A stretch of DNA of 62,133 bases from an uncultured Fibrobacter sp. Its GTDB lineage: Bacteria > Fibrobacterota > Fibrobacteria > Fibrobacterales > Fibrobacteraceae. The notes under the pieces are model-generated. The model was not told the DNA's origin. It was given only the letters and a program-made list of their open reading frames with translations, and did no database searches. The stretch covers positions 1 to 62,133 of the forward strand of contig NZ_CAMZCS010000018.1 of the NCBI RefSeq assembly GCF_947305105.1, given 5' to 3'. This document shows positions 1 through 62,133 of the stretch, in pieces; the stretch's first letter is position 1; each line of letters starts with the position of its first letter. The position numbers and the translations under genes are program-made.

Positions 1-829
1 CCATGGCGATGTCGAGGCGCATGGCGTTTTCGAAGGCGTCCTTCGTGGCGATGCTACGCGGGAGAATGCTGTCGTCGTTCAAATCGTAATACTGGTGACA
101 GAGTTCCACGATGCGCTTACCGGCGGCTTCGAACAGCTTCTTGCGTTCGGCGTGGGTCGCGACGATGGTGCCGTTGCCCGGCAAACTGAGGCCGAGGGCT
201 TCGGTCAAGGAGTTCATGGAGTTCGCGGTGAACATGCCGGAGCAAGAACCGCAAGTGGGGCAGGAGTTCGCTTCGATGGCGGCCACGTCTTCGTCGCTGA
301 CAGAGCTGTCGGCGGAATCGATCATGGCGTCAATCAGGTCGAGGGCGCGGTCCTTGCCGTCCTTCGTGGTCACGTGGCCAGCTTCCATCGGGCCGCCGCT
401 GACGAAGATTGCGGGGATGTTGAGGCGCATGGCGGCCATGAGCATGCCCGGAGTCACCTTGTCGCAGTTAGAGATGCAAACGAGGGCGTCGGCGCGGTGG
501 GCGTTTGCCATGTATTCGGTGGAGTCGGCGATGAGGTCGCGGCTCGGGAGGCTGTAAAGCATGCCGTCGTGGCCCATGGCGATACCGTCGTCCACGGCGA
601 TGGTGTTCATTTCCTTAGCGACACCGCCGGCGGCTTCGATCGCGCGGGCGACCACCTGGCCCAAGTCCTTCAGGTGGACGTGTCCCGGAACAAACTGGGT
701 GTAGCTGTTCACCACGCAAATCACGGGCTTACCAAAGTCTTCCACCTTGGTTCCTGTTGCGTGCCACAGGGCGCGTGCACCGGCCATTTCACGGCCTTCC
801 ATAGTCTTGAGCGAACGAAGTTTCGGCAT
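1..829 (-). CDS. ilvD: dihydroxy-acid dehydratase, N-terminal part (runs off window)
   Basis: Dehydrates 2,3-dihydroxy acids to 2-keto acids in valine, leucine and isoleucine synthesis in the cytoplasm. Read on the minus strand from the ATG at 829, the 276 visible residues begin [20 protein letters not shown] and contain the family Fe-S ligand motifs [10 protein letters not shown] and [17 protein letters not shown], plus the [14 protein letters not shown] segment. A GAGGA ribosome site lies just upstream of the ATG. The gene continues beyond position 1, so the C-terminal half is not seen. It is transcribed away from the large plus-strand secreted protein gene, sharing the 830-1067 spacer. The family assignment is very clear. 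Confidence 0.96.
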
Positions 830-988
830 TTTTTATCCTCTTTTTTTTTGTGTGGCAAAGCTAGAAAAATGGGGCTTGCCAATTATTCTAACTTGAAATA
901 TAGCAAAAAAAGGGCATTTTGCTTTTGTGGCGGCGGTCACGTAATACGTGGGTTTGGGGGTGATTCGTTTCACAACATGTAAACAATG

Positions 989-1018
989 TTTGCGTTTATT
1001 TTCTTACTATACTATATT
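989..1018 (+). promoter_or_regulatory. putative promoter of the InlB-repeat/RiPP-like operon
   Basis: A TATATT -10 box at 1013-1018 is preceded, 18 bp upstream, by a weak -35-like TTTGCG at 989-994. It lies 50 bp before the ATG at 1068, in the only non-coding gap upstream of the large co-directional block. TATATT is the -10 hexamer found at several other promoters in this window. The -35 match is poor, so this is tentative. Confidence 0.4.
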
Positions 1019-1067
1019 TTTGAATAAATTGAATATTTTGTTGTTACTAACCCCCAAGGAGAAAATT

Positions 1068-4000
1068 ATGAGAATTTTAAAAAAATTGCATTTCTTTCTT
1101 TTTGTGGTCTGCCTTTTTGGAATAGGGCAGGCATTTGCGGCATGGGATGGAACTTCGAAAACGCAGCCAGTAAAAGAGGGTGATTATTATATCATCAATA
1201 CCGAGGCGGAACTCGCTTGGTATGGCGCTAATTATAATAGTGGCAATGCGAAGCTGACCGCCGACCTGGATTTGGGTGGACATCTATGGATTCCACTGGC
1301 TGCCGGAAAGGGCGATAAGTATTATGGAAAGATATTTGACGGACAGAACCATATCATCAAGAATCTTTACATAAATGGAGATGAGCTTTCTGTCATCAAT
1401 AAGGAGTATGCCCAGAATCTTGGTTTTGTCGGAGTGCTGGGTGATGGAAAAGTCCTGAACCTGATTCTTGAAAATGTGGATATCCAGGCTACAACGAATG
1501 CCGGTACCATTATTAGTAATCAGGACAATCAAATTTCGGTTGGAGCTGTTGTTGGTTGGATGTCCGATAAAGGGACCAATGTCGTTGACAATTGCATGAC
1601 CTCGGGAATCATCAAGACGACGGGCAATAGCCAGGGTGTCGGTGGCATTGTAGGTAATGCTAAAAAGGGTACGATATCCAATTGCATGAGCCTTGTCGAA
1701 ATCCAGACGAGCGGAAGCAAGGCGTATATTGGCGGTATTATCGGCATAACGAAAACGGATGTGACCGTGTCTTCTTGCATCTATGCCGGTCCGGGACTCA
1801 CAAATACCGGTACTGATGGTGCTGTCGGTGGAATTGCCGGAAATGTTTGGTCTGGAAAAATATCTACAGAAAACGATTTTTACGAAGGAACGAATTATTA
1901 CCAAGGTGAAGAAATCGGTGGTGTCGGTAAATCCTGTAAAGACTGTAATGTTACAGATCAGACTGTCCAGGTTGACAATATCAATTCCGATGAAGTCATT
2001 TGCGCTTTGAACGGAATGAATGCAGATAGCACCTGCAAGAATGAACCGTGGTCCATTGGCGAGACGGGACTTTCTCTGAATGGCTACGGAATTGACGGTT
2101 ACAAGATAGTCTTCGATGCCAACGGTGGTGCCTTTGCCAATGGAAAGGCGGATAAGGACAAATTCCTTGAGGCTGGAATGGCGATTACCGCCGACGAAGT
2201 TGGCGTGCCGTCCCGTGAAAATCATAACTTTGTCGGTTGGGCCATGACCCGTGACGCTACCGCCCCGGTGGCCGATCTCGGGACCGTTTCCCATACCGAT
2301 ACGATTTTCGCTGTCTGGGCTCCGGTCTATACGGTGACCTTCAATGTTGCTCCCGGTGTTTTCCCGGAAACTAACGAAAGCGAAAAGACAAAACAGGTTG
2401 CCAGTGGCGAAGTGATTACAGTCGAGGGACTTGGTTCCTTGCCGAGTTCTCGCTGCAAAGAATATGCGTCGGATGGTGAATGCGATACGTGGTCGTACTT
2501 TACCGGTTGGGCGCTGACTGAAGGGGCTCATGAAAGTGATTCTGTTTCGCTGGATACAGTGCCCGCATCTGACGAACTTGTTTTGTATGCCGTATGGACC
2601 GATGTTGAAACATATACGGTGACTTATAATGCTAATCAGCATGGTAGGACGACTGTGGATTATGTTCGCGTGGGTGCCGGCGATACGGTGACTGCTCCGA
2701 CGGATCCGATTGCAGATAGTGGTTATGAATTCGACGGATGGTTTACGGATGCAGAAGGCGAGAATCCTTATCAGTTTGCAGCGCAAATTCACGAGAGCAT
2801 TATCCTTTATGCAAAATGGGCTCTCGACACATTCACGGTGACTTACGAAATGAATGGTGTGTCGAATGCGGGTGAAAATCCAGTTTTCTATACCATTGAA
2901 ACGCCGACATTCGCCTTGGCTGCTCCGGCCGATTCTGAAGGCTATGTGTTTGAGGGGTGGTTCTACGATGCCAATTTCACCAACCCGGCTTCCCAAGTGA
3001 TTCAGGGAACGACTGGCGACAAGACCTTCTATGCCAAGTGGTCCAAGAAGACGTACAGGGTCATGTATCTGGCCGACAACAATTCCTATGGTTCCATTTC
3101 GGACCAGTTCGTGGAACATGGCTCATCCATCACTCTCGAATCCGCAGGCATCTTCCGCCGTGCAGGTTACGAGCAGAATGGTTGGTCGACAACTATGGGT
3201 GGAACAAAGGAATATGAATTTGGCGAATCCCTTACGGTTGTGGCTTCTGTTACGCTGTATCCGACTTGGAACTTGGCTACTTACACGATTACTTACGAAT
3301 GTGATGGTTGTGTAAATAACCCTCAGAATCCGACGACATATACGATTAATGATAAAAAGGACATAAAGTATCCCCAGTCGCGTGAAGGTTATGATTTTGG
3401 TGGATGGTTTAAAGAAACAAATTATACGACAAAGGTTACGCAGATTAAGAAGGGTTCTTATGGTGATTTGACTCTGTACGGAAAGTGGATTAAGGTCTAT
3501 ACCCTTACCTATGAATTGAATGGTGGTACTAAGGCCAACAGCAGAACGTCTTACACGAGCGAAACCGAAACATTTGCTTTGGGAGAAGCAGAGGGTCGTG
3601 AAGGCTTCACTTTTGGTGGCTGGTTCGATAATCCTGACTTCGAAGGCGATGCTGTAACTCAAATTGTGACGGGCTCTTCGGGTGACAAGACCTTCTACGC
3701 CAAGTGGGTGCCGGATGAACCCGAAGTGGTTGTTTATGGTGCAGTCCAATTTACCAAGTATAATGATGGAACAACGCTTGCAGAGCTGGATGCAAACTCT
3801 TTTGGAACTATAGATATTCCGACGGATGTCTTTGCTGATACGGTCAGATACAACCGCGTTTTCGAACAGGGTAAAATGTCGACTATTGTGTTGCCGTTCT
3901 CTGTCGATACAAGCAAGGTGCATGGTGGAAACTTCTACGAATTTGCCCATCTTGAAAAGGTCGATGGAAAATGGAGAGCTACAGTGGTTCCGCCAGAAGC

Positions 4001-4547
4001 AGGCTCAATCGTGGCGAACAAGCCCTATCTGGTTATGCCTACTGAAACGGCGCCACTTTCGTTTGATCTGGATGCTCCTGTTGCTTTCAATACGAGCGAA
4101 ATCAGAAATTCCACAAGCGGAAATTGGACGTTCAAAGGCACGTATGCACATAAGACATTTGCTGCGGGTGATCCTGAATTGGGACGTGCGTATGGCTTTG
4201 TCGCTGTTGCCCAGAATAATTTGAAGGTCGGGCAGTTCGTGAAAGCCGGTTCTGGCGCCTGGTTGCGCCCGATGAGGGCCTACTTGGTGAATGAGGAAAA
4301 CGCCGCGGCTACAAGGTCGGTCAGGGCTTCTGCTCGCCGTTCGATGGGGGCATCGGAATTGCCCGAAATCATTGAGGTGGAATTCCAGAACGGTGATGGA
4401 GCTGTCGTAGGCAAGGGCTCTTGGAATACGACAACGGGCGAGTTCAAGGTGGATCGTTGGTATGACCTCCAGGGACGTAAGCTCAATGGCAAACCCACCA
4501 CGAAGGGCTCTTACTTCAAGAACGGTAGAAGAGTTATTGTTAAGTAG
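1068..4547 (+). CDS. large secreted InlB B-repeat (Listeria-Bacteroides repeat) protein with C-terminal sorting-like tail
   Basis: A 1159-residue exported protein of unknown role, probably cell-surface. The ATG at 1068 is chosen because CAAGGAG lies just upstream and the next residues form a signal peptide ending near GQAFA. Residues about 100-300 hold GLUG-like Gly-rich motifs (VGGIVGNAKKGTISNC, GGIIG). Residues about 344-881 hold seven InlB/flg_new repeats, each starting like YTVTYNAN, passing a GYxFxGWF core and ending near LYAKW. A C-terminal domain of roughly 250 residues follows and ends WYDLQGRKLNGKPTTKGSYF followed by a basic NGRRVIVK-type end. That resembles type IX secretion C-terminal signals but was not tested. 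Its stop is one base before the start of the 45-residue peptide gene, so it may head the operon. InlB repeats suggest binding; no enzyme motif was seen. Confidence 0.85.
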   Translation: MRILKKLHFFLFVVCLFGIGQAFAAWDGTSKTQPVKEGDYYIINTEAELAWYGANYNSGNAKLTADLDLGGHLWIPLAAGKGDKYYGKIFDGQNHIIKNLYINGDELSVINKEYAQNLGFVGVLGDGKVLNLILENVDIQATTNAGTIISNQDNQISVGAVVGWMSDKGTNVVDNCMTSGIIKTTGNSQGVGGIVGNAKKGTISNCMSLVEIQTSGSKAYIGGIIGITKTDVTVSSCIYAGPGLTNTGTDGAVGGIAGNVWSGKISTENDFYEGTNYYQGEEIGGVGKSCKDCNVTDQTVQVDNINSDEVICALNGMNADSTCKNEPWSIGETGLSLNGYGIDGYKIVFDANGGAFANGKADKDKFLEAGMAITADEVGVPSRENHNFVGWAMTRDATAPVADLGTVSHTDTIFAVWAPVYTVTFNVAPGVFPETNESEKTKQVASGEVITVEGLGSLPSSRCKEYASDGECDTWSYFTGWALTEGAHESDSVSLDTVPASDELVLYAVWTDVETYTVTYNANQHGRTTVDYVRVGAGDTVTAPTDPIADSGYEFDGWFTDAEGENPYQFAAQIHESIILYAKWALDTFTVTYEMNGVSNAGENPVFYTIETPTFALAAPADSEGYVFEGWFYDANFTNPASQVIQGTTGDKTFYAKWSKKTYRVMYLADNNSYGSISDQFVEHGSSITLESAGIFRRAGYEQNGWSTTMGGTKEYEFGESLTVVASVTLYPTWNLATYTITYECDGCVNNPQNPTTYTINDKKDIKYPQSREGYDFGGWFKETNYTTKVTQIKKGSYGDLTLYGKWIKVYTLTYELNGGTKANSRTSYTSETETFALGEAEGREGFTFGGWFDNPDFEGDAVTQIVTGSSGDKTFYAKWVPDEPEVVVYGAVQFTKYNDGTTLAELDANSFGTIDIPTDVFADTVRYNRVFEQGKMSTIVLPFSVDTSKVHGGNFYEFAHLEKVDGKWRATVVPPEAGSIVANKPYLVMPTETAPLSFDLDAPVAFNTSEIRNSTSGNWTFKGTYAHKTFAAGDPELGRAYGFVAVAQNNLKVGQFVKAGSGAWLRPMRAYLVNEENAAATRSVRASARRSMGASELPEIIEVEFQNGDGAVVGKGSWNTTTGEFKVDRWYDLQGRKLNGKPTTKGSYFKNGRRVIVK

Positions 4548-4548
4548 T

Positions 4549-4686
4549 ATGGAAAACGACGAAATAGACAGGAAGGAATACTTTTCGCCGAAGATGAACA
4601 TTGTCGCTCTGGTTCAATCGTCGAATCTGCTTGCAGGTTCAGATGAACCAGACGATGTCATTGATGTTTACATCAGTTCTCCCTGA
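4549..4686 (+). CDS. candidate RiPP precursor peptide (45 aa) with YxxPxM motif
   Basis: A 45-residue peptide starting one base after the stop of the InlB-repeat gene; its TGA overlaps the ATG of the nucleotidyltransferase gene by one base. Residues 11-16 read YFSPKM. This resembles the YxxPxL motif by which lasso-peptide leaders bind their PqqD-like recognition protein, and a PqqD gene lies in the same operon. A hydrophobic stretch follows (NIVALVQ, then NLLAGS at 26-31), and then a short acidic tail rich in Asp with Ser43-Ser44-Pro45 at the end. Cys and Thr are absent. Such YxxPxxxVxxL peptides ending a leader with LLxGS are, to my knowledge, common in Bacteroidota gene neighbourhoods of this kind. 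The precursor role is inferred from motif and position. The ribosome site is weak (AGAAGAG), so translational coupling is likely. Confidence 0.68.
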   Translation: MENDEIDRKEYFSPKMNIVALVQSSNLLAGSDEPDDVIDVYISSP

Positions 4687-5825
4687 TGATGGTTTATGTG
4701 AATTCGGCGGAAGCAGAACATTTCTTTGCTCTTTTACGGCTCGCGCTGGGGAATCCCGGTGCGGCTGTTTCTGATTTTTTAGCACATACACGCGAAGACT
4801 GGCTTTGCCTGCAAGATATTGCGACAAGGCAATCTGTGTTGGGCTTGGCGTACCTTGGTATTGGTCGCCTTCCAGTAGACAAACGTCCCCCTTCGGATAT
4901 TTTGTTACAATGGGCTTGGGAAACTGAGCAGATAAGGGGACACAACAGCATATTGAATGCCGAAGCGGCTCGCCTGACGGAGGCTTTTGCTGAATGCGGA
5001 TGCCAGACGGCCGTTCTGAAAGGCCCTGCCAATGCTAGGCTGTATCCAGATCCACTCTTGCGCCAGTGTGGAGATATTGATATTTGGGTTTCGGGTGGAA
5101 AAGATGAAATTATTCGCCATTTAGACAAACTTGGGTGGTCGTATATCAAGGAATCAAATGTTCTTGAAGCTTCGCATCATTTGAATTTATCCCGAAATTG
5201 TTCAAACGCCCAAGTCGAGATTCACTTTAAATTGTCTTCTGGGAATTACAATCCATTTACAAATTCTTGTTTGATGCGGTATCTGGAAAGTAAAATCAAG
5301 GATGTGAACAAAGTTCCCGAAGGTTTCTATGTCCCGTCACTCCAATTCGCGCTAGTGATGCAGCTAGCCCATATCCAGAAGCATTTTATCAATAAGGGAA
5401 TTGGATTCAGACAATTGGTGGATTACTTTATCTTGTTGCAACATTCCACGGAAAGCGATAGGAAGGAGGTGGCCGCCCAGTTGCCAAGGATGGGGCTCTC
5501 TCATACTTGCGGTGCGCTCATGTGGGTCTTGGAACATGTTTTGGGTTTGGAACAAAATCAAATGCTGTGCCGCCCTGACCATTGGCGTGGAGCATGGATG
5601 TTGGACATGATTTTGGCCGAAGGACACTTCGGATTCTATAATCAACGAGAGAAATGGAATGTCGTTCCGAGATGGTTTGCTCAGAAGTGGCGTTCTCTGC
5701 GCCTTTTTGCCTTCGTTCCCTCCGAATCTCTGTGGAAAGAGTTCTATTATTGGGGATGGTTATTTAGATCGATTCCGCTGCGTATCCGTTTGCGCAAGTT
5801 TTCGTTAAGGGATATTCGTGAATGA
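4686..5825 (+). CDS. NTP_transf_5-type nucleotidyltransferase of the RiPP-like cassette
   Basis: A 379-residue cytoplasmic protein. The segment LKGPANARLYPDPLLRQCGD followed by IDIWV is the signature of the uncharacterised nucleotidyltransferase family NTP_transf_5 (PF14907-like), with the metal-binding Asp pair in GDIDIWV near residue 138. The C-terminal part (YVPSLQFALVMQLAHIQKHF, then an FRQLVDYF motif) is the usual helical region. The ATG overlaps the peptide stop and the end overlaps the HprK-like gene by 4 bp, so these genes are translationally coupled. In some lasso-peptide clusters a relative of this family sits beside a kinase and acts in tailoring. Here the substrate is unknown and could be the 45-residue peptide. 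Confidence 0.85.
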   Translation: MMVYVNSAEAEHFFALLRLALGNPGAAVSDFLAHTREDWLCLQDIATRQSVLGLAYLGIGRLPVDKRPPSDILLQWAWETEQIRGHNSILNAEAARLTEAFAECGCQTAVLKGPANARLYPDPLLRQCGDIDIWVSGGKDEIIRHLDKLGWSYIKESNVLEASHHLNLSRNCSNAQVEIHFKLSSGNYNPFTNSCLMRYLESKIKDVNKVPEGFYVPSLQFALVMQLAHIQKHFINKGIGFRQLVDYFILLQHSTESDRKEVAAQLPRMGLSHTCGALMWVLEHVLGLEQNQMLCRPDHWRGAWMLDMILAEGHFGFYNQREKWNVVPRWFAQKWRSLRLFAFVPSESLWKEFYYWGWLFRSIPLRIRLRKFSLRDIRE

Positions 5826-6754
5826 AAACTCGACTTTATGAAGTCGCAGGACATGTTTTTTCCGTTGGCTCCAACCTGCCTGAATCGGCTGGGGTGGACT
5901 TGTTTGCGTTAATGGACAATTACGAGCCCTTTGCGGTGCCGTCTGGGGACGGCGATGTGCCGGAGAGCCCTTTGTTTACCCTTGCTGTCGAGCATTCTAC
6001 GGCCTTGCCTGGATTTATCGAAGAGACCCGGCAAGAGGACGAAGGGCAGGAAATCCTTTGCGGGCATGACGATGCCGGTTCTTCCATGTTCAATTTCCGG
6101 TTGCGCGGTGCGGACGTGGGAATGCTCCTCTGTTCGCCCGGATATGCGCAGGCCCGCCTGGTTGTGCCTGACATTTCGAACCAGAATTCCGTGAAATTCG
6201 CCGTGAACAATTCCCTGATGGTGCTTTACGCCCTTGCGACGGCCAATCTCGGGACGGCACTTTTCCACTCGGCGACGGTTGGTTATCGTGGGAAGGGCTA
6301 CATGTTCCTTGGCCAGAGCGGCACGGGCAAGAGCACGCATGCACGGCTTTGGCTGCGTTACAACGAGGGCTCGGCCTTGCTCAACGACGATAATCCCGTG
6401 GTGCGTTTTTTTGCACCGGAATCCCCGGCGGGCGTGGCGCGCGCTGTGGTTTACGGTTCCCCTTGGAGCGGAAAGACTCCGTGTTACAAGAACGAGAGCC
6501 TGCCTTTGGGCGGGATTGTGCTTCTTTCGCAAGCCCCGTTCAACAAAATTCAGCGTTTGCGCGGAGTCAAGGCCTATGCGGCCCTGGTTCCCAGTATTTC
6601 GGGCAAACGCTGGGAACGCTTAATTGCCGATGGGTTGCATTATACCGAAAACGCCTTGGCCTCGAATGTCCCCTTGTGGTATTTGGAATGTTTGCCGGAC
6701 GAAGGTGCGGCGCGACTTTGCCGTGAAACGATAGTGGATGTGATTGATGGCTAG
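5822..6754 (+). CDS. HprK-like serine kinase of the RiPP-like cassette
   Basis: A 310-residue protein related to the C-terminal domain of HPr kinase/phosphorylase and to PqqD-associated serine kinases. The P-loop GQSGTGKS lies at residues 164-171, followed by LLNDDNPVV (acidic pair at 189-190) and GSPWSGKTPCYKNESLPLGG, the typical nucleotide/substrate loop. The N-terminal 150 residues are the divergent domain typical of these stand-alone kinases. It overlaps the upstream gene by 4 bp and the peptidase gene by 8 bp. Known relatives phosphorylate the C-terminal Ser of a lasso peptide precursor; the peptide here also ends Ser-Ser-Pro. That it phosphorylates this peptide is inference. Confidence 0.87.
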   Translation: MKTRLYEVAGHVFSVGSNLPESAGVDLFALMDNYEPFAVPSGDGDVPESPLFTLAVEHSTALPGFIEETRQEDEGQEILCGHDDAGSSMFNFRLRGADVGMLLCSPGYAQARLVVPDISNQNSVKFAVNNSLMVLYALATANLGTALFHSATVGYRGKGYMFLGQSGTGKSTHARLWLRYNEGSALLNDDNPVVRFFAPESPAGVARAVVYGSPWSGKTPCYKNESLPLGGIVLLSQAPFNKIQRLRGVKAYAALVPSISGKRWERLIADGLHYTENALASNVPLWYLECLPDEGAARLCRETIVDVIDG

Positions 6755-7181
6755 CGACGAAAGCATAATGCAGGAGGCCATCCGCTTGGTGGGCGAGGGC
6801 GTTTCCGTCACGTTTCCGGTGAACGGACGGAGCATGCTCCCATTTATCGTGGGCGGCGAGGACAGCGTCGTGCTCGAGAAACCCGAGACCTTGAAAGTGG
6901 GCGATGTCGTCCTTGCGCAGGTCGAAGGTGGGCGGTATGTCGTTCACCGCATTGTTTGCCTCGATGGCGATGCTGTGACCTTGATGGGGGACGGAAATTT
7001 GGCTGGCCGGGAACATTGCCGGCTTGCAGATGTCCGGGCCCGCGCAACCCATGTGGTGGGGAAGGGCGGAAAAAGGCGCTCTTTGGACTCTTTGGGCAGC
7101 CGGCTGACTGCAAAAATTTGGTTTGCTGTGTTACCTTTTAGGAGGTGGCTCTTGGCAATTTATAGAAGGATTCCGATATGA
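6747..7181 (+). CDS. S26-like (signal-peptidase-type) peptidase with Ser/His residues
   Basis: A 144-residue protein with the S24/S26 peptidase fold signature: NGRSMLPFI contains the presumed nucleophile Ser29, followed by LKVGDVVLAQ, then YVVHRIV with His67, and TLMGDGN. The bacterial LepB Lys is replaced by His, as in SipW/ER-type signal peptidases that use a Ser-His pair. There is no N-terminal membrane helix, but the C-terminus is amphipathic (KIWFAVLPFRRWLLAIYRRI). The ATG at 6747 is preferred; a TTG three bases earlier is possible. In context it may cut the leader from the candidate precursor, perhaps near LLAGS, but this is inference. Confidence 0.82.
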   Translation: MASDESIMQEAIRLVGEGVSVTFPVNGRSMLPFIVGGEDSVVLEKPETLKVGDVVLAQVEGGRYVVHRIVCLDGDAVTLMGDGNLAGREHCRLADVRARATHVVGKGGKRRSLDSLGSRLTAKIWFAVLPFRRWLLAIYRRIPI

Positions 7182-7447
7182 AATTGAAAAAAGGCTTTGT
7201 TTTGCGTGACGTGTGTGGCGAAAAGGTGATTATGGGCGAGGGCATCGGTGCCCTGGATTTTGGCCGCCTGCTTTGCCTGAACGAAACTGCCGCTTGGCTG
7301 TGGGAAAAGGCGGAATCGCTAGGTGAATTCACTGTAGAAGCCCTTGCCGAGGCGCTTTGTAACGAATACGACGTGGACTTGGAACGCGCAAAAGCGGATG
7401 TGTCGGCGATTGTCGGCGAATGGCAGAAGGTTAAAGTAGTCGAATGA
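7178..7447 (+). CDS. PqqD-family RiPP recognition element protein
   Basis: An 89-residue PqqD-like protein: a basic N-terminus (MKLKKGFVLRDVCGEKVIMG), the FGRLLCLNETAAWLWEKAES core where PqqD proteins have LNxxAxxIW, and a Cys-containing helical C-terminus ending in a VSAIVGEWQ-type helix. PqqD domains bind RiPP leader peptides and present them to modifying enzymes. It overlaps the peptidase and ABC transporter genes by 4 bp each. Its presence is the main reason to read this block as a peptide-modification cassette. Confidence 0.88.
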   Translation: MKLKKGFVLRDVCGEKVIMGEGIGALDFGRLLCLNETAAWLWEKAESLGEFTVEALAEALCNEYDVDLERAKADVSAIVGEWQKVKVVE

Positions 7448-9099
7448 GCTATCTCGTCTGGCTTTGGCGCTTTACGCGGGGTTTCCGCCTGAACATAGCG
7501 GCTCGGGTCGTTATGGGGGCGCTCCGTGTTTCGCTCGGACTCTTGATGGTCTGGCTTTCCAAGCGGTTTATCGATGAGACTATCCGCACGGGGAGCGACG
7601 ACGATATCGTTCACATGGTTGTGCTGCTCGTGCTGACCGTGGTGGGTAGCGTAGTGCTGCGCCAGATATGTTTTTACATGACTGCCGATGCTTCGGTCCG
7701 TGCGGCTAGCGGGTTGCGCCTCAAGATGTTCGAGGTCCTGTTCCGTCGCAAGCTCTATGACATCAAGGAACTCCATTCCGGCGACATCACCTCGCGTTTT
7801 TCCAAGGACATCGAGACCATCAGCGAGGTATCGATGGACACCCTTCCGCAGATTCTCGTGACCACGCTGCAGCTGGTCGGCTCGTTCCTGTTGTTGCGCT
7901 GGTTCGACCCGAGGCTTGCCTGGGTGCTGTTGCTCTTGACGCCCGTGGCCGTGGTGTTCGGCAAGCTGATTTCGCATAAGCTAAAGAATATGACGCTTGC
8001 GATTCGCGAGAGCGAAAGCCGCATCCAGACGCAGGTGCAGGAGGGCATGGAATACAATGCCGTGCTGCGTTCGCTCGGCAGTGAGGGCTGGGTCACGGGC
8101 TTGCTGGATGAACAGCAGGGCCTGTTGAGGCGCAATGTTTGCCGTCGGGCGCGCTTTACCATGGTGACGCGGTTGCTTTTCGGCTGCACGCTGGGGCTCG
8201 GCTACTTGGTGGCGTTTGTGTGGGGCGGAATCGGACTGCGCAACGGCGTCATAACCTTTGGCGTGATGACGTCCTTCTTGCAGCTGGTCGGGCAGATCCA
8301 GCACCCGATTTTTTCGCTCTTGAACATGGGGCCCAAGGTGATTCACGCCATGGCTGGAATAGACCGGCTGCAAGATTTGGAAAAACAGCGCGAATCCGAC
8401 GAAAGTACGGACGAACCGGCCCAGGTCATGGACGGTCGCCTTGGCGTCCGTCTCGAGGATGTGAGCTTTGGTTACGTGGGGCAGAACCACGAGGCGATAG
8501 ACCATTTCAGCTACGATTTTGAGCCCGGGAGCAAGGTGGCCGTGATGGGCGAGACCGGAGCAGGGAAGACGACACTGTTGCGGCTGTTGCTTGCCTTTGT
8601 GCGGCCGGATCGCGGCAGGATGCTGATTTATTCGCAGTGCAGCGCCGATGACGGGAGTGCTTCGGGGGCTGTGGAAATCCTTTCGGAAAAAATGCGTGCC
8701 AACTTTGTGTATGTGCCGCAAGGCAACACGCTCATGAGCGGGACCATCCGGCATAACCTGCTGCTTGCAAAACCCGATGCCAGTGAAGACGAATTGCGTG
8801 AGGTGCTCCGCCTGGCATGCGCCGAGTTTGTCGATGATTTGCCCAAGGGAATCGATACGGAACTTAGCGAACGTGGCGGCGGCTTGAGTGAAGGGCAGGC
8901 ACAGCGCATCGCGATTGCGCGCGGTCTCTTGCGCCCTGGCAATATCCTCCTCCTTGACGAAATCAGTTCCGCACTCGACGAGAACACGGAACGTGAATTG
9001 TATGGACGTCTGTTCGCGGGCCTTGCCGACAAGACGATCATCCTCGTGACGCACCGCTCGGCGGTCGCCGAAATCTGTGACGACGTGGTACGGCTATGA
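7444..9099 (+). CDS. ABC transporter, fused membrane and ATPase domains (peptide exporter type)
   Basis: A 551-residue half-transporter. Residues about 1-320 form a six-helix exporter membrane domain (for example RVVMGALRVSLGLLMVWLS and a HMVVLLVLTVVGSVVL helix). The ATPase follows with Walker A GETGAGKTT at about 369-377, signature LSEGQAQR near 481 (Glu replaces the usual Gly of LSGGQ), Walker B ILLLDEIS near 500 and an H-loop VTHRS. There is no N-terminal C39 peptidase domain, so leader removal would need a separate protease, and the S26-like gene is a candidate. It overlaps both neighbours by 4 bp. Probable export of the cassette product. Confidence 0.9.
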   Translation: MSYLVWLWRFTRGFRLNIAARVVMGALRVSLGLLMVWLSKRFIDETIRTGSDDDIVHMVVLLVLTVVGSVVLRQICFYMTADASVRAASGLRLKMFEVLFRRKLYDIKELHSGDITSRFSKDIETISEVSMDTLPQILVTTLQLVGSFLLLRWFDPRLAWVLLLLTPVAVVFGKLISHKLKNMTLAIRESESRIQTQVQEGMEYNAVLRSLGSEGWVTGLLDEQQGLLRRNVCRRARFTMVTRLLFGCTLGLGYLVAFVWGGIGLRNGVITFGVMTSFLQLVGQIQHPIFSLLNMGPKVIHAMAGIDRLQDLEKQRESDESTDEPAQVMDGRLGVRLEDVSFGYVGQNHEAIDHFSYDFEPGSKVAVMGETGAGKTTLLRLLLAFVRPDRGRMLIYSQCSADDGSASGAVEILSEKMRANFVYVPQGNTLMSGTIRHNLLLAKPDASEDELREVLRLACAEFVDDLPKGIDTELSERGGGLSEGQAQRIAIARGLLRPGNILLLDEISSALDENTERELYGRLFAGLADKTIILVTHRSAVAEICDDVVRL

Positions 9100-9632
9100 G
9101 TTTCCATCCCATCCGGCATTTCATCACGATAACGAAGCACCGCAACGAGGTGGTTCGCCTCTGTTTCAAGGCGGGCATCGGTTTCCAGGGGCTGTTTCAC
9201 GACCTTTCCAAGTACAGCCTGACCGAGTTTATTCCGGGGGCCCGGTATTACACGGGCGACCAGTCGCCCAATAACGGTGAACGTTTCGATAAAGGCTACA
9301 GTCTGGCCTGGATGCACCACAAAGGCCGCAACAAGCACCATTTCGAGTTCTGGTACGACTACGACATGAAAACCAAGAAACTCGTGCCGATGGACATGCC
9401 CGACCGCTACATCAAGGAAATGTTCTGCGACCGCGTGGCGGCCTCCAAGACGTACAACAAGGCGTACACGCAGGAATCCCCGCTGCTGTATTTGACCAAA
9501 AGTACCGCTCACGAAAAAATGACCGAGACGACTTACCGCAAATTACTTTATCTGCTCCAGATGCTGGCCGAGAAGGGCGAAAAGGAAACGCTCCGGTTCA
9601 TGCGCCGGACGAAGAATCTGCCGGTGGAGTAA
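9096..9632 (+). CDS. DUF5662 family protein, last gene of the RiPP-like operon
   Basis: A 178-residue protein that I recognise as DUF5662-like. Conserved His-rich motifs (FHDLSKYS near residue 34 and WMHHKGRNKHHFEFWYDY near 72) suggest a metal-binding, HD-like fold. Its start overlaps the ABC transporter stop by 4 bp, so it is co-transcribed. Its last 35 bp overlap the 3' end of the convergent type III toxin gene. Function is unknown. This family is widespread outside RiPP loci, so it may be a passenger. Confidence 0.78.
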   Translation: MSFHPIRHFITITKHRNEVVRLCFKAGIGFQGLFHDLSKYSLTEFIPGARYYTGDQSPNNGERFDKGYSLAWMHHKGRNKHHFEFWYDYDMKTKKLVPMDMPDRYIKEMFCDRVAASKTYNKAYTQESPLLYLTKSTAHEKMTETTYRKLLYLLQMLAEKGEKETLRFMRRTKNLPVE

Positions 9633-10098
9633 AATCCTCTTTAAACAGGTCCTCTAAATCATTTATAAAGTATTGTAACGATGAAAATTTAAATTCGGGG
9701 AGTTTTTCAAATGATGAATTTTTTAAAGATCTCTTGAATTTTTGGATAAATTCAATAAAGTTTTTTGTTATTGTGTCAAGATTTTTGTTTAGTTCAATCC
9801 ATTCATTCTTATCTATAGCGCAATGTCTTTCTATGTCTGATTCTTGAATGATGACGGCCTTTGTAAAATCAATGCCGGGAAGTTTATCTTTTTCGTTATT
9901 TGTTCTTGTTGATGTCTTGAATACGAATGCATATTTGTGTTTAATGTTTGTTCTAAAAGGTATGGCGAATATTTTCTCGTTATATTCAATGATAAGAGAA
10001 AGATAGGGACGACCAGCTTTGTTTGATAGAATTTCTTTATGATTAATGTGTTTGTCAAAAAAGGCTTTCTTTAGAATGACAGTTTGTGCTTTTTTCAT
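9598..10098 (-). CDS. type III toxin-antitoxin endoribonuclease toxin, TenpN/ToxN-like
   Basis: A 166-residue protein resembling the AbiQ/ToxN superfamily, best matching my recollection of the TenpN branch: a short strand start (VILKKAFFDKHI), then GRPYLSLIIEYNEKIFAIPF, RTNIKHKYAFVFK, LPGIDFTKAVIIQESDI, and an amphipathic C-terminal helix. Family toxins cut RNA and are held inactive by tandem-repeat RNA. The ATG at 10098 has a perfect GGAGG site 5 bp upstream. Directly upstream on the same strand are a terminator, two 51-nt repeats and a promoter, the diagnostic type III architecture. The gene overlaps the DUF5662 gene tail-to-tail by 35 bp. Confidence 0.85.
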   Translation of the reverse strand: MKKAQTVILKKAFFDKHINHKEILSNKAGRPYLSLIIEYNEKIFAIPFRTNIKHKYAFVFKTSTRTNNEKDKLPGIDFTKAVIIQESDIERHCAIDKNEWIELNKNLDTITKNFIEFIQKFKRSLKNSSFEKLPEFKFSSLQYFINDLEDLFKEDFTPPADSSSGA

Positions 10099-10107
10099 GT
10101 TTCCTCC

Positions 10108-10145
10108 AAAAAAAAACCGTATTTCATAGGATATATGAAATACGG
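10108..10145 (-). terminator. terminator between antitoxin RNA and toxin gene
   Basis: A perfect 11-bp stem (CCGTATTTCAT at 10117-10127 with ATGAAATACGG at 10135-10145) and a 7-nt loop, followed on the minus strand by nine T. In type III systems a leaky terminator here sets the ratio of antitoxin RNA to toxin mRNA. Confidence 0.9.
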
Positions 10146-10146
10146 C

Positions 10147-10253
10147 TCATCCATTGACCTTTCTTTTTTGTCTTAGGTGGACTGGTCTGCCACCCTGTCA
10201 TCCATTGACCTTTCTTTTTTGTCTTAGGTGGACTGGTCTGCCACCCTGTCATC
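10147..10253 (-). ncRNA. type III antitoxin RNA, two 51-nt tandem repeats
   Basis: Two identical 51-bp direct repeats (10147-10197 and 10198-10248) followed by the first 5 bases of a third unit. On the minus strand each unit starts CAGGGTGGCAGACCAGTCCA and contains GGTGG...CCACC, able to form a hairpin, then an A-rich segment. The repeats sit between a strong promoter and a terminator, immediately 5' of a TenpN/ToxN-like toxin gene. In known type III systems each repeat is released by the toxin and folds into an inhibitory pseudoknot. The antitoxin role is inferred from this layout. Confidence 0.87.
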
Positions 10254-10261
10254 TGATGTAC

Positions 10262-10290
10262 AATATATAAAATTAAAAATAAAAAGTCAA
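10262..10290 (-). promoter_or_regulatory. promoter of the type III toxin-antitoxin locus
   Basis: On the minus strand, TTGACT (10285-10290) and TATATT (10262-10267) are separated by exactly 17 bp. Transcription would begin around 10254, the edge of the repeat array. The same two hexamers with a 17-bp spacer occur at two other loci in the window. Confidence 0.85.
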
Positions 10291-10295
10291 GAGCC

Positions 10296-11894
10296 TTAAA
10301 TTCTTGCGATTATCGCGTTCAGGCTGAGGCCGCCGTGGCTTGTGACGATGTTTTTTGCGTCGGAGTTTTGTTGTGGGTCAAGTGCGGGGCATTCGTGCAG
10401 CAGGTTCGCGGTGCATGTGTATTTAGAGCCTGGGCGTGAATCGTCTTTAGGGGCGAGGATGGCGACCGTGAGTTGCTTGCCGAGGGGCGCAAGTTCGCGG
10501 GCGAGTTCTGCAAGTTTCTTGCCGATTTGCGTATAAAGTTTTGGTGCGTCAAAGTCGAGACGCTTGCCGTAGGGCGGGTTCAGCACGATGACGGGGGCGG
10601 ATTCTCCGCAGAGGTCTGCAATTTCTTTTGCCGTGTAGCTGAAAAAGTCGCGAAGCTGTGGGCTGATTGTTGGTGCGTTAGCGCTCGGAGCGATGTTTGC
10701 GAGCGGGCAACATTCCACATTGTGCTGGATGATTTCAACTGCCCTTTCCGAAATATCGGAGGTGATGATTTTGTGAATCGTGCTGGAGATTGCCGCAGTC
10801 ACTTCGTTCCTTCGCAATGACAACATGGAATCATCGTTCCTTCGCAATGACAACATGGAATCATCGTTCCTTCGCAATGACAATATGGAATCATCATTCC
10901 CTTGCAATGACAATATGGAATCATCGATCTTTTGCAATGACAACTCGGAATCATTGTTCCTTCGCAATGACGGATTCGGGTTTGCGTTTGCCGAATTGAC
11001 AATGTGGTTCCAGGTTGCGGGTTTGAACGCTGGCTGGTGCTTGAGTGCGAAGTCTCGGCATTTGCCAGGAATGAGCCCGTGTGCCATGTAGGCCGCTTCG
11101 AGGCTGAAGGTGCCGCTGCCGGACATTGGGTCAATAAGAGTGATTAGTGGTTGGTGGTTGGTGGTTAGGATGGCGGCATTGAATGCTTCTTGGAGTATTG
11201 CGGCGGCGATGGTTTCTTTGAGCGGGGCGTCGTTCACGAAGCGTTCGTGACCGCGTTTGTAGAGTTCTTCGCCGGCGAGGTCAAGCCAGAGTGTGCATCG
11301 GTCGTCAATCAGCGTGACGTAGAGGCTTGAGGTATGAGGTGCGAGGTCGCTCGCTTCGCTTTTCGGGGCGTTGCGGGGTGTCCCCGCAGAGGGGGTAGCG
11401 GAAGACCCGACAGGGGCTGAAGCGAGGGGGAGACTTCCCCCTTCAATCACTTTCAGCAAACGTTCGGCGACGGCGTCACTGTGGTACAGGCGCGAATGTT
11501 TGCAAGTAACGTGAATAGTGGTTAGTGGTTGGTGGTTAGTGGTTAGGAAAAGTTCCCAGGGAATCTCGGCGGCTTTCTTTTCTAGCTCGCGGAAATTTTC
11601 GGCCTTGAAATCGGCGATGTGCACCAGGATGCGGTTGGCGATGCGGCTGAATGCCACGATTTTCCAAGCGTCGACGAGTTTTGCCGTAAATTCAACTTTC
11701 CCGTCACCGGCAATTTTTATGTCTAGCGAGTTTGTGCCTTGATTTTCGACACTCTCTCGTCTTAAAAAGTCCATTTCCCTGACGAATGTTTTTTCGAACC
11801 CGAGCGGGACAACGGCCAAGAAGCGGTGAGGTTTTCCTATGACCTGCCGCTTGAGCCTTTTGTCGAATGCTGAATTTTTTTCTGCGCTGTCCAC
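10296..11894 (-). CDS. RlmL-like 23S rRNA (guanine-N2) methyltransferase with in-frame repeat insertions
   Basis: A 532-residue protein: an N-terminal THUMP-like region (about 20-130), then an SAM methyltransferase domain with motif DPMSGSGTFSLEAAYMAHG near 255 and the amino-methyltransferase motif LNPPYGKR near 440. Relatives are usually about 380-400 residues. The excess is made of sequence that matches intergenic repeats: TTNHQPLTT (about 115-125), a Pro/Ser/Ala stretch ending LAPHTSS (about 150-190), TTNHQPLIT (about 242-252) and six NDDSxLSLRR-type units (about 307-365). All preserve frame, and the catalytic motifs lie outside them, so the enzyme may still work. The stop is 5 bp from the toxin-antitoxin promoter. 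Confidence 0.85.
   Translation of the reverse strand: MDSAEKNSAFDKRLKRQVIGKPHRFLAVVPLGFEKTFVREMDFLRRESVENQGTNSLDIKIAGDGKVEFTAKLVDAWKIVAFSRIANRILVHIADFKAENFRELEKKAAEIPWELFLTTNHQPLTTIHVTCKHSRLYHSDAVAERLLKVIEGGSLPLASAPVGSSATPSAGTPRNAPKSEASDLAPHTSSLYVTLIDDRCTLWLDLAGEELYKRGHERFVNDAPLKETIAAAILQEAFNAAILTTNHQPLITLIDPMSGSGTFSLEAAYMAHGLIPGKCRDFALKHQPAFKPATWNHIVNSANANPNPSLRRNNDSELSLQKIDDSILSLQGNDDSILSLRRNDDSMLSLRRNDDSMLSLRRNEVTAAISSTIHKIITSDISERAVEIIQHNVECCPLANIAPSANAPTISPQLRDFFSYTAKEIADLCGESAPVIVLNPPYGKRLDFDAPKLYTQIGKKLAELARELAPLGKQLTVAILAPKDDSRPGSKYTCTANLLHECPALDPQQNSDAKNIVTSHGGLSLNAIIARI
10801..10970 (-). repeat. 30-bp tandem repeat inside the rRNA methyltransferase gene
   Basis: About five and a half copies of a 30-bp unit, on the plus strand TTCGCAATGACAACATGGAA followed by TCATCGTTCC, with base changes accumulating from left to right. 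The TTCGCAATGACAA core is the same as in intergenic copies near 12880, 14350, 14530 and 16270. Because 30 is a multiple of 3, the array stays in frame and encodes NDDSMLSLRR-like repeats. Confidence 0.93.
11325..11445 (-). repeat. intergenic-type GC-rich repeat within the methyltransferase coding region
   Basis: This stretch joins a GAGGTATGAGGTGCGAGGTC element (also intergenic at 14280-14340 and 16140-16200) with an AGGGGGTAGCG...ACAGG...GAAGCGAGGGGG element. The second element also lies intergenically near 37060-37160. Here it is read in frame as protein. Confidence 0.8.
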
Positions 11895-11920
11895 GACTTC
11901 AAATATAGTTTTATGGACTA

Positions 11921-12763
11921 CTATTCAAGGGAATCGCAACTTGCGACGTTTCCGTTGATGCGCTTTAGAACTTTGATATAAGTTCCGCGTTCAAGTTGAT
12001 AAACATATTCAAGTGAACGGATGTACGATGCGTCAATGCGGACTCCTTCTTCGAGGGAGTCACATGGAGTTTCAAGAGTTTTTGTTTTGAGATATTCATC
12101 GCAATCTAGAGGCGTGTAAATGCCATAATCAGGGACGCATGTATAGCGGAATAGTGATTTGAGGCATTCAATTTTGTTTTCTGAGAACGATGCGCTTTGT
12201 TCGTCATTGAGGAGAGAATCTATTTTTCCGGTTGCGTATTCTTCAGCGTCTGCTATAAGAGAATATTGGATAGGATTGAATTCGTGTCCGTCGGATTTTC
12301 TCTGTGTGGCACAGTAGTTTTCGGTGGAGACGCACTTTCCCATAAGTTTATTTGTGTCGGGGGGTGTCAGTGTGGACAATGCTTGGACGATGTTGATGAA
12401 ACCCGTCGAATCAATTGGTTCTTCCGAGGAACTGGATGGAATTTCATGAGAAGACGAGGAGGTTGCGCTGCTGGAAGATGCCGTTAGGCTAGAAGAAGCT
12501 GCAAGGCTAGAAGAAGCGGGATCTGCCGACGATGAATTTGCAGAAACTTCGTTTGATGACGAACTTGCAGAAACTTCGCTTGATGAGGATTCGGCGGAGA
12601 TGTTGCTTGACGATGAACTTGCTGAAATGCCGTTTGAAGATGCCGGGTCTTCGTCGGCTATGTGGATGGGAGAATTGCTAGATGTACTATCGCAACTCAT
12701 CCAGCACAAGGCCGTTGCCGAAAGGAATAAATTCCCGAAGAAGTTGTGAATTTTTTTATTCAT
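11921..12763 (-). CDS. Ser-rich lipoprotein, tandem paralog A1
   Basis: A 280-residue probable lipoprotein. The ATG at 12763 follows a GGAGA site; a TTG start 12 bases earlier is less likely. The signal sequence (KKIHNFFGNLFLSATALCWM) ends in the lipobox MSC, giving acylated Cys. A Ser/Ala linker runs from about 30 to 115, then comes a conserved domain starting FINIVQALSTLTPPDTNKLM with several Cys and ending in a helical segment RGTYIKVLKRINGNVASC. No enzyme motif is seen and the function is unknown. It is the last of five minus-strand paralogs and shares about 70 bp of nearly identical 5' DNA with the gene at 13524-14228. Confidence 0.8.
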   Translation of the reverse strand: MNKKIHNFFGNLFLSATALCWMSCDSTSSNSPIHIADEDPASSNGISASSSSSNISAESSSSEVSASSSSNEVSANSSSADPASSSLAASSSLTASSSSATSSSSHEIPSSSSEEPIDSTGFINIVQALSTLTPPDTNKLMGKCVSTENYCATQRKSDGHEFNPIQYSLIADAEEYATGKIDSLLNDEQSASFSENKIECLKSLFRYTCVPDYGIYTPLDCDEYLKTKTLETPCDSLEEGVRIDASYIRSLEYVYQLERGTYIKVLKRINGNVASCDSLE

Positions 12764-12779
12764 ATCTATCTCCAAAATA

Positions 12780-12941
12780 CGTTTTCAGGTTCGGGGCTCG
12801 AGGCGCGAGGTATGAGGTTTCTGCCCCTAGATCCTAGTCTCTAGATTCTTATCTTGGAGATTGCTTCAGGGCTATTCGCCCTTCGCAATGACAACCCCAG
12901 TTCCTACTTCCTACTCTCTCGTCTATTTTCCTAACCACTTC
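12780..12941 (-). repeat. intergenic repeat nest
   Basis: A spacer made of several repeat families in series: GGCTCGAGGCGCGAGGTATG-like, CCCTAGATCCTAGTCTCTAG-like, GATTGCTTCAGGGCTATTCG followed by CCCTTCGCAATGACAA, and TTCCTACTTCCTACT. The same units in similar order recur at 14240-14581 and 16011-16391. No gene is visible. Confidence 0.85.
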
Positions 12942-13511
12942 CTACCTTGTTTCGCACTCAGCAATTCTTTCATTGACTCTTTCGATGGCGTTTTTGAATG
13001 AACTGCGCTTGATTTCGTCTGCTTTCAGGAGGTTGTTGATGTACTGGTCGTCAACGATAACTTCATCGGGATAGGAACCGCAGGGAATGACGCCGTAGTC
13101 CAATGCGCCTGCAGAAATCAGGTATTTGGCGGACTTGTAGCAGTTCCTTATGCTATCGGAAAGGGCTGCTCCTTTGGGACTTTCCAGAAATTCTTCTATT
13201 CTGTTATCTACAACGCCTTTAGCCTCGAATTCGCCATCGTCCCCAATATAACTGGTGTATTCCGAAGGTCCTGCGGCTAAAATTCCTGCAATGCAGGCCT
13301 TGTATCCCGATACGGTTGTCCCTCTTAATCCGGTCGTATCAGGCTTTTCTAGCTTTGAAAGCTCCTTCTCGATATCGATGAATGGGCGGGGCTCGTTTGA
13401 TGCGGAAATGTCTTGTGCGGCGCTGGCGGATTCGCTGTCACAAGCGGCCCACAGAAACGCCGTAGACGAAATGAAGAGATTTCCCAAAATTTTGCATACT
13501 CTTTTGTTCAT
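12942..13511 (-). CDS. lipoprotein, tandem paralog B1
   Basis: A 189-residue probable lipoprotein with signal MNKRVCKILGNLFISSTAFL and lipobox-like WAAC. Unlike the A-type paralogs it lacks a long Ser linker. The conserved domain begins IDIEKELSKLEKPDTTGLRG and continues with TTVSGYKACIAGIL, a PKGAALSDSIRNCYKSAKYL Cys-containing helix and DDQYINNLLKADEIKRSSF. It starts 12 bp after the stop of the gene at 13524-14228, so the two are probably co-transcribed. Unknown function; no catalytic motif. Confidence 0.8.
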   Translation of the reverse strand: MNKRVCKILGNLFISSTAFLWAACDSESASAAQDISASNEPRPFIDIEKELSKLEKPDTTGLRGTTVSGYKACIAGILAAGPSEYTSYIGDDGEFEAKGVVDNRIEEFLESPKGAALSDSIRNCYKSAKYLISAGALDYGVIPCGSYPDEVIVDDQYINNLLKADEIKRSSFKNAIERVNERIAECETR

Positions 13512-13523
13512 GCCTTAAATATT

Positions 13524-14228
13524 TTACTCCCTGTCCTCGCATTTTTTTGCTTTTTCATTGATATCCTCAAAAATCCTTTGGTAGTTTCTTTTTTTCGTGT
13601 TGTAGTTGTCCTGGAGGGCTTTTAGATATTCTTCGTCGATTCGGATTTGACCTTCGGTTTCGCAAGTTTCGTCCGTGTTTTTTTCTCGATTTGGATTGGA
13701 ACACCAAGATACCCCATATACGGGGGCCATCGCTTGTTTAATTAAGTCCTTGTAACACTTTAATTTATATGAAGAAAATGTGGCGCTGTCTTTGAGAATG
13801 GAATCTCGCTTTTCCCTTGCGATTACTTCCACTTGCCATGCATCGTTAAAATAAGCGTTGTAATTTTCAATGGTTTCGCAATGTTGTTGTTCCGAAATGC
13901 ATTGCCCTCTAAGCCCGGTCGTATCTGGAGGAGTCAACTTGGATAATTCTTCGTCAATGTCGATAAAGTCTTTTGAATCTGAAATTTTGCCTATGGAACT
14001 CGAAGATGCCGCGTCGCTTGAGGATTCTGTTGAAGGCGAAGATTCGGTATCGTTTGATGAGGTTGGGTGGTCACTTGACGATAATGCTGGTAAATCGCTT
14101 GAAGAAGTTGGATTCTCGTCGGGTATGCTAACCGGGGATGTGCTGGACGAACTGTCGCAACTCATCCAGCACAAGGCCGTTGCCGAAAGGAATAGATTCC
14201 CGAAGAAGTTGTGAATCTTTTTAGTCAT
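13524..14228 (-). CDS. Ser-rich lipoprotein, tandem paralog A2
   Basis: A 234-residue probable lipoprotein with signal MTKKIHNFFGNLFLSATALC and lipobox WMSC. A Ser linker covers about 30-80. The conserved core FIDIDEELSKLTPPDTTGLR is followed by Cys-containing helices and EYLKALQDNYNTKKRNYQRI. The ATG at 14228 follows TGGAGATAAGT. The first 70 bp are almost identical to those of the 11921-12763 gene, while the mature parts have diverged. It is followed after 12 bp by paralog B1. Function unknown. Confidence 0.8.
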   Translation of the reverse strand: MTKKIHNFFGNLFLSATALCWMSCDSSSSTSPVSIPDENPTSSSDLPALSSSDHPTSSNDTESSPSTESSSDAASSSSIGKISDSKDFIDIDEELSKLTPPDTTGLRGQCISEQQHCETIENYNAYFNDAWQVEVIAREKRDSILKDSATFSSYKLKCYKDLIKQAMAPVYGVSWCSNPNREKNTDETCETEGQIRIDEEYLKALQDNYNTKKRNYQRIFEDINEKAKKCEDRE

Positions 14229-14581
14229 ACTTATCTCCAAAATACGTTTTCAGGTTCGAGGCTCGAGGCACGAGCAGTGAGCTGTGAGGTGTGAGGTATG
14301 AGGTCGCGCTACGCACTCTGAGGTATGAAATTCCTGGCACGAGCTATTCGCCCCTCGCAATGACAACCCCAGTTCCTACTTCCTACTCTCTCGTCTATTT
14401 CCCTAACCACTAACCACCAACCACTGTTTACTTTCCTCACACCTCAAAGGGAGCGTTAGCGACCGACCTCAAAGGCACGAAGTGCCGACCTCATACTTAG
14501 AGATTGCTTCAGGGCTATTCGCCCTTCGCAATGACAACCCCAGTTCCTACTTCCTACTGTCTACTTCCTACTTCCTACTTC
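14229..14581. repeat. intergenic repeat nest, no gene seen
   Basis: A 353-bp spacer filled with repeats: GAGGTGTGAGGTATGAGGTC, two copies of a CGCAATGACAACCCCAGTTC unit followed by CTACTTCC runs, CTAACCACTAACCACCAACC, and short tandem TTCCTACTTCCTAC. An upstream GGAGATAAG for paralog A2 is included at its right... edge (higher coordinates begin at 14229). No coding region or RNA gene was recognised. Confidence 0.85.
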
Positions 14582-15274
14582 CTACCTCGTTTCGCACTCA
14601 GCAATTCTTTCATTGACTCTTTCGAGGGCTTTTTTGAAATCCTTGCGCTTGATTTCGTCTGCCGCCAAGAGGTTGTTGATGTAATTGTCGTCAACGATAA
14701 CATCTTCAGATTCGGAATGGCAGGGGACGACGCCATAGTCTAATGCTGCTGCACCAATGAGGTACGTGGCGGACTTGTAGCAGTTCTTTAAACTCTGGGG
14801 AAGAGACGCTCCTTTGGGACTTTCTAGAAACGCTTCTATTCTGTCGTCTACAACCCGTGCTGCCTCGAATTCACCACTTCGAACCATATAAGCGATGTAT
14901 TCCGAATTCTCATCGGCTAGAATTCCATTAATGCAAGCCTGATATCCTGATACGGTTGTCCCTCTTAATCCAGTCGTGTCTGGCCTTTTCAGTTTTGAAA
15001 GTTCCTCTTCGATATTGAAAAATGCATTGGAAGTCCCATTAGAACTTGTTATCGATTCGCTAGAAGAAGTTGGAAAGGGCTCACTGGAAGATGTTGGAAC
15101 GGAACCATTGGAAGATGTTTGAATGGATTCACTGGATGAACTGGCTGGATTATTGCCTGCTTGGGGTATGGTAATGTCTGGTGCGCTGGCAGAGTCGCTG
15201 CCACAGGCGGTCCACAGAAGCGCCGTGGATGAAATGAACAGATTTCCAAAAATTTTACGCACTCTTTTATTCAT
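14582..15274 (-). CDS. Ser-rich lipoprotein, tandem paralog B2
   Basis: A 230-residue probable lipoprotein. The ATG at 15274 is chosen because the protein then begins MNKRVRKIFGNLFISSTALL with lipobox WTAC, matching its paralogs; an in-frame upstream extension has no such support. A Ser/Thr linker (about 30-70) leads to the domain FFNIEEELSKLKRPDTTGLR, TTVSGYQACINGIL and DDNYINNLLAADEIKRKDFK. The domain is closely similar to paralog B1, also at DNA level in the 3' part. Function unknown. Confidence 0.8.
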   Translation of the reverse strand: MNKRVRKIFGNLFISSTALLWTACGSDSASAPDITIPQAGNNPASSSSESIQTSSNGSVPTSSSEPFPTSSSESITSSNGTSNAFFNIEEELSKLKRPDTTGLRGTTVSGYQACINGILADENSEYIAYMVRSGEFEAARVVDDRIEAFLESPKGASLPQSLKNCYKSATYLIGAAALDYGVVPCHSESEDVIVDDNYINNLLAADEIKRKDFKKALERVNERIAECETR

Positions 15275-15437
15275 ACTCAAAATATAAGTTAAGGGATGCG
15301 AAAAGCGAGTAAAAAAGAGGAAAAAAATAAAATTTAGTGATGAACTGGGCCGCTGCGCAGTGTTTTGTGCAAAGACGACCAGATATATGATACGATGTAG
15401 GCGCGAGGCGCGAAGCCCCGACCTCATACCTCATTTG

Positions 15438-16010
15438 CTATTTGGGAGAATCACACCCAGCAAGTAATTCATTGGCTCTTTTGAGGCTTTCTTCGAATGC
15501 TTCGCGGCTGATTTCGTCTGCTATCATGAGGTTTTTGAAGTTCTGGTCGTCTATGGTAATTTCTTCAGAATAAGAATCGCAGAGCTTGACGTCGTCATCA
15601 AATGGGACTTGTGGAAATTGGTTCATAACGGATGTGTAACACTTATTTGAACTATCAGAAAGAAAAGCTCCCCCCTTGGGACTTTCCAAAAAATCTTTTA
15701 TTTTGGTTTCCACAATCTTCCTCGCCTCGAGTTCGCCTTTGTCTGTTATGATAAAGTTGTGTTCCAAGTCTTCATTGGCTATGATTCGTGTAATGCAAGC
15801 GTCATATCCCGTCACGGTTGTCCCCATTGTCCTTATATCGCGCCTTTTCAGATTTGAAAGTTCTTTCTTGATATCAATGGATAAATGGGGCTTGTTTGAC
15901 TCGGAATCGTCATCCGCAGTGAGGGGGGCGTCCCCGCTACAGGCTATCCATAGAAATGCCGTAGACGAAATGAATAGATATCCTAAAATTTTATGTATTC
16001 TTTTGTTCAT
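15438..16010 (-). CDS. lipoprotein, tandem paralog B3
   Basis: A 190-residue probable lipoprotein, signal MNKRIHKILGYLFISSTAFL and lipobox WIAC. There is little Ser linker. The domain starts IDIKKELSNLKRRDIRTMGT and keeps the family Cys and DDQNFKNLMIADEISREAF segment. It is the first of the five in transcription order and the most diverged B-type copy. Function unknown. Confidence 0.8.
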   Translation of the reverse strand: MNKRIHKILGYLFISSTAFLWIACSGDAPLTADDDSESNKPHLSIDIKKELSNLKRRDIRTMGTTVTGYDACITRIIANEDLEHNFIITDKGELEARKIVETKIKDFLESPKGGAFLSDSSNKCYTSVMNQFPQVPFDDDVKLCDSYSEEITIDDQNFKNLMIADEISREAFEESLKRANELLAGCDSPK

Positions 16011-16391
16011 CCTCCAAATATACGTTAAGGAATGCGAAAAGCGGGTAAAAAAGAGGAAATGGTAAAATTTCGTGATATGCTAGGCCGCTGCGCTGCATCT
16101 CGGATAAAGACGGTCGGATATATGATACGATGTAGGCTCGAGGCATGAGCTGTGAGGTGTGAGGCTCGAGGTATGAGGTCGTGCTACGCACTCTGAGGTT
16201 TGAGGTTCCAGCCCCTAGATCCTAGCCTCTAGATTCTCTGATGGAGATTGCTTCGGGGTTTTCACCCCTCGCAATGACAAGTTTTCCCTAACCACTAACC
16301 ACCAACCACTGTTTACTTTCCTCACACCTCAAAGGGAGCGTTAGCGACCGACCTCAAATGCACGAAGTGCCGACCTCACACCTCATCGTTC
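16011..16391. repeat. intergenic repeat nest, no gene seen
   Basis: This 381-bp spacer holds GAGGTGTGAGGCTCGAGGTA-type units, a CCCCTAGATCCTAGCCTCTA unit, GAGATTGCTTCGGGGTTTTC with its complementary CCCCTCGCAATGACA, and CTAACCACTAACCACCAACC. The last is followed by ACTGTTTACTTTCC, exactly as at 14400-14440. No gene recognised. Confidence 0.85.
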
Positions 16392-18245
16392 CTAGAACTG
16401 GAAATAAATGAACGGGCAGCTATCGGCACTCATGAACTGGTATATCACGAAGATGATAAACGCCGTTGCGGCGACCATTCCAGGGAGCGGGAGTGATGCG
16501 AATGCAATCCTGTAACGGCTCTTGAACTTCTTGGGAATCCAGTGGATGAGCATGCCCGCGATGAACACGAGAATGATGTTGATGTGTTCCCAGGCGATTG
16601 TCCAGAGCGAATCGTCCCATTTCCAGGCGGTGCCCATCTGCTGGACCATGTTCTTGGCCGTGTTCCAGGCGACTTCGTTCGCTTCGGCGGGGTCGAGGTT
16701 GGATCCTGCACGGAAGAAGAGACGCGTAAACGTGATGAACACGAACGTGAGCGATACGTTCCAGGCGACATAGAGCCAGTGGAAATACTTGTCGCTGAAC
16801 AGGCGGAAAAGCATGACGGCGTAGATGCCGACGAACAGCACGCCGAACCATACGGCCGAAATGGCGCAGATGGCGACGTCGTAGTTCTTGTAGATGATGG
16901 CGCTGATGGCGAAGAAGAACAGGGCCGCAGATGCTCTGAATGTGCGGCTCCTCTTGACCCAAATCTTGTTGAACACCTGGCCGAACCCGTTGAGGCCGCC
17001 CCAGATGATGAAGTTCCAGCTAGCACCATGCCACCAACCGCCCACGATTTGTGTGGCCATGGCGTTCATGTTTGTGGTGATGAACTTGCGGGATTCCGGC
17101 TTGAAATATGCGTAAATTGAAATATAGAGGAATAGCGCGATGAGGGCAGCGGCGACCCACACACTGCCTGAAAGCAGGACGGCGACAAGGCTTAAGAAAC
17201 CCATCCAGAAGAACGTGCCGACGGAAGCCCCGCGGTTGCCGCCCAGAGGGATGTAGAGGTAGTCGCGCCACCAACTCGAAAGGGAAATATGCCAGCGACG
17301 CCAGAATTCGGTGGGGCTGAGCGCCTTGTAGGGGCTGTTGAAGTTCTGTGGCAGGCGAAATCCCATGAGAAGCGCCACGCCGATGGCGATGTCGGTATAG
17401 CCCGAGAAGTCGGCATAAACCTGCAGCGAGTAGGCAAAGAGCGCGATGAGGTTCTCGAGGCCGGTAAACAGGAGTGGCGTATCGAAAACGCGGTCCACGA
17501 AGTTCGTGGCGAGGTAGTCGCTCAAAATGATTTTCTTCGCGAGGCCGTTCAGAATCCAGAACACGGCGATGCCGAATGTGCGACGGGGGAGGAAAAACGG
17601 TTTGTAGAGCTGCGGGACGAACTTGTCGGCACGCACAATCGGGCCTGCGACCAGCTGCGGGAAGAACGACAGGTAGAAACCGAAGTTCAGGATGTTGTCT
17701 ACGGCCTTGATTTTACCGCGGTAGATGTCGATGCAGTAGCTCATCGCCTGGAACGTGAAGAACGAGATGCCCACCGGGAGGATAATCGTGTCGACGAGCG
17801 AATTTGTGCCGAACATCTTGTTGCTTGCGGCAGCGAAGAAGTTGTAAACGTGCAACTCGATTCCGGTAAAGTCGTAAAGCGCATCCAGGAAGAAGTAAGA
17901 ATACTTGTAGTAGCAGAGCACCAGCAGGTCGATGATGACGACAATAATCATCAGGAATTTCTTTTTCCAGTGTTCTTCGGCTTTTTCGATCCATTTGCCG
18001 ATAAAGAAATTCGCGATGACACAGAAAATCAAGATGCAAACGTAACTTCCGCTCGTCTTGTAGTAGAAGAAAAGGCTAGTGAAAAAGAGGAACGCGTTAC
18101 GGAGGAGGAGCTTGTTGTGTACGAGGGTAAGTATTGCAAATACGACAGCAAAGAAACCCCAAAAATAGAACTGCGTAAAGAGCAGCGGCGAGTTCGGGTC
18201 GAACGCGAATGTGTGACTTAAAAATGGGATTAAATGGTCTAACAT
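16392..18245 (-). CDS. MBOAT family O-acyltransferase (AlgI/DltB-like)
   Basis: A 617-residue integral membrane protein with at least ten hydrophobic helices. The family core is clear: FFPQLVAGPIVRADKFVPQL, QVYADFSGYTDIAIGVALLM, SPTEFWRRWHISLSSWWRDY with LYIPLGGNR, and GGWWHGASWNFIIWGGLNG with the catalytic His near residue 405. MBOAT proteins of this branch pass acetyl or other acyl groups across the inner membrane to extracytoplasmic glycans or teichoic acids. The gene follows two SGNH protein genes on the same strand (20 bp gap), the usual partners for the periplasmic transfer step. The acyl acceptor is unknown. Confidence 0.93.
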   Translation of the reverse strand: MLDHLIPFLSHTFAFDPNSPLLFTQFYFWGFFAVVFAILTLVHNKLLLRNAFLFFTSLFFYYKTSGSYVCILIFCVIANFFIGKWIEKAEEHWKKKFLMIIVVIIDLLVLCYYKYSYFFLDALYDFTGIELHVYNFFAAASNKMFGTNSLVDTIILPVGISFFTFQAMSYCIDIYRGKIKAVDNILNFGFYLSFFPQLVAGPIVRADKFVPQLYKPFFLPRRTFGIAVFWILNGLAKKIILSDYLATNFVDRVFDTPLLFTGLENLIALFAYSLQVYADFSGYTDIAIGVALLMGFRLPQNFNSPYKALSPTEFWRRWHISLSSWWRDYLYIPLGGNRGASVGTFFWMGFLSLVAVLLSGSVWVAAALIALFLYISIYAYFKPESRKFITTNMNAMATQIVGGWWHGASWNFIIWGGLNGFGQVFNKIWVKRSRTFRASAALFFFAISAIIYKNYDVAICAISAVWFGVLFVGIYAVMLFRLFSDKYFHWLYVAWNVSLTFVFITFTRLFFRAGSNLDPAEANEVAWNTAKNMVQQMGTAWKWDDSLWTIAWEHINIILVFIAGMLIHWIPKKFKSRYRIAFASLPLPGMVAATAFIIFVIYQFMSADSCPFIYFQF

Positions 18246-18264
18246 GGGTTACAAATTCTGGATT

Positions 18265-19881
18265 CTATTTTTTTGCCTTGGACGGGACCTTCGTGGAGTC
18301 GGCTTTCTTGGGGGCTGGTTTCGGTGCTTCGGGTTCCAATGCGGGGAGGCTTGCGATATGGTCCTGGTACGCCTGGATGATAGCTTTGTAGAAAAGATCG
18401 CCGAGCAGGTTGTAACCGGCAAGCTTGAAGTGGACTTTGTCTTTCTTGGCGAGGTCCGCTTTTTCCCACTTGGCCATGGAACCGAGGCCTCCCATGATGG
18501 AGAACTTGTCCCAGATACCGGCTTTGTACTTGTCTGCGAGCATGAAGAACGACTTGCGCGCCACTTCGCCGTTGGGGTGCTGCGCATATTTTTTCCTCTT
18601 GGTTTTGCGGAAGGAGTCGTTGTTCGTTTCAAAAATGATGGCCGCATTGGGGCTGACCTTGCGAATCCGCGTAATCAGCGTGTCGTAGTTGGCGCGGAAG
18701 CCTTTGTCATCGAACCTATCTACGTTCGCATCGTTGATGCCGATTGCGAAAATGACCAGGTCCGGCTTGAGGAAGGCGAGTTCCTTTTCGAGCAGCGGGC
18801 ATGTGGCTTCGAAGTAGTTGGGGACCTTCGCTCCGTTGATGCCTACGTTTGCGTACATGATACCCGGGGCGTCACTTTCGGTATAAATACCCGTGAGCGT
18901 GAATCTCGGCCTGCCGGGTTTTGAATCGTTGGACGACACGTCCAGCGGTGCCATCGGTTCCGGTTCAAACGGGGGAGGTTCATCCAGTGCTGTATCAATC
19001 ACGCTGCTGTCCTGGTACATGGAGTCAAGCGGGAGCGCGACGTTATCCGGTATAGCGGCAGGTTTCTTCGAGGAATCCTTCCGGGCCAAGGAATCTTTTG
19101 CCAGCGAATCGGCGAGGGCGGCGGCCTTGGCGATGGAATCTTGGCGGAGCGAGTCCGTGATGAACCGTGCAATTTCAGCCTGTTGCAGGCTGTCGAGCCA
19201 GCGGAACGAAATATGAATGGAATCGATGGGGCGAGGAATCGGGAATGTGAAACTCTGTGTTGCAGAATCGAGTTTTCCCGGAATTTCGAGGGAATCCACG
19301 TGTAAAACGGGGATTACGTCTCCGTGGTCGCTGTAACCGAAGAGGCGGATTCTTGTCTCGCTCCAGATGGGCTGCGGGTTGTAGCGGTTCAGGAGAATAG
19401 AAAATTCAGCGCGGGGGTCGCTTGTGCTGACGGCAATTCCAAGGAGCCCGAGCGGCTTCTTGACTTCGCGCAGCACGTTCTTGCTCATGTCCCAAATTCC
19501 TTTGTAGGTGCTTCCGTAGCTGGAGGGCGTGTTTGTCTTGGCGGCAGAGAACGGGAATACGAATCCACGGCCGGCGCTGGCTCCGGGGTATTCCTTGACC
19601 AGGTGCTCGCGGATACGGCCCGACATGGCATCGGCCTGGATATGGGAACCGCCGATGTGCAGGATTCTCACTTGCCCACGGTTTTCAAAGACAAGTGTAT
19701 CGAGCTTCTTGAAGAAGGGCTCAAAGGACTTGTTCCCCTTCGGGAACTGAATCTTGTTGAGCGAGGTGTCTATAAAACCGTACTTGGACAGGTCCAAGGT
19801 GTAGTCGCTGGGGGAGGGCGCAGGCTCCCTAGCGAAGACGCAACATGCGGTTATCGCAATGATTAGTGCTACCTTTCTCAT
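18265..19881 (-). CDS. SGNH/GDSL-type periplasmic hydrolase or acetyltransferase 1
   Basis: A 538-residue exported protein with signal MRKVALIIAITACCVFA. SGNH blocks are visible: ILHIGGSHIQAD (Ser79), NVGINGAK, VIFAIGINDAN (Asn) and DKVHFKLAG (Asp/His near 482-485). A long insert between the first and second blocks (about 150-330) contains an SLAKDSLARKDSSKK segment. Its stop is 20 bp from the MBOAT start and its start overlaps the second SGNH gene by 4 bp. By analogy with AlgI/AlgJ/AlgX systems it probably helps move acyl groups to a polysaccharide; the substrate is not evident. Confidence 0.88.
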   Translation of the reverse strand: MRKVALIIAITACCVFAREPAPSPSDYTLDLSKYGFIDTSLNKIQFPKGNKSFEPFFKKLDTLVFENRGQVRILHIGGSHIQADAMSGRIREHLVKEYPGASAGRGFVFPFSAAKTNTPSSYGSTYKGIWDMSKNVLREVKKPLGLLGIAVSTSDPRAEFSILLNRYNPQPIWSETRIRLFGYSDHGDVIPVLHVDSLEIPGKLDSATQSFTFPIPRPIDSIHISFRWLDSLQQAEIARFITDSLRQDSIAKAAALADSLAKDSLARKDSSKKPAAIPDNVALPLDSMYQDSSVIDTALDEPPPFEPEPMAPLDVSSNDSKPGRPRFTLTGIYTESDAPGIMYANVGINGAKVPNYFEATCPLLEKELAFLKPDLVIFAIGINDANVDRFDDKGFRANYDTLITRIRKVSPNAAIIFETNNDSFRKTKRKKYAQHPNGEVARKSFFMLADKYKAGIWDKFSIMGGLGSMAKWEKADLAKKDKVHFKLAGYNLLGDLFYKAIIQAYQDHIASLPALEPEAPKPAPKKADSTKVPSKAKK

Positions 19882-21974
19882 CTCTTTTCCCTTCTTGTAG
19901 CCGGCGTTGTCGGCTGCTTTTTAGACAAGTTTGTGTTGCTCCCCTGCTTTTGCCCGTTTACGGGCCTTCTTTTTTTCCTTACCTTTCGCTTCTGTTGGTC
20001 GGCCGGCGTAGTCTGCTGAATTTGTTTCCGCTTCTTTATCTGCGGATTTTCTGTGTCGTTGACTTTGCGCCTTGTCTTTTTCTTGGCCGTTGTCTGTTCT
20101 GTTGTTTTCTTTGTCGTGACCGGCTTGCGTGCAGGCTGTTCGGCAACGGGCTTGCGTGTCGGTTCGGCAACAGGCTTGCGCACCGGTTCTGTAATCGGCT
20201 TGCGGGCGGGCTGCTCTGCGACAGGCTTACGTGTCGGTTCTGCGATCGGTTTGCGAACAGGTTGTTCTGCGACCGGTTTGCGTGTCGGTTCGGCAATCGG
20301 CTTGCGCGTCGGCTGTTCGGCGACGACGGGTTTACGCACGGGCTCCGTGATCGGTTTGGGCGCCGGTGCCGCAATAGGCTTCTTTGTGGTTTCTTCCACC
20401 ACAGGCTTCTTCGCCTCTGCGGTGCTTATAGAGTCGTTGAAGGAACGCAGTGCGAGTAACTTCTTGTCCGAGATGTTGTGCCTGCCCCTGAATTTGAAAA
20501 AGTCGTAGTACATGCGCAGCGAAGAACTGAACAGGTCGCCCATGTGCGTTGCGCCACGGCGGGTAAAGTGGATATGGTCCGTGAATCCCAGCGGGGGTTC
20601 GCGCTTGACCCATTTCGACATGGTTCCGTTACCGCCCATGACGCGGTGCATGTCCCAATAGGCGACTCCATTTTCGAGGGCGACTTCGCGGAGGGCTGCG
20701 ATGGTCATGCGGAGAGCGGGGTAGGTCTTCCAGCGTCCGTCGGATTGCCTTTCCATGTCGGCGGGGCCGATGAATATGATGTCTGCATCCGGGTTGGCCT
20801 TCTGGATGGCGAGAATCTGGCGCGTGACGAGCTTCTTTATATAGTCTATGTTGGATGTAGAAATGCTCGGGACCATGTTTCCACCGTATTCCATCATGAT
20901 AAGCTTCGCGTTCATTGCCTTGTACGATTCTGCAAGCAGTTCCGGGTCAATTCTGTGGAAAATCGTTCCCGAGGAACCGCGCATGGCCACGTTGTCGACG
21001 GCCACGCCGTAGGCTCCGTCTGCGGAAACGGCGTAAATTTCGGTATTTCCCGTGAGCGTAATCTTTACAGACGACGTTGTATCGGGGAGTTTCCACGTAT
21101 ATACGTTAAGTTTTGTGTAAGAAGAATCTACGAGAGGCGGTTCGGCTTCGACCATCTTGACCGAAGTCTTGATTTTTTCCGTGCTGTCCGGGTTTAGGCC
21201 CACGACAGTCGTGAAGGTGCGGTCGTAATCCAACCTCGCTTTTAGCTTTCCGCGCTTGCCTGCAAGGACCTTGATAGTGGCGTAGCCGCCGGCGTGCGGA
21301 TAAACTTTTGTCCTGTCTTTGCGGTCCAGACGGCGCTTGATGCCGATAACTGCGGTTCCGTTCAAGTTGGCGAACTGAGCCAGCGGTCCATAGCGGCTAT
21401 GAGTGGCTTCTTCGTCTTTGGGGCCAAAGAGAATGTAGCGCTCTAGGGCACCCCGGCTCCAGTGGACGGTCGTTTGCGGCTGGATTTTGAGGACGGGCGG
21501 GAGCATGCCTGGCCCGGCACCGCCGAATTCCTCCTGGAGGTCTTCGCGGATAGTCGACGAAATGCGGTCTTCTTCCAACTGGGAGTCCCCGTAATGCACG
21601 ATGTGTACAACGGAACTGTCTATCGACGCCAACTGGAGGTGCAGGAAGAACCTGTCGAACCACGTGGGGTCGTTGTTAGGGAGGTCGAACCTTGTTTTGC
21701 CGCTATCGAAAAAGTCCTGGTAAAAGCGCAAGGAATCGGCAAAGGCGGCGAACTGCTTCTGCCGGGTAGCTTCCATCATAGCTCTGATCTCGTCTTCCGG
21801 GTCGTTTTTCCCGTTTGCCGTGGTGTCGGCGACAGGGAAAACATCGGTCAGGGACGGAAAACGGAGTGTGAGTGATTCACTGATGTGTATGCCGTCGGAC
21901 GGGAAAATAATGGCCATCAATCCAAGAACAAGGAACAGGCTTATGATGGTAATTAACGCTTTTTTCGGGGTCAT
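19878..21974 (-). CDS. SGNH/GDSL-type protein 2 with basic repetitive tail
   Basis: A 698-residue protein anchored by an N-terminal helix (ALITIISLFLVLGLMAIIF). The SGNH blocks are HIVHYGDSQLEEDR (Ser131), the EYGGN region, IIFIGPADMER and FTDHIHFTRRG (Asp/His near 468). From about residue 530 the tail is low complexity: repeats of RKPVAEQPxRKPIAEPT followed by a very Lys/Arg-rich end. The tail could bind an anionic glycan or peptidoglycan. It overlaps the first SGNH gene by 4 bp and follows hisS by 3 bp, so all four genes may be one transcript. Confidence 0.87.
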   Translation of the reverse strand: MTPKKALITIISLFLVLGLMAIIFPSDGIHISESLTLRFPSLTDVFPVADTTANGKNDPEDEIRAMMEATRQKQFAAFADSLRFYQDFFDSGKTRFDLPNNDPTWFDRFFLHLQLASIDSSVVHIVHYGDSQLEEDRISSTIREDLQEEFGGAGPGMLPPVLKIQPQTTVHWSRGALERYILFGPKDEEATHSRYGPLAQFANLNGTAVIGIKRRLDRKDRTKVYPHAGGYATIKVLAGKRGKLKARLDYDRTFTTVVGLNPDSTEKIKTSVKMVEAEPPLVDSSYTKLNVYTWKLPDTTSSVKITLTGNTEIYAVSADGAYGVAVDNVAMRGSSGTIFHRIDPELLAESYKAMNAKLIMMEYGGNMVPSISTSNIDYIKKLVTRQILAIQKANPDADIIFIGPADMERQSDGRWKTYPALRMTIAALREVALENGVAYWDMHRVMGGNGTMSKWVKREPPLGFTDHIHFTRRGATHMGDLFSSSLRMYYDFFKFRGRHNISDKKLLALRSFNDSISTAEAKKPVVEETTKKPIAAPAPKPITEPVRKPVVAEQPTRKPIAEPTRKPVAEQPVRKPIAEPTRKPVAEQPARKPITEPVRKPVAEPTRKPVAEQPARKPVTTKKTTEQTTAKKKTRRKVNDTENPQIKKRKQIQQTTPADQQKRKVRKKRRPVNGQKQGSNTNLSKKQPTTPATRREKR
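20130..20345 (-). repeat. tandem coding repeat of the SGNH protein 2 tail
   Basis: About eight imperfect units encoding RKPxAEQP / RKPxxEP, on the plus strand GGCTTGCGTGTCGGTTCGGC and variants. The units stay in frame and explain the Pro/Lys/Arg-rich tail. Confidence 0.85.
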
Positions 21975-21977
21975 TGA

Positions 21978-23288
21978 TTATTCTGGTTTCTTGATCTCGG
22001 TTTTCAATCGTTCCACGATGGCTGCGGGGTTTCCGACAAACATTTCGCCGGTGCGCATGTCCTTGAATTCAAATTCGCCAGCGCCTGCCTTGGAGCCGTC
22101 GACATAGATGACAATTTTTGCACCCTGGTAGTTGGCCTGGTCCAGCTGCTTGCCCATCTTCATCGGGGCGAGCGGGTGAGAAACGGAGAAGTTGCCGAGT
22201 TTTGCGTCGCGGAATGTCTGGGCGGTCTCGAACACTTTCTTCATGTCGTTTGTGAAGCTTGCAATGTAGAAGTCCACGCTCTGCTTGGGGCTGGGCAACA
22301 GGTTGTGTTCGGCCAGCAGGTCGGCGAGCACGACGTCGCCCATGCCAAAGCCCACGCCTGGGATACGTTCGCCACCGAGCTTTTCGGTGAGGCTGTCGTA
22401 GCGGCCGCCGCCGGCGATTGCGCGCATCGATTTGCCCTTGTCGAACACTTCGAATACGATGCCGGTGTAGTAGGCGAGTCCGCGCACAATCGAAAGATCG
22501 AGATTCACGCAATCGCCGTAGCCCGCGGCAGCGAGCGTCTCAAATAAATCTTCGATTTCTTTGAGAGCGGCGCCCGCGTTTTCGCTGTGAACCGCATTGC
22601 GCACTTCTTCGAGGCTTTTGCAGCCCATGAAGTCGTCAAGCTTTTTCACCTGGTCTTCGGTGAGGCCGGCTTCGGCGAGTGCCTTCGCAAAGGCTTCGGG
22701 GCCGATTTTCAGGCGGCGGTCAAGCACCGGGTACACAAGCGCTGGGTTCGGGGCACCGATTTCTTCGAGGTACGTGGCCAGAAGCTTGCGGCTAGAGACG
22801 CCAATCGCAAATTCGCCGTCCTTGAGGCCGAACTTGCGCAACATCGTCGCGATGGAGGCGAGCAGGTCGGCTTCGGCATAGATGCTCTCGGTGCCGATGA
22901 TGTCCATGTTCAGCTGGAAGAACTCGCGCAGGCGGCCCTTCTGTGCCTTCTCGTAGCGGAAAAGGCGCGGCATGCTGAACCACTTGAAAGGCTTCTTGAG
23001 TTCGCGCGCCTTCTGGATCACGAGGCGGGCGAGCGTCGGGGTCATTTCGGGGCGGAGCGCGATTTCGCGGTCGCCCTTGTCTTTAAAGTTGTAAAGCTGG
23101 CTTACGATTTCTTCGCCGGATTTGCCCGTATAGAGTTCAAGGTGCTCAAACATCGGGCCTTCGTATTCTTCGTAGGCGAAACTTTCGGCGACACTGCGCC
23201 AGGTATCGAAAATATAGTTCTGGATGCGTTGCGCTTCCGGGTAAAAATCACGCGTGCCCTTGGGCAGCTGAGGAATCTGTATGCTCAT
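21978..23288 (-). CDS. hisS: histidyl-tRNA synthetase
   Basis: A 436-residue class II aminoacyl-tRNA synthetase that charges tRNA-His. Motif 1 region KGTRDFYPEAQRIQNYIFDT, motif 2 LFRYEKAQKGRLREFFQLNM, the His-binding ARGLAYYTGIVFEVF-type segment (here RGLAYYTGIVFEVF) and motif 3 AGGGRYDSL followed by PGVGFGMG are all present, then the anticodon-binding domain. Length is normal. The ATG at 23288 begins MSIQIPQLPKGTRDF. It lies immediately upstream (3 bp) of the SGNH/MBOAT genes. Confidence 0.97.
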   Translation of the reverse strand: MSIQIPQLPKGTRDFYPEAQRIQNYIFDTWRSVAESFAYEEYEGPMFEHLELYTGKSGEEIVSQLYNFKDKGDREIALRPEMTPTLARLVIQKARELKKPFKWFSMPRLFRYEKAQKGRLREFFQLNMDIIGTESIYAEADLLASIATMLRKFGLKDGEFAIGVSSRKLLATYLEEIGAPNPALVYPVLDRRLKIGPEAFAKALAEAGLTEDQVKKLDDFMGCKSLEEVRNAVHSENAGAALKEIEDLFETLAAAGYGDCVNLDLSIVRGLAYYTGIVFEVFDKGKSMRAIAGGGRYDSLTEKLGGERIPGVGFGMGDVVLADLLAEHNLLPSPKQSVDFYIASFTNDMKKVFETAQTFRDAKLGNFSVSHPLAPMKMGKQLDQANYQGAKIVIYVDGSKAGAGEFEFKDMRTGEMFVGNPAAIVERLKTEIKKPE

Positions 23289-23302
23289 AGTGGCAGTAAA
23301 TG

Positions 23303-23345
23303 TAGAAAAAGACGAGAGACGAGGGACGAGAGACGAGAGGCGAGA
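23303..23345. repeat. ACGAGAGACGAG low-complexity repeat
   Basis: A run of GACGAGAGACGAGGGACGAG type units upstream of hisS. The reverse complement (CTCTCGTCTC) recurs at 49880-49925 and 50560-50620, where it is inside coding sequence. Confidence 0.85.
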
Positions 23346-23393
23346 TATACGAAACTTGGCGCTTTTAGCGCCTTAGTTGAGTTATCCTCTATG

Positions 23394-23421
23394 AAAAAAA
23401 ACTGACGGCCGAAGCCGCCAG
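23394..23421 (-). terminator. terminator of the alpha/beta-hydrolase lipoprotein gene
   Basis: A stem of CTGACGGCC (23402-23410) with GCCGCCAG and a GAA loop, followed on the minus strand by eight T. It lies about 20 bp after the stop of the 23443-24738 gene. Confidence 0.8.
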
Positions 23422-23442
23422 CTTTTGCACAACAAAAACTCG

Positions 23443-24738
23443 TTAATTGAAGTTCTTGCACTCGCCTTTCCATTTGCCTTGTTTGCCAATGATGTTGCCG
23501 TCGATGTATTTGCCGCTAGAACCGACGAAGTCTGCCTTGCGGAAGTCTTCGCCGCCAAGGTGCCAGCGCATCCAGGCAATCGTAATGGCCATGCCGTCCC
23601 ACGGACCGGAACCGTGGCCGTATCCGCCTTCGCTGTTCATCGGTCCACCGGTCATTTCGATCATGCAGGCCGGAACGCTTGTCGCACTCCTGTAGTCAGA
23701 GATGGCGTTGTCGTGTTCCATGCCCTTTTCGCCGAAGACGACTCCGGCCGTCTTGGTGGCAGGAATGTTCTTGAACGCACCTCCATTGCGGTCGCCGCTG
23801 TTGTTGAGGAACGCCGTGATAACTCGTTTGTCCTTAATGGCCGCCTGTTCGGATTCAAGGCCGCCCATGGAGTGCCCGGAACAACCGACGGTATTCATGT
23901 CGAGCTTGCCGTTCAGCGGGCTCTTGGAATCCTTGTTCTGCTGTTCCAACCAGTCAAGAGCCTTCGTGGCTTGGCTGGCGTCGCCCGGAGATTCTTTAAG
24001 CGCAATCACCACGAATCCGTGGGAGGCGAGTCTGCGGATCATGCCTTCGTAAGCGTCGGGCTTTTCGCCGCCACCGGGACCCCACACCACGACGGCGTGC
24101 TTCTTGTCGCTGGAGAGCTGTTCCGGATAAGCGAGAATTCCTTCGCCATCCCAACCGGTGCGTGTCTTATAGACAACTTTCATCAGGTCTTTTTCTTCTT
24201 CCTGGCCTTCGGCGAGGAAAATGCCGCCGCTAGCCTGGGCGACTTCGCTAGAACTGGCCGGATTTGCCTGGCCTGCGCTGCTGGAACTTGCCGGAGCTAC
24301 TTGCCCGTTGCTGGAACTCCTTGGGTTTGCCTGGCCGTTGCTAGAACTGCCCGGTGCTGCTTGACCGATGCTGCTGGAATTGATTACGGTGCCGCCGATG
24401 TTGGAGCTGGAACCCGGTGCGGCTTGGCCGATGCTGCTGGAACTTCCGGCAGCGGGAGTGCCACCGAAGTTTATTCCGCCACCTATACCCGGTTGTCCGC
24501 CCAAGCCGTCGGAACTGCCGGGGGGGACGAAAAGCCCGCCTGAACTTCCCGGTAATGTGGTTCCATCGCTGGAACTCCCCGGAAATGCGAATCCGTCTGA
24601 GCTTGATGTGATTAAACCCGCGATTTCCGGGGTGGTTTCCGACCCTGGACCGGTTGCGGTCGATTCCGAGTCATCGCAGCTCGTGAGCGCGAATATACCG
24701 GTCAAAACAACTACGCTGAGTAGTTTCTTCTTTGCCAT
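23443..24738 (-). CDS. lipoprotein with alpha/beta-hydrolase (cutinase/dienelactone-hydrolase-like) domain
   Basis: A 431-residue protein with lipoprotein signal ending LTSC. A Gly/Ser/Pro linker (about 25-165) has repeated SSSxGxxxPGSSS and GQAAPGSSSN units. The hydrolase domain begins VVYKTRTGWDGEGILAYPEQ, continues HAVVVWGPGGGEKPDAYEGM, and has the nucleophile elbow GHSMGG with its Ser near 310, then a C-terminal GYGHGSGPWDG region that may supply the His. GHSMGG is seen in cutinase/PETase-like and acetyl-esterase families, so an esterase role on the cell surface is likely. The substrate is not known. Followed by a clear terminator. Confidence 0.82.
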   Translation of the reverse strand: MAKKKLLSVVVLTGIFALTSCDDSESTATGPGSETTPEIAGLITSSSDGFAFPGSSSDGTTLPGSSGGLFVPPGSSDGLGGQPGIGGGINFGGTPAAGSSSSIGQAAPGSSSNIGGTVINSSSIGQAAPGSSSNGQANPRSSSNGQVAPASSSSAGQANPASSSEVAQASGGIFLAEGQEEEKDLMKVVYKTRTGWDGEGILAYPEQLSSDKKHAVVVWGPGGGEKPDAYEGMIRRLASHGFVVIALKESPGDASQATKALDWLEQQNKDSKSPLNGKLDMNTVGCSGHSMGGLESEQAAIKDKRVITAFLNNSGDRNGGAFKNIPATKTAGVVFGEKGMEHDNAISDYRSATSVPACMIEMTGGPMNSEGGYGHGSGPWDGMAITIAWMRWHLGGEDFRKADFVGSSGKYIDGNIIGKQGKWKGECKNFN

Positions 24739-24850
24739 AAGGCCTCCTTTCCAAAAACATTTTTAATCTATCCTGTTTTTGGGGCCTTAAATCAGAGGCC
24801 AGGGGAGAAAATGTTGATTATTTATCCAAGGATTTGTAAACGTTTCTTAA

Positions 24851-25939
<1,089 letters not shown>

Positions 25940-25963
25940 TATAATTGACATTTGCGCTTCACT

Positions 25964-25992
25964 TGTCATTGCGAGCGAAGCGTGGCAATCTC
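25964..25992. repeat. TGTCATTGCGAG...GGCAATCTC palindromic repeat
   Basis: One copy of the TGTCATTGCGAGCGAAGCGT followed by GGCAATCTC element, an imperfect inverted repeat that occurs in many variants in this window (also 51349-51383, 16243-16283). Confidence 0.85.
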
Positions 25993-26006
25993 ATTTTAAG
26001 AAAAAC

Positions 26007-26032
26007 TCCCTCGGCGATGCCGGGGGATTTTT
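26007..26032 (+). terminator. mdh terminator
   Basis: Stem TCCCTCGGC with GCCGGGGGA and a GAT loop, followed by five T, about 67 bp after the mdh stop. Confidence 0.85.
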
Positions 26033-26057
26033 GCATACTAATCTTTTTTGTATTGCT

Positions 26058-27023
26058 TTACTTCAGTACAATTTTCTTTGAAAGATTCACGTTATTCCCG
26101 CTGATGCGTATGATGTAAATTCCCGCATCGAGCGTTGCAAGGTTGAGCGTTGCTGCGTTACCAATAGCGCCCTTCATCACGACTTGCCCGAGCGAATTGA
26201 TTACTTCGGCGGTTGCCTTTATGCCCGTGAATTCGAGCGTGTGCCCGTTTAAAATAGCTTTGGCTGCAGAAACTTCGCGAACAACCTTGATTGCTTCTGT
26301 TGCTGTCGGGGTGCTGCATTTTTCCGGGCATGTGCCATCTTTGGGGCCAACGGCGCAAATGTTGAATTTGTAATCGCCTGAGGCCGCCTGAATTTTAAAG
26401 TGTACGGCGGCAAGTTGTTTTGCCGCTGTTTCTCCGTCAAATTTAACCGTGCCATCGTACCATGAAGGTTGTTTAAAGTCGGACCATGAAGCGACAACCT
26501 TGTTCCCTGTTTTGGATGCAGGGAGATTTACGGCCGGATTTGCGTAATTGATTGTGGAATCGACGGCTTCGCCAAGGCCGAGTTCCAACGCGATATCCGT
26601 GTCAGACGTGTAGGTCACGCAGAGCCCACCCCAGGCGGATGCGTCGCCGGTAGCTGGATTTGGATCTGTTTCCGAAATTTGACCAACGACGTTGAATCCC
26701 ACGCCGACAAACGGATCGTGTTCGTTAGATTCTTTGTTTAGATTTGCTGTGCCGCAAAAGCCTTTGCATTCGTAGATGACGGGCTCTAAACTTTGTCTGT
26801 CGTAAAGGGGGTCTATTGGTACAGGCCAGCTAATTTTAGATGATTTCGAAGCACCATTGTAGGAATACCAATAGCCTTCTGTTTTGAGTCCATTGCCAAG
26901 GCCTGTATGGATTTGAGGATCAGAATTTGCGTCTTCACTAACTTTGGCCCCATTCCAGGTTTCGAATGAGCCTGCGTAAATGACAGACGTGGCGCAAAGT
27001 GCTGACAGCATGATTCTTTTCAT
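26058..27023 (-). CDS. secreted protein with type IX-like C-terminal sorting domain
   Basis: A 321-residue exported protein. The ATG at 27023 follows TTAGGAGCG and gives a signal peptide MKRIMLSALCATSVIYAGSF. The body (about 20-230) is a beta-rich domain with paired Cys, reminiscent of carbohydrate-binding jelly rolls in Fibrobacter hydrolases. A Cys-rich spacer (GTCPEKCSTPT) follows. The last 75 residues (TAEVINSLGQVVMKGAIGNA, then LDAGIYIIRISGN and VNLSKKIVLK) match the type A sorting domain pattern of type IX secretion substrates. No catalytic domain was recognised. It is convergent with mdh. Confidence 0.75.
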   Translation of the reverse strand: MKRIMLSALCATSVIYAGSFETWNGAKVSEDANSDPQIHTGLGNGLKTEGYWYSYNGASKSSKISWPVPIDPLYDRQSLEPVIYECKGFCGTANLNKESNEHDPFVGVGFNVVGQISETDPNPATGDASAWGGLCVTYTSDTDIALELGLGEAVDSTINYANPAVNLPASKTGNKVVASWSDFKQPSWYDGTVKFDGETAAKQLAAVHFKIQAASGDYKFNICAVGPKDGTCPEKCSTPTATEAIKVVREVSAAKAILNGHTLEFTGIKATAEVINSLGQVVMKGAIGNAATLNLATLDAGIYIIRISGNNVNLSKKIVLK

Positions 27024-27098
27024 ATTCTTCGCTCCTAATTCAAATCTACCCAATATAAAATAAATTATTTTTTTTACTTGATAATATATATTTATGTT

Positions 27099-28232
27099 AT
27101 GCGTGACTTTTTTAGCTGTTTGGCCTTTCTTTTTTGTGTGGTGGCCTTGTTCATGGGACGGGGTTATTGCGCCGCAGAGGATACGCCGCTTGATTCGGCG
27201 GGCTTGTTACGTTGCCGTAATGCGATGATGGATGCTTTGCGAGACAACCACCTCGATGACCTCAAGCAAATTGTCGAGAAAGCCGAAAAAATCAAAAAGA
27301 CGACCGAACGGCCTTTGTTTTACGAAAGCGAAAAGCTTTTGGTTAAATATTTCTTGAAGGATTTTGAATTCCTTAGCAATGTAGATTCCGTGGCGCTTTA
27401 TAACACGAGTACCATGTCGCTTTATTACATTGATGAGAAGAAGGCTGTGAAAGGCTTTTACGATGAATTCTATTTTGAAATTAAGGATAAAATGGCTGAG
27501 GAATTGCGGTCGGGGAGGCTCGTAAAGACTCTTGACGAAATAGAAAATGAGAGTGACAGGGCTTTTGTTTTTATTTTGCTTGTTGGCCTGTACGAAAGCA
27601 AAGTTCAAGTATCCTCGTTGATCGAAGAGCGCAAGGCGCAGCTCTCAAATCGTAAGCAGTTGGATTATCTAGTCGGAAAATACTGGACGGATATATTTTT
27701 CGACAACAATAAGAGTCGCTGGGTGACGCTGGGTGCTTTATTTGACGTTTATGCAGGCGATATCTCTGACAAAGTTGAAAATTCTATAGGCTTCAACATT
27801 GGATGGGGCAGAATACGTGAGAAAATCCTGTATGGAGTCATCTTTGATTTTCAAAAGGGGGATTATGCTGAATCGGATTCACTTTATTTCTTTGATGCCG
27901 GTCTTGAATTGAATGCCGGATATGCCGTGTATAGAAGGGGCTTTGTGACTCTTTATGGGCTTGTAAATGCGGGGGGTCGGTTTAATTCGCTACAAGAGAA
28001 CGATGATGCCGACAAAAAAAGGAAATTGCCATATCAGTTCTACCCGGCGTTTGGCGCTGGTATGGTGTTGGATTTTTGTGAACCGAACATTGAAATTGGC
28101 TTACGCTACAGGAGTGGGGTGGAAAATGTTTGGGCAGACGATGTCGTAAAGGCGTCCGGATTCCGGTTCTACTTTTCTATTGAATTGTTGCTTGCTCCGC
28201 GTGAGCGAAAACCTTTTGAATATGGCAATTAA
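27099..28232 (+). CDS. exported protein of unknown function
   Basis: A 377-residue protein not recognised as any family. The ATG at 27099 gives a signal peptide (RDFFSCLAFLFCVVALFMGR ending near GYCAA). Residues about 30-190 are helical and charged (NHLDDLKQIVEKAEKIKKTT). The rest alternates aromatic and small residues (WVTLGALFDVYAGD, FVTLYGLVNAGGRF, NIEIGLRYRSG, FRFYFSIELLLA), a pattern suggesting an eight-strand outer-membrane beta-barrel. No convincing ribosome site. It ends 11 bp from the convergent lipoprotein gene. Confidence 0.7.
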   Translation: MRDFFSCLAFLFCVVALFMGRGYCAAEDTPLDSAGLLRCRNAMMDALRDNHLDDLKQIVEKAEKIKKTTERPLFYESEKLLVKYFLKDFEFLSNVDSVALYNTSTMSLYYIDEKKAVKGFYDEFYFEIKDKMAEELRSGRLVKTLDEIENESDRAFVFILLVGLYESKVQVSSLIEERKAQLSNRKQLDYLVGKYWTDIFFDNNKSRWVTLGALFDVYAGDISDKVENSIGFNIGWGRIREKILYGVIFDFQKGDYAESDSLYFFDAGLELNAGYAVYRRGFVTLYGLVNAGGRFNSLQENDDADKKRKLPYQFYPAFGAGMVLDFCEPNIEIGLRYRSGVENVWADDVVKASGFRFYFSIELLLAPRERKPFEYGN

Positions 28233-28243
28233 GTGCGGCGAAC

Positions 28244-29359
28244 TTAGAATTTCGGGGGAATGCCGGAGATAAGTTCGTCGTCCATGTAAATGGTGATGTA
28301 TGGGTTAATCGGGGCTTTTTCGGTGTCGCCCTGATCCCTTTCCCATAGGGGAATTCCGTCGTAGTCGGCTCCGTCTACGTCTTTTTGGTGGGCCGCCCAG
28401 GACCAACCCCCGCTAGTTGAATTAAGTTCTTTTTTTGCCTTGGTCCTAAGGGTTTCGCATGTGTTGCTCTGGTAAATTCCGCTCGAAAAGTTTATGTCAA
28501 TTCTCAGGCTGCTTGATGGGGGAATTTCCAGACTTCCGAGAGGGACAGGAATATAATAGGTGTATTCTTCTGTTGATGCGTTATAGGAACTGTCTATTTT
28601 TATAGGAATGGAATGTCTAAAGTTGTTTCTTAGTGTATCGCTGGCGTCCGTGCCATCTGCAAGTTTGCAGGGTAAACTAAATCCGAGGCTGTCGTGCAGT
28701 TGGCAGATATCCTCGTCAATGATGAACGGACAGGAACCCGGCTGTCTCCCTTCACCTGGAACGGGTTCTATGTTTTCAGGTTTCCCAGATACATATAAAC
28801 GAAGTGTTAGGTTGCTGATAGCTTGTTCTTCGTTGTTGTAAATGACTACGTTTAAATTGTCTGTGTCGGTAAATACATACTGGTATGCGCCTACGCTGAT
28901 GTCGCGGCTTGCAAAAGAAGTAGGGGCTTCCTCGGAAGAGGAAGAATCCGTAGAAGAGTTCGGCTCTGCGCTGCTGGAACTTTCGGTGCTAGAAGACGAG
29001 TTTACGGTTTCGGACGAAGATGGCTCGTCTGTCGCAGACGAAGTAGGTTCCTGGATGTCGTTGGCTCCGCTAGAAGAAGCTTCGCTGCTAGAGGAATTGT
29101 CCTCAATTTTTGAAGACGAGGATTCTTGAGAAGGTTCTTCAGGAGTCCACGTATTATTATGGCAAGTGTAGCCCTGCTTTTCGTCTTTTACGTAGGCGAA
29201 CGCACCTTCTCGGGTGTCGGAACAGGCTGGTAGGTCGTCGTGTGTTTTTGCGATGATGTCCGAGTCGTCAGTGGAAACTTTGACATTAGAAGAGGATTCG
29301 TCGCTGCAAGCCGTGAACAGCGCGACTCCGCATAAAGAGATAAGGGCAATTTTTTTCAT
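28244..29359 (-). CDS. Ser-rich lipoprotein with DDLPxC motif domain
   Basis: A 371-residue lipoprotein: signal MKKIALISLCGVALFTAC, then a short two-Cys module (HDDLPACSDTREGAFAYVKD, EKQGYTCHNNTW) that also occurs twice in the 51450-52760 protein. A Ser/Glu linker (about 75-145) follows, then a beta-rich domain of about 220 residues with LNVVIYNNEEQAISNLTLRL and three or more Cys pairs. The last domain may bind carbohydrate (its opening resembles cellulose-binding CBM folds), but I do not recognise a precise family. Confidence 0.75.
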   Translation of the reverse strand: MKKIALISLCGVALFTACSDESSSNVKVSTDDSDIIAKTHDDLPACSDTREGAFAYVKDEKQGYTCHNNTWTPEEPSQESSSSKIEDNSSSSEASSSGANDIQEPTSSATDEPSSSETVNSSSSTESSSSAEPNSSTDSSSSEEAPTSFASRDISVGAYQYVFTDTDNLNVVIYNNEEQAISNLTLRLYVSGKPENIEPVPGEGRQPGSCPFIIDEDICQLHDSLGFSLPCKLADGTDASDTLRNNFRHSIPIKIDSSYNASTEEYTYYIPVPLGSLEIPPSSSLRIDINFSSGIYQSNTCETLRTKAKKELNSTSGGWSWAAHQKDVDGADYDGIPLWERDQGDTEKAPINPYITIYMDDELISGIPPKF

Positions 29360-29542
29360 GATTTGAATTTAACATTTTTGGAAAATATTTTTCTTGGAAT
29401 TTTTCTGCCGTGGTGTTGATTTGGGTGGGGCTTTATGAATGCTTGTTTAAATGTGGACTTTCTTATTTGCTTGATGTGCTTGAAAATACATGTAATTGTT
29501 TGAAATTTTGTAAAAACGTAGACTTTTAATAAAGAATTTTTA

Positions 29543-29571
29543 TTGACTTTTACGAAAATAAAAGGTATATT
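29543..29571 (+). promoter_or_regulatory. promoter of the GH43 genes
   Basis: TTGACT at 29543-29548 and TATATT at 29566-29571 with a 17-bp spacer, 26 bp before the GH43 ATG. The hexamers and spacing are identical to the two toxin-antitoxin promoters at 10262-10290 and 38750-38778. Confidence 0.8.
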
Positions 29572-29597
29572 AAGGGTAAACCGTCAGGGAGTATTAT

Positions 29598-31643
29598 ATG
29601 TGTTTGGGATTTCGTTGCCGTTTTGGCTCAATGTTTGGGTGTGTTGGCCTAGGGGTTGCGTTTGGAGTGTCGTTTGCTTTTTCCGCAGATTGGTACGCGA
29701 AAGACAACTTGCAACCCGGTCACGACCCGAGTATGGTGCGCTTCGAGGACGGCTACGCCCTCATGAGCACGAACAACAATCTGCAACTGTGGACTTCCGA
29801 AGATGCCTACACTTGGCGCGACCACAAGTCGACCGTGAGCGCGATTCCGCAGTGGGCCTACGAGTATGCGCCCGGTACCGAGGGCATCTGGGCTCCGGAC
29901 ATTTATTACATGAATGGCGAATTCCGCGTGTATTATTGCGTGTCCGTCTTTGGCAAGCGCTCTTCGGCCATTGGCTACCAGGCGACGACTTCGATTATGC
30001 CCGGAACGGATGGCTACGGCTGGAAGGACCATGGCCATGTTTTCCACACCGTGACTTCGGACAAGTACAACGCCATCGATGCCGACGTGGTCAAGGATAC
30101 CGAGGGCAATTATTGGATGGCGTTCGGCTCGTTCGGGCTCGGCATTCAGCTGATCAAGTTGGATGCGCAATCGGGTTACCAGGCGAGCGACGACAAGACG
30201 GTCTACAACATTGCCCGCCGTACGAGCAAGGCGAGCGAGGGCGCGGAAGAAGGACCGAGCCTCATTGAACATGGGGGGAAGTATTTCCTCTTTACTGCTT
30301 GGGACAAGTGCTGTCAGCAGGGCGCGAATATTGAGCAGACTACCTACAAGACGGCTTATGGCCGTGCCGACAAGGTGACGGGCCCGTACAAGGACCGCGC
30401 AGGGAACGATATGGCGACCGGTGGCGGCACGATTCTCTTGGAACGTTACGGGCGCTACGTGGGGCCGGGCGGCGGCGAGGCCTTCCAGGACTTGAACCGC
30501 GTGCGTTTTGTGCATCACTACTACGATTTGAATGGCGACAAGTACAACCATATCCACATCCGTGATGTCGTGTTTACCGAGGATAACTGGGTTGAGATGG
30601 GACAGCCCTTCCTCGGGCGTTATTTGAGTGCCGAGGTGGAGCATGGCGTGCTGACGCGTGCGGTGTCGGGCGACCTCGCGATTACGCGGAGCAATACGGC
30701 TTCGAACGGGGAATACCTTGCGTACGTGAATACCGAGGGCTCCAAGATTCGCCTGCCGATGAACATTATGCAGGCGGGCGATTACCTGCTGCGTTACCGC
30801 TACGCCAACGGCGGCGATGCGGCCGCGACGCACAAGGTGACGGTGAATGGCAAGTCGCAGACGGTGACGCTCCCGCCGACGGGGGAGTGGGGCACGTTCC
30901 CCGAAAAGGCCATCGTGATGGTGCCTGCGACACTCAAGCGCGGCGGCAACTTCATCGAACTGGAACCGGAACCGAACGGGAACTTTGCGGAACTCGACCG
31001 CATCGATTTTTTGCGCGTGATTCGTGATACGATTCCTGCGAACGGCTTTGACAACGGCATCCGCGTGCGCCTCACGAAGGACGACGAGTTCGCCATCAAG
31101 GACGGCGGCTACGCGATTTTCGAGAACGTGGTGACGGATTCCATCAAGTCTGTGGAAGTAGCTGTCGAGGTGAAGAGCCTTACAGGCGGCAAGCTCAGCA
31201 TTCGCGACGGCAAGAAGGACGGGACCGTTCTTTCGGAATGCGAACTGGTGGCTGCCAACGAGAAATTTACATCTAAGGGCTGGACGACGGTGAACTGCTC
31301 GAACCTCAAGAGCATCGGCGGCGTGAAGGACTTTTACCTGACGGCATCCGGCGTTTCGGGCGAAGCGATTGTCAGGAACATTGTGTTCGCAAGTTCGTCG
31401 GGGGAGATTGTCTGCAATCAGGAGCCATGCGGCGACCCGATTTCCAGCTCCTCTTTGGCAGATTTGACGGGCTCATCTAGCAGCTCGGAAATTGCCGGTA
31501 TTTTGTCCAGTTCTTCGGGAACGGACGCGATTGTCCCGCGCTCAGTCCGCCCCGACAATACGATGTCGCCCGCCCGCAAGGGTTATCGCGACCTCAAAGG
31601 CCGCTACTTCGATAAGCAAATCCCGTACAGGGTGATGTTCTAG
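29598..31643 (+). CDS. secreted GH43 glycoside hydrolase with CBM6-like domain and shared tail (copy 1)
   Basis: A 681-residue exported enzyme, probably an arabinanase, arabinofuranosidase or xylosidase. A signal peptide ends near FAFSA. The GH43 five-bladed propeller (about 31-350) shows the base Asp43 in GHDPSMVRFEDGY, the pKa-modulating Asp161 in NAIDADVV, and the acid Glu218 in EEGPSLIEHGGKYF. A CBM6-like domain (about 360-475) has IRLPMNIMQAGDYLLRYRYA and ELDRIDFLRV. A further beta domain, a Ser linker (SSSSSEIAGILSSSS) and the tail KGYRDLKGRYFDKQIPYRVM-F follow. It is paralogous over its full length to 39689-41581. A second GH43 gene starts 26 bp downstream. Confidence 0.9.
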   Translation: MCLGFRCRFGSMFGCVGLGVAFGVSFAFSADWYAKDNLQPGHDPSMVRFEDGYALMSTNNNLQLWTSEDAYTWRDHKSTVSAIPQWAYEYAPGTEGIWAPDIYYMNGEFRVYYCVSVFGKRSSAIGYQATTSIMPGTDGYGWKDHGHVFHTVTSDKYNAIDADVVKDTEGNYWMAFGSFGLGIQLIKLDAQSGYQASDDKTVYNIARRTSKASEGAEEGPSLIEHGGKYFLFTAWDKCCQQGANIEQTTYKTAYGRADKVTGPYKDRAGNDMATGGGTILLERYGRYVGPGGGEAFQDLNRVRFVHHYYDLNGDKYNHIHIRDVVFTEDNWVEMGQPFLGRYLSAEVEHGVLTRAVSGDLAITRSNTASNGEYLAYVNTEGSKIRLPMNIMQAGDYLLRYRYANGGDAAATHKVTVNGKSQTVTLPPTGEWGTFPEKAIVMVPATLKRGGNFIELEPEPNGNFAELDRIDFLRVIRDTIPANGFDNGIRVRLTKDDEFAIKDGGYAIFENVVTDSIKSVEVAVEVKSLTGGKLSIRDGKKDGTVLSECELVAANEKFTSKGWTTVNCSNLKSIGGVKDFYLTASGVSGEAIVRNIVFASSSGEIVCNQEPCGDPISSSSLADLTGSSSSSEIAGILSSSSGTDAIVPRSVRPDNTMSPARKGYRDLKGRYFDKQIPYRVMF

Positions 31644-31669
31644 GGGATCTCACCAAAAAGGTTTTTGTC

Positions 31670-33007
31670 ATGTATAAAATTTCTTCTATCGCGTTGTTTG
31701 CGGCTGCGGCTTGTTTCGCGGCGAATCCGCTCACCACGGATTTCTATTCGGCGGATGCGGCGGCGCTCGTGTATCACGACAGTCTGTTCATTTTCGCTGG
31801 GCACGACGAGCAGGGCCCGCAGGGCAATAACAACGAGGCGTTCGTGATGAACGACTGGCACGTGATGGTGACCGACGATATGGAAAACTATCACGATTAC
31901 GGCGCGGTGCTGAGTGTCAAGACTTTCAAGTGGGCGAACGCGAGCGCGTTTGCGGGGCATTGCGAATACCGTAACGGCAAGTTCTACTGGTACGTGGCGG
32001 TGCACCATGCGACAATCAAGGAAAATGGTAGCGAAGGCTTTGCGATTGGCGTTGCGGTGGCGGATCATCCGTCGGGTCCGTGGACGGACGCGCTCGGGCA
32101 TGCGCTGGTGACCGACGAAACGCAGAACGACGTGAAACTGAATATCGACCCCGCGATTTTCTACGATGGCGATGACATCTGGATGTATTGGGGCTCGTGG
32201 AATGCGGGCCGTCGCGTGAAACTCAAGGAGAACATGCTCGAACTCGCGAGCACTCCCGAAGACATCAAGATCAAGGACTTTTTCGAGGCTCCGTGGATGC
32301 ACAAGTACCGCGGCAATTACTACTTCAGTTACGCCTCGGGTTATCCCTCGACGACGAACTACTCGATGGCATCGAGCTTGAATGGCCCCTGGATGCAGAA
32401 GGGTGTCATCAACGACAAACTCGACAATTCCGAAACGAATCACCAGGCGATTTTCAAGTATCTCGGGCACTGGTACTTTATGTATCACGGCGCGAACTCT
32501 CCGGGCGGCTGGACTTACCGCCGTTCCGTGAACATTGACTACCTGTATTACGACGAGGATGCGAATATCCAGAAAATCAAGCGCACCTCGACGGGTGTAG
32601 ACAAAGTAAATAATGCTCCGCTTGTCGAAGGGGGCTACCGCCTGACGGTAACGCATAGCAATATGGCACTTGAAGATGAAAACGGTATCGTGGTGCAGCG
32701 CCCGATGGCAGATTCTGCTGAGGCCCAGTTATGGGTGATTGTGAAGGGCGATTCCGCACGCCATTACACACTCAAGAATTTTGCGACCGGCCGCTATTAC
32801 TGCCCGCCCAAGGCATTACTAGATACTGTCAAGACTTCCGAGACTGCCTGCGATATCCGCATCGAGAATGCGTCCGTGAACAAGGGCTACTACGTTTACG
32901 GTGACTACGACAGCGACTTCGTGGGCGACGTGCTGAACATCTCGAAGGATGCGGGCATGCCCGTGATCACGTGGGTCCGCACCGGGACTGATAACCAGAA
33001 GTTCTAA
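31670..33007 (+). CDS. secreted GH43 glycoside hydrolase, truncated by an in-frame TAA
   Basis: A 445-residue product: signal peptide MYKISSIALFAAAACFA, then a GH43 propeller (about 20-320) with the base Asp in SADAAALVYHDSLFIFAGHD, the modulating Asp in NIDPAIFYDGDDIWMYWG, and the acid Glu in FFEAPWMHKYRGNYYFSYAS. A ricin-like beta-trefoil region follows (ALEDENGIVVQRPMADSAEA, then QLWVIVK and YTLKNFATGRYYCPP). Translation stops at TAA 33005-33007. The same frame then continues without another stop to 33262 and encodes a Ser linker and the KGYRDLKGR tail, so the natural full-length protein was probably 530 residues. It may be sequence error, a nonsense mutation or readthrough. Confidence 0.88.
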   Translation: MYKISSIALFAAAACFAANPLTTDFYSADAAALVYHDSLFIFAGHDEQGPQGNNNEAFVMNDWHVMVTDDMENYHDYGAVLSVKTFKWANASAFAGHCEYRNGKFYWYVAVHHATIKENGSEGFAIGVAVADHPSGPWTDALGHALVTDETQNDVKLNIDPAIFYDGDDIWMYWGSWNAGRRVKLKENMLELASTPEDIKIKDFFEAPWMHKYRGNYYFSYASGYPSTTNYSMASSLNGPWMQKGVINDKLDNSETNHQAIFKYLGHWYFMYHGANSPGGWTYRRSVNIDYLYYDEDANIQKIKRTSTGVDKVNNAPLVEGGYRLTVTHSNMALEDENGIVVQRPMADSAEAQLWVIVKGDSARHYTLKNFATGRYYCPPKALLDTVKTSETACDIRIENASVNKGYYVYGDYDSDFVGDVLNISKDAGMPVITWVRTGTDNQKF

Positions 33008-33262
33008 TTCAAGGCCGCCCAGTTGCCGGAACCAGTCGTGGAATCTTCGAGTTCTGTAATTTCAAATTCGGAGGTTGTTTCCAGTTCATCGGAAACGGAG
33101 CCGGGTTCACGTGATAGCGGAATTTCAAGTTCGTCTGGAACGACTGCGATTGAAAAGCGCGCAGTTCGCTCCGATAATTCGATGGAACCCGTTCGCAAGG
33201 GTTACCGCGACCTCAAGGGCCGCCACTTCGATAAGCAAATCCCGTATCGGGTGATGTTTTAA
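33008..33262 (+). pseudogene. detached C-terminal linker and tail of the GH43 gene
   Basis: In the same reading frame as the preceding GH43 gene, directly after its TAA, come 84 codons: FKAAQLPEPVVESSSSVISN, a Ser-rich linker, and the tail KGYRDLKGRHFDKQIPYRVM-F. The tail is shared with the two flanking GH43 proteins. No ribosome site or signal peptide exists for independent expression, so it is most simply the cut-off end of the upstream gene. Confidence 0.85.
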
Positions 33263-33402
33263 AGACTGCTTTTCTTCTTGACGTCGGAAAGGACCATCGC
33301 GGCTGGGCGGGTGTGGCCTTTCAGCATGTCGTTGTAGCCTTTCTCAAGTTCCGCATCAAGGCGTTCTTTTGACCATTTGGCTGAGTTTTCTAGCTTATTC
33401 AT
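33259..33402 (-). CDS. small antitoxin-like protein, no partner seen
   Basis: A 47-residue protein starting at the ATG 33402. WSKERLDAELEKGYNDMLKG followed by HTRPA resembles the C-terminal part of RelB/DinJ-type or similar antitoxins common in Bacteroidota and Fibrobacter. No toxin gene follows on the minus strand; the sequence beyond is the GH43 tail, which it overlaps by 4 bp. It may be an orphan or a remnant. Confidence 0.5.
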   Translation of the reverse strand: MNKLENSAKWSKERLDAELEKGYNDMLKGHTRPAAMVLSDVKKKSSL

Positions 33403-33459
33403 ATTTATTTTTTGCCTTAATTTCAGCTTGGCAAGGTGGTCAAAACTTTTGACCACCTC

Positions 33460-34269
33460 TTATTTCAGTAACTTGTTCTCTCCGATGGATTCTAGCACTG
33501 TCATCTGCGAAATCGCAATCTGGTTCAGCTTTTGCAATCGTTCTGGCTGCGGCAAGCCTTCCTTGATCAGGACGGAATTCAGCGATTCCATATTCGAAAG
33601 GCATATAAGCTGATTTACCGTCGCATAGTCGCGGACATTGCCCTGCAAATCGGTATGTGCATCGCGCCATTCCTTAGCAGTAAATCCGAATAATGCAACA
33701 TTTAGAACATCAGCTTCGTTTGCGTAAACCATGCTCATCTGTTGTTTTGTAAGTGTAGCCGGAATCAAATTCTGCTTGATGGCGTCCGTATGGATATGGT
33801 AGTTGATTTTTGAGAGTTCACGACGTAATGACCATCCTAATTGGGCCTGTTCCGCAGCCTTGAGGCGTTGGAACTCCTTAACTAAGTACAATTCGAATTC
33901 GACAGAAACCCAACTTGCAAATTTGACGGCGATATCATATTGTGCAAAAGTCCCGCCGTTTACACCATTTTTAGAAATGAGTCCAATTGCACCTGTTTCT
34001 TCAATCCATCGAGAAGGGCTCATGGTGAACGAATGGCTACCAGCTTCTTTTAAAAAGGGGTCGAATTCGACCCCTTTGAAGTCGGGATTGTTCAACATTT
34101 CCCATAAACCTAAATATTCTATTGTATTTTTTGACCTCATCCAATTTTTCACAACATCCTTAGGCTCCACCGGATTCTTTTGCCGAGCAATATCAGTAAT
34201 GCAGACATAATCGACGCCGTTAACGAGCATTGTTTTGATTTCTCGGTTCATGACGTTTATTCGTTTCAT
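33460..34269 (-). CDS. KilA-N domain protein
   Basis: A 269-residue protein with a KilA-N DNA-binding domain at about 10-125: NGVDYVCITDIARQKNPVEP, KDVVKNWMRSKNTIEYLGLW, WIEETGAIGLISKNG and GGTFAQYDIAVKFASWVSVE. The rest is helical with no recognised fold (LTKQQMSMVYANEADVLNVA, VNQLICLSNMESLNSVLI). KilA-N proteins are frequent in phages and in bacterial accessory islands. Here it lies between GH43 genes and a restriction-type enzyme. A regulatory or antiphage role is possible but not shown. Confidence 0.82.
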   Translation of the reverse strand: MKRINVMNREIKTMLVNGVDYVCITDIARQKNPVEPKDVVKNWMRSKNTIEYLGLWEMLNNPDFKGVEFDPFLKEAGSHSFTMSPSRWIEETGAIGLISKNGVNGGTFAQYDIAVKFASWVSVEFELYLVKEFQRLKAAEQAQLGWSLRRELSKINYHIHTDAIKQNLIPATLTKQQMSMVYANEADVLNVALFGFTAKEWRDAHTDLQGNVRDYATVNQLICLSNMESLNSVLIKEGLPQPERLQKLNQIAISQMTVLESIGENKLLK

Positions 34270-34482
34270 CTTTTACTCCTTTTTGCTGCGGACAAGCGTA
34301 AAACCGCAACGTTTGAAATTTTGAGCACTAGAACGTTTGTGTACTAATAAATATAATCTCTCTATGGGCGGATGTCAAGAGATTTATGAAAAATTCTACA
34401 AAGATGTGAATCCAATATTTTGAAAGGGGAGGGAGAAGTCTCCCCTAGGTCGCGCGACGCTTGCGTTGTTGCTTCCCACCTT

Positions 34483-34512
34483 CTCGCCTAGGGGCTCTGC
34501 CCCTAAAACCCC
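34483..34512. repeat. left inverted repeat flanking the restriction-type gene
   Basis: CTCGCCTAGGGGCTCTGCCC followed by CTAAAACCCC. Its reverse complement, with a few changes, is found at 37031-37062, just beyond the stop of the methyltransferase gene. The unit contains its own GGGGC/GCCCC hairpin. Confidence 0.8.
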
Positions 34513-34564
34513 TATTGCAAAGGATAAAGCATCCGATTTCGCTAAAAATTCTTATATTCAAGGC

Positions 34565-37021
34565 ATGAATTATTCAAAGCTCCGCGAAGAACAGTTGAAA
34601 TCCGCCGTGCGCGAGGATTTCTTTGCCGATTACAAATATACGCAACTAGGAAACATTGACTTCGTAATTGCAAAACACAATACGACTGGCGAACGAACGG
34701 AACTTTTTGAAGACGAAATCGCCGACCTCAAGAGCATCTTATGGGCAGAGGCGAAACAGGGTAACACCCACGACATATACGAATCTTTTGTGCAATTGAT
34801 GCTCACCATCGGTAAGGAGCGTTCCTTTGAGCATAACCTGCCACCCAAGTACATCGGAGCCTTTGATGCCGAAAAATTTGCGTTTATCGAGTATCACGAT
34901 ATTCAGGAAATTTTCTACCAGAATGATTTTAATTGGAATGTAACCCCGAGCAATCACGATACCAAGGAATTTAAGCAACTTCACGATCTTTGCCAAAAGT
35001 TACTTGAAGAGAAATCGATTTTTTTCCGATTCAAGAGTGATTCTGCAGAACTAAAAAAATTCATTCGTACCAATTTCAAAATTACGAAGGACATCTCCGA
35101 AAAAATTTCAGTTACCAAGAACAATTTTACTTTCGTATTCCAGAAATGGGAAACTGCAGTAAAACCATCTATCAATGTAGATTGGACAAAGGTAAACAAG
35201 GCTGGAATCATATCGGCGGACTTCTTCTTGGCTGATTTACTTTCTAGCGACAATCGTTCCATCAAGGACAATCTCTTTGTTGTCTTGAAAAGGACAAAAT
35301 ACGCGTTAGCCAAGAAACTAGACGAGAATGGATTCCTTTCGTATTCCACGGTTGAATTCAAGGATAAGCAAAAGGCGTATAAGGAATTTTGGAGTATCTA
35401 TAAGAGACCCCCACAAGAGGAATATTGGGATTATATCATTGAAAGACGTGATTTGTTGGTTCCTCAGGATATCCGCGAACGCAAGGGCAGTTTTTTCACT
35501 CCGCAGATATGGGTGGAAAAATCTCAGCAGTATTTAGCGGATGTGCTCGGAGAAACCTGGCAAGATGACTATTGTATATGGGACTGTTGCGCCGGAACGG
35601 GCAACCTGCTGAACGGGCTCACCAACTACGACAATGTGTGGGCATCAACATTGGATAAGCAGGATCTCGATGTGATGACGGACCGTGTGAATAACGGATG
35701 GTCCATGCCCGAAAACCATATTTTTCAGTTCGATTTTCTGAATGATGAATTTGGCAAGTGCCCTGAAGAATTGCAGCAAATCATCAATGACCCCGAAAAA
35801 CGTAAGAAACTGGTTATCTACATAAACCCTCCGTATGCGGAAGCGGGAAATAAGCGTCAAATGAATTCTGATGCAAAGAACAAGAGTGGCGTTTCGTTTG
35901 AAAACAAGATTTATGAAAAATGGAGTGGTATTGTTGGAACGGCGGCAAGAGAACTTTATGCTGAATTTCTCCTGCGAATCCATGATGAACTAAATGGTTG
36001 CGTTTTAGGTCAATTCTCAAAATTAAAGGCTCTTTGTGCTCCAAATTTTGTGAAATTCCGTGAGGTATTTAGAGCGAAATTGCAAAAATGTTTTGTTGTT
36101 CCTGCAAATACTTTTGATAATGTTAAGGGCCAATTTCCAATAGGTTTCTTTGTATGGGATACAAAGGAAATGTCTAATTTACTCGAAAATAAAGAGTCTT
36201 TAAATCCAACCGTTGCTGATGTTTATGATTCAAATGGAGTTTTTCAGGGAAAACATACATTCTACGCATATAATAACTGCAAATTTATGTTGCATTGGAT
36301 TAGAAACTTCTATGATCTTGATGGAGAACTCATTGCATTTATTCGCGTAAACGGACAGGATATGCAAAACAAAAATGGTGTATTCCTGACTTGCGAATTG
36401 ACTCCAAATGATTACAAAGCACATTTCTTTTTCAAAGTGACAAAAAAGAATGTGACGCAAATGTCGATTTACTTTGCCGTTCGTCATTGTATTGAAGCTT
36501 TATGGCTTAATGACCGTGATCAGTTCCTTTATCCGAATGATGGCTGGCAGGAGGATTTTGCTTTCCAAACAGATTGCCTGATTTATACTCTATTCCATGG
36601 GCAAAACAGGATTTCATCCGAAGTACTAACTACCGACAAGCAATCACTAGCCACAAACCATTGGATTCCTTTTACTCGCGAGCAAGTTGGTTGTAAAAGT
36701 ACTTTCAAGAGTAATTTCATGAACAAGTTCCTGAAAGAATTCATGGAATCGCACTCGTTGAATCTTTCTGATGAAGCTCAAACTGTATATAATGCCGGGC
36801 TAGAACTTTGGAAATATTACCACACTCAAACTGGTGCAAAACCTAACGCAAGTTTCTATGATATCCGCAAGCATTTCCAGGGTGTTGATGCCAAAGGACA
36901 CATGAACAGCAGTTCAGAAGATTCCACTTACATAGATCTAATCTCGGTTTTGCGCACCCGTCAAAAAATTCTCGCTTCAAAAATTGAACAGAGTGTCTAT
37001 AAGTACGGATTCTTGAAGTAG
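34565..37021 (+). CDS. type IIG-like restriction-modification enzyme (nuclease plus N6-adenine methyltransferase)
   Basis: An 818-residue protein. The ATG at 34565 begins MNYSKLREEQLKSAVREDFF; an upstream in-frame extension would be encoded by the flanking repeat and is rejected. The N-terminus (about 45-85) has a possible PD-(D/E)XK site: NIDFVIAKHNTTGERTELFE, then LWAEAKQG. The methyltransferase motif I is WDCCAGTGNLLNGL (near 340) and the catalytic motif is VIYINPPYAEAGNK (near 420). The C-terminal part likely holds target recognition. This one-protein layout is typical of type IIG/IIL systems. The gene has lower GC than its neighbours and is flanked by inverted repeats, suggesting acquisition. 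Confidence 0.82.
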   Translation: MNYSKLREEQLKSAVREDFFADYKYTQLGNIDFVIAKHNTTGERTELFEDEIADLKSILWAEAKQGNTHDIYESFVQLMLTIGKERSFEHNLPPKYIGAFDAEKFAFIEYHDIQEIFYQNDFNWNVTPSNHDTKEFKQLHDLCQKLLEEKSIFFRFKSDSAELKKFIRTNFKITKDISEKISVTKNNFTFVFQKWETAVKPSINVDWTKVNKAGIISADFFLADLLSSDNRSIKDNLFVVLKRTKYALAKKLDENGFLSYSTVEFKDKQKAYKEFWSIYKRPPQEEYWDYIIERRDLLVPQDIRERKGSFFTPQIWVEKSQQYLADVLGETWQDDYCIWDCCAGTGNLLNGLTNYDNVWASTLDKQDLDVMTDRVNNGWSMPENHIFQFDFLNDEFGKCPEELQQIINDPEKRKKLVIYINPPYAEAGNKRQMNSDAKNKSGVSFENKIYEKWSGIVGTAARELYAEFLLRIHDELNGCVLGQFSKLKALCAPNFVKFREVFRAKLQKCFVVPANTFDNVKGQFPIGFFVWDTKEMSNLLENKESLNPTVADVYDSNGVFQGKHTFYAYNNCKFMLHWIRNFYDLDGELIAFIRVNGQDMQNKNGVFLTCELTPNDYKAHFFFKVTKKNVTQMSIYFAVRHCIEALWLNDRDQFLYPNDGWQEDFAFQTDCLIYTLFHGQNRISSEVLTTDKQSLATNHWIPFTREQVGCKSTFKSNFMNKFLKEFMESHSLNLSDEAQTVYNAGLELWKYYHTQTGAKPNASFYDIRKHFQGVDAKGHMNSSSEDSTYIDLISVLRTRQKILASKIEQSVYKYGFLK

Positions 37022-37030
37022 GAACTTTCG

Positions 37031-37062
37031 GGGGTTTTAGGGGGTGGAGCCCCTTAGGCGAG
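37031..37062. repeat. right inverted repeat flanking the restriction-type gene
   Basis: GGGGTTTTAGGGGGTGGAGC followed by CCCTTAGGCGAG, inverted relative to 34483-34512. Further GC-rich units follow to about 37165 (GATCCCCGCCTTCGCGGGGA hairpin; GAAGCGAGGGGGTGGCTTCC followed by CCC), related to the insertion in the rRNA methyltransferase gene. Confidence 0.8.
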
Positions 37063-37259
37063 GGGGTAGCGTATGCCACAGGAAGATCCCCGCCTTCGCG
37101 GGGATGACAAAATGGTGGCGGGGATGACATGGGGCAGAAGCGAGGGGGTGGCTTCCCCCTTTTGGGGCAAAAAGTTTCTAAGACTCTTAAAATGCCTTGC
37201 CAGGTCTGAATCTGCTTGCTGAAAAAACTTTGTGAGCTAAAAAATATATATTGAATTAT

Positions 37260-38273
37260 ATGATAAATTTCCTTTGGCAATTGCTTGACATTTTGCTTGA
37301 TGTTTTCAAACATCCTGCGACATTGTTGCCACCTTTTCTCCTTGTATTCTTGATTGCTTTGCCGCATTTGCTGAGTTTCTTTCTTGCCATATTTTATAAG
37401 AAATTTCGCTTTAAGTGGCTTTGGCTCGGCCTTTGGATTGCAATCTTTAGTGCTCTTGTGGGCGGCTATGTTTTCGTTGTCTATAAAATCAAGGATAATG
37501 CTTTTGAAAACGTTTTCTCGTTTGCATCGTTATTTGCAGTAATATTGTCCTATATCTTCTTTTTTATTGTCAGTGGATTTTTTGGCCGGGCGTTCAATGC
37601 GAAAAAAATCTGGCATCGGTTGTGTGTTCCCCTTGTTGTGATTGTTCCACTCTTTATTTTTATCATCTCCTTCTGGATTGTTATGGTTCGTCCTTATGGA
37701 GAAATATTTGATGAACCTTTGGAACAAGACGACTTGGCTGCGTCCCAGGGAGCGGCTTACGAAATGATCATGTCTGAATCTGATGCGTGGGCGAACGATT
37801 CTAAAACAGTCTCCTTCCGCGAAAAAAACGATTCCGTATTTTTCAAGTTTACTTATGACATGTGTGACAATACCGACTTTAGTTATGCTGAACGGAAATT
37901 GAAAAGCCAACGCGGTGGCGCTTCGATTGACAAGTGGATTTTGCTGGATTCAGAAAAATCGGCGGTCGTCCGAAAGTTGAAAAAATCTGTTGAAGAATAC
38001 AGCCAGGAATTTTCCACAGATGAGGTTCTTGATGGCTATGAGTCTTCTGTCGTGCTCAGAGATTACAAACGGAAAACACGTCGGCGTCTTTCTTTTTGGA
38101 ATGCTCAATTTTCCCATGTGTACGATGCCGTGACGATTGAAAAAACGTTTGAAAGCTTTATGCCCCCGCGAGAAACTTATACCACACTTTCTTACGAGGA
38201 AGTCTCCCAAAAGTGCAGCGAGCCTGTCAATGTCTTGGTTGAAGAGGCTGTTCACGGACAACAGAAGGAATAA
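37260..38273 (+). CDS. membrane protein of unknown function
   Basis: A 337-residue protein not recognised. Four hydrophobic helices occupy about 1-150 (LLPPFLLVFLIALPHLLSFF, WLGLWIAIFSALVGGYVFVV, LFAVILSYIFFFIVSGFFG, LCVPLVVIVPLFIFIISFWI). The remainder is soluble and charged, without clear motifs. The ATG at 37260 is preferred over a TTG nine bases earlier. It follows the type IIG gene and its repeat; AT-rich compared with core genes. A weak hairpin ACACTAA...TTAGTGT lies about 20 bp after the stop. Confidence 0.68.
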   Translation: MINFLWQLLDILLDVFKHPATLLPPFLLVFLIALPHLLSFFLAIFYKKFRFKWLWLGLWIAIFSALVGGYVFVVYKIKDNAFENVFSFASLFAVILSYIFFFIVSGFFGRAFNAKKIWHRLCVPLVVIVPLFIFIISFWIVMVRPYGEIFDEPLEQDDLAASQGAAYEMIMSESDAWANDSKTVSFREKNDSVFFKFTYDMCDNTDFSYAERKLKSQRGGASIDKWILLDSEKSAVVRKLKKSVEEYSQEFSTDEVLDGYESSVVLRDYKRKTRRRLSFWNAQFSHVYDAVTIEKTFESFMPPRETYTTLSYEEVSQKCSEPVNVLVEEAVHGQQKE

Positions 38274-38749
38274 ATAAGATGATTCCGATACACTAAAAAA
38301 TATTATTAGTGTCCGGGTAAATCATCGAAAACGTCTAGGCCCTAGAATTTGTACGGTCTAGACTTTTATTTTGCCGTTGCAAGCCCCTCCCTAAAAAACG
38401 GACGCTATGGCGGGCTGGGCGAGTCTATTATAATCCACCCCAAGCAATTTTCGGTTGAAGGCGGGGTAATGAAGGTTCCGTCGTATATGGCCTGGTGCAT
38501 TTAGTGCAATCTTGCCTTCGGAGGTTTAACCTCGGCTCATAAAGAGCCCCTATAAGAGCTGCTTTCTGAATATGCCTTTATTTATGCGGGTTCGCAAGCG
38601 GTTTGACTCTGAAAAAATCAGAAAAATTGGATGGAAAGCGAGCAAGTGAGTGTCGCGACAAAAAGTTTGCTTTTTGTCATGACCGAACGTAGCCTGCGGA
38701 CGCATTTTGCGTCAATCTAGGGGTTTGAGCCGTTTTTTAATTTGGACTA
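38274..38749. other. gene-free stretch with several hairpins
   Basis: No gene is seen. The stretch has palindromes at GAGGTTTAACCTC (38521-38533), GACAAAAAG/CTTTTTGTC (38657-38678) and GACGCA/TGCGTC (38699-38713), and the left 72-bp direct repeat (38536-38607). A structured RNA is possible but nothing identifies a family. Confidence 0.5.
38536..38607. repeat. left 72-bp direct repeat around the AbrB/PIN cassette
   Basis: CTCATAAAGAGCCCCTATAA through GCGGGTTCGCAAGCGGTTTG then AC. It matches 39501-39572 at 70 of 72 positions by eye. An internal GAGCC-type hairpin is visible. Additional similarity (TTGCCTTCG) lies just upstream of both copies. Confidence 0.93.
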
Positions 38750-38778
38750 TTGACTGCCACGAAGTTTTTATTTATATT
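38750..38778 (+). promoter_or_regulatory. promoter of the AbrB/PIN toxin-antitoxin pair
   Basis: TTGACT at 38750-38755, TATATT at 38773-38778, 17-bp spacer. The start of transcription would fall in the adjoining palindrome. Confidence 0.8.
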
Positions 38779-38781
38779 TGT

Positions 38782-38798
38782 GGTAAGAATATCTTACC
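38782..38798. promoter_or_regulatory. palindromic operator of the toxin-antitoxin pair
   Basis: GGTAAGAATATCTTACC, a 7-bp perfect inverted repeat around ATA, placed just after the -10 box and touching the CGGAGG ribosome site. AbrB/MazE-like antitoxins bind such sites to repress their own operon; binding here is inferred. Confidence 0.72.
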
Positions 38799-38807
38799 GG
38801 AGGCGCT

Positions 38808-39062
38808 ATGGACACTCTAGAAATAACAAGCCTATCGACAAAAGGGCAAATCGTCATTCCAAGGAGTATCCGTAATCAACTGAACCTGGATACCGGGGAT
38901 AAGCTGATTGTCGTGTGCGATGGTACGAATATTTTGCTCAAGCCGGTACTTATGCCCAGCATGTCTGAATTCAAGACTCTTGTGGAAGAGACGGATAAAA
39001 TCACAAGTGAACTGGAAACGACTCCGGATATGCTAAGCACGTTCATCAAGGAAAATCGATGA
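38808..39062 (+). CDS. AbrB/SpoVT-family antitoxin
   Basis: An 84-residue protein with the swapped-hairpin AbrB domain: ITSLSTKGQIVIPRSIRNQL, then LDTGDKLIVVCDGTNILLKP. A C-terminal acidic helix follows (FKTLVEETDKITSELETTPD) that likely wraps the toxin. A GGAGG site precedes the ATG and it overlaps the PIN gene by 4 bp. Probably neutralises the toxin and represses the operon through the palindrome upstream. Confidence 0.9.
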   Translation: MDTLEITSLSTKGQIVIPRSIRNQLNLDTGDKLIVVCDGTNILLKPVLMPSMSEFKTLVEETDKITSELETTPDMLSTFIKENR

Positions 39063-39475
39063 ACGTCGTTGTAGATACCAACGTACTTGTTTCGGGTATT
39101 TTTTGGAATGGTTCGCCTCGAAAATTCCTGTCTCTTATTTTTCGCCAAGAAATAAAGCCCTTTGCAACTATCGACATAATGGCAGAGTATTGCCGTATTA
39201 TTGATAAAGTAGCCTGCAAAAGGCCCGATATCGCAGCAAGGTGGAAAAGCCAAATTGCAAAGGTAATGACCATTATCGAAAAGAATGCGGCAGTGGATGT
39301 CTGCAGAGATCCTAAAGACAATATGTTTTTGGAATGTGCGATTGCTGCGAAAGCCTACTATTTGGTGAGCGGCGATTCGGACCTATTGGTGTTGGAGAAA
39401 ATCAAAGAAATCCCGATTATCACGGTGAATCAATTTTTTGACGCTCACCCGGAATTTGACATCGCTGAAGGTTAG
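39059..39475 (+). CDS. PIN-domain toxin (putative ribonuclease)
   Basis: A 138-residue PIN-domain protein of the PilT-like toxin group (COG1569-type). Acidic metal-binding residues are visible: Asp6 in VVVDTNVLVSGIFW, Glu43 in MAEYCRII, Asp87/Glu92 in DPKDNMFLECAIAAKA, and Asp106/Asp108 in VSGDSDLLVL. Length is normal. It overlaps the AbrB antitoxin gene and ends 25 bp before the right 72-bp repeat region. Likely an RNase toxin. Confidence 0.9.
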   Translation: MNVVVDTNVLVSGIFWNGSPRKFLSLIFRQEIKPFATIDIMAEYCRIIDKVACKRPDIAARWKSQIAKVMTIIEKNAAVDVCRDPKDNMFLECAIAAKAYYLVSGDSDLLVLEKIKEIPIITVNQFFDAHPEFDIAEG

Positions 39476-39500
39476 TTGTCGTTTTTTAGTTTTGCCTTCG

Positions 39501-39572
39501 CTCATAAAGAGCCCCTATAAGACCTGCTTTCTGAATATACCTTTATTTATGCGGGTTCGCAAGCGGTTTGAC
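39501..39572. repeat. right 72-bp direct repeat around the AbrB/PIN cassette
   Basis: Second copy of the 38536-38607 element in the same orientation; differs at two positions. It lacks the palindrome GAGGTTTAACCTC that precedes the left copy. Confidence 0.93.
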
Positions 39573-39688
39573 GCTGAAAAACGCTGTTTCTTGTTGTGAA
39601 AAAATCAATGGTATTGGATTGTTGGATGGTTGACGAATGGCTTAAGGGTGTATAAATTTAGGGTATGGTGTATGGGTAAAGCGAGGAT

Positions 39689-41581
39689 ATGATGAATTTC
39701 GGGATTGGCAAGGCTTCTGTCGTAACGACTGCGGCAATGCTTACTTTGGCTTATTCGGCCTTTGCGGCCGATTGGTACGCGAAGGAGACCCGCTGGGCGG
39801 GGCACGACCCGGACATCATCCGTTACGAGGACGGCTATGCGCTCGCGACGACGGACAACCACATGCTCATGCAGTTTTCCGAGGATGCGCTGAACTGGAA
39901 GAACGGCGAGCAGGCGATGCCGAAGTTCTCGCAGTGGCTTTACAAGTATGCGCCGAACATGATTGACATCTGGGCGCCGGATATCCATTACATTGGCGGC
40001 GAGTACCGCATGTACTATTGCGGTTCCGAGATGGGCATCCGCTCGTCGGGCATGGGCTTCATGGCGAGCAAGGAAATCGACCCGACAAAGCCGGATTATG
40101 GCTGGACGGACATGGGCGAGGTGATTCACACGGTCAAGAGCGATTCGTACAACGCGATTGACGCGGCGGTGCTGAAGGACAACGATGGAAAGGTCTGGAT
40201 GGCATTCGGTTCGTGGGGCACGGGCATCCACATTCTTGAACTCGACGAGACGACGGGCAAGGTGAAGGACGGCGCGAAGATGATCAACATCGCGAACCGC
40301 GGTGGCTCGGGTATCGAGGGCGCAAGCCTCATTGAGCACAACGGCTACTACTATCTTTTTACGGCGTGGGATAACTGCTGCAAGAAGGGTGCGGACCTTG
40401 AGAACAATTCTTACAAGACGACGGTCGGGCGTTCCAAATCGATTACGAGCGGCTATGTCGACAAGTCGGGCAAGAGGCTGCTGGATGGCGGCGGCACGAT
40501 TCTGCTGAGCCGTTACGGGCGCTACTACGGGCCTGCGGGCGGTGAGGCGTTCCAGGACGTGAACCGCCAGCGCTTTGTGAACCATTACTACGACAAGAAT
40601 GACGGCGGAAATTCCTACATCCAGGTCCGCGATATCGTCTATACCGACGATGGCTGGCCGGAACTGGGGCAACCGTTCCTCGGGCGTTACCTGAGCGCCG
40701 AGGCGGAACATGGAGCCTTGACGCATGTGGATATTTCGAGCAGTTCCAAGGCGTCTAACGGCGAGTTCTGCGCCTACATCAACTACGAAGACAGCAAGAT
40801 TCGCTTGCCGATGATTATTCCGCAGGCGGGCGATTACCTTATCCGTTACCGCTACGACAATGACTGGACCGAAGACGGCGCAAACGGAAGTTCTCACTTT
40901 GTGAGCATCAACGGCAAGAAGCAGGAAATTGAGTTGCCGTTGACGGGCGCGTGGAGCGAATTCCCCGAGAAGTCGGTGGTGTACATCCCCACGAAACTCA
41001 AGCGCGGCTCGAACTTCATCGAAATTACGAAGGGCAAACATTATGCGGAACTCGACCGTCTTGACTTCTTGCGCATCATCCGCGATACGATTCCGGCGAA
41101 CGGCTTTGACAACGGCATCCGCGTGCGTTTGACGGACAAGGACGAGTTCGCCATCAAGGATGGCGGCTACGCGATTTTCGAGAACGTGATTACGGATTCC
41201 ATCGTGGGCCCAGGCGTGCTTGTGCAGGTGAAGAACGGTGCAGGCGGAACGCTCAACATCCGCAAGGAAAGCAAGAAGGGCAACGTGATTTCCAAGTGCG
41301 AGTTGCCCTCGGCTGGCAATGAAAGCAAGTGGATTGACGTGCGCTGCTCCAACATGCCGGAACTCAAGGGCGTGCAGGACTTCTACCTGACGGCGGAAGG
41401 TCTTGGCGGCGAAACGCTCCTCGGCAACATCAAGTTCGACGAAGGCCCGAAGGACACGAGTACGACGGCCATCAAGCGCATTGTTCCTCGCGACGATTTG
41501 CTGATCCCGGCCCGCAAGGGTTACCGCGACCTCAAGGGCCGCCGCTTCGACAAGCAGATTCCGTACAGAGTAATGTTCTAG
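39689..41581 (+). CDS. secreted GH43 glycoside hydrolase with CBM6-like domain and shared tail (copy 2)
   Basis: A 630-residue exported enzyme, paralogous to 29598-31643. A signal peptide ends near YSAFA. GH43 residues: base Asp in GHDPDIIRYEDGYALA, modulating Asp in NAIDAAVLKD, acid Glu in GIEGASLIEHNGYYYLF. A CBM6-like domain (IRLPMIIPQAGDYLIRYRYD and ELDRLDFLRIIRDTIPANGF) and a second beta domain follow. The linker is short, without the long Ser run of copy 1, and the tail is KGYRDLKGRRFDKQIPYRVM-F. Likely acts on arabinan or arabinoxylan. Codon use is highly C/G-biased. Confidence 0.9.
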   Translation: MMNFGIGKASVVTTAAMLTLAYSAFAADWYAKETRWAGHDPDIIRYEDGYALATTDNHMLMQFSEDALNWKNGEQAMPKFSQWLYKYAPNMIDIWAPDIHYIGGEYRMYYCGSEMGIRSSGMGFMASKEIDPTKPDYGWTDMGEVIHTVKSDSYNAIDAAVLKDNDGKVWMAFGSWGTGIHILELDETTGKVKDGAKMINIANRGGSGIEGASLIEHNGYYYLFTAWDNCCKKGADLENNSYKTTVGRSKSITSGYVDKSGKRLLDGGGTILLSRYGRYYGPAGGEAFQDVNRQRFVNHYYDKNDGGNSYIQVRDIVYTDDGWPELGQPFLGRYLSAEAEHGALTHVDISSSSKASNGEFCAYINYEDSKIRLPMIIPQAGDYLIRYRYDNDWTEDGANGSSHFVSINGKKQEIELPLTGAWSEFPEKSVVYIPTKLKRGSNFIEITKGKHYAELDRLDFLRIIRDTIPANGFDNGIRVRLTDKDEFAIKDGGYAIFENVITDSIVGPGVLVQVKNGAGGTLNIRKESKKGNVISKCELPSAGNESKWIDVRCSNMPELKGVQDFYLTAEGLGGETLLGNIKFDEGPKDTSTTAIKRIVPRDDLLIPARKGYRDLKGRRFDKQIPYRVMF

Positions 41582-41583
41582 GG

Positions 41584-42549
41584 CTACTTCAGCCAGTCCG
41601 TGTACTTGATCCAGATGTGTAGCCAGATTCGGGCGATGGCGTCGATGGCATCGCTAAAGATCATGGCACTGTACGTTTCGAAATTGCGACCCCATTCGGT
41701 CTCTTCGGTGAATTCCTGCATGGATTGGGTGTTGCTGAAATCCTTGGGAATTAAGAAGTACGAGAACAGGTAGGAATACTGCGAAACGGCGCTCATGAAA
41801 TCCCATACGTTGTTGTTCTTACCGCCCCATGCGTGTATGTATTTCCTTGTGGCGATTTCGTTTTCTACGTTCGTGGTGAAGTCGCTTTCTTTAAGCGGTA
41901 GCGGGTAGCCGTCGGGGTCGTAGAAGAAACGGTTGTTGTCTTTGTCAATTTTATATGCCTTGGTAATATAATCTTCCCATTTCTTTTCGATGGCGCCGTG
42001 TATGTTTTTTTCGTTGGAGAAAGAACGCGAATCACAGTGCAGGGGCATGTGGCAGTCGGCGATGTAGTGGCTCAAGATAAAGAACCGCATGGCGATGTGG
42101 TTGCCGGAGGTGGCGATGGGGCAGCCCTTTTCTTCGCGGAAGAGCATTTTGAAATTGTCGATGATGCTGTGTGAGATGGCTTCGCAACGGTCCGCGCAGT
42201 TGCCGTCTTCGATGATGTAGGGCTTGTTGAGTAGGGGCGACTTTTTGCTCATCATAGTGAAGATGCTGTGTGTCGCGGGTAATTTGCGGAATGTGACTTT
42301 TTCGTCGATTTCGGCGGGGGTGTATTTTACAATATGGCTTGTGCTCATGTCTTTGAATACTTCGTCGGGGTACCACGCTCCCTTAATCACGAAATCGCGG
42401 TAATTCTTGAACCATTTGACTAAGGCCGTGGCTTCTGTGCGGACTTTATCGGTTACGCCGGAGACGACTTTTTCGTCGGTTGTTGTGGCAATGAGTTCTA
42501 GACGCTTGATTGCCATAAATGCAATCCATGCATGAGAGTATTTTTTCAT
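41584..42549 (-). CDS. S1/P1 nuclease or zinc-dependent phospholipase C-like protein
   Basis: A 321-residue protein with the His/Asp pattern of the S1-P1/phospholipase C fold: KKYSHAWIAFMAIKRL at the start, the segment KWFKNYRDFVIKGAWYPDEV, ATHSIF, and HYIADCHMPLHCDSRSFSNE with the zinc-binding HxxxD and the second His. The ATG at 42549 is chosen because the family N-terminus starts there; an upstream extension is unlikely. No signal peptide is evident, unlike secreted relatives. Substrate unknown. Convergent with the GH43 copy 2, 2 bp apart. Confidence 0.75.
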   Translation of the reverse strand: MKKYSHAWIAFMAIKRLELIATTTDEKVVSGVTDKVRTEATALVKWFKNYRDFVIKGAWYPDEVFKDMSTSHIVKYTPAEIDEKVTFRKLPATHSIFTMMSKKSPLLNKPYIIEDGNCADRCEAISHSIIDNFKMLFREEKGCPIATSGNHIAMRFFILSHYIADCHMPLHCDSRSFSNEKNIHGAIEKKWEDYITKAYKIDKDNNRFFYDPDGYPLPLKESDFTTNVENEIATRKYIHAWGGKNNNVWDFMSAVSQYSYLFSYFLIPKDFSNTQSMQEFTEETEWGRNFETYSAMIFSDAIDAIARIWLHIWIKYTDWLK

Positions 42550-42689
42550 GCGTAATCTCCTTGTTTGCTTGTAAATATAAATAATAATGTACAATGTATT
42601 ACATTGTGTATTAGGTGAATTACGAAAGAAACACGCCTAGAGGTAGCCGTTGAATTTTGATGGATAGCTGTTTTTTTATATTTGGCAAT

Positions 42690-42884
42690 ATGCTGACGAT
42701 TAATGGACAGAGTGTCGATGCGGCGGGGAAGACCGTCGCCGAATACCTTGCGGAAGCGGGGTACAATACCGTGCGCATTGCCGTGGAGCGGAACGAAGAA
42801 ATTGTTCCGAAGGCGAAGTATGCCGAGACGGTGCTCGCCGATGGCGACGTGGTCGAGGTCGTGAACTTTGTAGGTGGCGGGTGA
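42690..42884 (+). CDS. thiS: sulfur carrier protein ThiS
   Basis: A 64-residue ubiquitin-like sulfur carrier for the thiamine thiazole ring. The ATG at 42690 gives MLTINGQSVDAAGKTVAEYL, and the protein ends EVVNFVGGG with the Gly-Gly terminus that is adenylated and thiocarboxylated. It overlaps thiF (TGATG). Upstream in-frame ATG at 42660 would add ten hydrophobic residues unlike ThiS. Confidence 0.92.
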   Translation: MLTINGQSVDAAGKTVAEYLAEAGYNTVRIAVERNEEIVPKAKYAETVLADGDVVEVVNFVGGG

Positions 42885-43522
42885 TGGAAACTCGCGTGCC
42901 GACTCGCGAAGAAATGTTTGCCGCGCTCGAGAAGCGGCAGGGTGCCGATGCCGTGCGCAAGTTGCAGGCGACGATCGTTGCTGTATGCGGGCTGGGCGGG
43001 CTCGGCTCGAATATCGCGATTTCTTTGGCGCGTGCCGGTGTAGGGAAACTTATTCTCGTGGATTTTGACTGTGTCGACGTGACGAACCTGCACCGTCAGC
43101 AATACAAGGCGTGTCAGGTTGGCCTCCCCAAACCCGAAGCTCTGCTTGCGAACTTGAAAGAGATTGCCCCGTACACGGAATACGAAACGCATTTTGAGAA
43201 GGTGACTGCCGAGAATGTGGCAACGCTCCTTGCAAATGCCGATGTGGTTTGCGAGGCGTTCGATAATGCCGAGGCGAAGGCGATGCTTGTGAATGCGGTC
43301 CTCGAGACGATGCCGGACAAGTTCCTGGTGGCGGCTTCCGGGATGGCGGGCTTTGACGGCGGGAATACCATCCGTACCCGTAAGATTACGGACAAATTTT
43401 ACCTCTGCGGCGACGGGGTGAGCGATGTCGCCGACGGAATCGGGCTGGTAGCTCCGCGAGTGATGCTTTGTGCCGCGCACCAGGCCCTTACGGCGGTTCG
43501 GCTGATTCTTGGCATGGATTAG
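42884..43522 (+). CDS. thiF: ThiS adenylyltransferase ThiF
   Basis: A 212-residue E1-like enzyme that adenylates the ThiS C-terminus. The ATP-binding motif is VCGLGGLGSNIAISLARAG, followed by LILVDFDCVDVTNLHRQQYK (Asp and Arg contacts) and VVCEAFDNAEAKAMLV. It is the short ThiF form without the second zinc-Cys pair seen in the longer MoeB type. Coupled to thiS by TGATG. Confidence 0.93.
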   Translation: METRVPTREEMFAALEKRQGADAVRKLQATIVAVCGLGGLGSNIAISLARAGVGKLILVDFDCVDVTNLHRQQYKACQVGLPKPEALLANLKEIAPYTEYETHFEKVTAENVATLLANADVVCEAFDNAEAKAMLVNAVLETMPDKFLVAASGMAGFDGGNTIRTRKITDKFYLCGDGVSDVADGIGLVAPRVMLCAAHQALTAVRLILGMD

Positions 43523-43662
43523 ATAGCCCCGGGGCGGCTTGCTTAAAATAATCTTCCATCTTTCTTATGCGGGTTTGAAAGTCCTTTTTCCGAGTTGACC
43601 GGATTGTTAACAATTTTTATCTTTGGCTACGAAATTATTACAGTAAAGGAGTTCTTTACACT

Positions 43663-45285
43663 ATGTGGAATGAAAAGCATATGACGAAACTGGAAGGTCT
43701 CCTGGCTCAAGCCCAGGCGGCCGGTGGTGCGGCACGTGTCGATAAGCAGCACCAGTCCGGTAAGTTTACTGCACGTGAGCGCATGGAAATGCTGTTTGAT
43801 GCAGGCACCTTTGTGGAAATTGGCGCTCTCCGCAAGTCCAGCAACCGCGTCCTTAAAGAAAGCAAGGTGATTTTGGGCGACGGTGTCGTGACGGGTTATG
43901 GCAAGGTGAATGGCCGCCTTGTTTTTGCTTCTTCTCAAGATTTTACCGTGGGTGGCGGTGCCTTGGGCCAGTGCCACGCCGAAAAGATTTGCCGCGTTTT
44001 GGATATGGCTGTCGAGGCTGGTGCCCCGTTTGTCGCGCTGAACGATAGTGGTGGAGCCCGCATTGACGAAGGCGTGTTCTCGCTCGCCGGTTATAGCGCC
44101 ATCATGGCCCGCAACGTGTGGGCTTCGGGCGTGATTCCCCAGATTGCCGTGATTATGGGCCCCTGCGCTGGCGGTGCCTGCTATTCTCCGGCTCTGAGCG
44201 ACTTTATCTTCATGACCAAGCAGACGAGCCAGATGTTCTTGACCGGCCCGGCTGTGGTGAAGCAGGTGATGGGCGAAAACATTACCGCTGCCGAACTGGG
44301 TGGCGCTCCGGTGCATACCTCCAAGTCTGGCGTGGCGCACTTCATGTACGACGACGACAAGTCCTGCCTCGAAGGCGTGCGCAAGTTGTTGAGCTATTTG
44401 CCGCAGAGCAACCGCAAGGGAACTGCCGAATGCAACTGCAAGCTTGCCGAAGCCGCCAAGAATGATGAAGCGGGCTTCTTCAAGAAGTTGTTCTCCAAGT
44501 CTGAATCGAACGATGTGGCTGCTTCGTTCGACAACAGCGCAACGATCCAGGACATTGTTCCGGATAACTACAAGCAGGCCTACGACGTGAAGTCGGTGAT
44601 TGCCGCCTTTGCCGATGTCGACAGTTTCTTCGAAGTGCAGAGCGACTGGGGCAAGAACGTGGTGATTGGCTTTGCTCGCCTGGACGGTGAAGTTGTTGGT
44701 ATTGTTGCGAACCAGCCCAAGGTGCTCGCGGGTTCCTTGGATGTGGATGGTTCCGACAAGGCTGGCCGTTTCGTGCGCTTCTGCGACGCGTTCAACATTC
44801 CGCTTCTCGCGCTTGTTGACGTTCCGGGGTACATGCCGGGTTCCAAGCAGGAATACTCGGGCATTATCCGCCACGGTGCAAAGCTCCTGTATGCCTTTGC
44901 CGAAGCGACCGTGCCGAAGGTGACGCTCATTCTGCGCAAGGCCTTCGGTGGTGCCTACATCGCCATGAACAGCAAGGACGTGGGTGCCGACTACGTGTTC
45001 GCCCTCCCGATTGCCCAGGTGGCCGTGATGGGTGCCGAAGGTGCCGTGGAAATCATCAACAAGAAGGAAATCGCTGCGGCTCCGGATCCGGTGGCTGCCC
45101 GTGCTCAGTGCATTGCCAAGTACGAAGAAGAACTGATGAACCCCTACGTGGCCGCCTCCATGGGCGTGGTCGACGAGGTCGTCCGTCCTGCCGACGTGCG
45201 CAAGCGCCTGGTGACTGCTTTTGACGCCTTGAAGACCAAGGAACAGAAGAGACACTGGAAAAAGCACGCCAACATCCCGCTGTAA
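43663..45285 (+). CDS. acyl-CoA carboxyltransferase (methylmalonyl-CoA decarboxylase/propionyl-CoA carboxylase beta-type)
   Basis: A 540-residue carboxyltransferase. Domains: N-terminal GKFTARERMEMLFDAGTFVE; the acyl-CoA site LNDSGGARIDEGVFSLAGYS, PQIAVIMGPCAGGACYSPAL; and the biotin half DVPGYMPGSKQEYSGIIRHG, KAFGGAYIAMNSKDVGADYV. In propionate/succinate producers this family is the alpha subunit (mmdA) of a Na+-pumping decarboxylase or the beta subunit of propionyl-CoA carboxylase. No biotin carrier or membrane subunit is nearby, so which one cannot be decided. AAGGAG site upstream; a strong terminator follows. Confidence 0.9.
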   Translation: MWNEKHMTKLEGLLAQAQAAGGAARVDKQHQSGKFTARERMEMLFDAGTFVEIGALRKSSNRVLKESKVILGDGVVTGYGKVNGRLVFASSQDFTVGGGALGQCHAEKICRVLDMAVEAGAPFVALNDSGGARIDEGVFSLAGYSAIMARNVWASGVIPQIAVIMGPCAGGACYSPALSDFIFMTKQTSQMFLTGPAVVKQVMGENITAAELGGAPVHTSKSGVAHFMYDDDKSCLEGVRKLLSYLPQSNRKGTAECNCKLAEAAKNDEAGFFKKLFSKSESNDVAASFDNSATIQDIVPDNYKQAYDVKSVIAAFADVDSFFEVQSDWGKNVVIGFARLDGEVVGIVANQPKVLAGSLDVDGSDKAGRFVRFCDAFNIPLLALVDVPGYMPGSKQEYSGIIRHGAKLLYAFAEATVPKVTLILRKAFGGAYIAMNSKDVGADYVFALPIAQVAVMGAEGAVEIINKKEIAAAPDPVAARAQCIAKYEEELMNPYVAASMGVVDEVVRPADVRKRLVTAFDALKTKEQKRHWKKHANIPL

Positions 45286-45308
45286 TAGCGAAGACGGTGT
45301 TTTGCAAA

Positions 45309-45339
45309 ACTCTCGGCCGCGTTGGCTGGGAGTTTTTTT
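45309..45339 (+). terminator. terminator of the carboxyltransferase gene
   Basis: A 10-bp stem (ACTCTCGGCC with GGCTGGGAGT, two G-T pairs) and a 5-nt loop, followed by seven T. Confidence 0.9.
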
Positions 45340-45475
45340 GTAGAGACTAGAGGCTAGGGGCTAGAGGCTAGTGAATAAGAATCACGCACTTCGTGCGTCA
45401 ATATAAGACGGCGAAGCCGTGATATTTTTCCCTAACCCCTAGATCCTAGCCCCTAACCCCTAATCACTAATTCTA
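45340..45475. repeat. CTAGAGGCTAGGGG repeat nest
   Basis: Alternating GACTAGAGGCTAGGGGCTAG units, small hairpins (CACGCACTTCGTGCGT; CGGCGAAGCCG) and a CCCTAACCCCTAGATCCTAG run, upstream of thiG. The segment GGCGAAGCCGTGATATTTTT followed by CCCTAACCCCTAGA is repeated at about 48335-48370 after thiE. Confidence 0.85.
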
Positions 45476-45508
45476 TATTTACCCCCGAAAAAACATTACG
45501 AAGGCTTT

Positions 45509-46276
45509 ATGGACGACAAATTGGTTATCGGCGGGCATGAATTTACGTCCCGCTTTATCCTGGGCTCGGGAAAATACTCCCTCAAGTTGATTGAAGCTGC
45601 GGTGCGCGATGCGGGGGCACAGATTGTGACCCTGGCGGTGCGCCGTGCGAATACGAAGGACCACGAGAATATCCTTGACTACATTCCGAAGGGTGTGACG
45701 CTGTTGCCGAATACGTCCGGCGCCCGCACCGCCGATGAGGCGGTCCGCATCGCGCGCCTTTCCCGCGAACTCGGCTGCGGTGATTTCGTCAAGATCGAAA
45801 TCATGCGCGACACGAAGTACCTTTTGCCCGATAACTACGAGACCATCAAGGCGACCGAAACCCTCGCGAAGGAGGGTTTCGTGGTGATGCCGTACATGTA
45901 CCCGGATCTGAACGTGGCGCGCGACCTCGCTAACGCGGGTGCCGCAGCCGTGATGCCGCTTGCAGCCCCCATCGGGAGCAACAAGGGCCTTTCCACGCGC
46001 GAGTTCATCCAGATCCTCATCGACGAAATCGACTTGCCAATCATCGTGGATGCGGGTATCGGCAAACCGTCCGAAGCCTGTGCCGCTATGGAAATGGGTG
46101 CCGCCGCTATCATGGCGAACACGGCGCTTGCGACTGCTGGCGACTTGCCGATGATGGCCCAGAGTTTCAAGCTTGCTATCGAGGCGGGTCGCAAGGCCTA
46201 CCTCGCAGGCCTTGGGCGCGTTCTCACGCGCGGGGCTTCCGCCTCCGACCCGCTCACGGGATTCTTGAGAGATTAG
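45509..46276 (+). CDS. thiG: thiazole synthase
   Basis: A 255-residue TIM-barrel enzyme that assembles the thiazole phosphate from DXP, dehydroglycine and ThiS thiocarboxylate. Conserved parts: [60 protein letters not shown] (the Schiff-base Lys near 95), [34 protein letters not shown] and [16 protein letters not shown]. Length normal. First of thiG-thiH-thiE. Confidence 0.96.
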
Positions 46277-46359
46277 GAACGAGATTCGACATAAGGTCAC
46301 TGAGCTGGTTGGTGAGCTTGTCGAACTAGCCGAAGTGCTTTGTCGAAGGATCTAATAAA

Positions 46360-47625
46360 ATGAATTCAGAAAGAAAAGACAACAATTACCTGTTCGATTC
46401 CGGAAACCTTTCGGAAGGCGCTCTCGCCAAGAAGCACCGCATAGAGACGGACCCGAGCGCCCGCACGAACATCATGGATTACCTGCCCGGCATGGAAGTC
46501 ATCCAGTCGGACATCGCCGACAAGGTCCTCTCCGAATCCGAGAACTACGATTATTCCAAGTACACCGGCAAGGACGTGAAGCGCGCCCTGGAACATGAAC
46601 GCTGCACGCTCGAAGACTTCAAGGCGCTCCTTTCTCCGGCCGCGGCTCCGTACTTGGAACAGATGGCCGCGAAGGCGAAAATCGAGACGAGCAAGCACTT
46701 CGGCAACAACGTCTATTTCTTCACGCCGCTCTACATTGCGAACTACTGCGAAAATTACTGCGTCTATTGCGGGTTCAACTGCTACAACCATATCAAGCGC
46801 ATGCAGCTCACGATGGAGCAGATTGAGCACGAGATGAAAATCATCGCCGACAGCGGCATGGAAGAAATCCTGATTCTCACCGGCGAAAGCCGCGCCAAAA
46901 GCAGCGTGGAATACATCGGTGAGGCCTGCAAGCTTGCGCGCAAGTATTTCCGCATGGTGGGCGTGGAAGTCTACCCGGTCAATGTCGACGAGTACCGCTA
47001 CCTGCACGAATGCGGCGTGGATTACGTGACCGTCTTCCAGGAAACCTACGACAAGGTGCGTTTCGAAAAGCTCCACCTGCTCGGTCACAAGCGCGTATTC
47101 CCGTACCGCTTCGACTCGCAGGAACGCGCCCTGATGGCGGGCATGCGCGGTGTCGCGTTCTCCGCACTCCTCGGCCTCTCGGACTTCCGCCGCGATGCGC
47201 TTGCATCCGCGTTGCACGTCTACTACTTGCAAAAGAAGTATCCGCACGCCGAGATGAGTCTCAGCTGCCCGAGACTGCGCCCCATCATCAACAACGACAA
47301 GATCGACCCGCTCGACGTTCACGAGAAGGAACTCTGCCAGGTGCTCTGCGCCTATCGCATCTTCCTCCCGTTCGTGGGCATCACGGTCTCGAGCCGCGAA
47401 AGCAAGGAATTCCGCAACGGCATCGTGAAGATTGCGGCAACCAAGGTCTCTGCCGGCGTTTCGACGGGCATTGGCGACCACGAAAGCAAGTACAGCGGTC
47501 ACGATGACGGGGAAGGCGGCGACGAGCAGTTTGAAATTAACGACTCTCGCAGCTTTAACGATATGTACGGCGACATTTCGGGCGAAGGTTTACAGCCCGT
47601 GCTGAACGATTACCTTTACGTGTAG
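46360..47625 (+). CDS. thiH: 2-iminoacetate synthase
   Basis: A 421-residue radical-SAM enzyme that cleaves tyrosine to give dehydroglycine for ThiG. The cluster motif CENYCVYC lies at 130-137 (CxxxCxxC). MQLTMEQIEHEMKIIADSGM, LILTGESRAKSSVEYIGEAC and the C-terminal SRESKEFRNGIVKIAATKVS are family-typical; the C-terminal part ends DGEGGDEQFEINDSRSFNDM. Ends 9 bp before thiE. Confidence 0.95.
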   Translation: MNSERKDNNYLFDSGNLSEGALAKKHRIETDPSARTNIMDYLPGMEVIQSDIADKVLSESENYDYSKYTGKDVKRALEHERCTLEDFKALLSPAAAPYLEQMAAKAKIETSKHFGNNVYFFTPLYIANYCENYCVYCGFNCYNHIKRMQLTMEQIEHEMKIIADSGMEEILILTGESRAKSSVEYIGEACKLARKYFRMVGVEVYPVNVDEYRYLHECGVDYVTVFQETYDKVRFEKLHLLGHKRVFPYRFDSQERALMAGMRGVAFSALLGLSDFRRDALASALHVYYLQKKYPHAEMSLSCPRLRPIINNDKIDPLDVHEKELCQVLCAYRIFLPFVGITVSSRESKEFRNGIVKIAATKVSAGVSTGIGDHESKYSGHDDGEGGDEQFEINDSRSFNDMYGDISGEGLQPVLNDYLYV

Positions 47626-47634
47626 GACTTACTT

Positions 47635-48264
47635 ATGCGCAAAAATCTCGATATGACGCTTTACTTTATCACCGACAGCACTTGCGTTCCCGAAGAACGC
47701 TTCTTGCCCGTGGTGGAGGCGGCCTGCAAGGGCGGCGCGACGATTATCCAGCTGCGCGAAAAGGACAAGTCTACACGGGAGTACATGCGGCTTGCAACGG
47801 CGACGCACGAAATTACCGCCCGTTATGGAATCCCGCTGATTATCGACGACCGCGTGGACGTGGCGCTTGCCATCGGAGCGGAAGGCGTACATGTGGGGCA
47901 GAGCGACATGCCTGCGCATCTGGCTCGCAAATTGATGGGCGATGACAAAATCGTGGGTGTTACGGCCAAGACGGTGCCGCAGGCGCTCGAAGCTTACGAG
48001 CAGGGTGCTGATTACTTGGGCTGCGGTGCGATTTACCCTACGACGACTCACGTAAATACGGTCATTACCCCGGTAGAAACGCTCAAGGACGTTGTGAAGG
48101 CCGTGCCCATTCCCGTCAACGCCATCGGCGGGCTCAACAAGGACAACATCTTTGTGCTGAAGGGTTCCGGCATCGCGGGAATCTGCGTTGTCTCCGCAAT
48201 TATGAAGGTGGCCGACCCCGAGACTGCTACACGCGAACTCAAGCAAGCGTTTAGGGAATTATAA
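47635..48264 (+). CDS. thiE: thiamine phosphate synthase
   Basis: A 209-residue enzyme joining the thiazole and pyrimidine moieties. Motifs: MTLYFITDSTCVPEERFLPV, GATIIQLREKDKSTREYMRL, PLIIDDRVDVALAIGAEGVH, VGQSDMPAHLARKLMG, GADYLGCGAIYPTTTH and VNAIGGLNKDNIF. Normal length. Completes the thiG-H-E group; no thiC or thiD is in the window, so the pyrimidine half must come from elsewhere. Confidence 0.95.
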   Translation: MRKNLDMTLYFITDSTCVPEERFLPVVEAACKGGATIIQLREKDKSTREYMRLATATHEITARYGIPLIIDDRVDVALAIGAEGVHVGQSDMPAHLARKLMGDDKIVGVTAKTVPQALEAYEQGADYLGCGAIYPTTTHVNTVITPVETLKDVVKAVPIPVNAIGGLNKDNIFVLKGSGIAGICVVSAIMKVADPETATRELKQAFREL

Positions 48265-48284
48265 CCCCTAACCATCAACAACTA

Positions 48285-48395
48285 ACTAATAAGAGACTAG
48301 AGAATAGAGGCTAGGGGCTAGAGTAGATAATCGCGGCGAAGCCGTGATATTTTTCCCTAACCCCTAGATTCTAACCTCTAGATCCTAACCCCTAC
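48285..48395. repeat. CTAGGGGCTAGAG repeat nest
   Basis: Same family as 45340-45475: AGACTAGAGAATAGAGGCTA units, CGGCGAAGCCG hairpin and CCCTAACCCCTAGATTCTAA, between thiE and the convergent peptidase gene. Confidence 0.85.
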
Positions 48396-49385
48396 TTAAT
48401 TTTTACTTCCGTGCAGTTTCAACCCGATTCGGAGCGGGGCGTCTTTATTGAGATTGTTGATTCTGCAGAGCGACTCAACAGAAATATTGAACCAGTTGGC
48501 GATATCCCCGAGGGTGTCGCCTTTCTTGACCACGTAATAATTGTATTTCTTGAGTTTGTTCTGAATGTTCCGGTGGGCGATAGTGGCTTTTTTTATCGAG
48601 AACTTTTCTACGCCTTTTTTCAAGGACCAATGCGGAAAGTCGATGACGGTGGCGGGATCAATGTTGACTTCGCCATAACGGATTTCAAAGTGGAGATGCG
48701 CCGACGAGGATTTGCCTGTGCTGCCCGCCAATCCGACGATATCTCCGGGATAGACGTAATCATCGACTTTCTGCAATCTTTCGGACAAATGCCCGTAAAG
48801 TGTTTGGAGCCCGTTCTCGTGCTCCACGATGATGTAGTGCCCGTATCCGCCCGCATTGTACCTCGACATGATGACTCTGCCCGGCAGTGCAGCAACGACA
48901 GGTTCGTTCTTGATTACGTTCACGTCGACACCCCTGTGCAGGCGGTGGTCGCGGATTCCGTAGGGGGAGCCGACTAGAGCCTCGTGCGTGATAGGCACGA
49001 GCATCTTGGAAAGGTCCAGGTAAATGTCTATGGGTTTCTTTTTTTGTTCGACCTTGGGTGCGGCTGGACGCTTTTCTCCGACGACTTCGTACTTGACTCC
49101 CTTCTTTTCCATGAGGATGGCCTTGGTGAAGGCCTTGGGGTCATTCGCGTCGATCAGGACCTTGTCCGAACCCTTGCTGCTTTTTTTGCCTTTGCTCTTT
49201 GCCGGTTTGGATTTTTTTGCGGGCTTCTTCTTTGCTGCGTTCTTGCCCTTTTCTTGGACTGAACTCTTTTCGTCCTTCTTTGCTCCGGTAGTTGCCGCTG
49301 CTTCGGCGGGCGTGGCTATGCACGCTAGCGAAAGCACTATGGGGGCGAGAATGCTGCCCAGGGCTACTTTCCGGAAAAACTGCAC
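48396..49385 (-). CDS. secreted M23 metallopeptidase with LysM domain
   Basis: A 329-residue peptidoglycan hydrolase. The start is the GTG at 49385, six bases after AGGAG; it directly precedes a signal peptide (FFRKVALGSILAPIVLSLAC ending PAEA). A Lys-rich segment (about 45-75, KKKPAKKSKPAKSKGKKS) comes next. The M23 domain has LHRGVDVN, YGHYIIVEHENGLQTLYGHL and SAHLHFEIRYG zinc ligands. A C-terminal LysM follows (YYVVKKGDTLGDIANWFNIS and VESLCRINNL). It cuts or remodels the cell wall. A neighbouring DUF486 gene ends 16 bp upstream. Confidence 0.93.
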   Translation of the reverse strand: MQFFRKVALGSILAPIVLSLACIATPAEAAATTGAKKDEKSSVQEKGKNAAKKKPAKKSKPAKSKGKKSSKGSDKVLIDANDPKAFTKAILMEKKGVKYEVVGEKRPAAPKVEQKKKPIDIYLDLSKMLVPITHEALVGSPYGIRDHRLHRGVDVNVIKNEPVVAALPGRVIMSRYNAGGYGHYIIVEHENGLQTLYGHLSERLQKVDDYVYPGDIVGLAGSTGKSSSAHLHFEIRYGEVNIDPATVIDFPHWSLKKGVEKFSIKKATIAHRNIQNKLKKYNYYVVKKGDTLGDIANWFNISVESLCRINNLNKDAPLRIGLKLHGSKN

Positions 49386-49401
49386 GGTAAACTCCTGCGG
49401 G

Positions 49402-49773
49402 CTACCTGAGGAATGCGAAGAACACCGCGGCGACAATCAGTACGAAGGCGACGATGTGGTTCCACTGGAGCGCTTCGTTGTTGAATACCGTGGTCGCGAT
49501 GACCGTGAATACGGTGATGGAGATGGCTTCCTGGATGACCTTGAGCTGCATGAGGCTGAACGGCCCGCCATTGATGCGGCTGCCGATGGTGTTGGCCGGG
49601 ATCATGAAGAAGTACTCAATGAGTGCCACGCCCCACGACGCGAGAATCACGAGGATGAGCGGCCAGTCGGTGCTGATGTGCATTTCCTTCAGCTTGAGGT
49701 TGCCGTACCAGGCGGCGGTCATGAACACGTTGCTGATGATGAGGAGGAGGATGGTAAAAATTCCGGCTTTCAT
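49402..49773 (-). CDS. DUF486 (DMT-like) small membrane protein
   Basis: A 123-residue protein with four transmembrane helices (FTILLLIISNVFMTAAWYGN, PLILVILASWGVALIEYFFM, ITVFTVIATTVF, IVAFVLIVAAVFFAFLR) and the family segments PANTIGSRINGGPFSLMQLK and VIQEAISI. DUF486 proteins resemble half-size drug/metabolite transporters; substrate unknown. Confidence 0.88.
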   Translation of the reverse strand: MKAGIFTILLLIISNVFMTAAWYGNLKLKEMHISTDWPLILVILASWGVALIEYFFMIPANTIGSRINGGPFSLMQLKVIQEAISITVFTVIATTVFNNEALQWNHIVAFVLIVAAVFFAFLR

Positions 49774-49812
49774 AAGTTTAGGGTTTAGGGGCTAGGATTT
49801 AGAATCTAGTGG

Positions 49813-50475
49813 TTAAACTGTGTCATGCCCGCCTTGACGGGCATCTCCTTTTGTTTCTCGAGCCTCGGGCCTGGAGCCTCTCTCGTCTTTCGTCTGTAGG
49901 CCCGTAGGGCCGTTCTCTCGTCTGAGTCGGTACGGCTTTCCCGTGCTCATCTGGTAGGCGAGGCGGGCGCGGACTTGTTCCAAATATTGGATGTACTTTT
50001 CGCTCTGGTAATCGCGGTAGGTCCAGTCGAAGGCGTGGAAGTGCCCGTCCTGGAAGTAAAGCGTCGGCTCCACGAAGATCCCGCGCTGCATGTACACGCG
50101 CTGGCGCTGGTCCTTGGTGGTGGCGAGGAAAAACTGCCCGAGTGTCATGTAGCCCGGGTCGAGGTTCACGGGCCGCAACCCCGGAGTGCCGTTCTTTTCG
50201 GCGATTTCGAGCTCGATATCGTTTGTCCAGAGCTTGATGTCTACGATGGTTTCGCGTTCCACCAGGTTCTCGTAGCTGAAGAACGCGCGGACGGGGGCGC
50301 TGCCGATTTCGTCAACGTAGTAGTTGGTGAACGTAAAGGGGAATGGGGCTAGGTTCAGGTCTTCGGGGCCGAACTTTTCGCACAAAGTCTCCCGTACCGA
50401 TTCGACCGCTTGCGAATCTTTTGCGAGGATGCCCACGATAATCTTGACCTTGGCCGGTGTCCTGAGTTCGCCCAT
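49813..50475 (-). CDS. DUF4416 family protein with repeat-derived tail
   Basis: A 220-residue protein whose first 185 residues match DUF4416 as I know it: GELRTPAKVKIIVGILAKDS, PFPFTFTNYYVDEIGSAPVR, NLDPGYMTLGQFFLATTKDQ, GIFVEPTLYFQDGHFHAFDW. Function unknown. The last 35 residues (RENGPTGLQTKDERGSRPEA, RETKGDARQGG) are encoded by intergenic repeat families (CTCTCGTC, GCCCGCCTTGACGGGCAT), so the original stop seems to have been lost into a repeat. The start is only 26 bp from the divergent glutaminyl cyclase gene. Confidence 0.82.
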   Translation of the reverse strand: MGELRTPAKVKIIVGILAKDSQAVESVRETLCEKFGPEDLNLAPFPFTFTNYYVDEIGSAPVRAFFSYENLVERETIVDIKLWTNDIELEIAEKNGTPGLRPVNLDPGYMTLGQFFLATTKDQRQRVYMQRGIFVEPTLYFQDGHFHAFDWTYRDYQSEKYIQYLEQVRARLAYQMSTGKPYRLRRENGPTGLQTKDERGSRPEARETKGDARQGGHDTV

Positions 50476-50501
50476 GCCAAGTAATTTAGTAATTTTACGC
50501 C

Positions 50502-51305
50502 ATGAGCATTTTCAACCGAAGTTTTCTTTTGGTGATAAGATCCCTGAGCCTGCCGAAGGGATCCTCTCTCATCTCTCGTCTCCTGCCTCTCGTCTTCCTT
50601 CTCTCGTCTCTCGTATTTGCCGAAACCCCGCGCGTTGTGCCGACCATTGTGGATTCCGTTTCGCACGAGACGTCCCATTTTACGCAAGGCCTTTTCTTTG
50701 ACGGTTCCGATTTGATCGAAAGTACGGGCCAGTATGGCGGCTCGGGACTTTACCGCCGCACGCTCGAAGGGAAAATCCTCGATTCCGCACGCCTTGTTGA
50801 ACGCTATTTCGGCGAGGGTTCCGTGGCCGTGGGGGAGGACATCTTCTACCTCACTTGGAAATCGAAAAAAGCGTTTATCTACAATCGCAAGCCGTTCAAG
50901 GCGAAGGGCGAGTTCCGCATCCCGACAGAAGGATGGGGGCTTACGTATTGGCACGACGCCCTGCTCATGAGTAACGGTTCGGATGAACTTTTGAAAATCG
51001 CCCTGGGAGCATTCAACGTCATCGGAACAATCCATGTGACCGATGAAGGTAGGCCTGTGCCTATGCTCAACGAATTGGAAGTGGTCGGGAACACGCTTTA
51101 CGCCAACATCTGGCAGACGGCGCTAATCGCCGTCATCGAACTCCCCAGCGGCAAGGTTGTCAAGTACCTGGATTTCTCCGCCAAGGCCAAGGACGTGAAA
51201 AAACGCTATCCCTCCGCCGACGTGCTGAACGGAATCGCCTACGACGGCAAGAACCTGTGGGTCACAGGGAAAAACTGGCCGCAGATCTACAAGATCAAGT
51301 TTTAG
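50502..51305 (+). CDS. glutaminyl-peptide cyclotransferase (beta-propeller type), exported
   Basis: A 267-residue enzyme that would form N-terminal pyroglutamate on secreted proteins. The domain begins VVPTIVDSVSHETSHFTQGL, with ESTGQYGGSGLYRR, FGEGSVAVGEDIFYLTWKSK, YWHDALLMSNGSDELLKI, LNELEVVGNTLYANIWQT and LNGIAYDGKNLWVTGKNWPQ, all typical of PF05096-type enzymes. The signal peptide core (LISRLLPLVFLLSSLVFA) is encoded by tandem CTCTCGTCTC repeat units that are intergenic elsewhere. Divergent from DUF4416. Exported Fibrobacter proteins with N-terminal Gln are possible substrates. Confidence 0.9.
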   Translation: MSIFNRSFLLVIRSLSLPKGSSLISRLLPLVFLLSSLVFAETPRVVPTIVDSVSHETSHFTQGLFFDGSDLIESTGQYGGSGLYRRTLEGKILDSARLVERYFGEGSVAVGEDIFYLTWKSKKAFIYNRKPFKAKGEFRIPTEGWGLTYWHDALLMSNGSDELLKIALGAFNVIGTIHVTDEGRPVPMLNELEVVGNTLYANIWQTALIAVIELPSGKVVKYLDFSAKAKDVKKRYPSADVLNGIAYDGKNLWVTGKNWPQIYKIKF

Positions 51306-51348
51306 AAAATTTTAAAGACAAAATTGGCTGTAAGCAACCTCCCCACAA

Positions 51349-51383
51349 TGTCATTGCGAGGGACGAACAGTCCCGAAGCAATC
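51349..51383. repeat. TGTCATTGCGAGGG...GAAGCAATC palindromic repeat
   Basis: TGTCATTGCGAGGGACGAAC followed by AGTCCCGAAGCAATC, an imperfect inverted repeat of the family described at 25964-25992. Confidence 0.85.
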
Positions 51384-51449
51384 TATTCAGGTTGACGATG
51401 CGTTGAAGAAAGTGTAGATTTCCCAAATGAATGTCACCAAGGGGGTATC

Positions 51450-52760
51450 ATGAGTCGTTTTTGTTTAGGTCTTGCTTTGTGGGCCTTGTTGCTTGCGCTT
51501 TCGGCTTGCGGTGGCGACAGCAAGGGAACCGACCCCAAGGATGCTGAACCTGGCGAGAATGTCGATACAGTAGTTTCCACTTTTGACGACTTGCCATCTT
51601 GCACGAGGGATCACGAAGGCGCTACCGCTTATGTGGAAGATGAGAAGAAGGCCTATGTCTGCGAAAGCAAGCGCTGGACGGTCAATGATTCCTTGACGGA
51701 ATCGATTCAGAACAAGGACTCCGACTCTGCCAAGGATGCTGAATCTGGCGAGAATGTCGATACAGTAGTTCCCTCTTTTGACGACTTGCCTGCTTGCACA
51801 GGGGATCGCAACGGCAAGACTGCCTATGTGGAAGACGAGGATTCTGCCTATGTCTGTAAGAAGGGGCTCTGGGTCGTTGACGATTCGTTGACTAAGGCGA
51901 TTCAGCCGGACTCGGAGAAAAAGTCCTCGTCAAGCGCAAAAGCGAAGTCTAGTTCTAATAAGGCAAGTGACTCTAGCAGCAGCGACAAATCACGGTCAAG
52001 TTCTAGCGCGGTAAAAACGTCCAGCAGCAGTAAAGATGGCAAGTCTAGTAGTTCAGATGAAAAAAACAGCTCATCGAGTTCTGTGGCTTTGCCTTGTAAA
52101 ACCGAGACTGAGGACAACTGCGAATATGGCACCCTGACGGACGACAGGGACGGACAGACTTACAAGACGGTGAAAATCGGTGAACAGTGGTGGATGGCGG
52201 AAAATTTGAACTATAGATATATTCAGCAGACATATAATGGAGGCGAAGGAGACTCTTCTAGCTATTGTTATGATAATGACCCCGCTAATTGCGAGAAATA
52301 TGGCCGCTTGTACCTGTGGAGCGCGGCAATGGATAGCGCTGGTATTATATCTGATAACACGGCTAATGGTTGCGGTTATGGGGAAATCTGCAACCTCGAC
52401 AACGTCAAGGTTCGTGGTGTATGCCCTGAAGGCTGGCACCTGCCCGATACCACGGAATGGAACGCCCTGTTCAATGCGGTAGGGGGGGGAGAAACGGCAG
52501 GAGTAATGCTAAAGTCCACGGAAGGCTGGTATTCCAAAGGCAATGGCTCGGACGCCTATTCCTTCTCGGCGTTGCCTGCTGGCTACAGGGACTACGATGG
52601 GAATTACGACTACGAGGGCCCCAACGCGGACTTTTGGAGTTCTACGGAGTACGGTAGCAGCCTCGCGTACTTCATGTTCTTGTACTACTGCGACGACAAT
52701 GCGTACCTGTACGGCCTCAATAAGGGCCACGGGTTCTCTGTTCGTTGCCTTAAGGACTAG
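51450..52760 (+). CDS. FISUMP-domain lipoprotein with two DDLPxC modules
   Basis: A 436-residue lipoprotein: signal FCLGLALWALLLALSAC, then two copies of a two-Cys module (DDLPSCTRDHEGATAYVEDE with AYVCESKRW; DDLPACTGDRNGKTAYVEDE with AYVCKKGLW). A Ser/Lys linker (about 155-215) follows, then a FISUMP domain of about 210 residues: GQTYKTVKIGEQWWMAENLN, CEKYGRLYLWSAAM, VCPEGWHLPDTTEWNALF, and the end GFSVRCLKD. FISUMP domains are abundant in Fibrobacter and relate to C-type-lectin/formylglycine-like folds; the function is unknown. First half of a duplicated unit with the nuclease at 53087. Confidence 0.9.
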   Translation: MSRFCLGLALWALLLALSACGGDSKGTDPKDAEPGENVDTVVSTFDDLPSCTRDHEGATAYVEDEKKAYVCESKRWTVNDSLTESIQNKDSDSAKDAESGENVDTVVPSFDDLPACTGDRNGKTAYVEDEDSAYVCKKGLWVVDDSLTKAIQPDSEKKSSSSAKAKSSSNKASDSSSSDKSRSSSSAVKTSSSSKDGKSSSSDEKNSSSSSVALPCKTETEDNCEYGTLTDDRDGQTYKTVKIGEQWWMAENLNYRYIQQTYNGGEGDSSSYCYDNDPANCEKYGRLYLWSAAMDSAGIISDNTANGCGYGEICNLDNVKVRGVCPEGWHLPDTTEWNALFNAVGGGETAGVMLKSTEGWYSKGNGSDAYSFSALPAGYRDYDGNYDYEGPNADFWSSTEYGSSLAYFMFLYYCDDNAYLYGLNKGHGFSVRCLKD

Positions 52761-53086
52761 CAAGCCGAGGGTCACGACCAAACTTGTTTGGACATGACCA
52801 AGCCGAAAGTCCTGCGCTACGAAGTAGCGCCAGGACTAGGTTGCTAACCGCCAAGCCCCCCTCAAAAAATTCGTCACTCATCGTCAATAACGCGCAAATC
52901 GGGCGGCCTTAAAGGTTGCTCTTTTCTGTATAAACAGAAAACCACCTGTGAAACTTTTTTTTGCCCGCCGAAAACATCTTTTTACTACAAATTCCCGGAA
53001 AAATTTCCCCGCAAAAACGTCTATACATGCAGACGGGGGACTGTCCCCTGTCCGCCAACGGGGGCGTACCCGCAAAAGGGAACATT

Positions 53087-54028
53087 ATGACTAGAGAAGA
53101 ATTTGCCAAATTTCTCAAGGATCTCAAGACGGCCAAGGAGAACAACCAGGACATCGACGCTATCGTCAAGGCGCGCGAGAACGAAAATGTCTACGTCTAC
53201 AACGACGCATGTTTCAAGAGGATTTTCGCTGACGAAAGGAACATCGCCCTCACGAAGGATCTTGTGAACGCCTGCCTGAACCTCGTGGGTTCAGATCGCA
53301 TCGCCAACGTGAAACTGACGAACCCCTACATCCCCGGCGAGCTGGGATACAAGTCGGGCGAACCCGACCTGGTGCTTGTTAACGAGCGAAACGACGGCGA
53401 GCCCTGCGACCGGATTTCCCTGGAAGTGCAACACGAGGGAAGCGATTTTTACAACGACAGGCTTGTCTTCTACGTGGCGCGCCACACCGGCAACATGGTG
53501 GCGAGCGGCGAGATTCCGAAACTCAAGAATCTCCAGCTTGTCAGTTTCCAGTTCTTCGACGCGTTCCCGTGGAGCATGTCGCACAATTACCGCCATACGG
53601 TGCAGCTGCGGAACCAGGAGCATCTGCTTTTCTTCGAGAAGCAGACCATCACCATCATCGAGGTGAAAAAGTTCTTTGAGCAGACAAGCGCATTCGCCGA
53701 AGACCGCAGCCGCCTTGCCCAGTGGCTCCGCGCCATCGACACGCTGAACCGGGAGGCCGATTTCAGCGAATTCGAGGGCGACCCTATCTTCAAGGACTTG
53801 CGCGACGCCGTCAAATTATATAACTTTAGTTCGGGATATCTCCTGAAGGAGGGTATGAAGGTGATGGATGTCGTTTACGCCGAATACATCGGCGAAGAGA
53901 GAAAGGCCAAGGCGATAGCGAGGAAACTGCTCGCCATGGGGGATTCCGTTGAAAAAATTTGCGCAGCAACGGGCCTTTACAAGAAACAGGTCCTCAAATT
54001 GCAGAATGAAGATACGGAAGAGTCCTAA
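53087..54028 (+). CDS. PD-(D/E)XK nuclease family transposase (Rpn-like), copy 1
   Basis: A 313-residue protein of the PDDEXK_2/Rpn type. The start ATG 53087 follows AAAAGGGAACATT. Motifs: YVYNDACFKRIFADERNIAL, the catalytic core EPDLVLVNERNDGEPCDRIS (Asp94), then LEVQHEG (Glu113, Gln115), YVARHTGN and a helical C-terminus ending YKKQVLKLQNEDTEES. Such proteins promote recombination or act as diverged transposases; here no inverted repeats were found around it. Almost the same length and sequence as 55345-56286. A clear terminator follows. Confidence 0.88.
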   Translation: MTREEFAKFLKDLKTAKENNQDIDAIVKARENENVYVYNDACFKRIFADERNIALTKDLVNACLNLVGSDRIANVKLTNPYIPGELGYKSGEPDLVLVNERNDGEPCDRISLEVQHEGSDFYNDRLVFYVARHTGNMVASGEIPKLKNLQLVSFQFFDAFPWSMSHNYRHTVQLRNQEHLLFFEKQTITIIEVKKFFEQTSAFAEDRSRLAQWLRAIDTLNREADFSEFEGDPIFKDLRDAVKLYNFSSGYLLKEGMKVMDVVYAEYIGEERKAKAIARKLLAMGDSVEKICAATGLYKKQVLKLQNEDTEES

Positions 54029-54047
54029 AAGCAACGTATAACAAACG

Positions 54048-54083
54048 GCCCTGCATTGGTGAAATACAGGGCTTATTGTTTTA
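54048..54083 (+). terminator. terminator after nuclease copy 1
   Basis: GCCCTG (54048-54053) pairs with CAGGGC (54067-54072), then TTATTGTTTT. Confidence 0.75.
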
Positions 54084-54088
54084 AATTT

Positions 54089-55210
54089 ATGAAGATGGCG
54101 AAAAGATTCCTTTTATTTCTGTTCACATTCGTTTTCCTAATCGGATGTGGTGATGATAAATCGTCAGGGAACAATCCGGTTGTCCCTGACGAACCTTCGT
54201 CATCGATAATAGCGGAACCGGAGTCTTCCAGCAGCAAGGATCAGTCCTCCTCTATAAAGGAATCCTCTAGCAGCAAAGCGAAGTCTAGCACTTCTAAGGA
54301 CAATAAGCTTGCCGAAACGTCTTCGAGCGGCAAAGCAAAATCCTCCTCCAGTTTGGCCCGATCTTCAAGCAGCTTGAAAGGCTCCTCGTCAAGTGAGGTG
54401 GTCTCTTCGAGTAGCGGCGAAGAGAAGGAATCGTCCAGCAGCAGTGTAAAAACATCCAGTAGCAGTCAAAAATCCTCGTCGAGTTCTGCGAAATCATCCA
54501 GCAGCAAACCGAAATCATCGAGCAGTAGCGCGAAGTCTTCGTCGAGTTCTGCGAAGTCGTCCAGCAGCACGGTTGTCATCCCTTCAAAACTCTACGATTG
54601 CGAAGAGTACAAGTGCGTCACGACCAAGTATCTCAACCCCGAGATAGAATACGGCGAGTATCTGGATGTACGTGACTCGCAAGTGTACAGGACCGTGCAA
54701 ATCGGCGAACAGGTATGGATGGCCCAGAACTTGAACTACAAATCGGATACTTTGAGTTCGTGTTTTGATTTGAAAGATTCAAATTGTACACAATGGGGAC
54801 GCCTATATACCTGGGAAAAAGCCTTGACTGTCTGCCCGGACGGATGGCATTTGCCTGATACGTCCGAATACCGTATTTTGGTTGATTATGCAAATGAACA
54901 TAGAGGTGACATTAAACTTGGAGAAAGCCTTGAAAGTTTGGAAACGGGGAAATATGACATATTTGGTTTCAGTATACTCCTTGGTTCGGGTTATCGTAAA
55001 GGTACTCGTTATTTTACCCAAGGTGGAAAAACCGATGGAGATGCTTTTTTTTGGACAGCGTCAGAAACGGATGGAAAAGAAGCGACTCTTCCGCCCGAAG
55101 AATATGCTATATCACGTATCTTGAAAAATGATGCAAGGTATGGCAATGTCCTTGGAATAATGGCTTTTGAAAAAAAAGATGGTTTATCCGTAAGATGCCT
55201 TAAAGACTAA
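54089..55210 (+). CDS. FISUMP-domain lipoprotein, Ser/Lys linker
   Basis: A 373-residue lipoprotein: signal KRFLLFLFTFVFLIGC, a very long Ser/Lys/Glu linker (about 25-165, many KSSSS units) and a FISUMP domain starting DSQVYRTVQIGEQVWMAQNL with NYKSD, CTQWGRLYTWEKA, VCPDGWHLPDTSEYRILVDY and ending GLSVRCLKD. No DDLPxC modules. The linker DNA alternates TCC/AGC Ser codons. It sits between two near-identical nuclease genes. Start ATG 54089; 54095 is also possible. Confidence 0.88.
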   Translation: MKMAKRFLLFLFTFVFLIGCGDDKSSGNNPVVPDEPSSSIIAEPESSSSKDQSSSIKESSSSKAKSSTSKDNKLAETSSSGKAKSSSSLARSSSSLKGSSSSEVVSSSSGEEKESSSSSVKTSSSSQKSSSSSAKSSSSKPKSSSSSAKSSSSSAKSSSSTVVIPSKLYDCEEYKCVTTKYLNPEIEYGEYLDVRDSQVYRTVQIGEQVWMAQNLNYKSDTLSSCFDLKDSNCTQWGRLYTWEKALTVCPDGWHLPDTSEYRILVDYANEHRGDIKLGESLESLETGKYDIFGFSILLGSGYRKGTRYFTQGGKTDGDAFFWTASETDGKEATLPPEEYAISRILKNDARYGNVLGIMAFEKKDGLSVRCLKD

Positions 55211-55344
55211 CTATGGTGAAAACCCTTAGATTCATTTGAAAAATTTCCTATTTGCTCGGACAAAAAACGCCGTAAAAACATCTATAAGTACAGACGGGTT
55301 TTCTCTCGTTTGCGCACCGGCGCGTCCCGGAATGGGAAAAGCAT

Positions 55345-56286
55345 ATGATTCGAGAAGAATTTGCCGAATTTCTCAAGGAACTCAGAAAAATAAACGACAA
55401 TGGTGGCGATGTCGACGCATTCGTCAAGGAGTATGAAAATAAAAATGTCTATGTCTACAACGATGCGTGCTTCAAGAGAATTTTCGCCGACGAAAGGAAT
55501 CTCGCCCTCACGAAGGACCTCGTAAACGCCTGTCTGAATCTCGTGGGGTCGGAGCGCATCTTGAATGCGAAATTGACGAATCCTTACATACCTGGCGAAT
55601 TGGGCTACAAGTCAAGTGAACCCGATCTGGTGCTTGTTAACGAACGCAACGATGGCGAACCCTGCGACCGGATTTCCTTGGACGTGCAACATGAGGGAAG
55701 TGACTTCTATAATGACAGACTCGTTTTTTACGTGGCGCGCCACACCGGTAACATGGTGGCGAGCGGCGAGATACCAAAGCTCAAGAACCTTCAGCTTATC
55801 AGTTTCCAGTTTTTTGATGCGTTCCCGTGGAGTATGTCGCATAATTACCGCCATACAGTGCAACTGCGAAATCAGGAACATCTGCTATTCTTTGAGAAAC
55901 AGACCATCACCATCATCGAGGTGAAGAAATTCTTTGAGCGTGCAAGCGCATTCGCAGAAGATAACTGTCGTTTAGCCCAATGGCTCCGAGCCATCGACAC
56001 CTTGAACCGCGATGCTGATTTTAGTGAATTTGAGGGAGACCCTATCTTCAGGGGCTTGCGCGACGCCGTCAAATTATGTAACTTTAGTTCGGGATATCTC
56101 CTGAAGGAGGGTATGATGTCGTTGGATACCGCATATGAAGTATATGTCGCTGAGGAACGCGTCTCCAAGGCAATCGCGAGGAAGTTGCTGGCTATGGGTG
56201 ACTCCGTTGAAAAAATTTGCGCTGTGACTGGCCTCTACAAAAAACAGGTCCTCAAGTTGCAAGAAGAAGACTCGGAAGAATCCTGA
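55345..56286 (+). CDS. PD-(D/E)XK nuclease family transposase (Rpn-like), copy 2
   Basis: A 313-residue paralog of 53087-54028 with the same length. EPDLVLVNERNDGEPCDRIS and LDVQHEG replace LEVQHEG, so the E-x-Q position is Asp-Val-Gln here. The tail is YKKQVLKLQEEDSEES. The DNA is still strongly similar between copies but codon changes are frequent, so the duplication is not recent. The ATG at 55345 is preceded by GGGAAAAGCAT. A perfect terminator follows. Confidence 0.88.
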   Translation: MIREEFAEFLKELRKINDNGGDVDAFVKEYENKNVYVYNDACFKRIFADERNLALTKDLVNACLNLVGSERILNAKLTNPYIPGELGYKSSEPDLVLVNERNDGEPCDRISLDVQHEGSDFYNDRLVFYVARHTGNMVASGEIPKLKNLQLISFQFFDAFPWSMSHNYRHTVQLRNQEHLLFFEKQTITIIEVKKFFERASAFAEDNCRLAQWLRAIDTLNRDADFSEFEGDPIFRGLRDAVKLCNFSSGYLLKEGMMSLDTAYEVYVAEERVSKAIARKLLAMGDSVEKICAVTGLYKKQVLKLQEEDSEES

Positions 56287-56306
56287 TAGAGATTATATAA
56301 CAAATT

Positions 56307-56334
56307 TGCCTCGGCAATTATGCCGAGGCATTTT
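56307..56334. terminator. bidirectional terminator between nuclease copy 2 and proA
   Basis: A perfect 10-bp inverted repeat TGCCTCGGCA / TGCCGAGGCA with an ATTA loop, then TTTT on the plus strand. It lies between two convergent genes. Confidence 0.9.
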
Positions 56335-56362
56335 CTATGGAATTATTGTTAGGGGCTGGCGC

Positions 56363-57634
56363 TTAGCCGCGCACCTGCCCGTTGCCGCGGAGAATCCACT
56401 TGTAGCTGCAGAGGCTTTCCACGCCCATGGGGCCGCGGGCGTGCAGCTTGTCGGTAGAAATTCCCACTTCGGCGCCGAGGCCGTATTCGCCACCGTCGGC
56501 AAAGCGCGTACTGGCGTTCACCATCACGCTGCTGCTGTCTACGTTCGCGACAAAGTAGTCCTGCACGCTGGCGTCTTCGGCAACGACGGCTTCGGTGTGG
56601 CGGCTGCTGTTCTTCTCGATGTGGTCGCAGGCTTCGGCGACGTTGTCGACGAACTTGACGCTTGCCTTGAGGGCCAAGTATTCGTGGTGGTAATTGCTGT
56701 CGTCGCCGATGTCTGCGATGCGGCTGTCGTGGCTCTGGGCATCCTTGTTGCCGAAGAGTTCCACGCCACGGTCGGCGAGGCAATCCAGGAGTTTCTTGAC
56801 GTTGGCGTCATCGATATGGCGGTCGATAATCACGCATTCCATGGCGTTGCACACGCCGGTGCGCTGCGTCTTGGCGTTGATGAGAATGTTCACCGCCTTG
56901 TCGATGTCGGCGGACTTGTCCACGTACACGTGGCAGATGCCGTTGAAGTGCTTGATCACGGGAATCTTGCTCTGTTCCACGACGGCGCGGATCAGGCGTT
57001 CGCCACCGCGGGGAATCACGAGGTCGATGCAGTCGTTGCGCTGCAAGAGCATGCCCACCAGGTCGTGGCTCGTTTCGGTCACGAGCTGCACGGCGTCTTC
57101 GTTGATGCCGTTTGCGGCAAGCGCTTCGTGGAAAATCCCGGCGAGGCACTTCGCGGAGTTGAGCGATTCCTTGCCGCCGCGCAAAATCACGGCATTGCCC
57201 GCCTTGAAGCAGAGGCATGCGCCGTCAATCGTCACGTTCGGGCGGCTTTCGAAAATAAAGAATACAGCGCCGATAGGCACGGCAACGCGGCTAATCTTGA
57301 TGCCGTTCTTGAGTTCGCGGCTTTCGAGCACGCGGTTCAGCGGGTCGGCAAAGGAGGCAATTTCTTCGGCACCCTTGGCCATGGCCTCGATGCGGGCGTC
57401 ATTCAGGGTCAAGCGGTCTATCTTCGAGTCGTCGAGCTTTCCGGCGGCGGCTTCGAGGTCAAGCTTGTTGGCGGCCAAAATCTCCGGTTTCTTCTCGCGG
57501 ATGAGTTTTGCCACGAGGTTCAGCACGGCGCTCCTCTTCTCGGCGGTCAGCGTGCGGAGATTCTTGCTTGCGTTTTTGGCGTTATTTGCCAAAATATCAG
57601 AGTATTGGTCCAAATTGGAATATGTTTGAGTCAT
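56363..57634 (-). CDS. proA: gamma-glutamyl phosphate reductase
   Basis: A 423-residue enzyme reducing gamma-glutamyl phosphate to glutamate semialdehyde in proline synthesis. Motifs: AVPIGAVFFIFESRPNVTID, CLCFKAGNAVILRGGKESLN, VIPRGGERLIRAVVEQSKIP, the catalytic Cys in NAKTQRTGVCNAMECVIID, and VNASTRFADGGEYGLGAEVG followed by ISTDKLHARGPMGVE. Normal length. No proB next to it. Confidence 0.96.
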   Translation of the reverse strand: MTQTYSNLDQYSDILANNAKNASKNLRTLTAEKRSAVLNLVAKLIREKKPEILAANKLDLEAAAGKLDDSKIDRLTLNDARIEAMAKGAEEIASFADPLNRVLESRELKNGIKISRVAVPIGAVFFIFESRPNVTIDGACLCFKAGNAVILRGGKESLNSAKCLAGIFHEALAANGINEDAVQLVTETSHDLVGMLLQRNDCIDLVIPRGGERLIRAVVEQSKIPVIKHFNGICHVYVDKSADIDKAVNILINAKTQRTGVCNAMECVIIDRHIDDANVKKLLDCLADRGVELFGNKDAQSHDSRIADIGDDSNYHHEYLALKASVKFVDNVAEACDHIEKNSSRHTEAVVAEDASVQDYFVANVDSSSVMVNASTRFADGGEYGLGAEVGISTDKLHARGPMGVESLCSYKWILRGNGQVRG

Positions 57635-57689
57635 ATTTTTTAATATAGAAATTTGGTTTTTCTCCCGTTTGGAGTTATTTTAAAATTTA

Positions 57690-57787
57690 CAGGTTTGTTT
57701 TTATTCGCGACGAGGGTGAATAGTTGCGAATATCGGACTTGGGTGATTAGGGCCCGGCGCTCTCTCTCTGCGCTAGGGTCCTTTTTT
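57690..57787 (+). ncRNA. candidate small RNA or leader with terminator
   Basis: In the gap between divergent genes a TAAAAT box (57681-57686) is followed by a hairpin ATTCGC (57703-57708)/GCGAAT (57726-57731) and a GC-rich terminator at 57749-57787. No plus-strand gene ends here, so the terminator would serve a short RNA or an attenuated leader of the FISUMP gene. Weak promoter evidence. Confidence 0.4.
57749..57787 (+). terminator. terminator without an upstream gene
   Basis: Stem AGGGCCCGGCGC against GCGCTAGGGTCCT with one bulge and two G-U pairs, loop TCTCTCTCT, then a T run. Confidence 0.75.
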
Positions 57788-57912
57788 GTGCATAAAAATC
57801 GGTTTTTCAGGATGAAAACATTTTTTTAGATGCCAGAAATCCATTTTATGCTACATTTCTTTTTCCTTTTGCGTTTGGACTCGCTTTCCATGTGCATCTG
57901 TAGTGGGGGATT

Positions 57913-58605
57913 GTGAAGAACGTTTCTGTAAAGGACATCTCCGTTAATTTCATGCTGGGCGCAGCGTTTCTGGCCGTCCTCGTTTGGGCGTGTACCGACG
58001 CGGAATCCGATGCTCCCGCTGAACCGGCGGTAGAAAGTCTAGTGCAGGAAGGTACTCCGTTTACCGACCCTCGCGACAATCGCGTGTACAAGACCGTGAA
58101 GGTGGGCGCGCAAGTCTGGATGGCCGAGAACATGAAGTTCTATGATGCCGACAAGAAAGGGGACTTTTACGGCAAGTCCTGGTGCTACGGAAACGTGGAG
58201 GAGAACTGCGAAACCTACGGGCGGCTCTACCACTGGAGCGCAGCCACGAAGGCTTGCCCTGCGGGCTGGCATCTCCCTTCCAAGGAAGAATTCATGAGAT
58301 TGTACGAGGATGTCGGCGGTGTCGAAGTGGCGGGAACAGCATTGAAGGCTTCGGAAGGCTGGCCGGAATCCGACAAGAACGACGATGCTTACGGAATGCG
58401 CATCGTGCCGGGCGGTTATTACTACATGAAGCACTTCTTTTACGGCGGCGAGAACGCCTACTTGTGGACATCGACCGAAGTGCGCCCGAACAACATGAAC
58501 AGTGCGGGTTTTGTCTCCGGCCGTGCTTCGGGCTCCATTGACGAGACTTATGCAGAATTCGGGCTGTCCGTCCGCTGCGTCCAGGATTCGTCCGCAAACG
58601 AATAA
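57913..58605 (+). CDS. small FISUMP-domain lipoprotein
   Basis: A 230-residue lipoprotein starting at GTG 57913 after GGGGGA. The signal (FMLGAAFLAVLVWAC) leads quickly into a FISUMP domain without a Ser linker: DNRVYKTVKVGAQVWMAENM, GNVEENCETYGRLYHWSAAT, ACPAGWHLPSKEEFMRLYED and the end EFGLSVRCVQD. Function unknown. A bidirectional terminator separates it from the GH2 gene. Confidence 0.88.
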   Translation: MKNVSVKDISVNFMLGAAFLAVLVWACTDAESDAPAEPAVESLVQEGTPFTDPRDNRVYKTVKVGAQVWMAENMKFYDADKKGDFYGKSWCYGNVEENCETYGRLYHWSAATKACPAGWHLPSKEEFMRLYEDVGGVEVAGTALKASEGWPESDKNDDAYGMRIVPGGYYYMKHFFYGGENAYLWTSTEVRPNNMNSAGFVSGRASGSIDETYAEFGLSVRCVQDSSANE

Positions 58606-58641
58606 AAGAAAAAATCGGCCCGACGGATCGGACCGATTTCA
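58604..58641. terminator. bidirectional terminator between the FISUMP and GH2 genes
   Basis: AAATCGG (58612-58618) pairs with CCGATTT (58633-58639), extended by an inner CCG/CGG; A-rich on the left, so it best serves the minus-strand GH2 gene. Confidence 0.8.
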
Positions 58642-58659
58642 AATTAACCGTATAACCAA

Positions 58660-61488
58660 TTAGAGCAGGTCGACGATGGCCTTGAAGAGCCTGTCGGCCA
58701 GTGCGTTCGTTTCGAGACCTTCGATAACGCTGAACTGGTTGAACATGATGCGTCCCTTGCCGAACGGGTAGAGCTGCAGGTCGACGCCCGTCTTGACTTC
58801 GCCGTCCTTGATGCTGACGGAACGTGCGTAGACGGTCGCATTCGGGAGCTCGTTCAGCGAGATGCCCGGCATGGCCGCTGCCGAGTTGTGGTCGAGAACC
58901 TTCTTGTTGCCGAACACGTGCAGGAGCGGGGAACCTTCGGGGAGGTAGTGGACGCTGATTTCCTTTGCGCCGGTAGACCACTGGGCTTCGATTGTCGAAT
59001 CGAAGTGGTGGCTCTGGTTCAGGAAGTCGATATCTTCGGTCGTGAGGTCGGAGAGCAGGAGCGTCTTGCCGCCGTTCTTCGTGACGTCGATAATCTTGTA
59101 AAGGATTTCGTCGGGCCAGGAACTCAGGTTGGCCGTGAAGATAATCTGTTCCGGACCGGAGAGTGCGGCGAGGGCGTCGCTCGATTCCTCGTTTTCGTCG
59201 AGGAAGCAGACCTTCTTCATCGCGCTCTTCACGTCGGACTGCTCGATGACAATCAGGTCTTCGAAGGAGGAATGGATTTCCTTGCCGTTGTCCTTGAGCG
59301 TGAGCTTGATCTGGTAGAAGCCCAGGTTGCGCGGGGCGACCATCGTGCAGATGCCCAGCTGGGTAAGGCTCGTCTTGCCGGCGGGCTCTTCCGGGGTGAT
59401 GGTCTGGGTAGAAAGCACCTTGTCGTTTTCCAGCAGCGAGACTTCGACTTCCACGTTTTCGCAGCGGCTGTTGTTGAGCAGCGTGAGCTGGAAGTTGATT
59501 TCGCTCTGCGGGGTGACCACGTGTTCCAGTTCGCTGATGAGCACGCGGCTCGGCGCGGTGATTTCACGGGTGAACTTCTCGAGGCCCTTGCTTTCGCGGT
59601 TCTCGTTGCAGATGCCGCTGAAGTCGGTGCCGTAGTCGGCCCACTGGTCGAGGAAGAAGCCGGCGACCTGCGGGTTGCTCTGGAGAGCGGTAATCTGGTC
59701 AAGCTTGCTCTTGGTCGCGATGGCGCGGAGGTCCTTGTTGAAGTCTTCGAAAGAGGCCCAGACGGACTTGCCGCTTTCGCTCAGGAAGGTTTCGACGGCC
59801 TTGTAGAGGTTCTTGATTTCCTTCTGGCTCTTGATGCAGCGCGGACCGTTGATGTTGGTCGGCTTGTTCGGGAGCAAGGTGTGGTTCTTGAGCGTGACCA
59901 GCAGCTTGTTCTCGATATCGGCTGCGAAGTTTTCTTCGCCTTCCTGGAAGTTCGAGTCGCCGAGGCCGGTATCCGGAATGTCGAGCTCGTCGTTTTCCTT
60001 GTCGAAGCAGTGGGCGAGGTAATGCGTGTAGGCCGCGCTCGGGTTCAGGCGCGGGTTGATGCGCAACGTGGCGTACTGGAAAATCCTGTCGTTCGAGACG
60101 GGCAGGAGCTTGCCGGTATCCTTGTAGAAGGCGCCTTCGTTGTCGAGGTAGATACTGTCGAGGTTGCTGATGGCCGGGCGGCACATGTCGAGCGGGCTAA
60201 TCATGTTCAGGAGCTTGTTGCCGTTCTGGAGCATGAAGGTGCCGTTCTCGGAGCCGAGGACCCACACGGCGATACACGGATGGTGCTGCTGTTCCTTGAC
60301 GATATCGTTGATGAGTTTCTTCGCAATTTCGAGGCCCTGCGGGGTGGAGCGCATCGTGTGGAACGGGAATTCCTGGAACACCAAAAGGCCGATGCGGTCG
60401 CAGATGTCCAGAGCGTCGGTGCTGAGCGGAGCGCCGCAGCTGCGGATGGCGTTGAATCCTGCCGCCTTCACGGCGCGGAGGTCTTTTTCGAGCTTGGGGT
60501 TGTCGGTGGTCCAGAGGCCGCCTTCGCTCCATTGCTGGTTGTAGCTGACACCCTGGATCTTGAGAATCTGGTCGTTCAGGTAGTAGTCGCCCTTGAGGCA
60601 GTCAAACTTGCGGAAGCTGAACGTCTTGACGACGGGGAAGGAATACTCGGGGGCCTTGCCCTTGTTGCCCTTGATTTCGAGCTGGAGCTCGATGGCGAAC
60701 AGGTTGGGCTTGTCCGGGCTCCACACGCACTTGTCCTTTTTCCAGTCCTTGATGCCGAGGACCATCTTGGTCGTTGCGTTTTCGCGGTCGAGCTTGAGCG
60801 TCTTGTAGCTTTCGTACACGTCGCCGCTCGGGCTCTTCATGAGGATGCGCAGGCGGGTCTGGAATCCGCGCGGGTTGTTGAACGTCGTCTCGACGGTGAC
60901 CCTTTCCTGGTCCATGTCCGGTTCGAGGTGCACATCGGAAATGAATGCCGCGTTACCGAGGATGAGGTCCACGTGGCCGTAGATACCGCCGAAGGGGTAC
61001 TGGTTCCACGGGAGGCCAACCGGCATTTCGCTCGGGTGGGCGTAACGGTCGTCGGCTCCTTCGCGGCTTTCGCGGCCGAAGTCGATGCGGCTGTTGGCGG
61101 CACCCATGTTGGCCACGCGCACGCAGAGAATGTTTTCTTCGCCAATCTTGAGCGCCTTCTGGGTTTCCAGGATGAAGGAGGTGTAGGCGCCAAAGTGCGT
61201 TCCCAGGAACTTACCGTTGAGCCAGATGGAGGCGTGGGTCGAAATGCGCTCGAAACGCAGGAAAACGCGTTTGGCGACCAGCTTTTCGTCGTCCAGGGTG
61301 AACCGCTTGAAGTAGTATGCGCAATCCTGGGACATCAGGAGCTTGCTGAAAGCGCGTTCCCAGATGTGGGGGACAGTAACGGTTTCGGTGTTTTCGGGGT
61401 ATGTCGCATACCAGCGATTGGAGATGCCGGAATCTTCAGTGTCCCATTTCATCTGCCAGTCGCCGTCAAGGCTCATAATCTTGTTCAT
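58660..61488 (-). CDS. GH2-like glycoside hydrolase, intracellular, atypical active site
   Basis: A 942-residue protein. The ATG 61488 follows AAGGACACCCG and starts MNKIMSLDGDWQMKWDTEDS, the usual GH2 sugar-binding opening. Then come TVPHIWERAFSKLLMSQDCA, YYFKRFTLDDEKL, WLNGKFLGTHFGAYTSF, the immunoglobulin-like domain, and the TIM-barrel start KIQGVSYNQQWSEGGLWTTD and FNAIRSCGAPLSTDALDICD. The acid/base motif is WVLGSENG, where relatives have NE; a nucleophile Glu of the usual kind could not be placed with confidence. GFFLDQWADYG is the usual region after it. The C-terminal 300 residues are beta domains plus a glutamine-amidotransferase-like fold (NGGKTLLLSDLTTEDIDFLN). No signal peptide. 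Substrate unknown. Confidence 0.8.
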   Translation of the reverse strand: MNKIMSLDGDWQMKWDTEDSGISNRWYATYPENTETVTVPHIWERAFSKLLMSQDCAYYFKRFTLDDEKLVAKRVFLRFERISTHASIWLNGKFLGTHFGAYTSFILETQKALKIGEENILCVRVANMGAANSRIDFGRESREGADDRYAHPSEMPVGLPWNQYPFGGIYGHVDLILGNAAFISDVHLEPDMDQERVTVETTFNNPRGFQTRLRILMKSPSGDVYESYKTLKLDRENATTKMVLGIKDWKKDKCVWSPDKPNLFAIELQLEIKGNKGKAPEYSFPVVKTFSFRKFDCLKGDYYLNDQILKIQGVSYNQQWSEGGLWTTDNPKLEKDLRAVKAAGFNAIRSCGAPLSTDALDICDRIGLLVFQEFPFHTMRSTPQGLEIAKKLINDIVKEQQHHPCIAVWVLGSENGTFMLQNGNKLLNMISPLDMCRPAISNLDSIYLDNEGAFYKDTGKLLPVSNDRIFQYATLRINPRLNPSAAYTHYLAHCFDKENDELDIPDTGLGDSNFQEGEENFAADIENKLLVTLKNHTLLPNKPTNINGPRCIKSQKEIKNLYKAVETFLSESGKSVWASFEDFNKDLRAIATKSKLDQITALQSNPQVAGFFLDQWADYGTDFSGICNENRESKGLEKFTREITAPSRVLISELEHVVTPQSEINFQLTLLNNSRCENVEVEVSLLENDKVLSTQTITPEEPAGKTSLTQLGICTMVAPRNLGFYQIKLTLKDNGKEIHSSFEDLIVIEQSDVKSAMKKVCFLDENEESSDALAALSGPEQIIFTANLSSWPDEILYKIIDVTKNGGKTLLLSDLTTEDIDFLNQSHHFDSTIEAQWSTGAKEISVHYLPEGSPLLHVFGNKKVLDHNSAAAMPGISLNELPNATVYARSVSIKDGEVKTGVDLQLYPFGKGRIMFNQFSVIEGLETNALADRLFKAIVDLL

Positions 61489-61606
61489 TCGGGTGTCCTT
61501 TATGGAAATTTCGGTGTAAAGATAGAAATTAGACAGGGGACGAGTGGAAAGGTGCGAGAGAAATATGCTTGAAATGCGGAATTTGGCTCTTTTTCCCCAA
61601 AACCCC

Positions 61607-61634
61607 TTTACACTCCCCAAACTTTTACTATATT
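61607..61634 (+). promoter_or_regulatory. promoter of rplU
   Basis: TTTACA (61607-61612), 16 bp, TATATT (61629-61634), 36 bp before the ATG. Confidence 0.65.
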
Positions 61635-61670
61635 TGTGGCCCCAATAGCAACCAAAAAAAGGATTACAAA

Positions 61671-62133
61671 ATGTATTCTATTGTTGAAACAGGTGGTTTC
61701 CAGTATAAAGTCGAGCTGGGCAAGGCCTACAAGGTCCCCACTCTTGACGCCGCTGTTGGTTCCGAACTGGAGCTCAAGTCCGTCCTTCTTTTCGCAGGAA
61801 AAGAAGTGCAAGTCGGCACCCCTGTCCTGAATGACGCCTCCGTGAAGGTCGAAGTCCTTGCCCACGGCAAGTACGACACCATCATCGTGTTCAAGAAGAA
61901 GCGTCGCACCCGTTACGAACGCCGTAACGGTCATCGTCAGGGCTATACCGAGGTGCTGGTCACGGAACTTCGCTCCGGCGCAGAATCCGCAAAGGTCGAT
62001 CCCAAGGTTATCGAACGCAACCGCGCTCGCGTGGCTGCCCTTGCCAAGCAGAAGGAGCAGGTCAAGCCCCTCACTCGTAAGGAAAAGATCGCTCAGGGCA
62101 TCGCCAAGCCGGCCAAGGTCAAGAAGAACTCTC
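61671..62133 (+). CDS. rplU: 50S ribosomal protein L21 (runs off window)
   Basis: The first 154 residues of a ribosomal L21: MYSIVETGGFQYKVELGKAY, VGSELELKSVLLFAGKEVQV, VEVLAHGKYDTIIVFKKKRR, then TRYERRNGHRQGYTEVLVTE. The ATG at 61671 follows AAAAGGATTAC. An unusual Lys/Arg/Ala extension starts after the normal end (about residue 103) and continues past 62133, so the protein is longer than the usual 100-105 residues. rpmA probably follows outside the window. Confidence 0.95.
   Translation, partial: MYSIVETGGFQYKVELGKAYKVPTLDAAVGSELELKSVLLFAGKEVQVGTPVLNDASVKVEVLAHGKYDTIIVFKKKRRTRYERRNGHRQGYTEVLVTELRSGAESAKVDPKVIERNRARVAALAKQKEQVKPLTRKEKIAQGIAKPAKVKKNS

Follow-up and report, generated by a model that had tools for sequence, protein, structure and literature searches.

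The presence of dispersed, largely non-coding repeats inside open reading frames is already known for Rickettsia palindromic elements (RPEs) and CGTC-tagged REPs (PMC10969869, PMC2229807, PMC3733652) and for short heptamers (PMC4679880). RPEs (Ogata et al. 2000, 2002) are described as dispersed palindromic repeats of several families that lie in frame within conserved housekeeping genes (PMC10969869, PMC2229807), and for a repeat-bearing Gmk both translation and activity have been demonstrated (PMC2229807). CGTC-tagged REPs form a superfamily that includes RPE-4 and RPE-6 of R. conorii and dRS3 of Neisseria, has no dedicated transposase and has some members inside ORFs; in Xanthomonas recB, different REPs are found at about the same site (PMC3733652). 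The text of PMC3733652 makes no mention of Fibrobacter. The TAACTGA heptamers of Beggiatoaceae form short tandem arrays that are mostly intergenic, with some copies in ORFs, mostly at protein ends, where their tolerance is decided by frame and stop codons (PMC4679880).

The locus considered here belongs to a stretch of 62,133 nucleotides from an uncultured Fibrobacter sp. (the window), which is contig 18 of a 3.57-Mb genome that is 99.97% complete. One of its genes, encoding an RlmL-type rRNA methyltransferase, contains repeats of several families in four hypervariable loops. The explanation that we consider highly probable is that non-coding repeats have repeatedly been copied or expanded, in frame and at the DNA level, into tolerant loops of working enzymes; the process is genus-wide, and RlmL is a strong example of it. 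The features concerned are as follows.

10296..11894, minus strand: rlmL-type 23S rRNA (guanine-N2) methyltransferase gene, 532 aa, GTG start, zero internal stops
11512..11547, minus strand: loop A, ACTAACC heptamer array translated as TTNHQPLTT, in the connector from helix 101-109 to strand 124-132
11364..11444, minus strand: loop B part 1, palindromic GC-rich element translated as EGGSLPLASAPVGSSATPSAGTPRNAP, pLDDT below 50
11326..11350, minus strand: loop B part 2, TGAGGTATGAGGT-type repeat read as DLAPHTS, adjoining the GC-rich element
11139..11169, minus strand: loop C, second ACTAACC heptamer array, translated as ILTTNHQPLIT and directly preceding the strand that leads to DPMAGSGT
10791..10982, minus strand: loop D, about six 30-bp units (SLRRNDDSML...) from the GTCATTGCGA palindrome unit, pLDDT below 50 (residues 305-368)

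The first-pass annotation had placed this ORF in the right frame and at the right coordinates and had correctly recognized an rRNA methyltransferase, as is evident from the Pfam match of the 532-aa protein to UPF0020 (E 8.8e-19), the match to the RlmL ferredoxin-like domain being weak. The product combines an N-terminal ferredoxin-like/THUMP part with a Rossmann methyltransferase; because the RlmK half is absent, it is filed as RlmL-type only, and its score against the RlmLK equivalog is 137 bits, with the cut-off at 466. Its place in the UPF0020/RlmL type is supported by Pfam, by the fold match and by conservation of the SAM-binding and N2-guanine catalytic motifs. The AlphaFold model (pLDDT 76.8, pTM 0.78) is closest in fold to SMU.472, a C. 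difficile methylase and the RlmL half of E. coli YcbY/RlmLK, and the exact target is presumably the position equivalent to 23S G2445. As had been noted from the sequence, the repeats preserve the reading frame and leave the catalytic motifs untouched: none of the inserts falls within a conserved block, and both DPMAGSGT and NPPYGKR are unbroken in the window protein and conserved among orthologues. Just downstream of rlmL (window 10147-10253) a 51-bp sequence that includes the inverted repeat GGTGGACTGGTCTGCCACC is perfectly duplicated in tandem (2.1 copies), as might result from duplication of a terminator or from recent slippage.

Each of the loops has counterparts elsewhere in the genome. 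The two TTNHQPLTT sites listed at first pass are both ACTAACC arrays that match DNA outside rlmL, loop A being identical over 36 nt to intergenic position C1:44494 and loop C over 25 nt to C6:17722. Genome-wide, the two-unit ACTAACC pattern has 124 occurrences, compared with one for the reversed-pattern control, and in a 462-kb sample it is found at ten intergenic or gene-edge places and only twice within called genes, both times in the window rlmL. The TGAGGTATGAGGT-type repeat, which was missing from the first-pass list, is intergenic or at gene edges in seven places of the same sample and genic in one, again the window rlmL. The GC-rich element proved to be a dispersed repeat, as proposed, with 10 more matches in this genome, but its description as purely intergenic fails genome-wide, since at least two copies lie in frame in genes (FeoB and CoaBC). 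Similarly, the supposed six-copy 30-bp array is real (5.6 copies at 10804-10971), but only in rlmL does it take the form of an array, whereas elsewhere in the genome the matches of 25-28 nt correspond to the dispersed GTCATTGCGA palindrome core. The array thus arose locally by expansion of a single REP-like unit, and loop D ends in a REP-like hairpin, GTCATTGCGAAGG..GGCAATC. The number of 30-bp units is six in L001 and four in both L002 and L003, and the array has therefore expanded or contracted in frame recently. The central first-pass claim that several repeat families share one gene accordingly stands, with heptamer arrays, the GC-rich element, the TGAGGTATGAGGT-type repeat and the GTCATTGCGA-derived array all present. 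Further along the window, positions 12600-16400 hold duplicated genes, some lipoprotein-like, as 82% repeats at 1.64-kb spacing, with spacers packed with heptamer and GTCATTGCGA-like repeats.

A search for relatives gave matches in 33 of 36 same-genus genomes, and the comparison set comprised 32 genus coding sequences (the window gene included) and two outgroups from the same order; the named relatives are Fibrobacter, mostly ruminant MAGs. The outgroup proteins measure 383-391 aa and those of the genus 414-615 aa. The ortholog alignment recommended at first pass consists of a 372-codon core and loops, A-D being the four main hypervariable ones, that differ widely in length and content, so that the inserts are variable and their flanks conserved. 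The inserts do not represent conserved domain sequence, as the corresponding loops of the outgroups comprise 2-13 aa without any insert, and in some genus members, such as L018 and L078, they are likewise down to a few residues. All 32 genus ORFs are intact, with no internal stop; a TAA that had seemed to lie inside the rlmL copy of G006 sits just upstream of its start codon. The dN/dS ratio is 0.11-0.20 in the core (16 pairs) versus 0.46-0.82 in aligned loop codons (7 pairs), which indicates a functional gene with relaxed loops. Beyond GKHLQNECGDGNRFKDGIHIA, the C-terminus of the RlmL of L020/L081 (G026:C4) is aberrant, which may reflect a frameshift or an assembly error.

In Rossmann methyltransferases, the SAM-binding and catalytic loops lie on the strand-to-helix side. 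Repeat sites, counted by eye on the DSSP line of the model and comprising A-D together with N and E (repeat-bearing in some species), occupy 6 of 10 helix-to-strand connectors versus 0 of 9 strand-to-helix connectors (p=0.011), and the inserts therefore avoid the SAM-binding and catalytic side. With a pLDDT of about 85-97 in most core blocks and below 50 in loops B and D, the longest repeat-bearing loops are predicted to be disordered.

Across the genus, a recognized repeat is found at one or more sites in 30 of the 32 sequences, with different repeats filling the same loops. Site A holds other repeats or a short loop in orthologues, and the loop C array is absent in L003 and L005. At site D, repeats of other families than in the window gene are present in L004 and most other species: RETRDERRE or close forms derived from the GAGACGA heptamer occur in L004, L005 and L015, HPERS..AESKDL in L030 and L077, VTLSETKGPVKS in L010, L013 and L023, and NSEFGVQNSE in L012 and L016. 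This site also shows two readings of the GTCATTGCGA family, namely SLRRN (L001-L003) and VIASEAKQS (L022 and L029). At site B of L077 (the rlmL of G011), four tandem REP units are read as VTLEEGTTDRVLDDCRKLSTKGY, and the loop reaches 104 aa. Matches to at least two intergenic pieces, scored against 78 kb of intergenic sequence sampled solely from the window's genome, were obtained for 43 of 176 loop segments and for 28 of 880 core segments of the same length (Fisher p 3e-18, an overstated value given that orthologues are related), a difference that rules out chance. Palindromes of the form GTCA-stem...stem, many ending in CCA or CTA, are present in 30 of the 176 loop segments compared with 0.9 in shuffles; a strict stem-of-7 palindrome scan of the genome sample failed to distinguish coding from intergenic sequence. 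Most segments of sites E and N match no repeat, and as the pattern matches at site N (e.g., RREN in L002/L004) are spurious, only A-D were counted. Changes of repeat family were counted by parsimony on a tree derived from the core columns alone, with families assigned by peptide patterns so that the counts are approximate; the minimum is 16 for site A, 12 for B, 7 for C and 18 for D, or at least 53 in total. Site D of L004 is of the L005 type, flanking residues included, although the tree places L004 nearer L001 and L002, which suggests homologous exchange besides new insertion.

In-frame repeats are also found in CoaBC, FeoB, a TonB-type outer membrane protein, a family-4 glycosyltransferase, an RluA-type pseudouridine synthase, TilS, MnmE, RsmB, PriA and a PHP-domain-like protein, all with confirmed family assignments save the last, which was named from sequence alone. 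Among the 340 called genes of the 462-kb sample, about ten carry such repeats, RlmL being among those with the most families; in CoaBC, the repeat position is the linker between the two domains in many species. The GC-rich element lies in frame in CoaBC, FeoB, PriA, TilS, RsmB and others besides RlmL, and it is read in the +0 frame in RlmL, CoaBC and FeoB, in +1 in PriA and from the reverse strand in TilS and RsmB; therefore, no single peptide has been selected, and peptide-level selection for one reading is unsupported. The element may have a mild coding preference, as it is in the +0 frame in most of the gene families found, partly since two of the searches used that peptide. In the RsmB loop preceding DRILLDVPCS, the window's genome has VPHTSKGAEGDRPH and G017 the reversed GC-rich element. 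The presence of ACTAACC and of GAGACGA in RlmL goes with a higher genomic load of the respective heptamer (p=0.0035 and p=0.0033, values that ignore phylogeny). Taken with the varied frames and orientations, this dependence on genomic load places the source of the inserts in DNA and not in a selected peptide. Two further arrays were observed, namely eight GTCATTGCGAGCGAA units at a spacing of exactly 45 bp (G024:C4:3285-3614) and a degenerate 24/51/75-bp repeat array (GGCTTGCGTGTCGG...) in an apparently coding region of the window (20118-20324).

A mechanism can be proposed in which 7-bp tandem arrays, CGTC-type REP palindromes and the GC-rich palindrome would be copied or expanded into protein genes as DNA, most of these events presumably being lost. 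Surviving inserts would be those that keep the frame, are free of stops and fall in surface connectors tolerating extra or replaced residues, where the repeat would be translated as a mostly disordered loop while RlmL stays active. The loops would then turn over through unit slippage, as in the 30-bp array, replacement with another repeat and homologous exchange between lineages. Copying would probably proceed by ectopic recombination or template switching, combined with slippage, and not through a dedicated transposase. A match to Y1_Tnp, the signature of Y1/RAYT transposases, is present in 12 of 41 genus genomes and absent in that of the window (G000), for which mobilization by a resident RAYT/IS200 transposase was accordingly rejected. 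By analogy with the active RPE-bearing Gmk (PMC2229807), RlmL is probably made at full length and active. The inserts are likely to be near neutral. It is conceivable, though doubtful, that an active, sequence-relaxed copying process keeps exchanging repeats among the permissive loops of housekeeping proteins, direct copying from gene to gene included. Among the 41 genomes searched, exact copies of the VTLSETKGPV element (GTCACCCTGAGTGAAACGAAGGGTC) turned up only at RlmL loop D (L010, L013 and L023) and in the CoaBC linker (L117 and L119), a confinement unlike that expected for a generally intergenic repeat; its sequence distribution suggests gene-to-gene copying.

The same confinement, together with the recurrence of the GC-rich element with a similar peptide in several proteins and the near-universal occupancy of RlmL by some recognized repeat, could be taken to mean that the repeats were recruited as useful linkers or interaction loops and that selection keeps some insert at each site. 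We regard this as unlikely, as identity, length, frame and orientation all vary, down to the few-residue loops of L018 and L078, the loop dN/dS is relaxed, and the outgroups manage without inserts. Fast-evolving disordered linkers that resemble repeats through low complexity only would explain why most of sites E and N match nothing, but are very improbable as a general account in view of the 36-nt exact intergenic match, the excess of REP palindromes over shuffles (30 vs 0.9), the correlation with genomic load and the reading of one DNA repeat in several frames.

There is also scarcely any room for a decaying relic gene gathering junk, the other possibility raised at first pass: the altered, possibly frameshifted C-terminus of the G026 copy would fit such decay, but purifying selection on the core, the lack of stops in 32 coding sequences and the conserved catalytic motifs refute it. 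Misassembly or chimaeras at repeats, a natural suspicion where many genomes are metagenome-assembled, would almost certainly not yield a pattern that recurs in tens of genomes from different studies, some with 10-20 contigs and 99-100% complete, with the frame always kept. Repeated in-frame copying and expansion of non-coding repeats into tolerant loops therefore remains the preferred explanation.

Translated repeats of a selfish or slippage-prone nature in housekeeping enzymes are thus not peculiar to degenerate intracellular bacteria: the process is still going on in a genus that is abundant in the rumen and whose genomes measure 2-5 Mb. The tens of species with differently filled loops constitute a natural insertion scan of the tolerance of a methyltransferase and offer a chance to catch how transposase-less REPs and heptamer arrays get copied. 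Annotation, orthologue clustering and structure prediction in Fibrobacter are all affected. If an active copying process were indeed at work, non-coding repeats would form a genus-wide supply of new protein loops.

The likeness to RPEs drawn at first pass is apt, as the Fibrobacter repeats, too, are shared between non-coding DNA and conserved genes, where they lie in frame, and many loop inserts of the genus fit the CGTC-tagged REP design to which R. conorii RPE-4 and RPE-6 have been assigned (PMC3733652). The window inserts do not belong to the RPE family, being short or arranged as tandem arrays, including non-palindromic heptamers; RPEs measure about 105-150 bp, whereas most Fibrobacter inserts span 20-100 nt. 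Among the loop segments of the genus, the GTCA palindromes described above (30 of 176) follow the layout [C/T]GTC-A-stem-loop-stem-CCA/CTA, which in the window RlmL is seen in loop D only, with an imperfect 5-bp stem; several Fibrobacter inserts differ from it in having longer, interrupted stems with a 5-bp outer stem. The absence of a dedicated RAYT from CGTC-tagged REPs is matched by the absence of Y1_Tnp from G000. With the cyanobacterial STRR and the TAACTGA repeats of Beggiatoaceae, Fibrobacter shares, as a resemblance only, 7-bp tandem units in many dispersed, mainly intergenic copies, but its units are ACTAACC, GAGACGA, ATCAATC and others, and its coding copies lie in internal loops and not, as in Beggiatoaceae, at protein ends. 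A literature search that mostly covered papers outside subscription found none on Fibrobacter repeats or on unrelated families re-invading the same loops throughout a genus. What is new relative to RPEs and the other known systems is therefore the genus, the mixture of repeats, with heptamer arrays and the GC-rich element added, and the repeated re-invasion of the same loops by different families across the genus.

Follow-up and report, generated by a model that had tools for sequence, protein, structure and literature searches.

Probable capture of a dispersed seven-base repeat as the core of a putative signal peptide in Fibrobacter

Signal peptides are tolerant of sequence change, and the emergence of a new one in nature has seldom been witnessed as it happens. 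The stretch of 62,133 nucleotides from an uncultured Fibrobacter sp. analysed here (hereafter the window) raises the question of whether such an origin can be traced. A preliminary description held that the hydrophobic core at the N-terminus of a glutaminyl cyclase-like protein is encoded by tandem units of 10 or 12 bp, that a related repeat lies between genes near position 23310, and that a mobile repeat may have donated the export signal.

Features of the window, with coordinates on the forward strand
Feature	Position	Strand	Remark
Intergenic array, five heptamers of the same family	23311..23345	-	reads TCGTCTY on the minus strand
Divergent DUF4416 gene	49816..50475	-	C-terminal tail reads heptamer and hairpin element antisense (...LQTKDERG...)
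Composite: heptamers, GTAG hairpin, heptamer	49881..49923	+	inside the DUF4416 tail
Glu_cyclase_2 (glutaminyl cyclase-like) gene	50502..51305	+	267 aa; ATG at 50502, stop included
Putative Sec signal peptide MSIFNRSFLLVIRSLSLPKGSSLISRLLPLVFLLSSLVFA	50502..50621	+	by inspection; cleavage expected after A40
Palindrome GATCCCTGAGCCTGCCGAAGGGATC, 25 bp	50539..50563	+	n-region, before the heptamer array; absent from the short ortholog L123
Seven in-register heptamers CTCTCGT, four perfect	50566..50614	+	encode the hydrophobic core of the cyclase signal

Residues 41-267 of the protein match the Pfam family Glu_cyclase_2 (PF05096; profile search, E 3.5e-70, 236.7 bits against a curated cut-off of 22.3), while no NCBIfam family was returned for it. 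The 40 residues that precede the match resemble a lengthy Sec signal peptide that closes with LVFA, ET lying beyond the expected cut. The charged n-region (N5 R6, R13, K19 and R26), the hydrophobic h-region and the small residues at -3 and -1, which close the stretch LLPLVFLLSSLVFA before ET, were all recognized by inspection only, and export of the protein by this peptide is putative. The hydrophobic core is indeed encoded by tandem units, namely CTCTCAT, CTCTCGT, CTCCTGC, CTCTCGT, CTTCCTT, CTCTCGT and CTCTCGT, followed by ATTTGCC, but the unit is the 7-bp TCGTCTY, and the lengths first given for it have to be abandoned. Of the last 45 nt of the leader, 36 agree with a single phase of this unit; the second-best phase accounts for 23. 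When the peptide was held fixed and the codons were redrawn 2000 times from the codon usage of the orthologs, the score of 33 was reached in none of the draws (0/2000; null mean 7.9). A true start downstream of the repeats had been named as a finding that would undo the claim. However, the alternative in-frame starts TTG 50529 and GTG 50532 both precede the array, and the first in-frame start past it, GTG 50637, falls within the conserved Pfam match.

The intergenic repeat proposed to be related to the core was located correctly, and its five units belong to the same family. This family is dispersed in the genome of the window (G000), where the 12-mer ACGAGAGACGAG has 38 matches and the two-unit TCGTCTYTCGTCT 73, the reversed controls having 0 in both cases. 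An array of three units is present in 61 of 150 genomes of the phylum, comprising 59/67 from the genus of the window and 2/83 others: the TCGTCTY heptamer is nearly restricted to Fibrobacter. One genome of another genus of the same family (G127) holds 66 three-unit TCGTCTY matches; nearly all other non-Fibrobacter genomes have 0.

Seven is also the prevailing period of Fibrobacter arrays with other units. In 52 Fibrobacter loci around the cyclase (period 5-15, at least 2.5 copies; 30 period-4 arrays of only 10 nt left out), 31 of 38 tandem arrays have period 7, with 12 different units. In sampled stretches of G000 all 17 arrays (17/17; period 5-10, at least 3 copies) do, although 11 of these consist of the very unit that guided the choice of stretches. 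TCGTCTY is the commonest period-7 unit in both samples; outside the genus there are a few period-7 arrays, 5 in 65 kb. Since arrays of period 7 predominate in both samples, 7-bp arrays are habitual in the genus. The window itself has two others, (TTCCTAC)n at 14561-14585 and (GGTGGTT)n at 11147-11166, and nearly all short tandem arrays seen in the window and in loci L121-L174 are of period 7, whatever their unit.

How the heptamer multiplies may involve slippage, recombination or a mobile element that escaped notice. Its presence varies at the cyclase and at the LigA gene (heptamers in 2/14 genus sequences), with no clean insertion boundary. Mobilization of the REP/RAYT type was rejected: a search for the Y1 transposase (PF01797) gave 0 matches in G000 and matches in 4 of 16 genomes of the genus, and G009, a genome with two copies, has no three-unit array. 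As a separate observation, heptamers flank a short GTAG-led hairpin in the window (the composite in the table) and at many loci of G000 and of a second genome, G072 (L069-L101, L186-L225). A stem of at least 4 bp is found in 25 of 48 distinct spacers, with 13 stem sequences; the stem remains self-complementary though its sequence varies by copy. Conservation of structure but not of sequence is unusual in a simple repeat.

With a unit of 7 bp, which is no multiple of 3, the repeat encodes the same peptide in every frame of one strand: whatever the frame, (TCGTCTC)n is translated as SSLVSRL and its complement as ETRDERR, while the T variant gives SSFVFRL and KTKDERR, respectively. A repeat of such a length has one peptide per strand, and its fate in a gene is set by orientation, not by frame. 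Among the 39 arrays classified in G000, 18 lie inside genes, all antisense, and 21 are intergenic; the 52 in G072 divide into 11 antisense, 5 sense and 36 intergenic, which makes 57/91 intergenic for these tandem, dispersed units. These fractions are not genome averages, the stretches of both genomes having been picked for holding arrays (for G072, 40 regions among the matches listed, 100 of 117), and the classification relied on my own simple, crude codon-based gene caller. The pooled in-gene orientation is 29 antisense to 5 sense (two-sided binomial p 4e-5); it becomes 29 to 6 (p 1.2e-4) if a missed sense array in a G000 arginase-family gene is counted, and 30 to 6 with the antisense array of a NUDIX protein (L089) that the gene caller also missed. 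For one G072 sense case (L194) the true start is probably downstream of the array. The rule for orientation is therefore a bias and not absolute (18 to 0 in G000, 11 to 5 in G072).

Open reading frames with a Pfam match, one match being weak, contain 17 of the 18 antisense arrays of G000. When LigA, a DegT aminotransferase and a NUDIX protein are aligned to solved relatives, their arrays show up as insertions; in RsmG the array falls within a stretch that does not align. The LigA spot is a hypervariable linker (L238, which has an internal stop, was excluded from that comparison), and the repeat-encoded tail of the DUF4416 protein next to the cyclase extends past its Pfam match.

Cyclase orthologs were collected as 61 rows, of which 59 could be assigned a start and two (L171 and L172) were dropped for want of one. 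A signal was called heptamer-type if, with the peptide fixed, its score was at least 14 and p at most 0.005 in 2000 codon redraws. Heptamer-coded signals recur in 27 of the 59 scored rows, or 26/58 distinct ones, L104 being by contig coordinates the same record as L122. Among lags 4-12, the seven-base lag stands out in the heptamer-type rows, with a mean of 12.7 against 3.2-4.5 at the others. On a maximum-likelihood tree of the mature part at least eight changes between heptamer and non-heptamer states are required, an approximate count as 21/57 inner branches are well supported. A repeat-free N-terminus shared by the orthologs had also been named as evidence against a repeat origin; the orthologs compared have no N-terminus in common, and the non-heptamer rows have N-termini of other kinds. 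Some of the latter, L126 and L127 among them, may carry decayed heptamers, and in L020 and L166 the core shows a separate 7-bp period built on a different unit. Other inserted sequence that looks repeat-derived was noticed in the n-regions of L154, L156 and L152 (LKSQPF.SV..FVGRDS.LK; GEPVEPL).

In the clade of the window all seven rows (7/7; six distinct genomes) are heptamer-type and no non-heptamer precursor was seen, so that the arrival of the repeat in the gene of the window was not caught. Array length varies within it, the arrays of L121 and L125 differing by 21 nt, equal to three heptamers or seven codons. The N-terminus of L123 is a short MFKPLVLLLTSLVFA without the palindrome. Loss is more likely than an ancestral state here, to judge from the presence of the palindrome in its sister L125. 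Two observations concern the region upstream. In the window (50475-50502) and in the orthologs, the DUF4416 and cyclase genes are divergent, with 26 bp between the start codons. In 27/59 scored rows TTAGTAATTTT or a close form of it is found a few bases ahead of the cyclase ATG, a placement that hints at leaderless transcripts.

An exchange of signals is visible in a sister clade of 12 rows. Three of them (L129, L149 and L160) have a signal starting MISLLHR... and four other non-heptamer rows have similar ones with small changes, while the remaining five (L134, L137, L138, L140 and L141) have the heptamer-rich MKFVNMVNRLFFPILVLSSFVFRLSSYA. L134 and L129 are 97.8% identical upstream and 95.4% downstream of the point at which they part: 87 bp of L129 with the native signal are replaced in L134 by 174 bp ending in heptamers. 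The exchanged block begins at the start codon of the divergent DUF4416-type gene and stops some 12 bp short of the mature part. On at least one occasion, then, a native signal has given way to a heptamer-bearing one within a group of close relatives. The 174-bp block is found whole in 5 of 80 genomes of the genus and gives hits of any length in 61/80, many of the shorter ones covering its heptamer end. In all ten pairs of the five L134-type rows, the 187 bp before the mature part are identical or one base apart, where about 8 differences would be expected (the ten pairs are not independent), while the surroundings are more divergent, with 16-30 differing bases in the 500 bp upstream and 10-42 in the 690 bp downstream. 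The near-identical block (L134:2315-2488, and the same place in the other four rows) is thus framed by flanks that differ by several per cent. I read this as the sign of a 5' cassette that has spread recently. Among these close relatives an almost unchanged mature enzyme follows a native signal in some and a repeat-built one in others, which opens the replacement to dating, assay and counting.

The cyclase is not the sole protein concerned. A 678-aa protein with no Pfam family, found in four loci only, has a sense heptamer run in its signal peptide in two of them (L146, L148) and none in the others (L130, L167). A DUF3450-like protein, whose Pfam match is below the cut-off, has orthologs in all 16 of the 16 genomes of the genus searched; in 4 of the 15 scored (L312, with no signal boundary, was excluded) a sense array was detected at p <= 0.001 (G010, G003, G004 and G013), the ortholog in G000 being a weaker sense case (p 0.0065). 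Antisense arrays reach the same threshold in four n-regions of this protein (G003, G004, G001 and G006). Translation from a downstream GTG or TTG could bypass the antisense array in G004, G001 and G006; in G003, zero in-frame ATG, GTG or TTG codons separate it from the core. Sense arrays might give a core in any frame and antisense arrays a charged n-region, the two occurring together in G003 and G004. The n-regions from G001 and G006 (L316, L319) also contain a further repeat-like stretch, TGTCATCCTGAGCGAAG...GTCGAAGGATCC, which translates as CVILSEVEGS or CHPERSAKRGVEGS, so that a single signal peptide combines several kinds of repeat.

Such cases are rare among arrays at large. They were sought with a crude script of my own for signal peptides, which missed the cyclase of the window itself; signals were otherwise judged by eye. 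Only 1/62 signal-like open reading frames passed in the G000 stretches, and that one is an artefact (an array upstream of a menaquinone gene, L093). Around the cyclase orthologs 12/143 passed, ten being the cyclase and two the 678-aa protein. None of the 91 arrays classified above, all strict two-unit matches, lies in a recognizable signal peptide; the array of the cyclase gene in the window, being imperfect, is not matched by that two-unit pattern. Of 20 listed places in which an ATG precedes an array, chosen by eye for a likely start, three are open for 100 aa; one is a clear signal peptide (G010) and two are the N-terminus of an EamA transporter. Heptamers followed by TTYGC occur at 19 places in 80 genomes (reversed control, 2), a yield below expectation. 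To judge by the open reading frames, three of these places (L103, L104 and L111) are the cyclase and L108 has an N-terminal extension of questionable significance, and many of the remaining places represent another element, heptamers followed by TTTGCACTTCGTGCTAA or something close to it. These low pass rates indicate that most arrays are not signals and that a few genes are recurrent takers.

Taken together, these data make it likely that the hydrophobic core of the cyclase signal is a captured, partly degenerate array of the dispersed Fibrobacter heptamer (TCGTCTY)n. As for the donation of an export signal by a repeat, the suggestion is correct in large part: the core does consist of a genome-wide repeat and a native signal was exchanged in a sister species; the direction from repeat to signal, which can be seen in the L134 cluster, is in the clade of the window no more than inferred. 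An attractive scenario is that the charged antisense reading (ETRDERR or KTKDERR) would be tolerated in loops and tails of soluble proteins, and that the hydrophobic sense reading, tolerated less often, would be so close to a Sec h-region that few substitutions would be needed. Recombination or slippage might put a sense array before a secreted protein; at the 5' end of the gene it could replace the native core with the mature protein unchanged, and a fusion that still exports would survive. More generally, and tentatively, one heptamer family might act as a frame-proof and strand-switchable source of Sec signals, its repeat-built 5' ends replacing native ones and sweeping between close species as a recombining cassette, a proposal I hold to be almost as probable as its negation. 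Spare DNA can in such a manner become part of a working protein.

The best surviving alternative is that the array acts at the level of DNA or RNA, as a binding site or in translation control, selection keeping the DNA and the peptide being incidental. In a Beggiatoaceae genome, TAACTGA heptamers lying directly ahead of start codons have been proposed to be regulatory (PMC4679880), some Fibrobacter intergenic arrays lie, by eye, shortly before a start codon, and the block exchanged in L134 replaces the upstream region too. This alternative is nonetheless unlikely, given that 32/59 scored orthologs do without a heptamer array, that three of the seven units in the window are degenerate in DNA with the peptide still hydrophobic, and that the three-unit change of length keeps the frame. 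The reverse direction, in which heptamers were born by slippage in signal-coding DNA and then spread, suits the uniformly heptamer-type clade of the window, where the order of events is not visible; it is quite improbable nevertheless, as arrays lie mostly outside signal peptides, other heptamer units are also common, and the L134 cluster had its native signal removed and a heptamer-bearing one put in. Chance resemblance through codon preference, in LSSLV-rich signals written with CTC, TCG, TCT and GTC, would draw on the facts that signal peptides commonly contain Leu, Ser and Val, that these genes use CTC, TCG and GTC with some frequency, and that the peptide LSSLV, itself part of the resemblance, is untouched by synonymous redraws, but those redraws and the seven-base register of the leader make it very improbable. 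That the arrays are artefacts of assembly at repeats is hardly credible, for although almost every named relative in the genus is a metagenome assembly, the arrays are short (spans up to 55 nt), the frames stay open and the same N-termini recur across assemblies with different project prefixes.

Capture of repeats by genes has parallels. Rickettsia palindromic elements are palindromic repeat units inside protein genes, and the Fibrobacter heptamers resemble them, as far as they are described, in being a repeat family in frame within unrelated conserved proteins. Unlike them, the heptamer array is a direct repeat and not a palindrome, the palindrome at 50539-50563 being a separate, adjoining element. 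GTAG- and CGTC-tagged REPs are associated with RAYT transposases and have been reported inside genes (PMC3733652). Heptamer arrays often flank GTAG-led hairpins but, in contrast to the REP/RAYT systems of that account, the array of the signal peptide has no such hairpin, and the genome lacks a PF01797 match. The tandem repeats of archaeal Borgs, according to the title of the report (PMC9879509), create disordered regions. They share with the heptamers the making of new protein segments, but belong to giant archaeal elements, whereas the present unit is bacterial, 7 bp long and yields a hydrophobic, putative export signal. Closest in form are the direct repeats of the heptamer TAACTGA in Beggiatoaceae, Cyanobacteria and Bacteroidetes (MacGregor 2015, PMC4679880), for which peptides are given by strand, LSVISYQ in reverse and stops in the forward orientation. 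The likeness extends to a 7-bp direct repeat, mostly intergenic and in some cases in open reading frames, with a peptide per strand. In that description, however, the unit is TAACTGA, not TCGTCTY, and one strand has stops, while both strands of the Fibrobacter heptamer are open, one hydrophobic and one charged, and it forms signal cores.

Heptamer arrays and repeat-derived signal peptides are thus both known. No report of heptamers in Fibrobacter, or of heptamers as signal peptides, was found in the open-access literature; in the F. succinogenes S85 genome paper (PMC3079729), the only instance of 'repeat' is in a reference title, and the words 'tandem', 'repetitive' and 'intergenic' are absent. 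The published precedent for a repeat-derived signal peptide is RU-2 in Yersinia, where orthologs in other genera carry unrelated predicted signal sequences (Delihas 2007, PMC2759123). RU-2, as there described, is a single case of a 168-bp MITE-like element, whereas the Fibrobacter signals come from a 7-bp array, recur within the genus in three proteins and, unlike RU-2, offer an exchange that is visible between close relatives.
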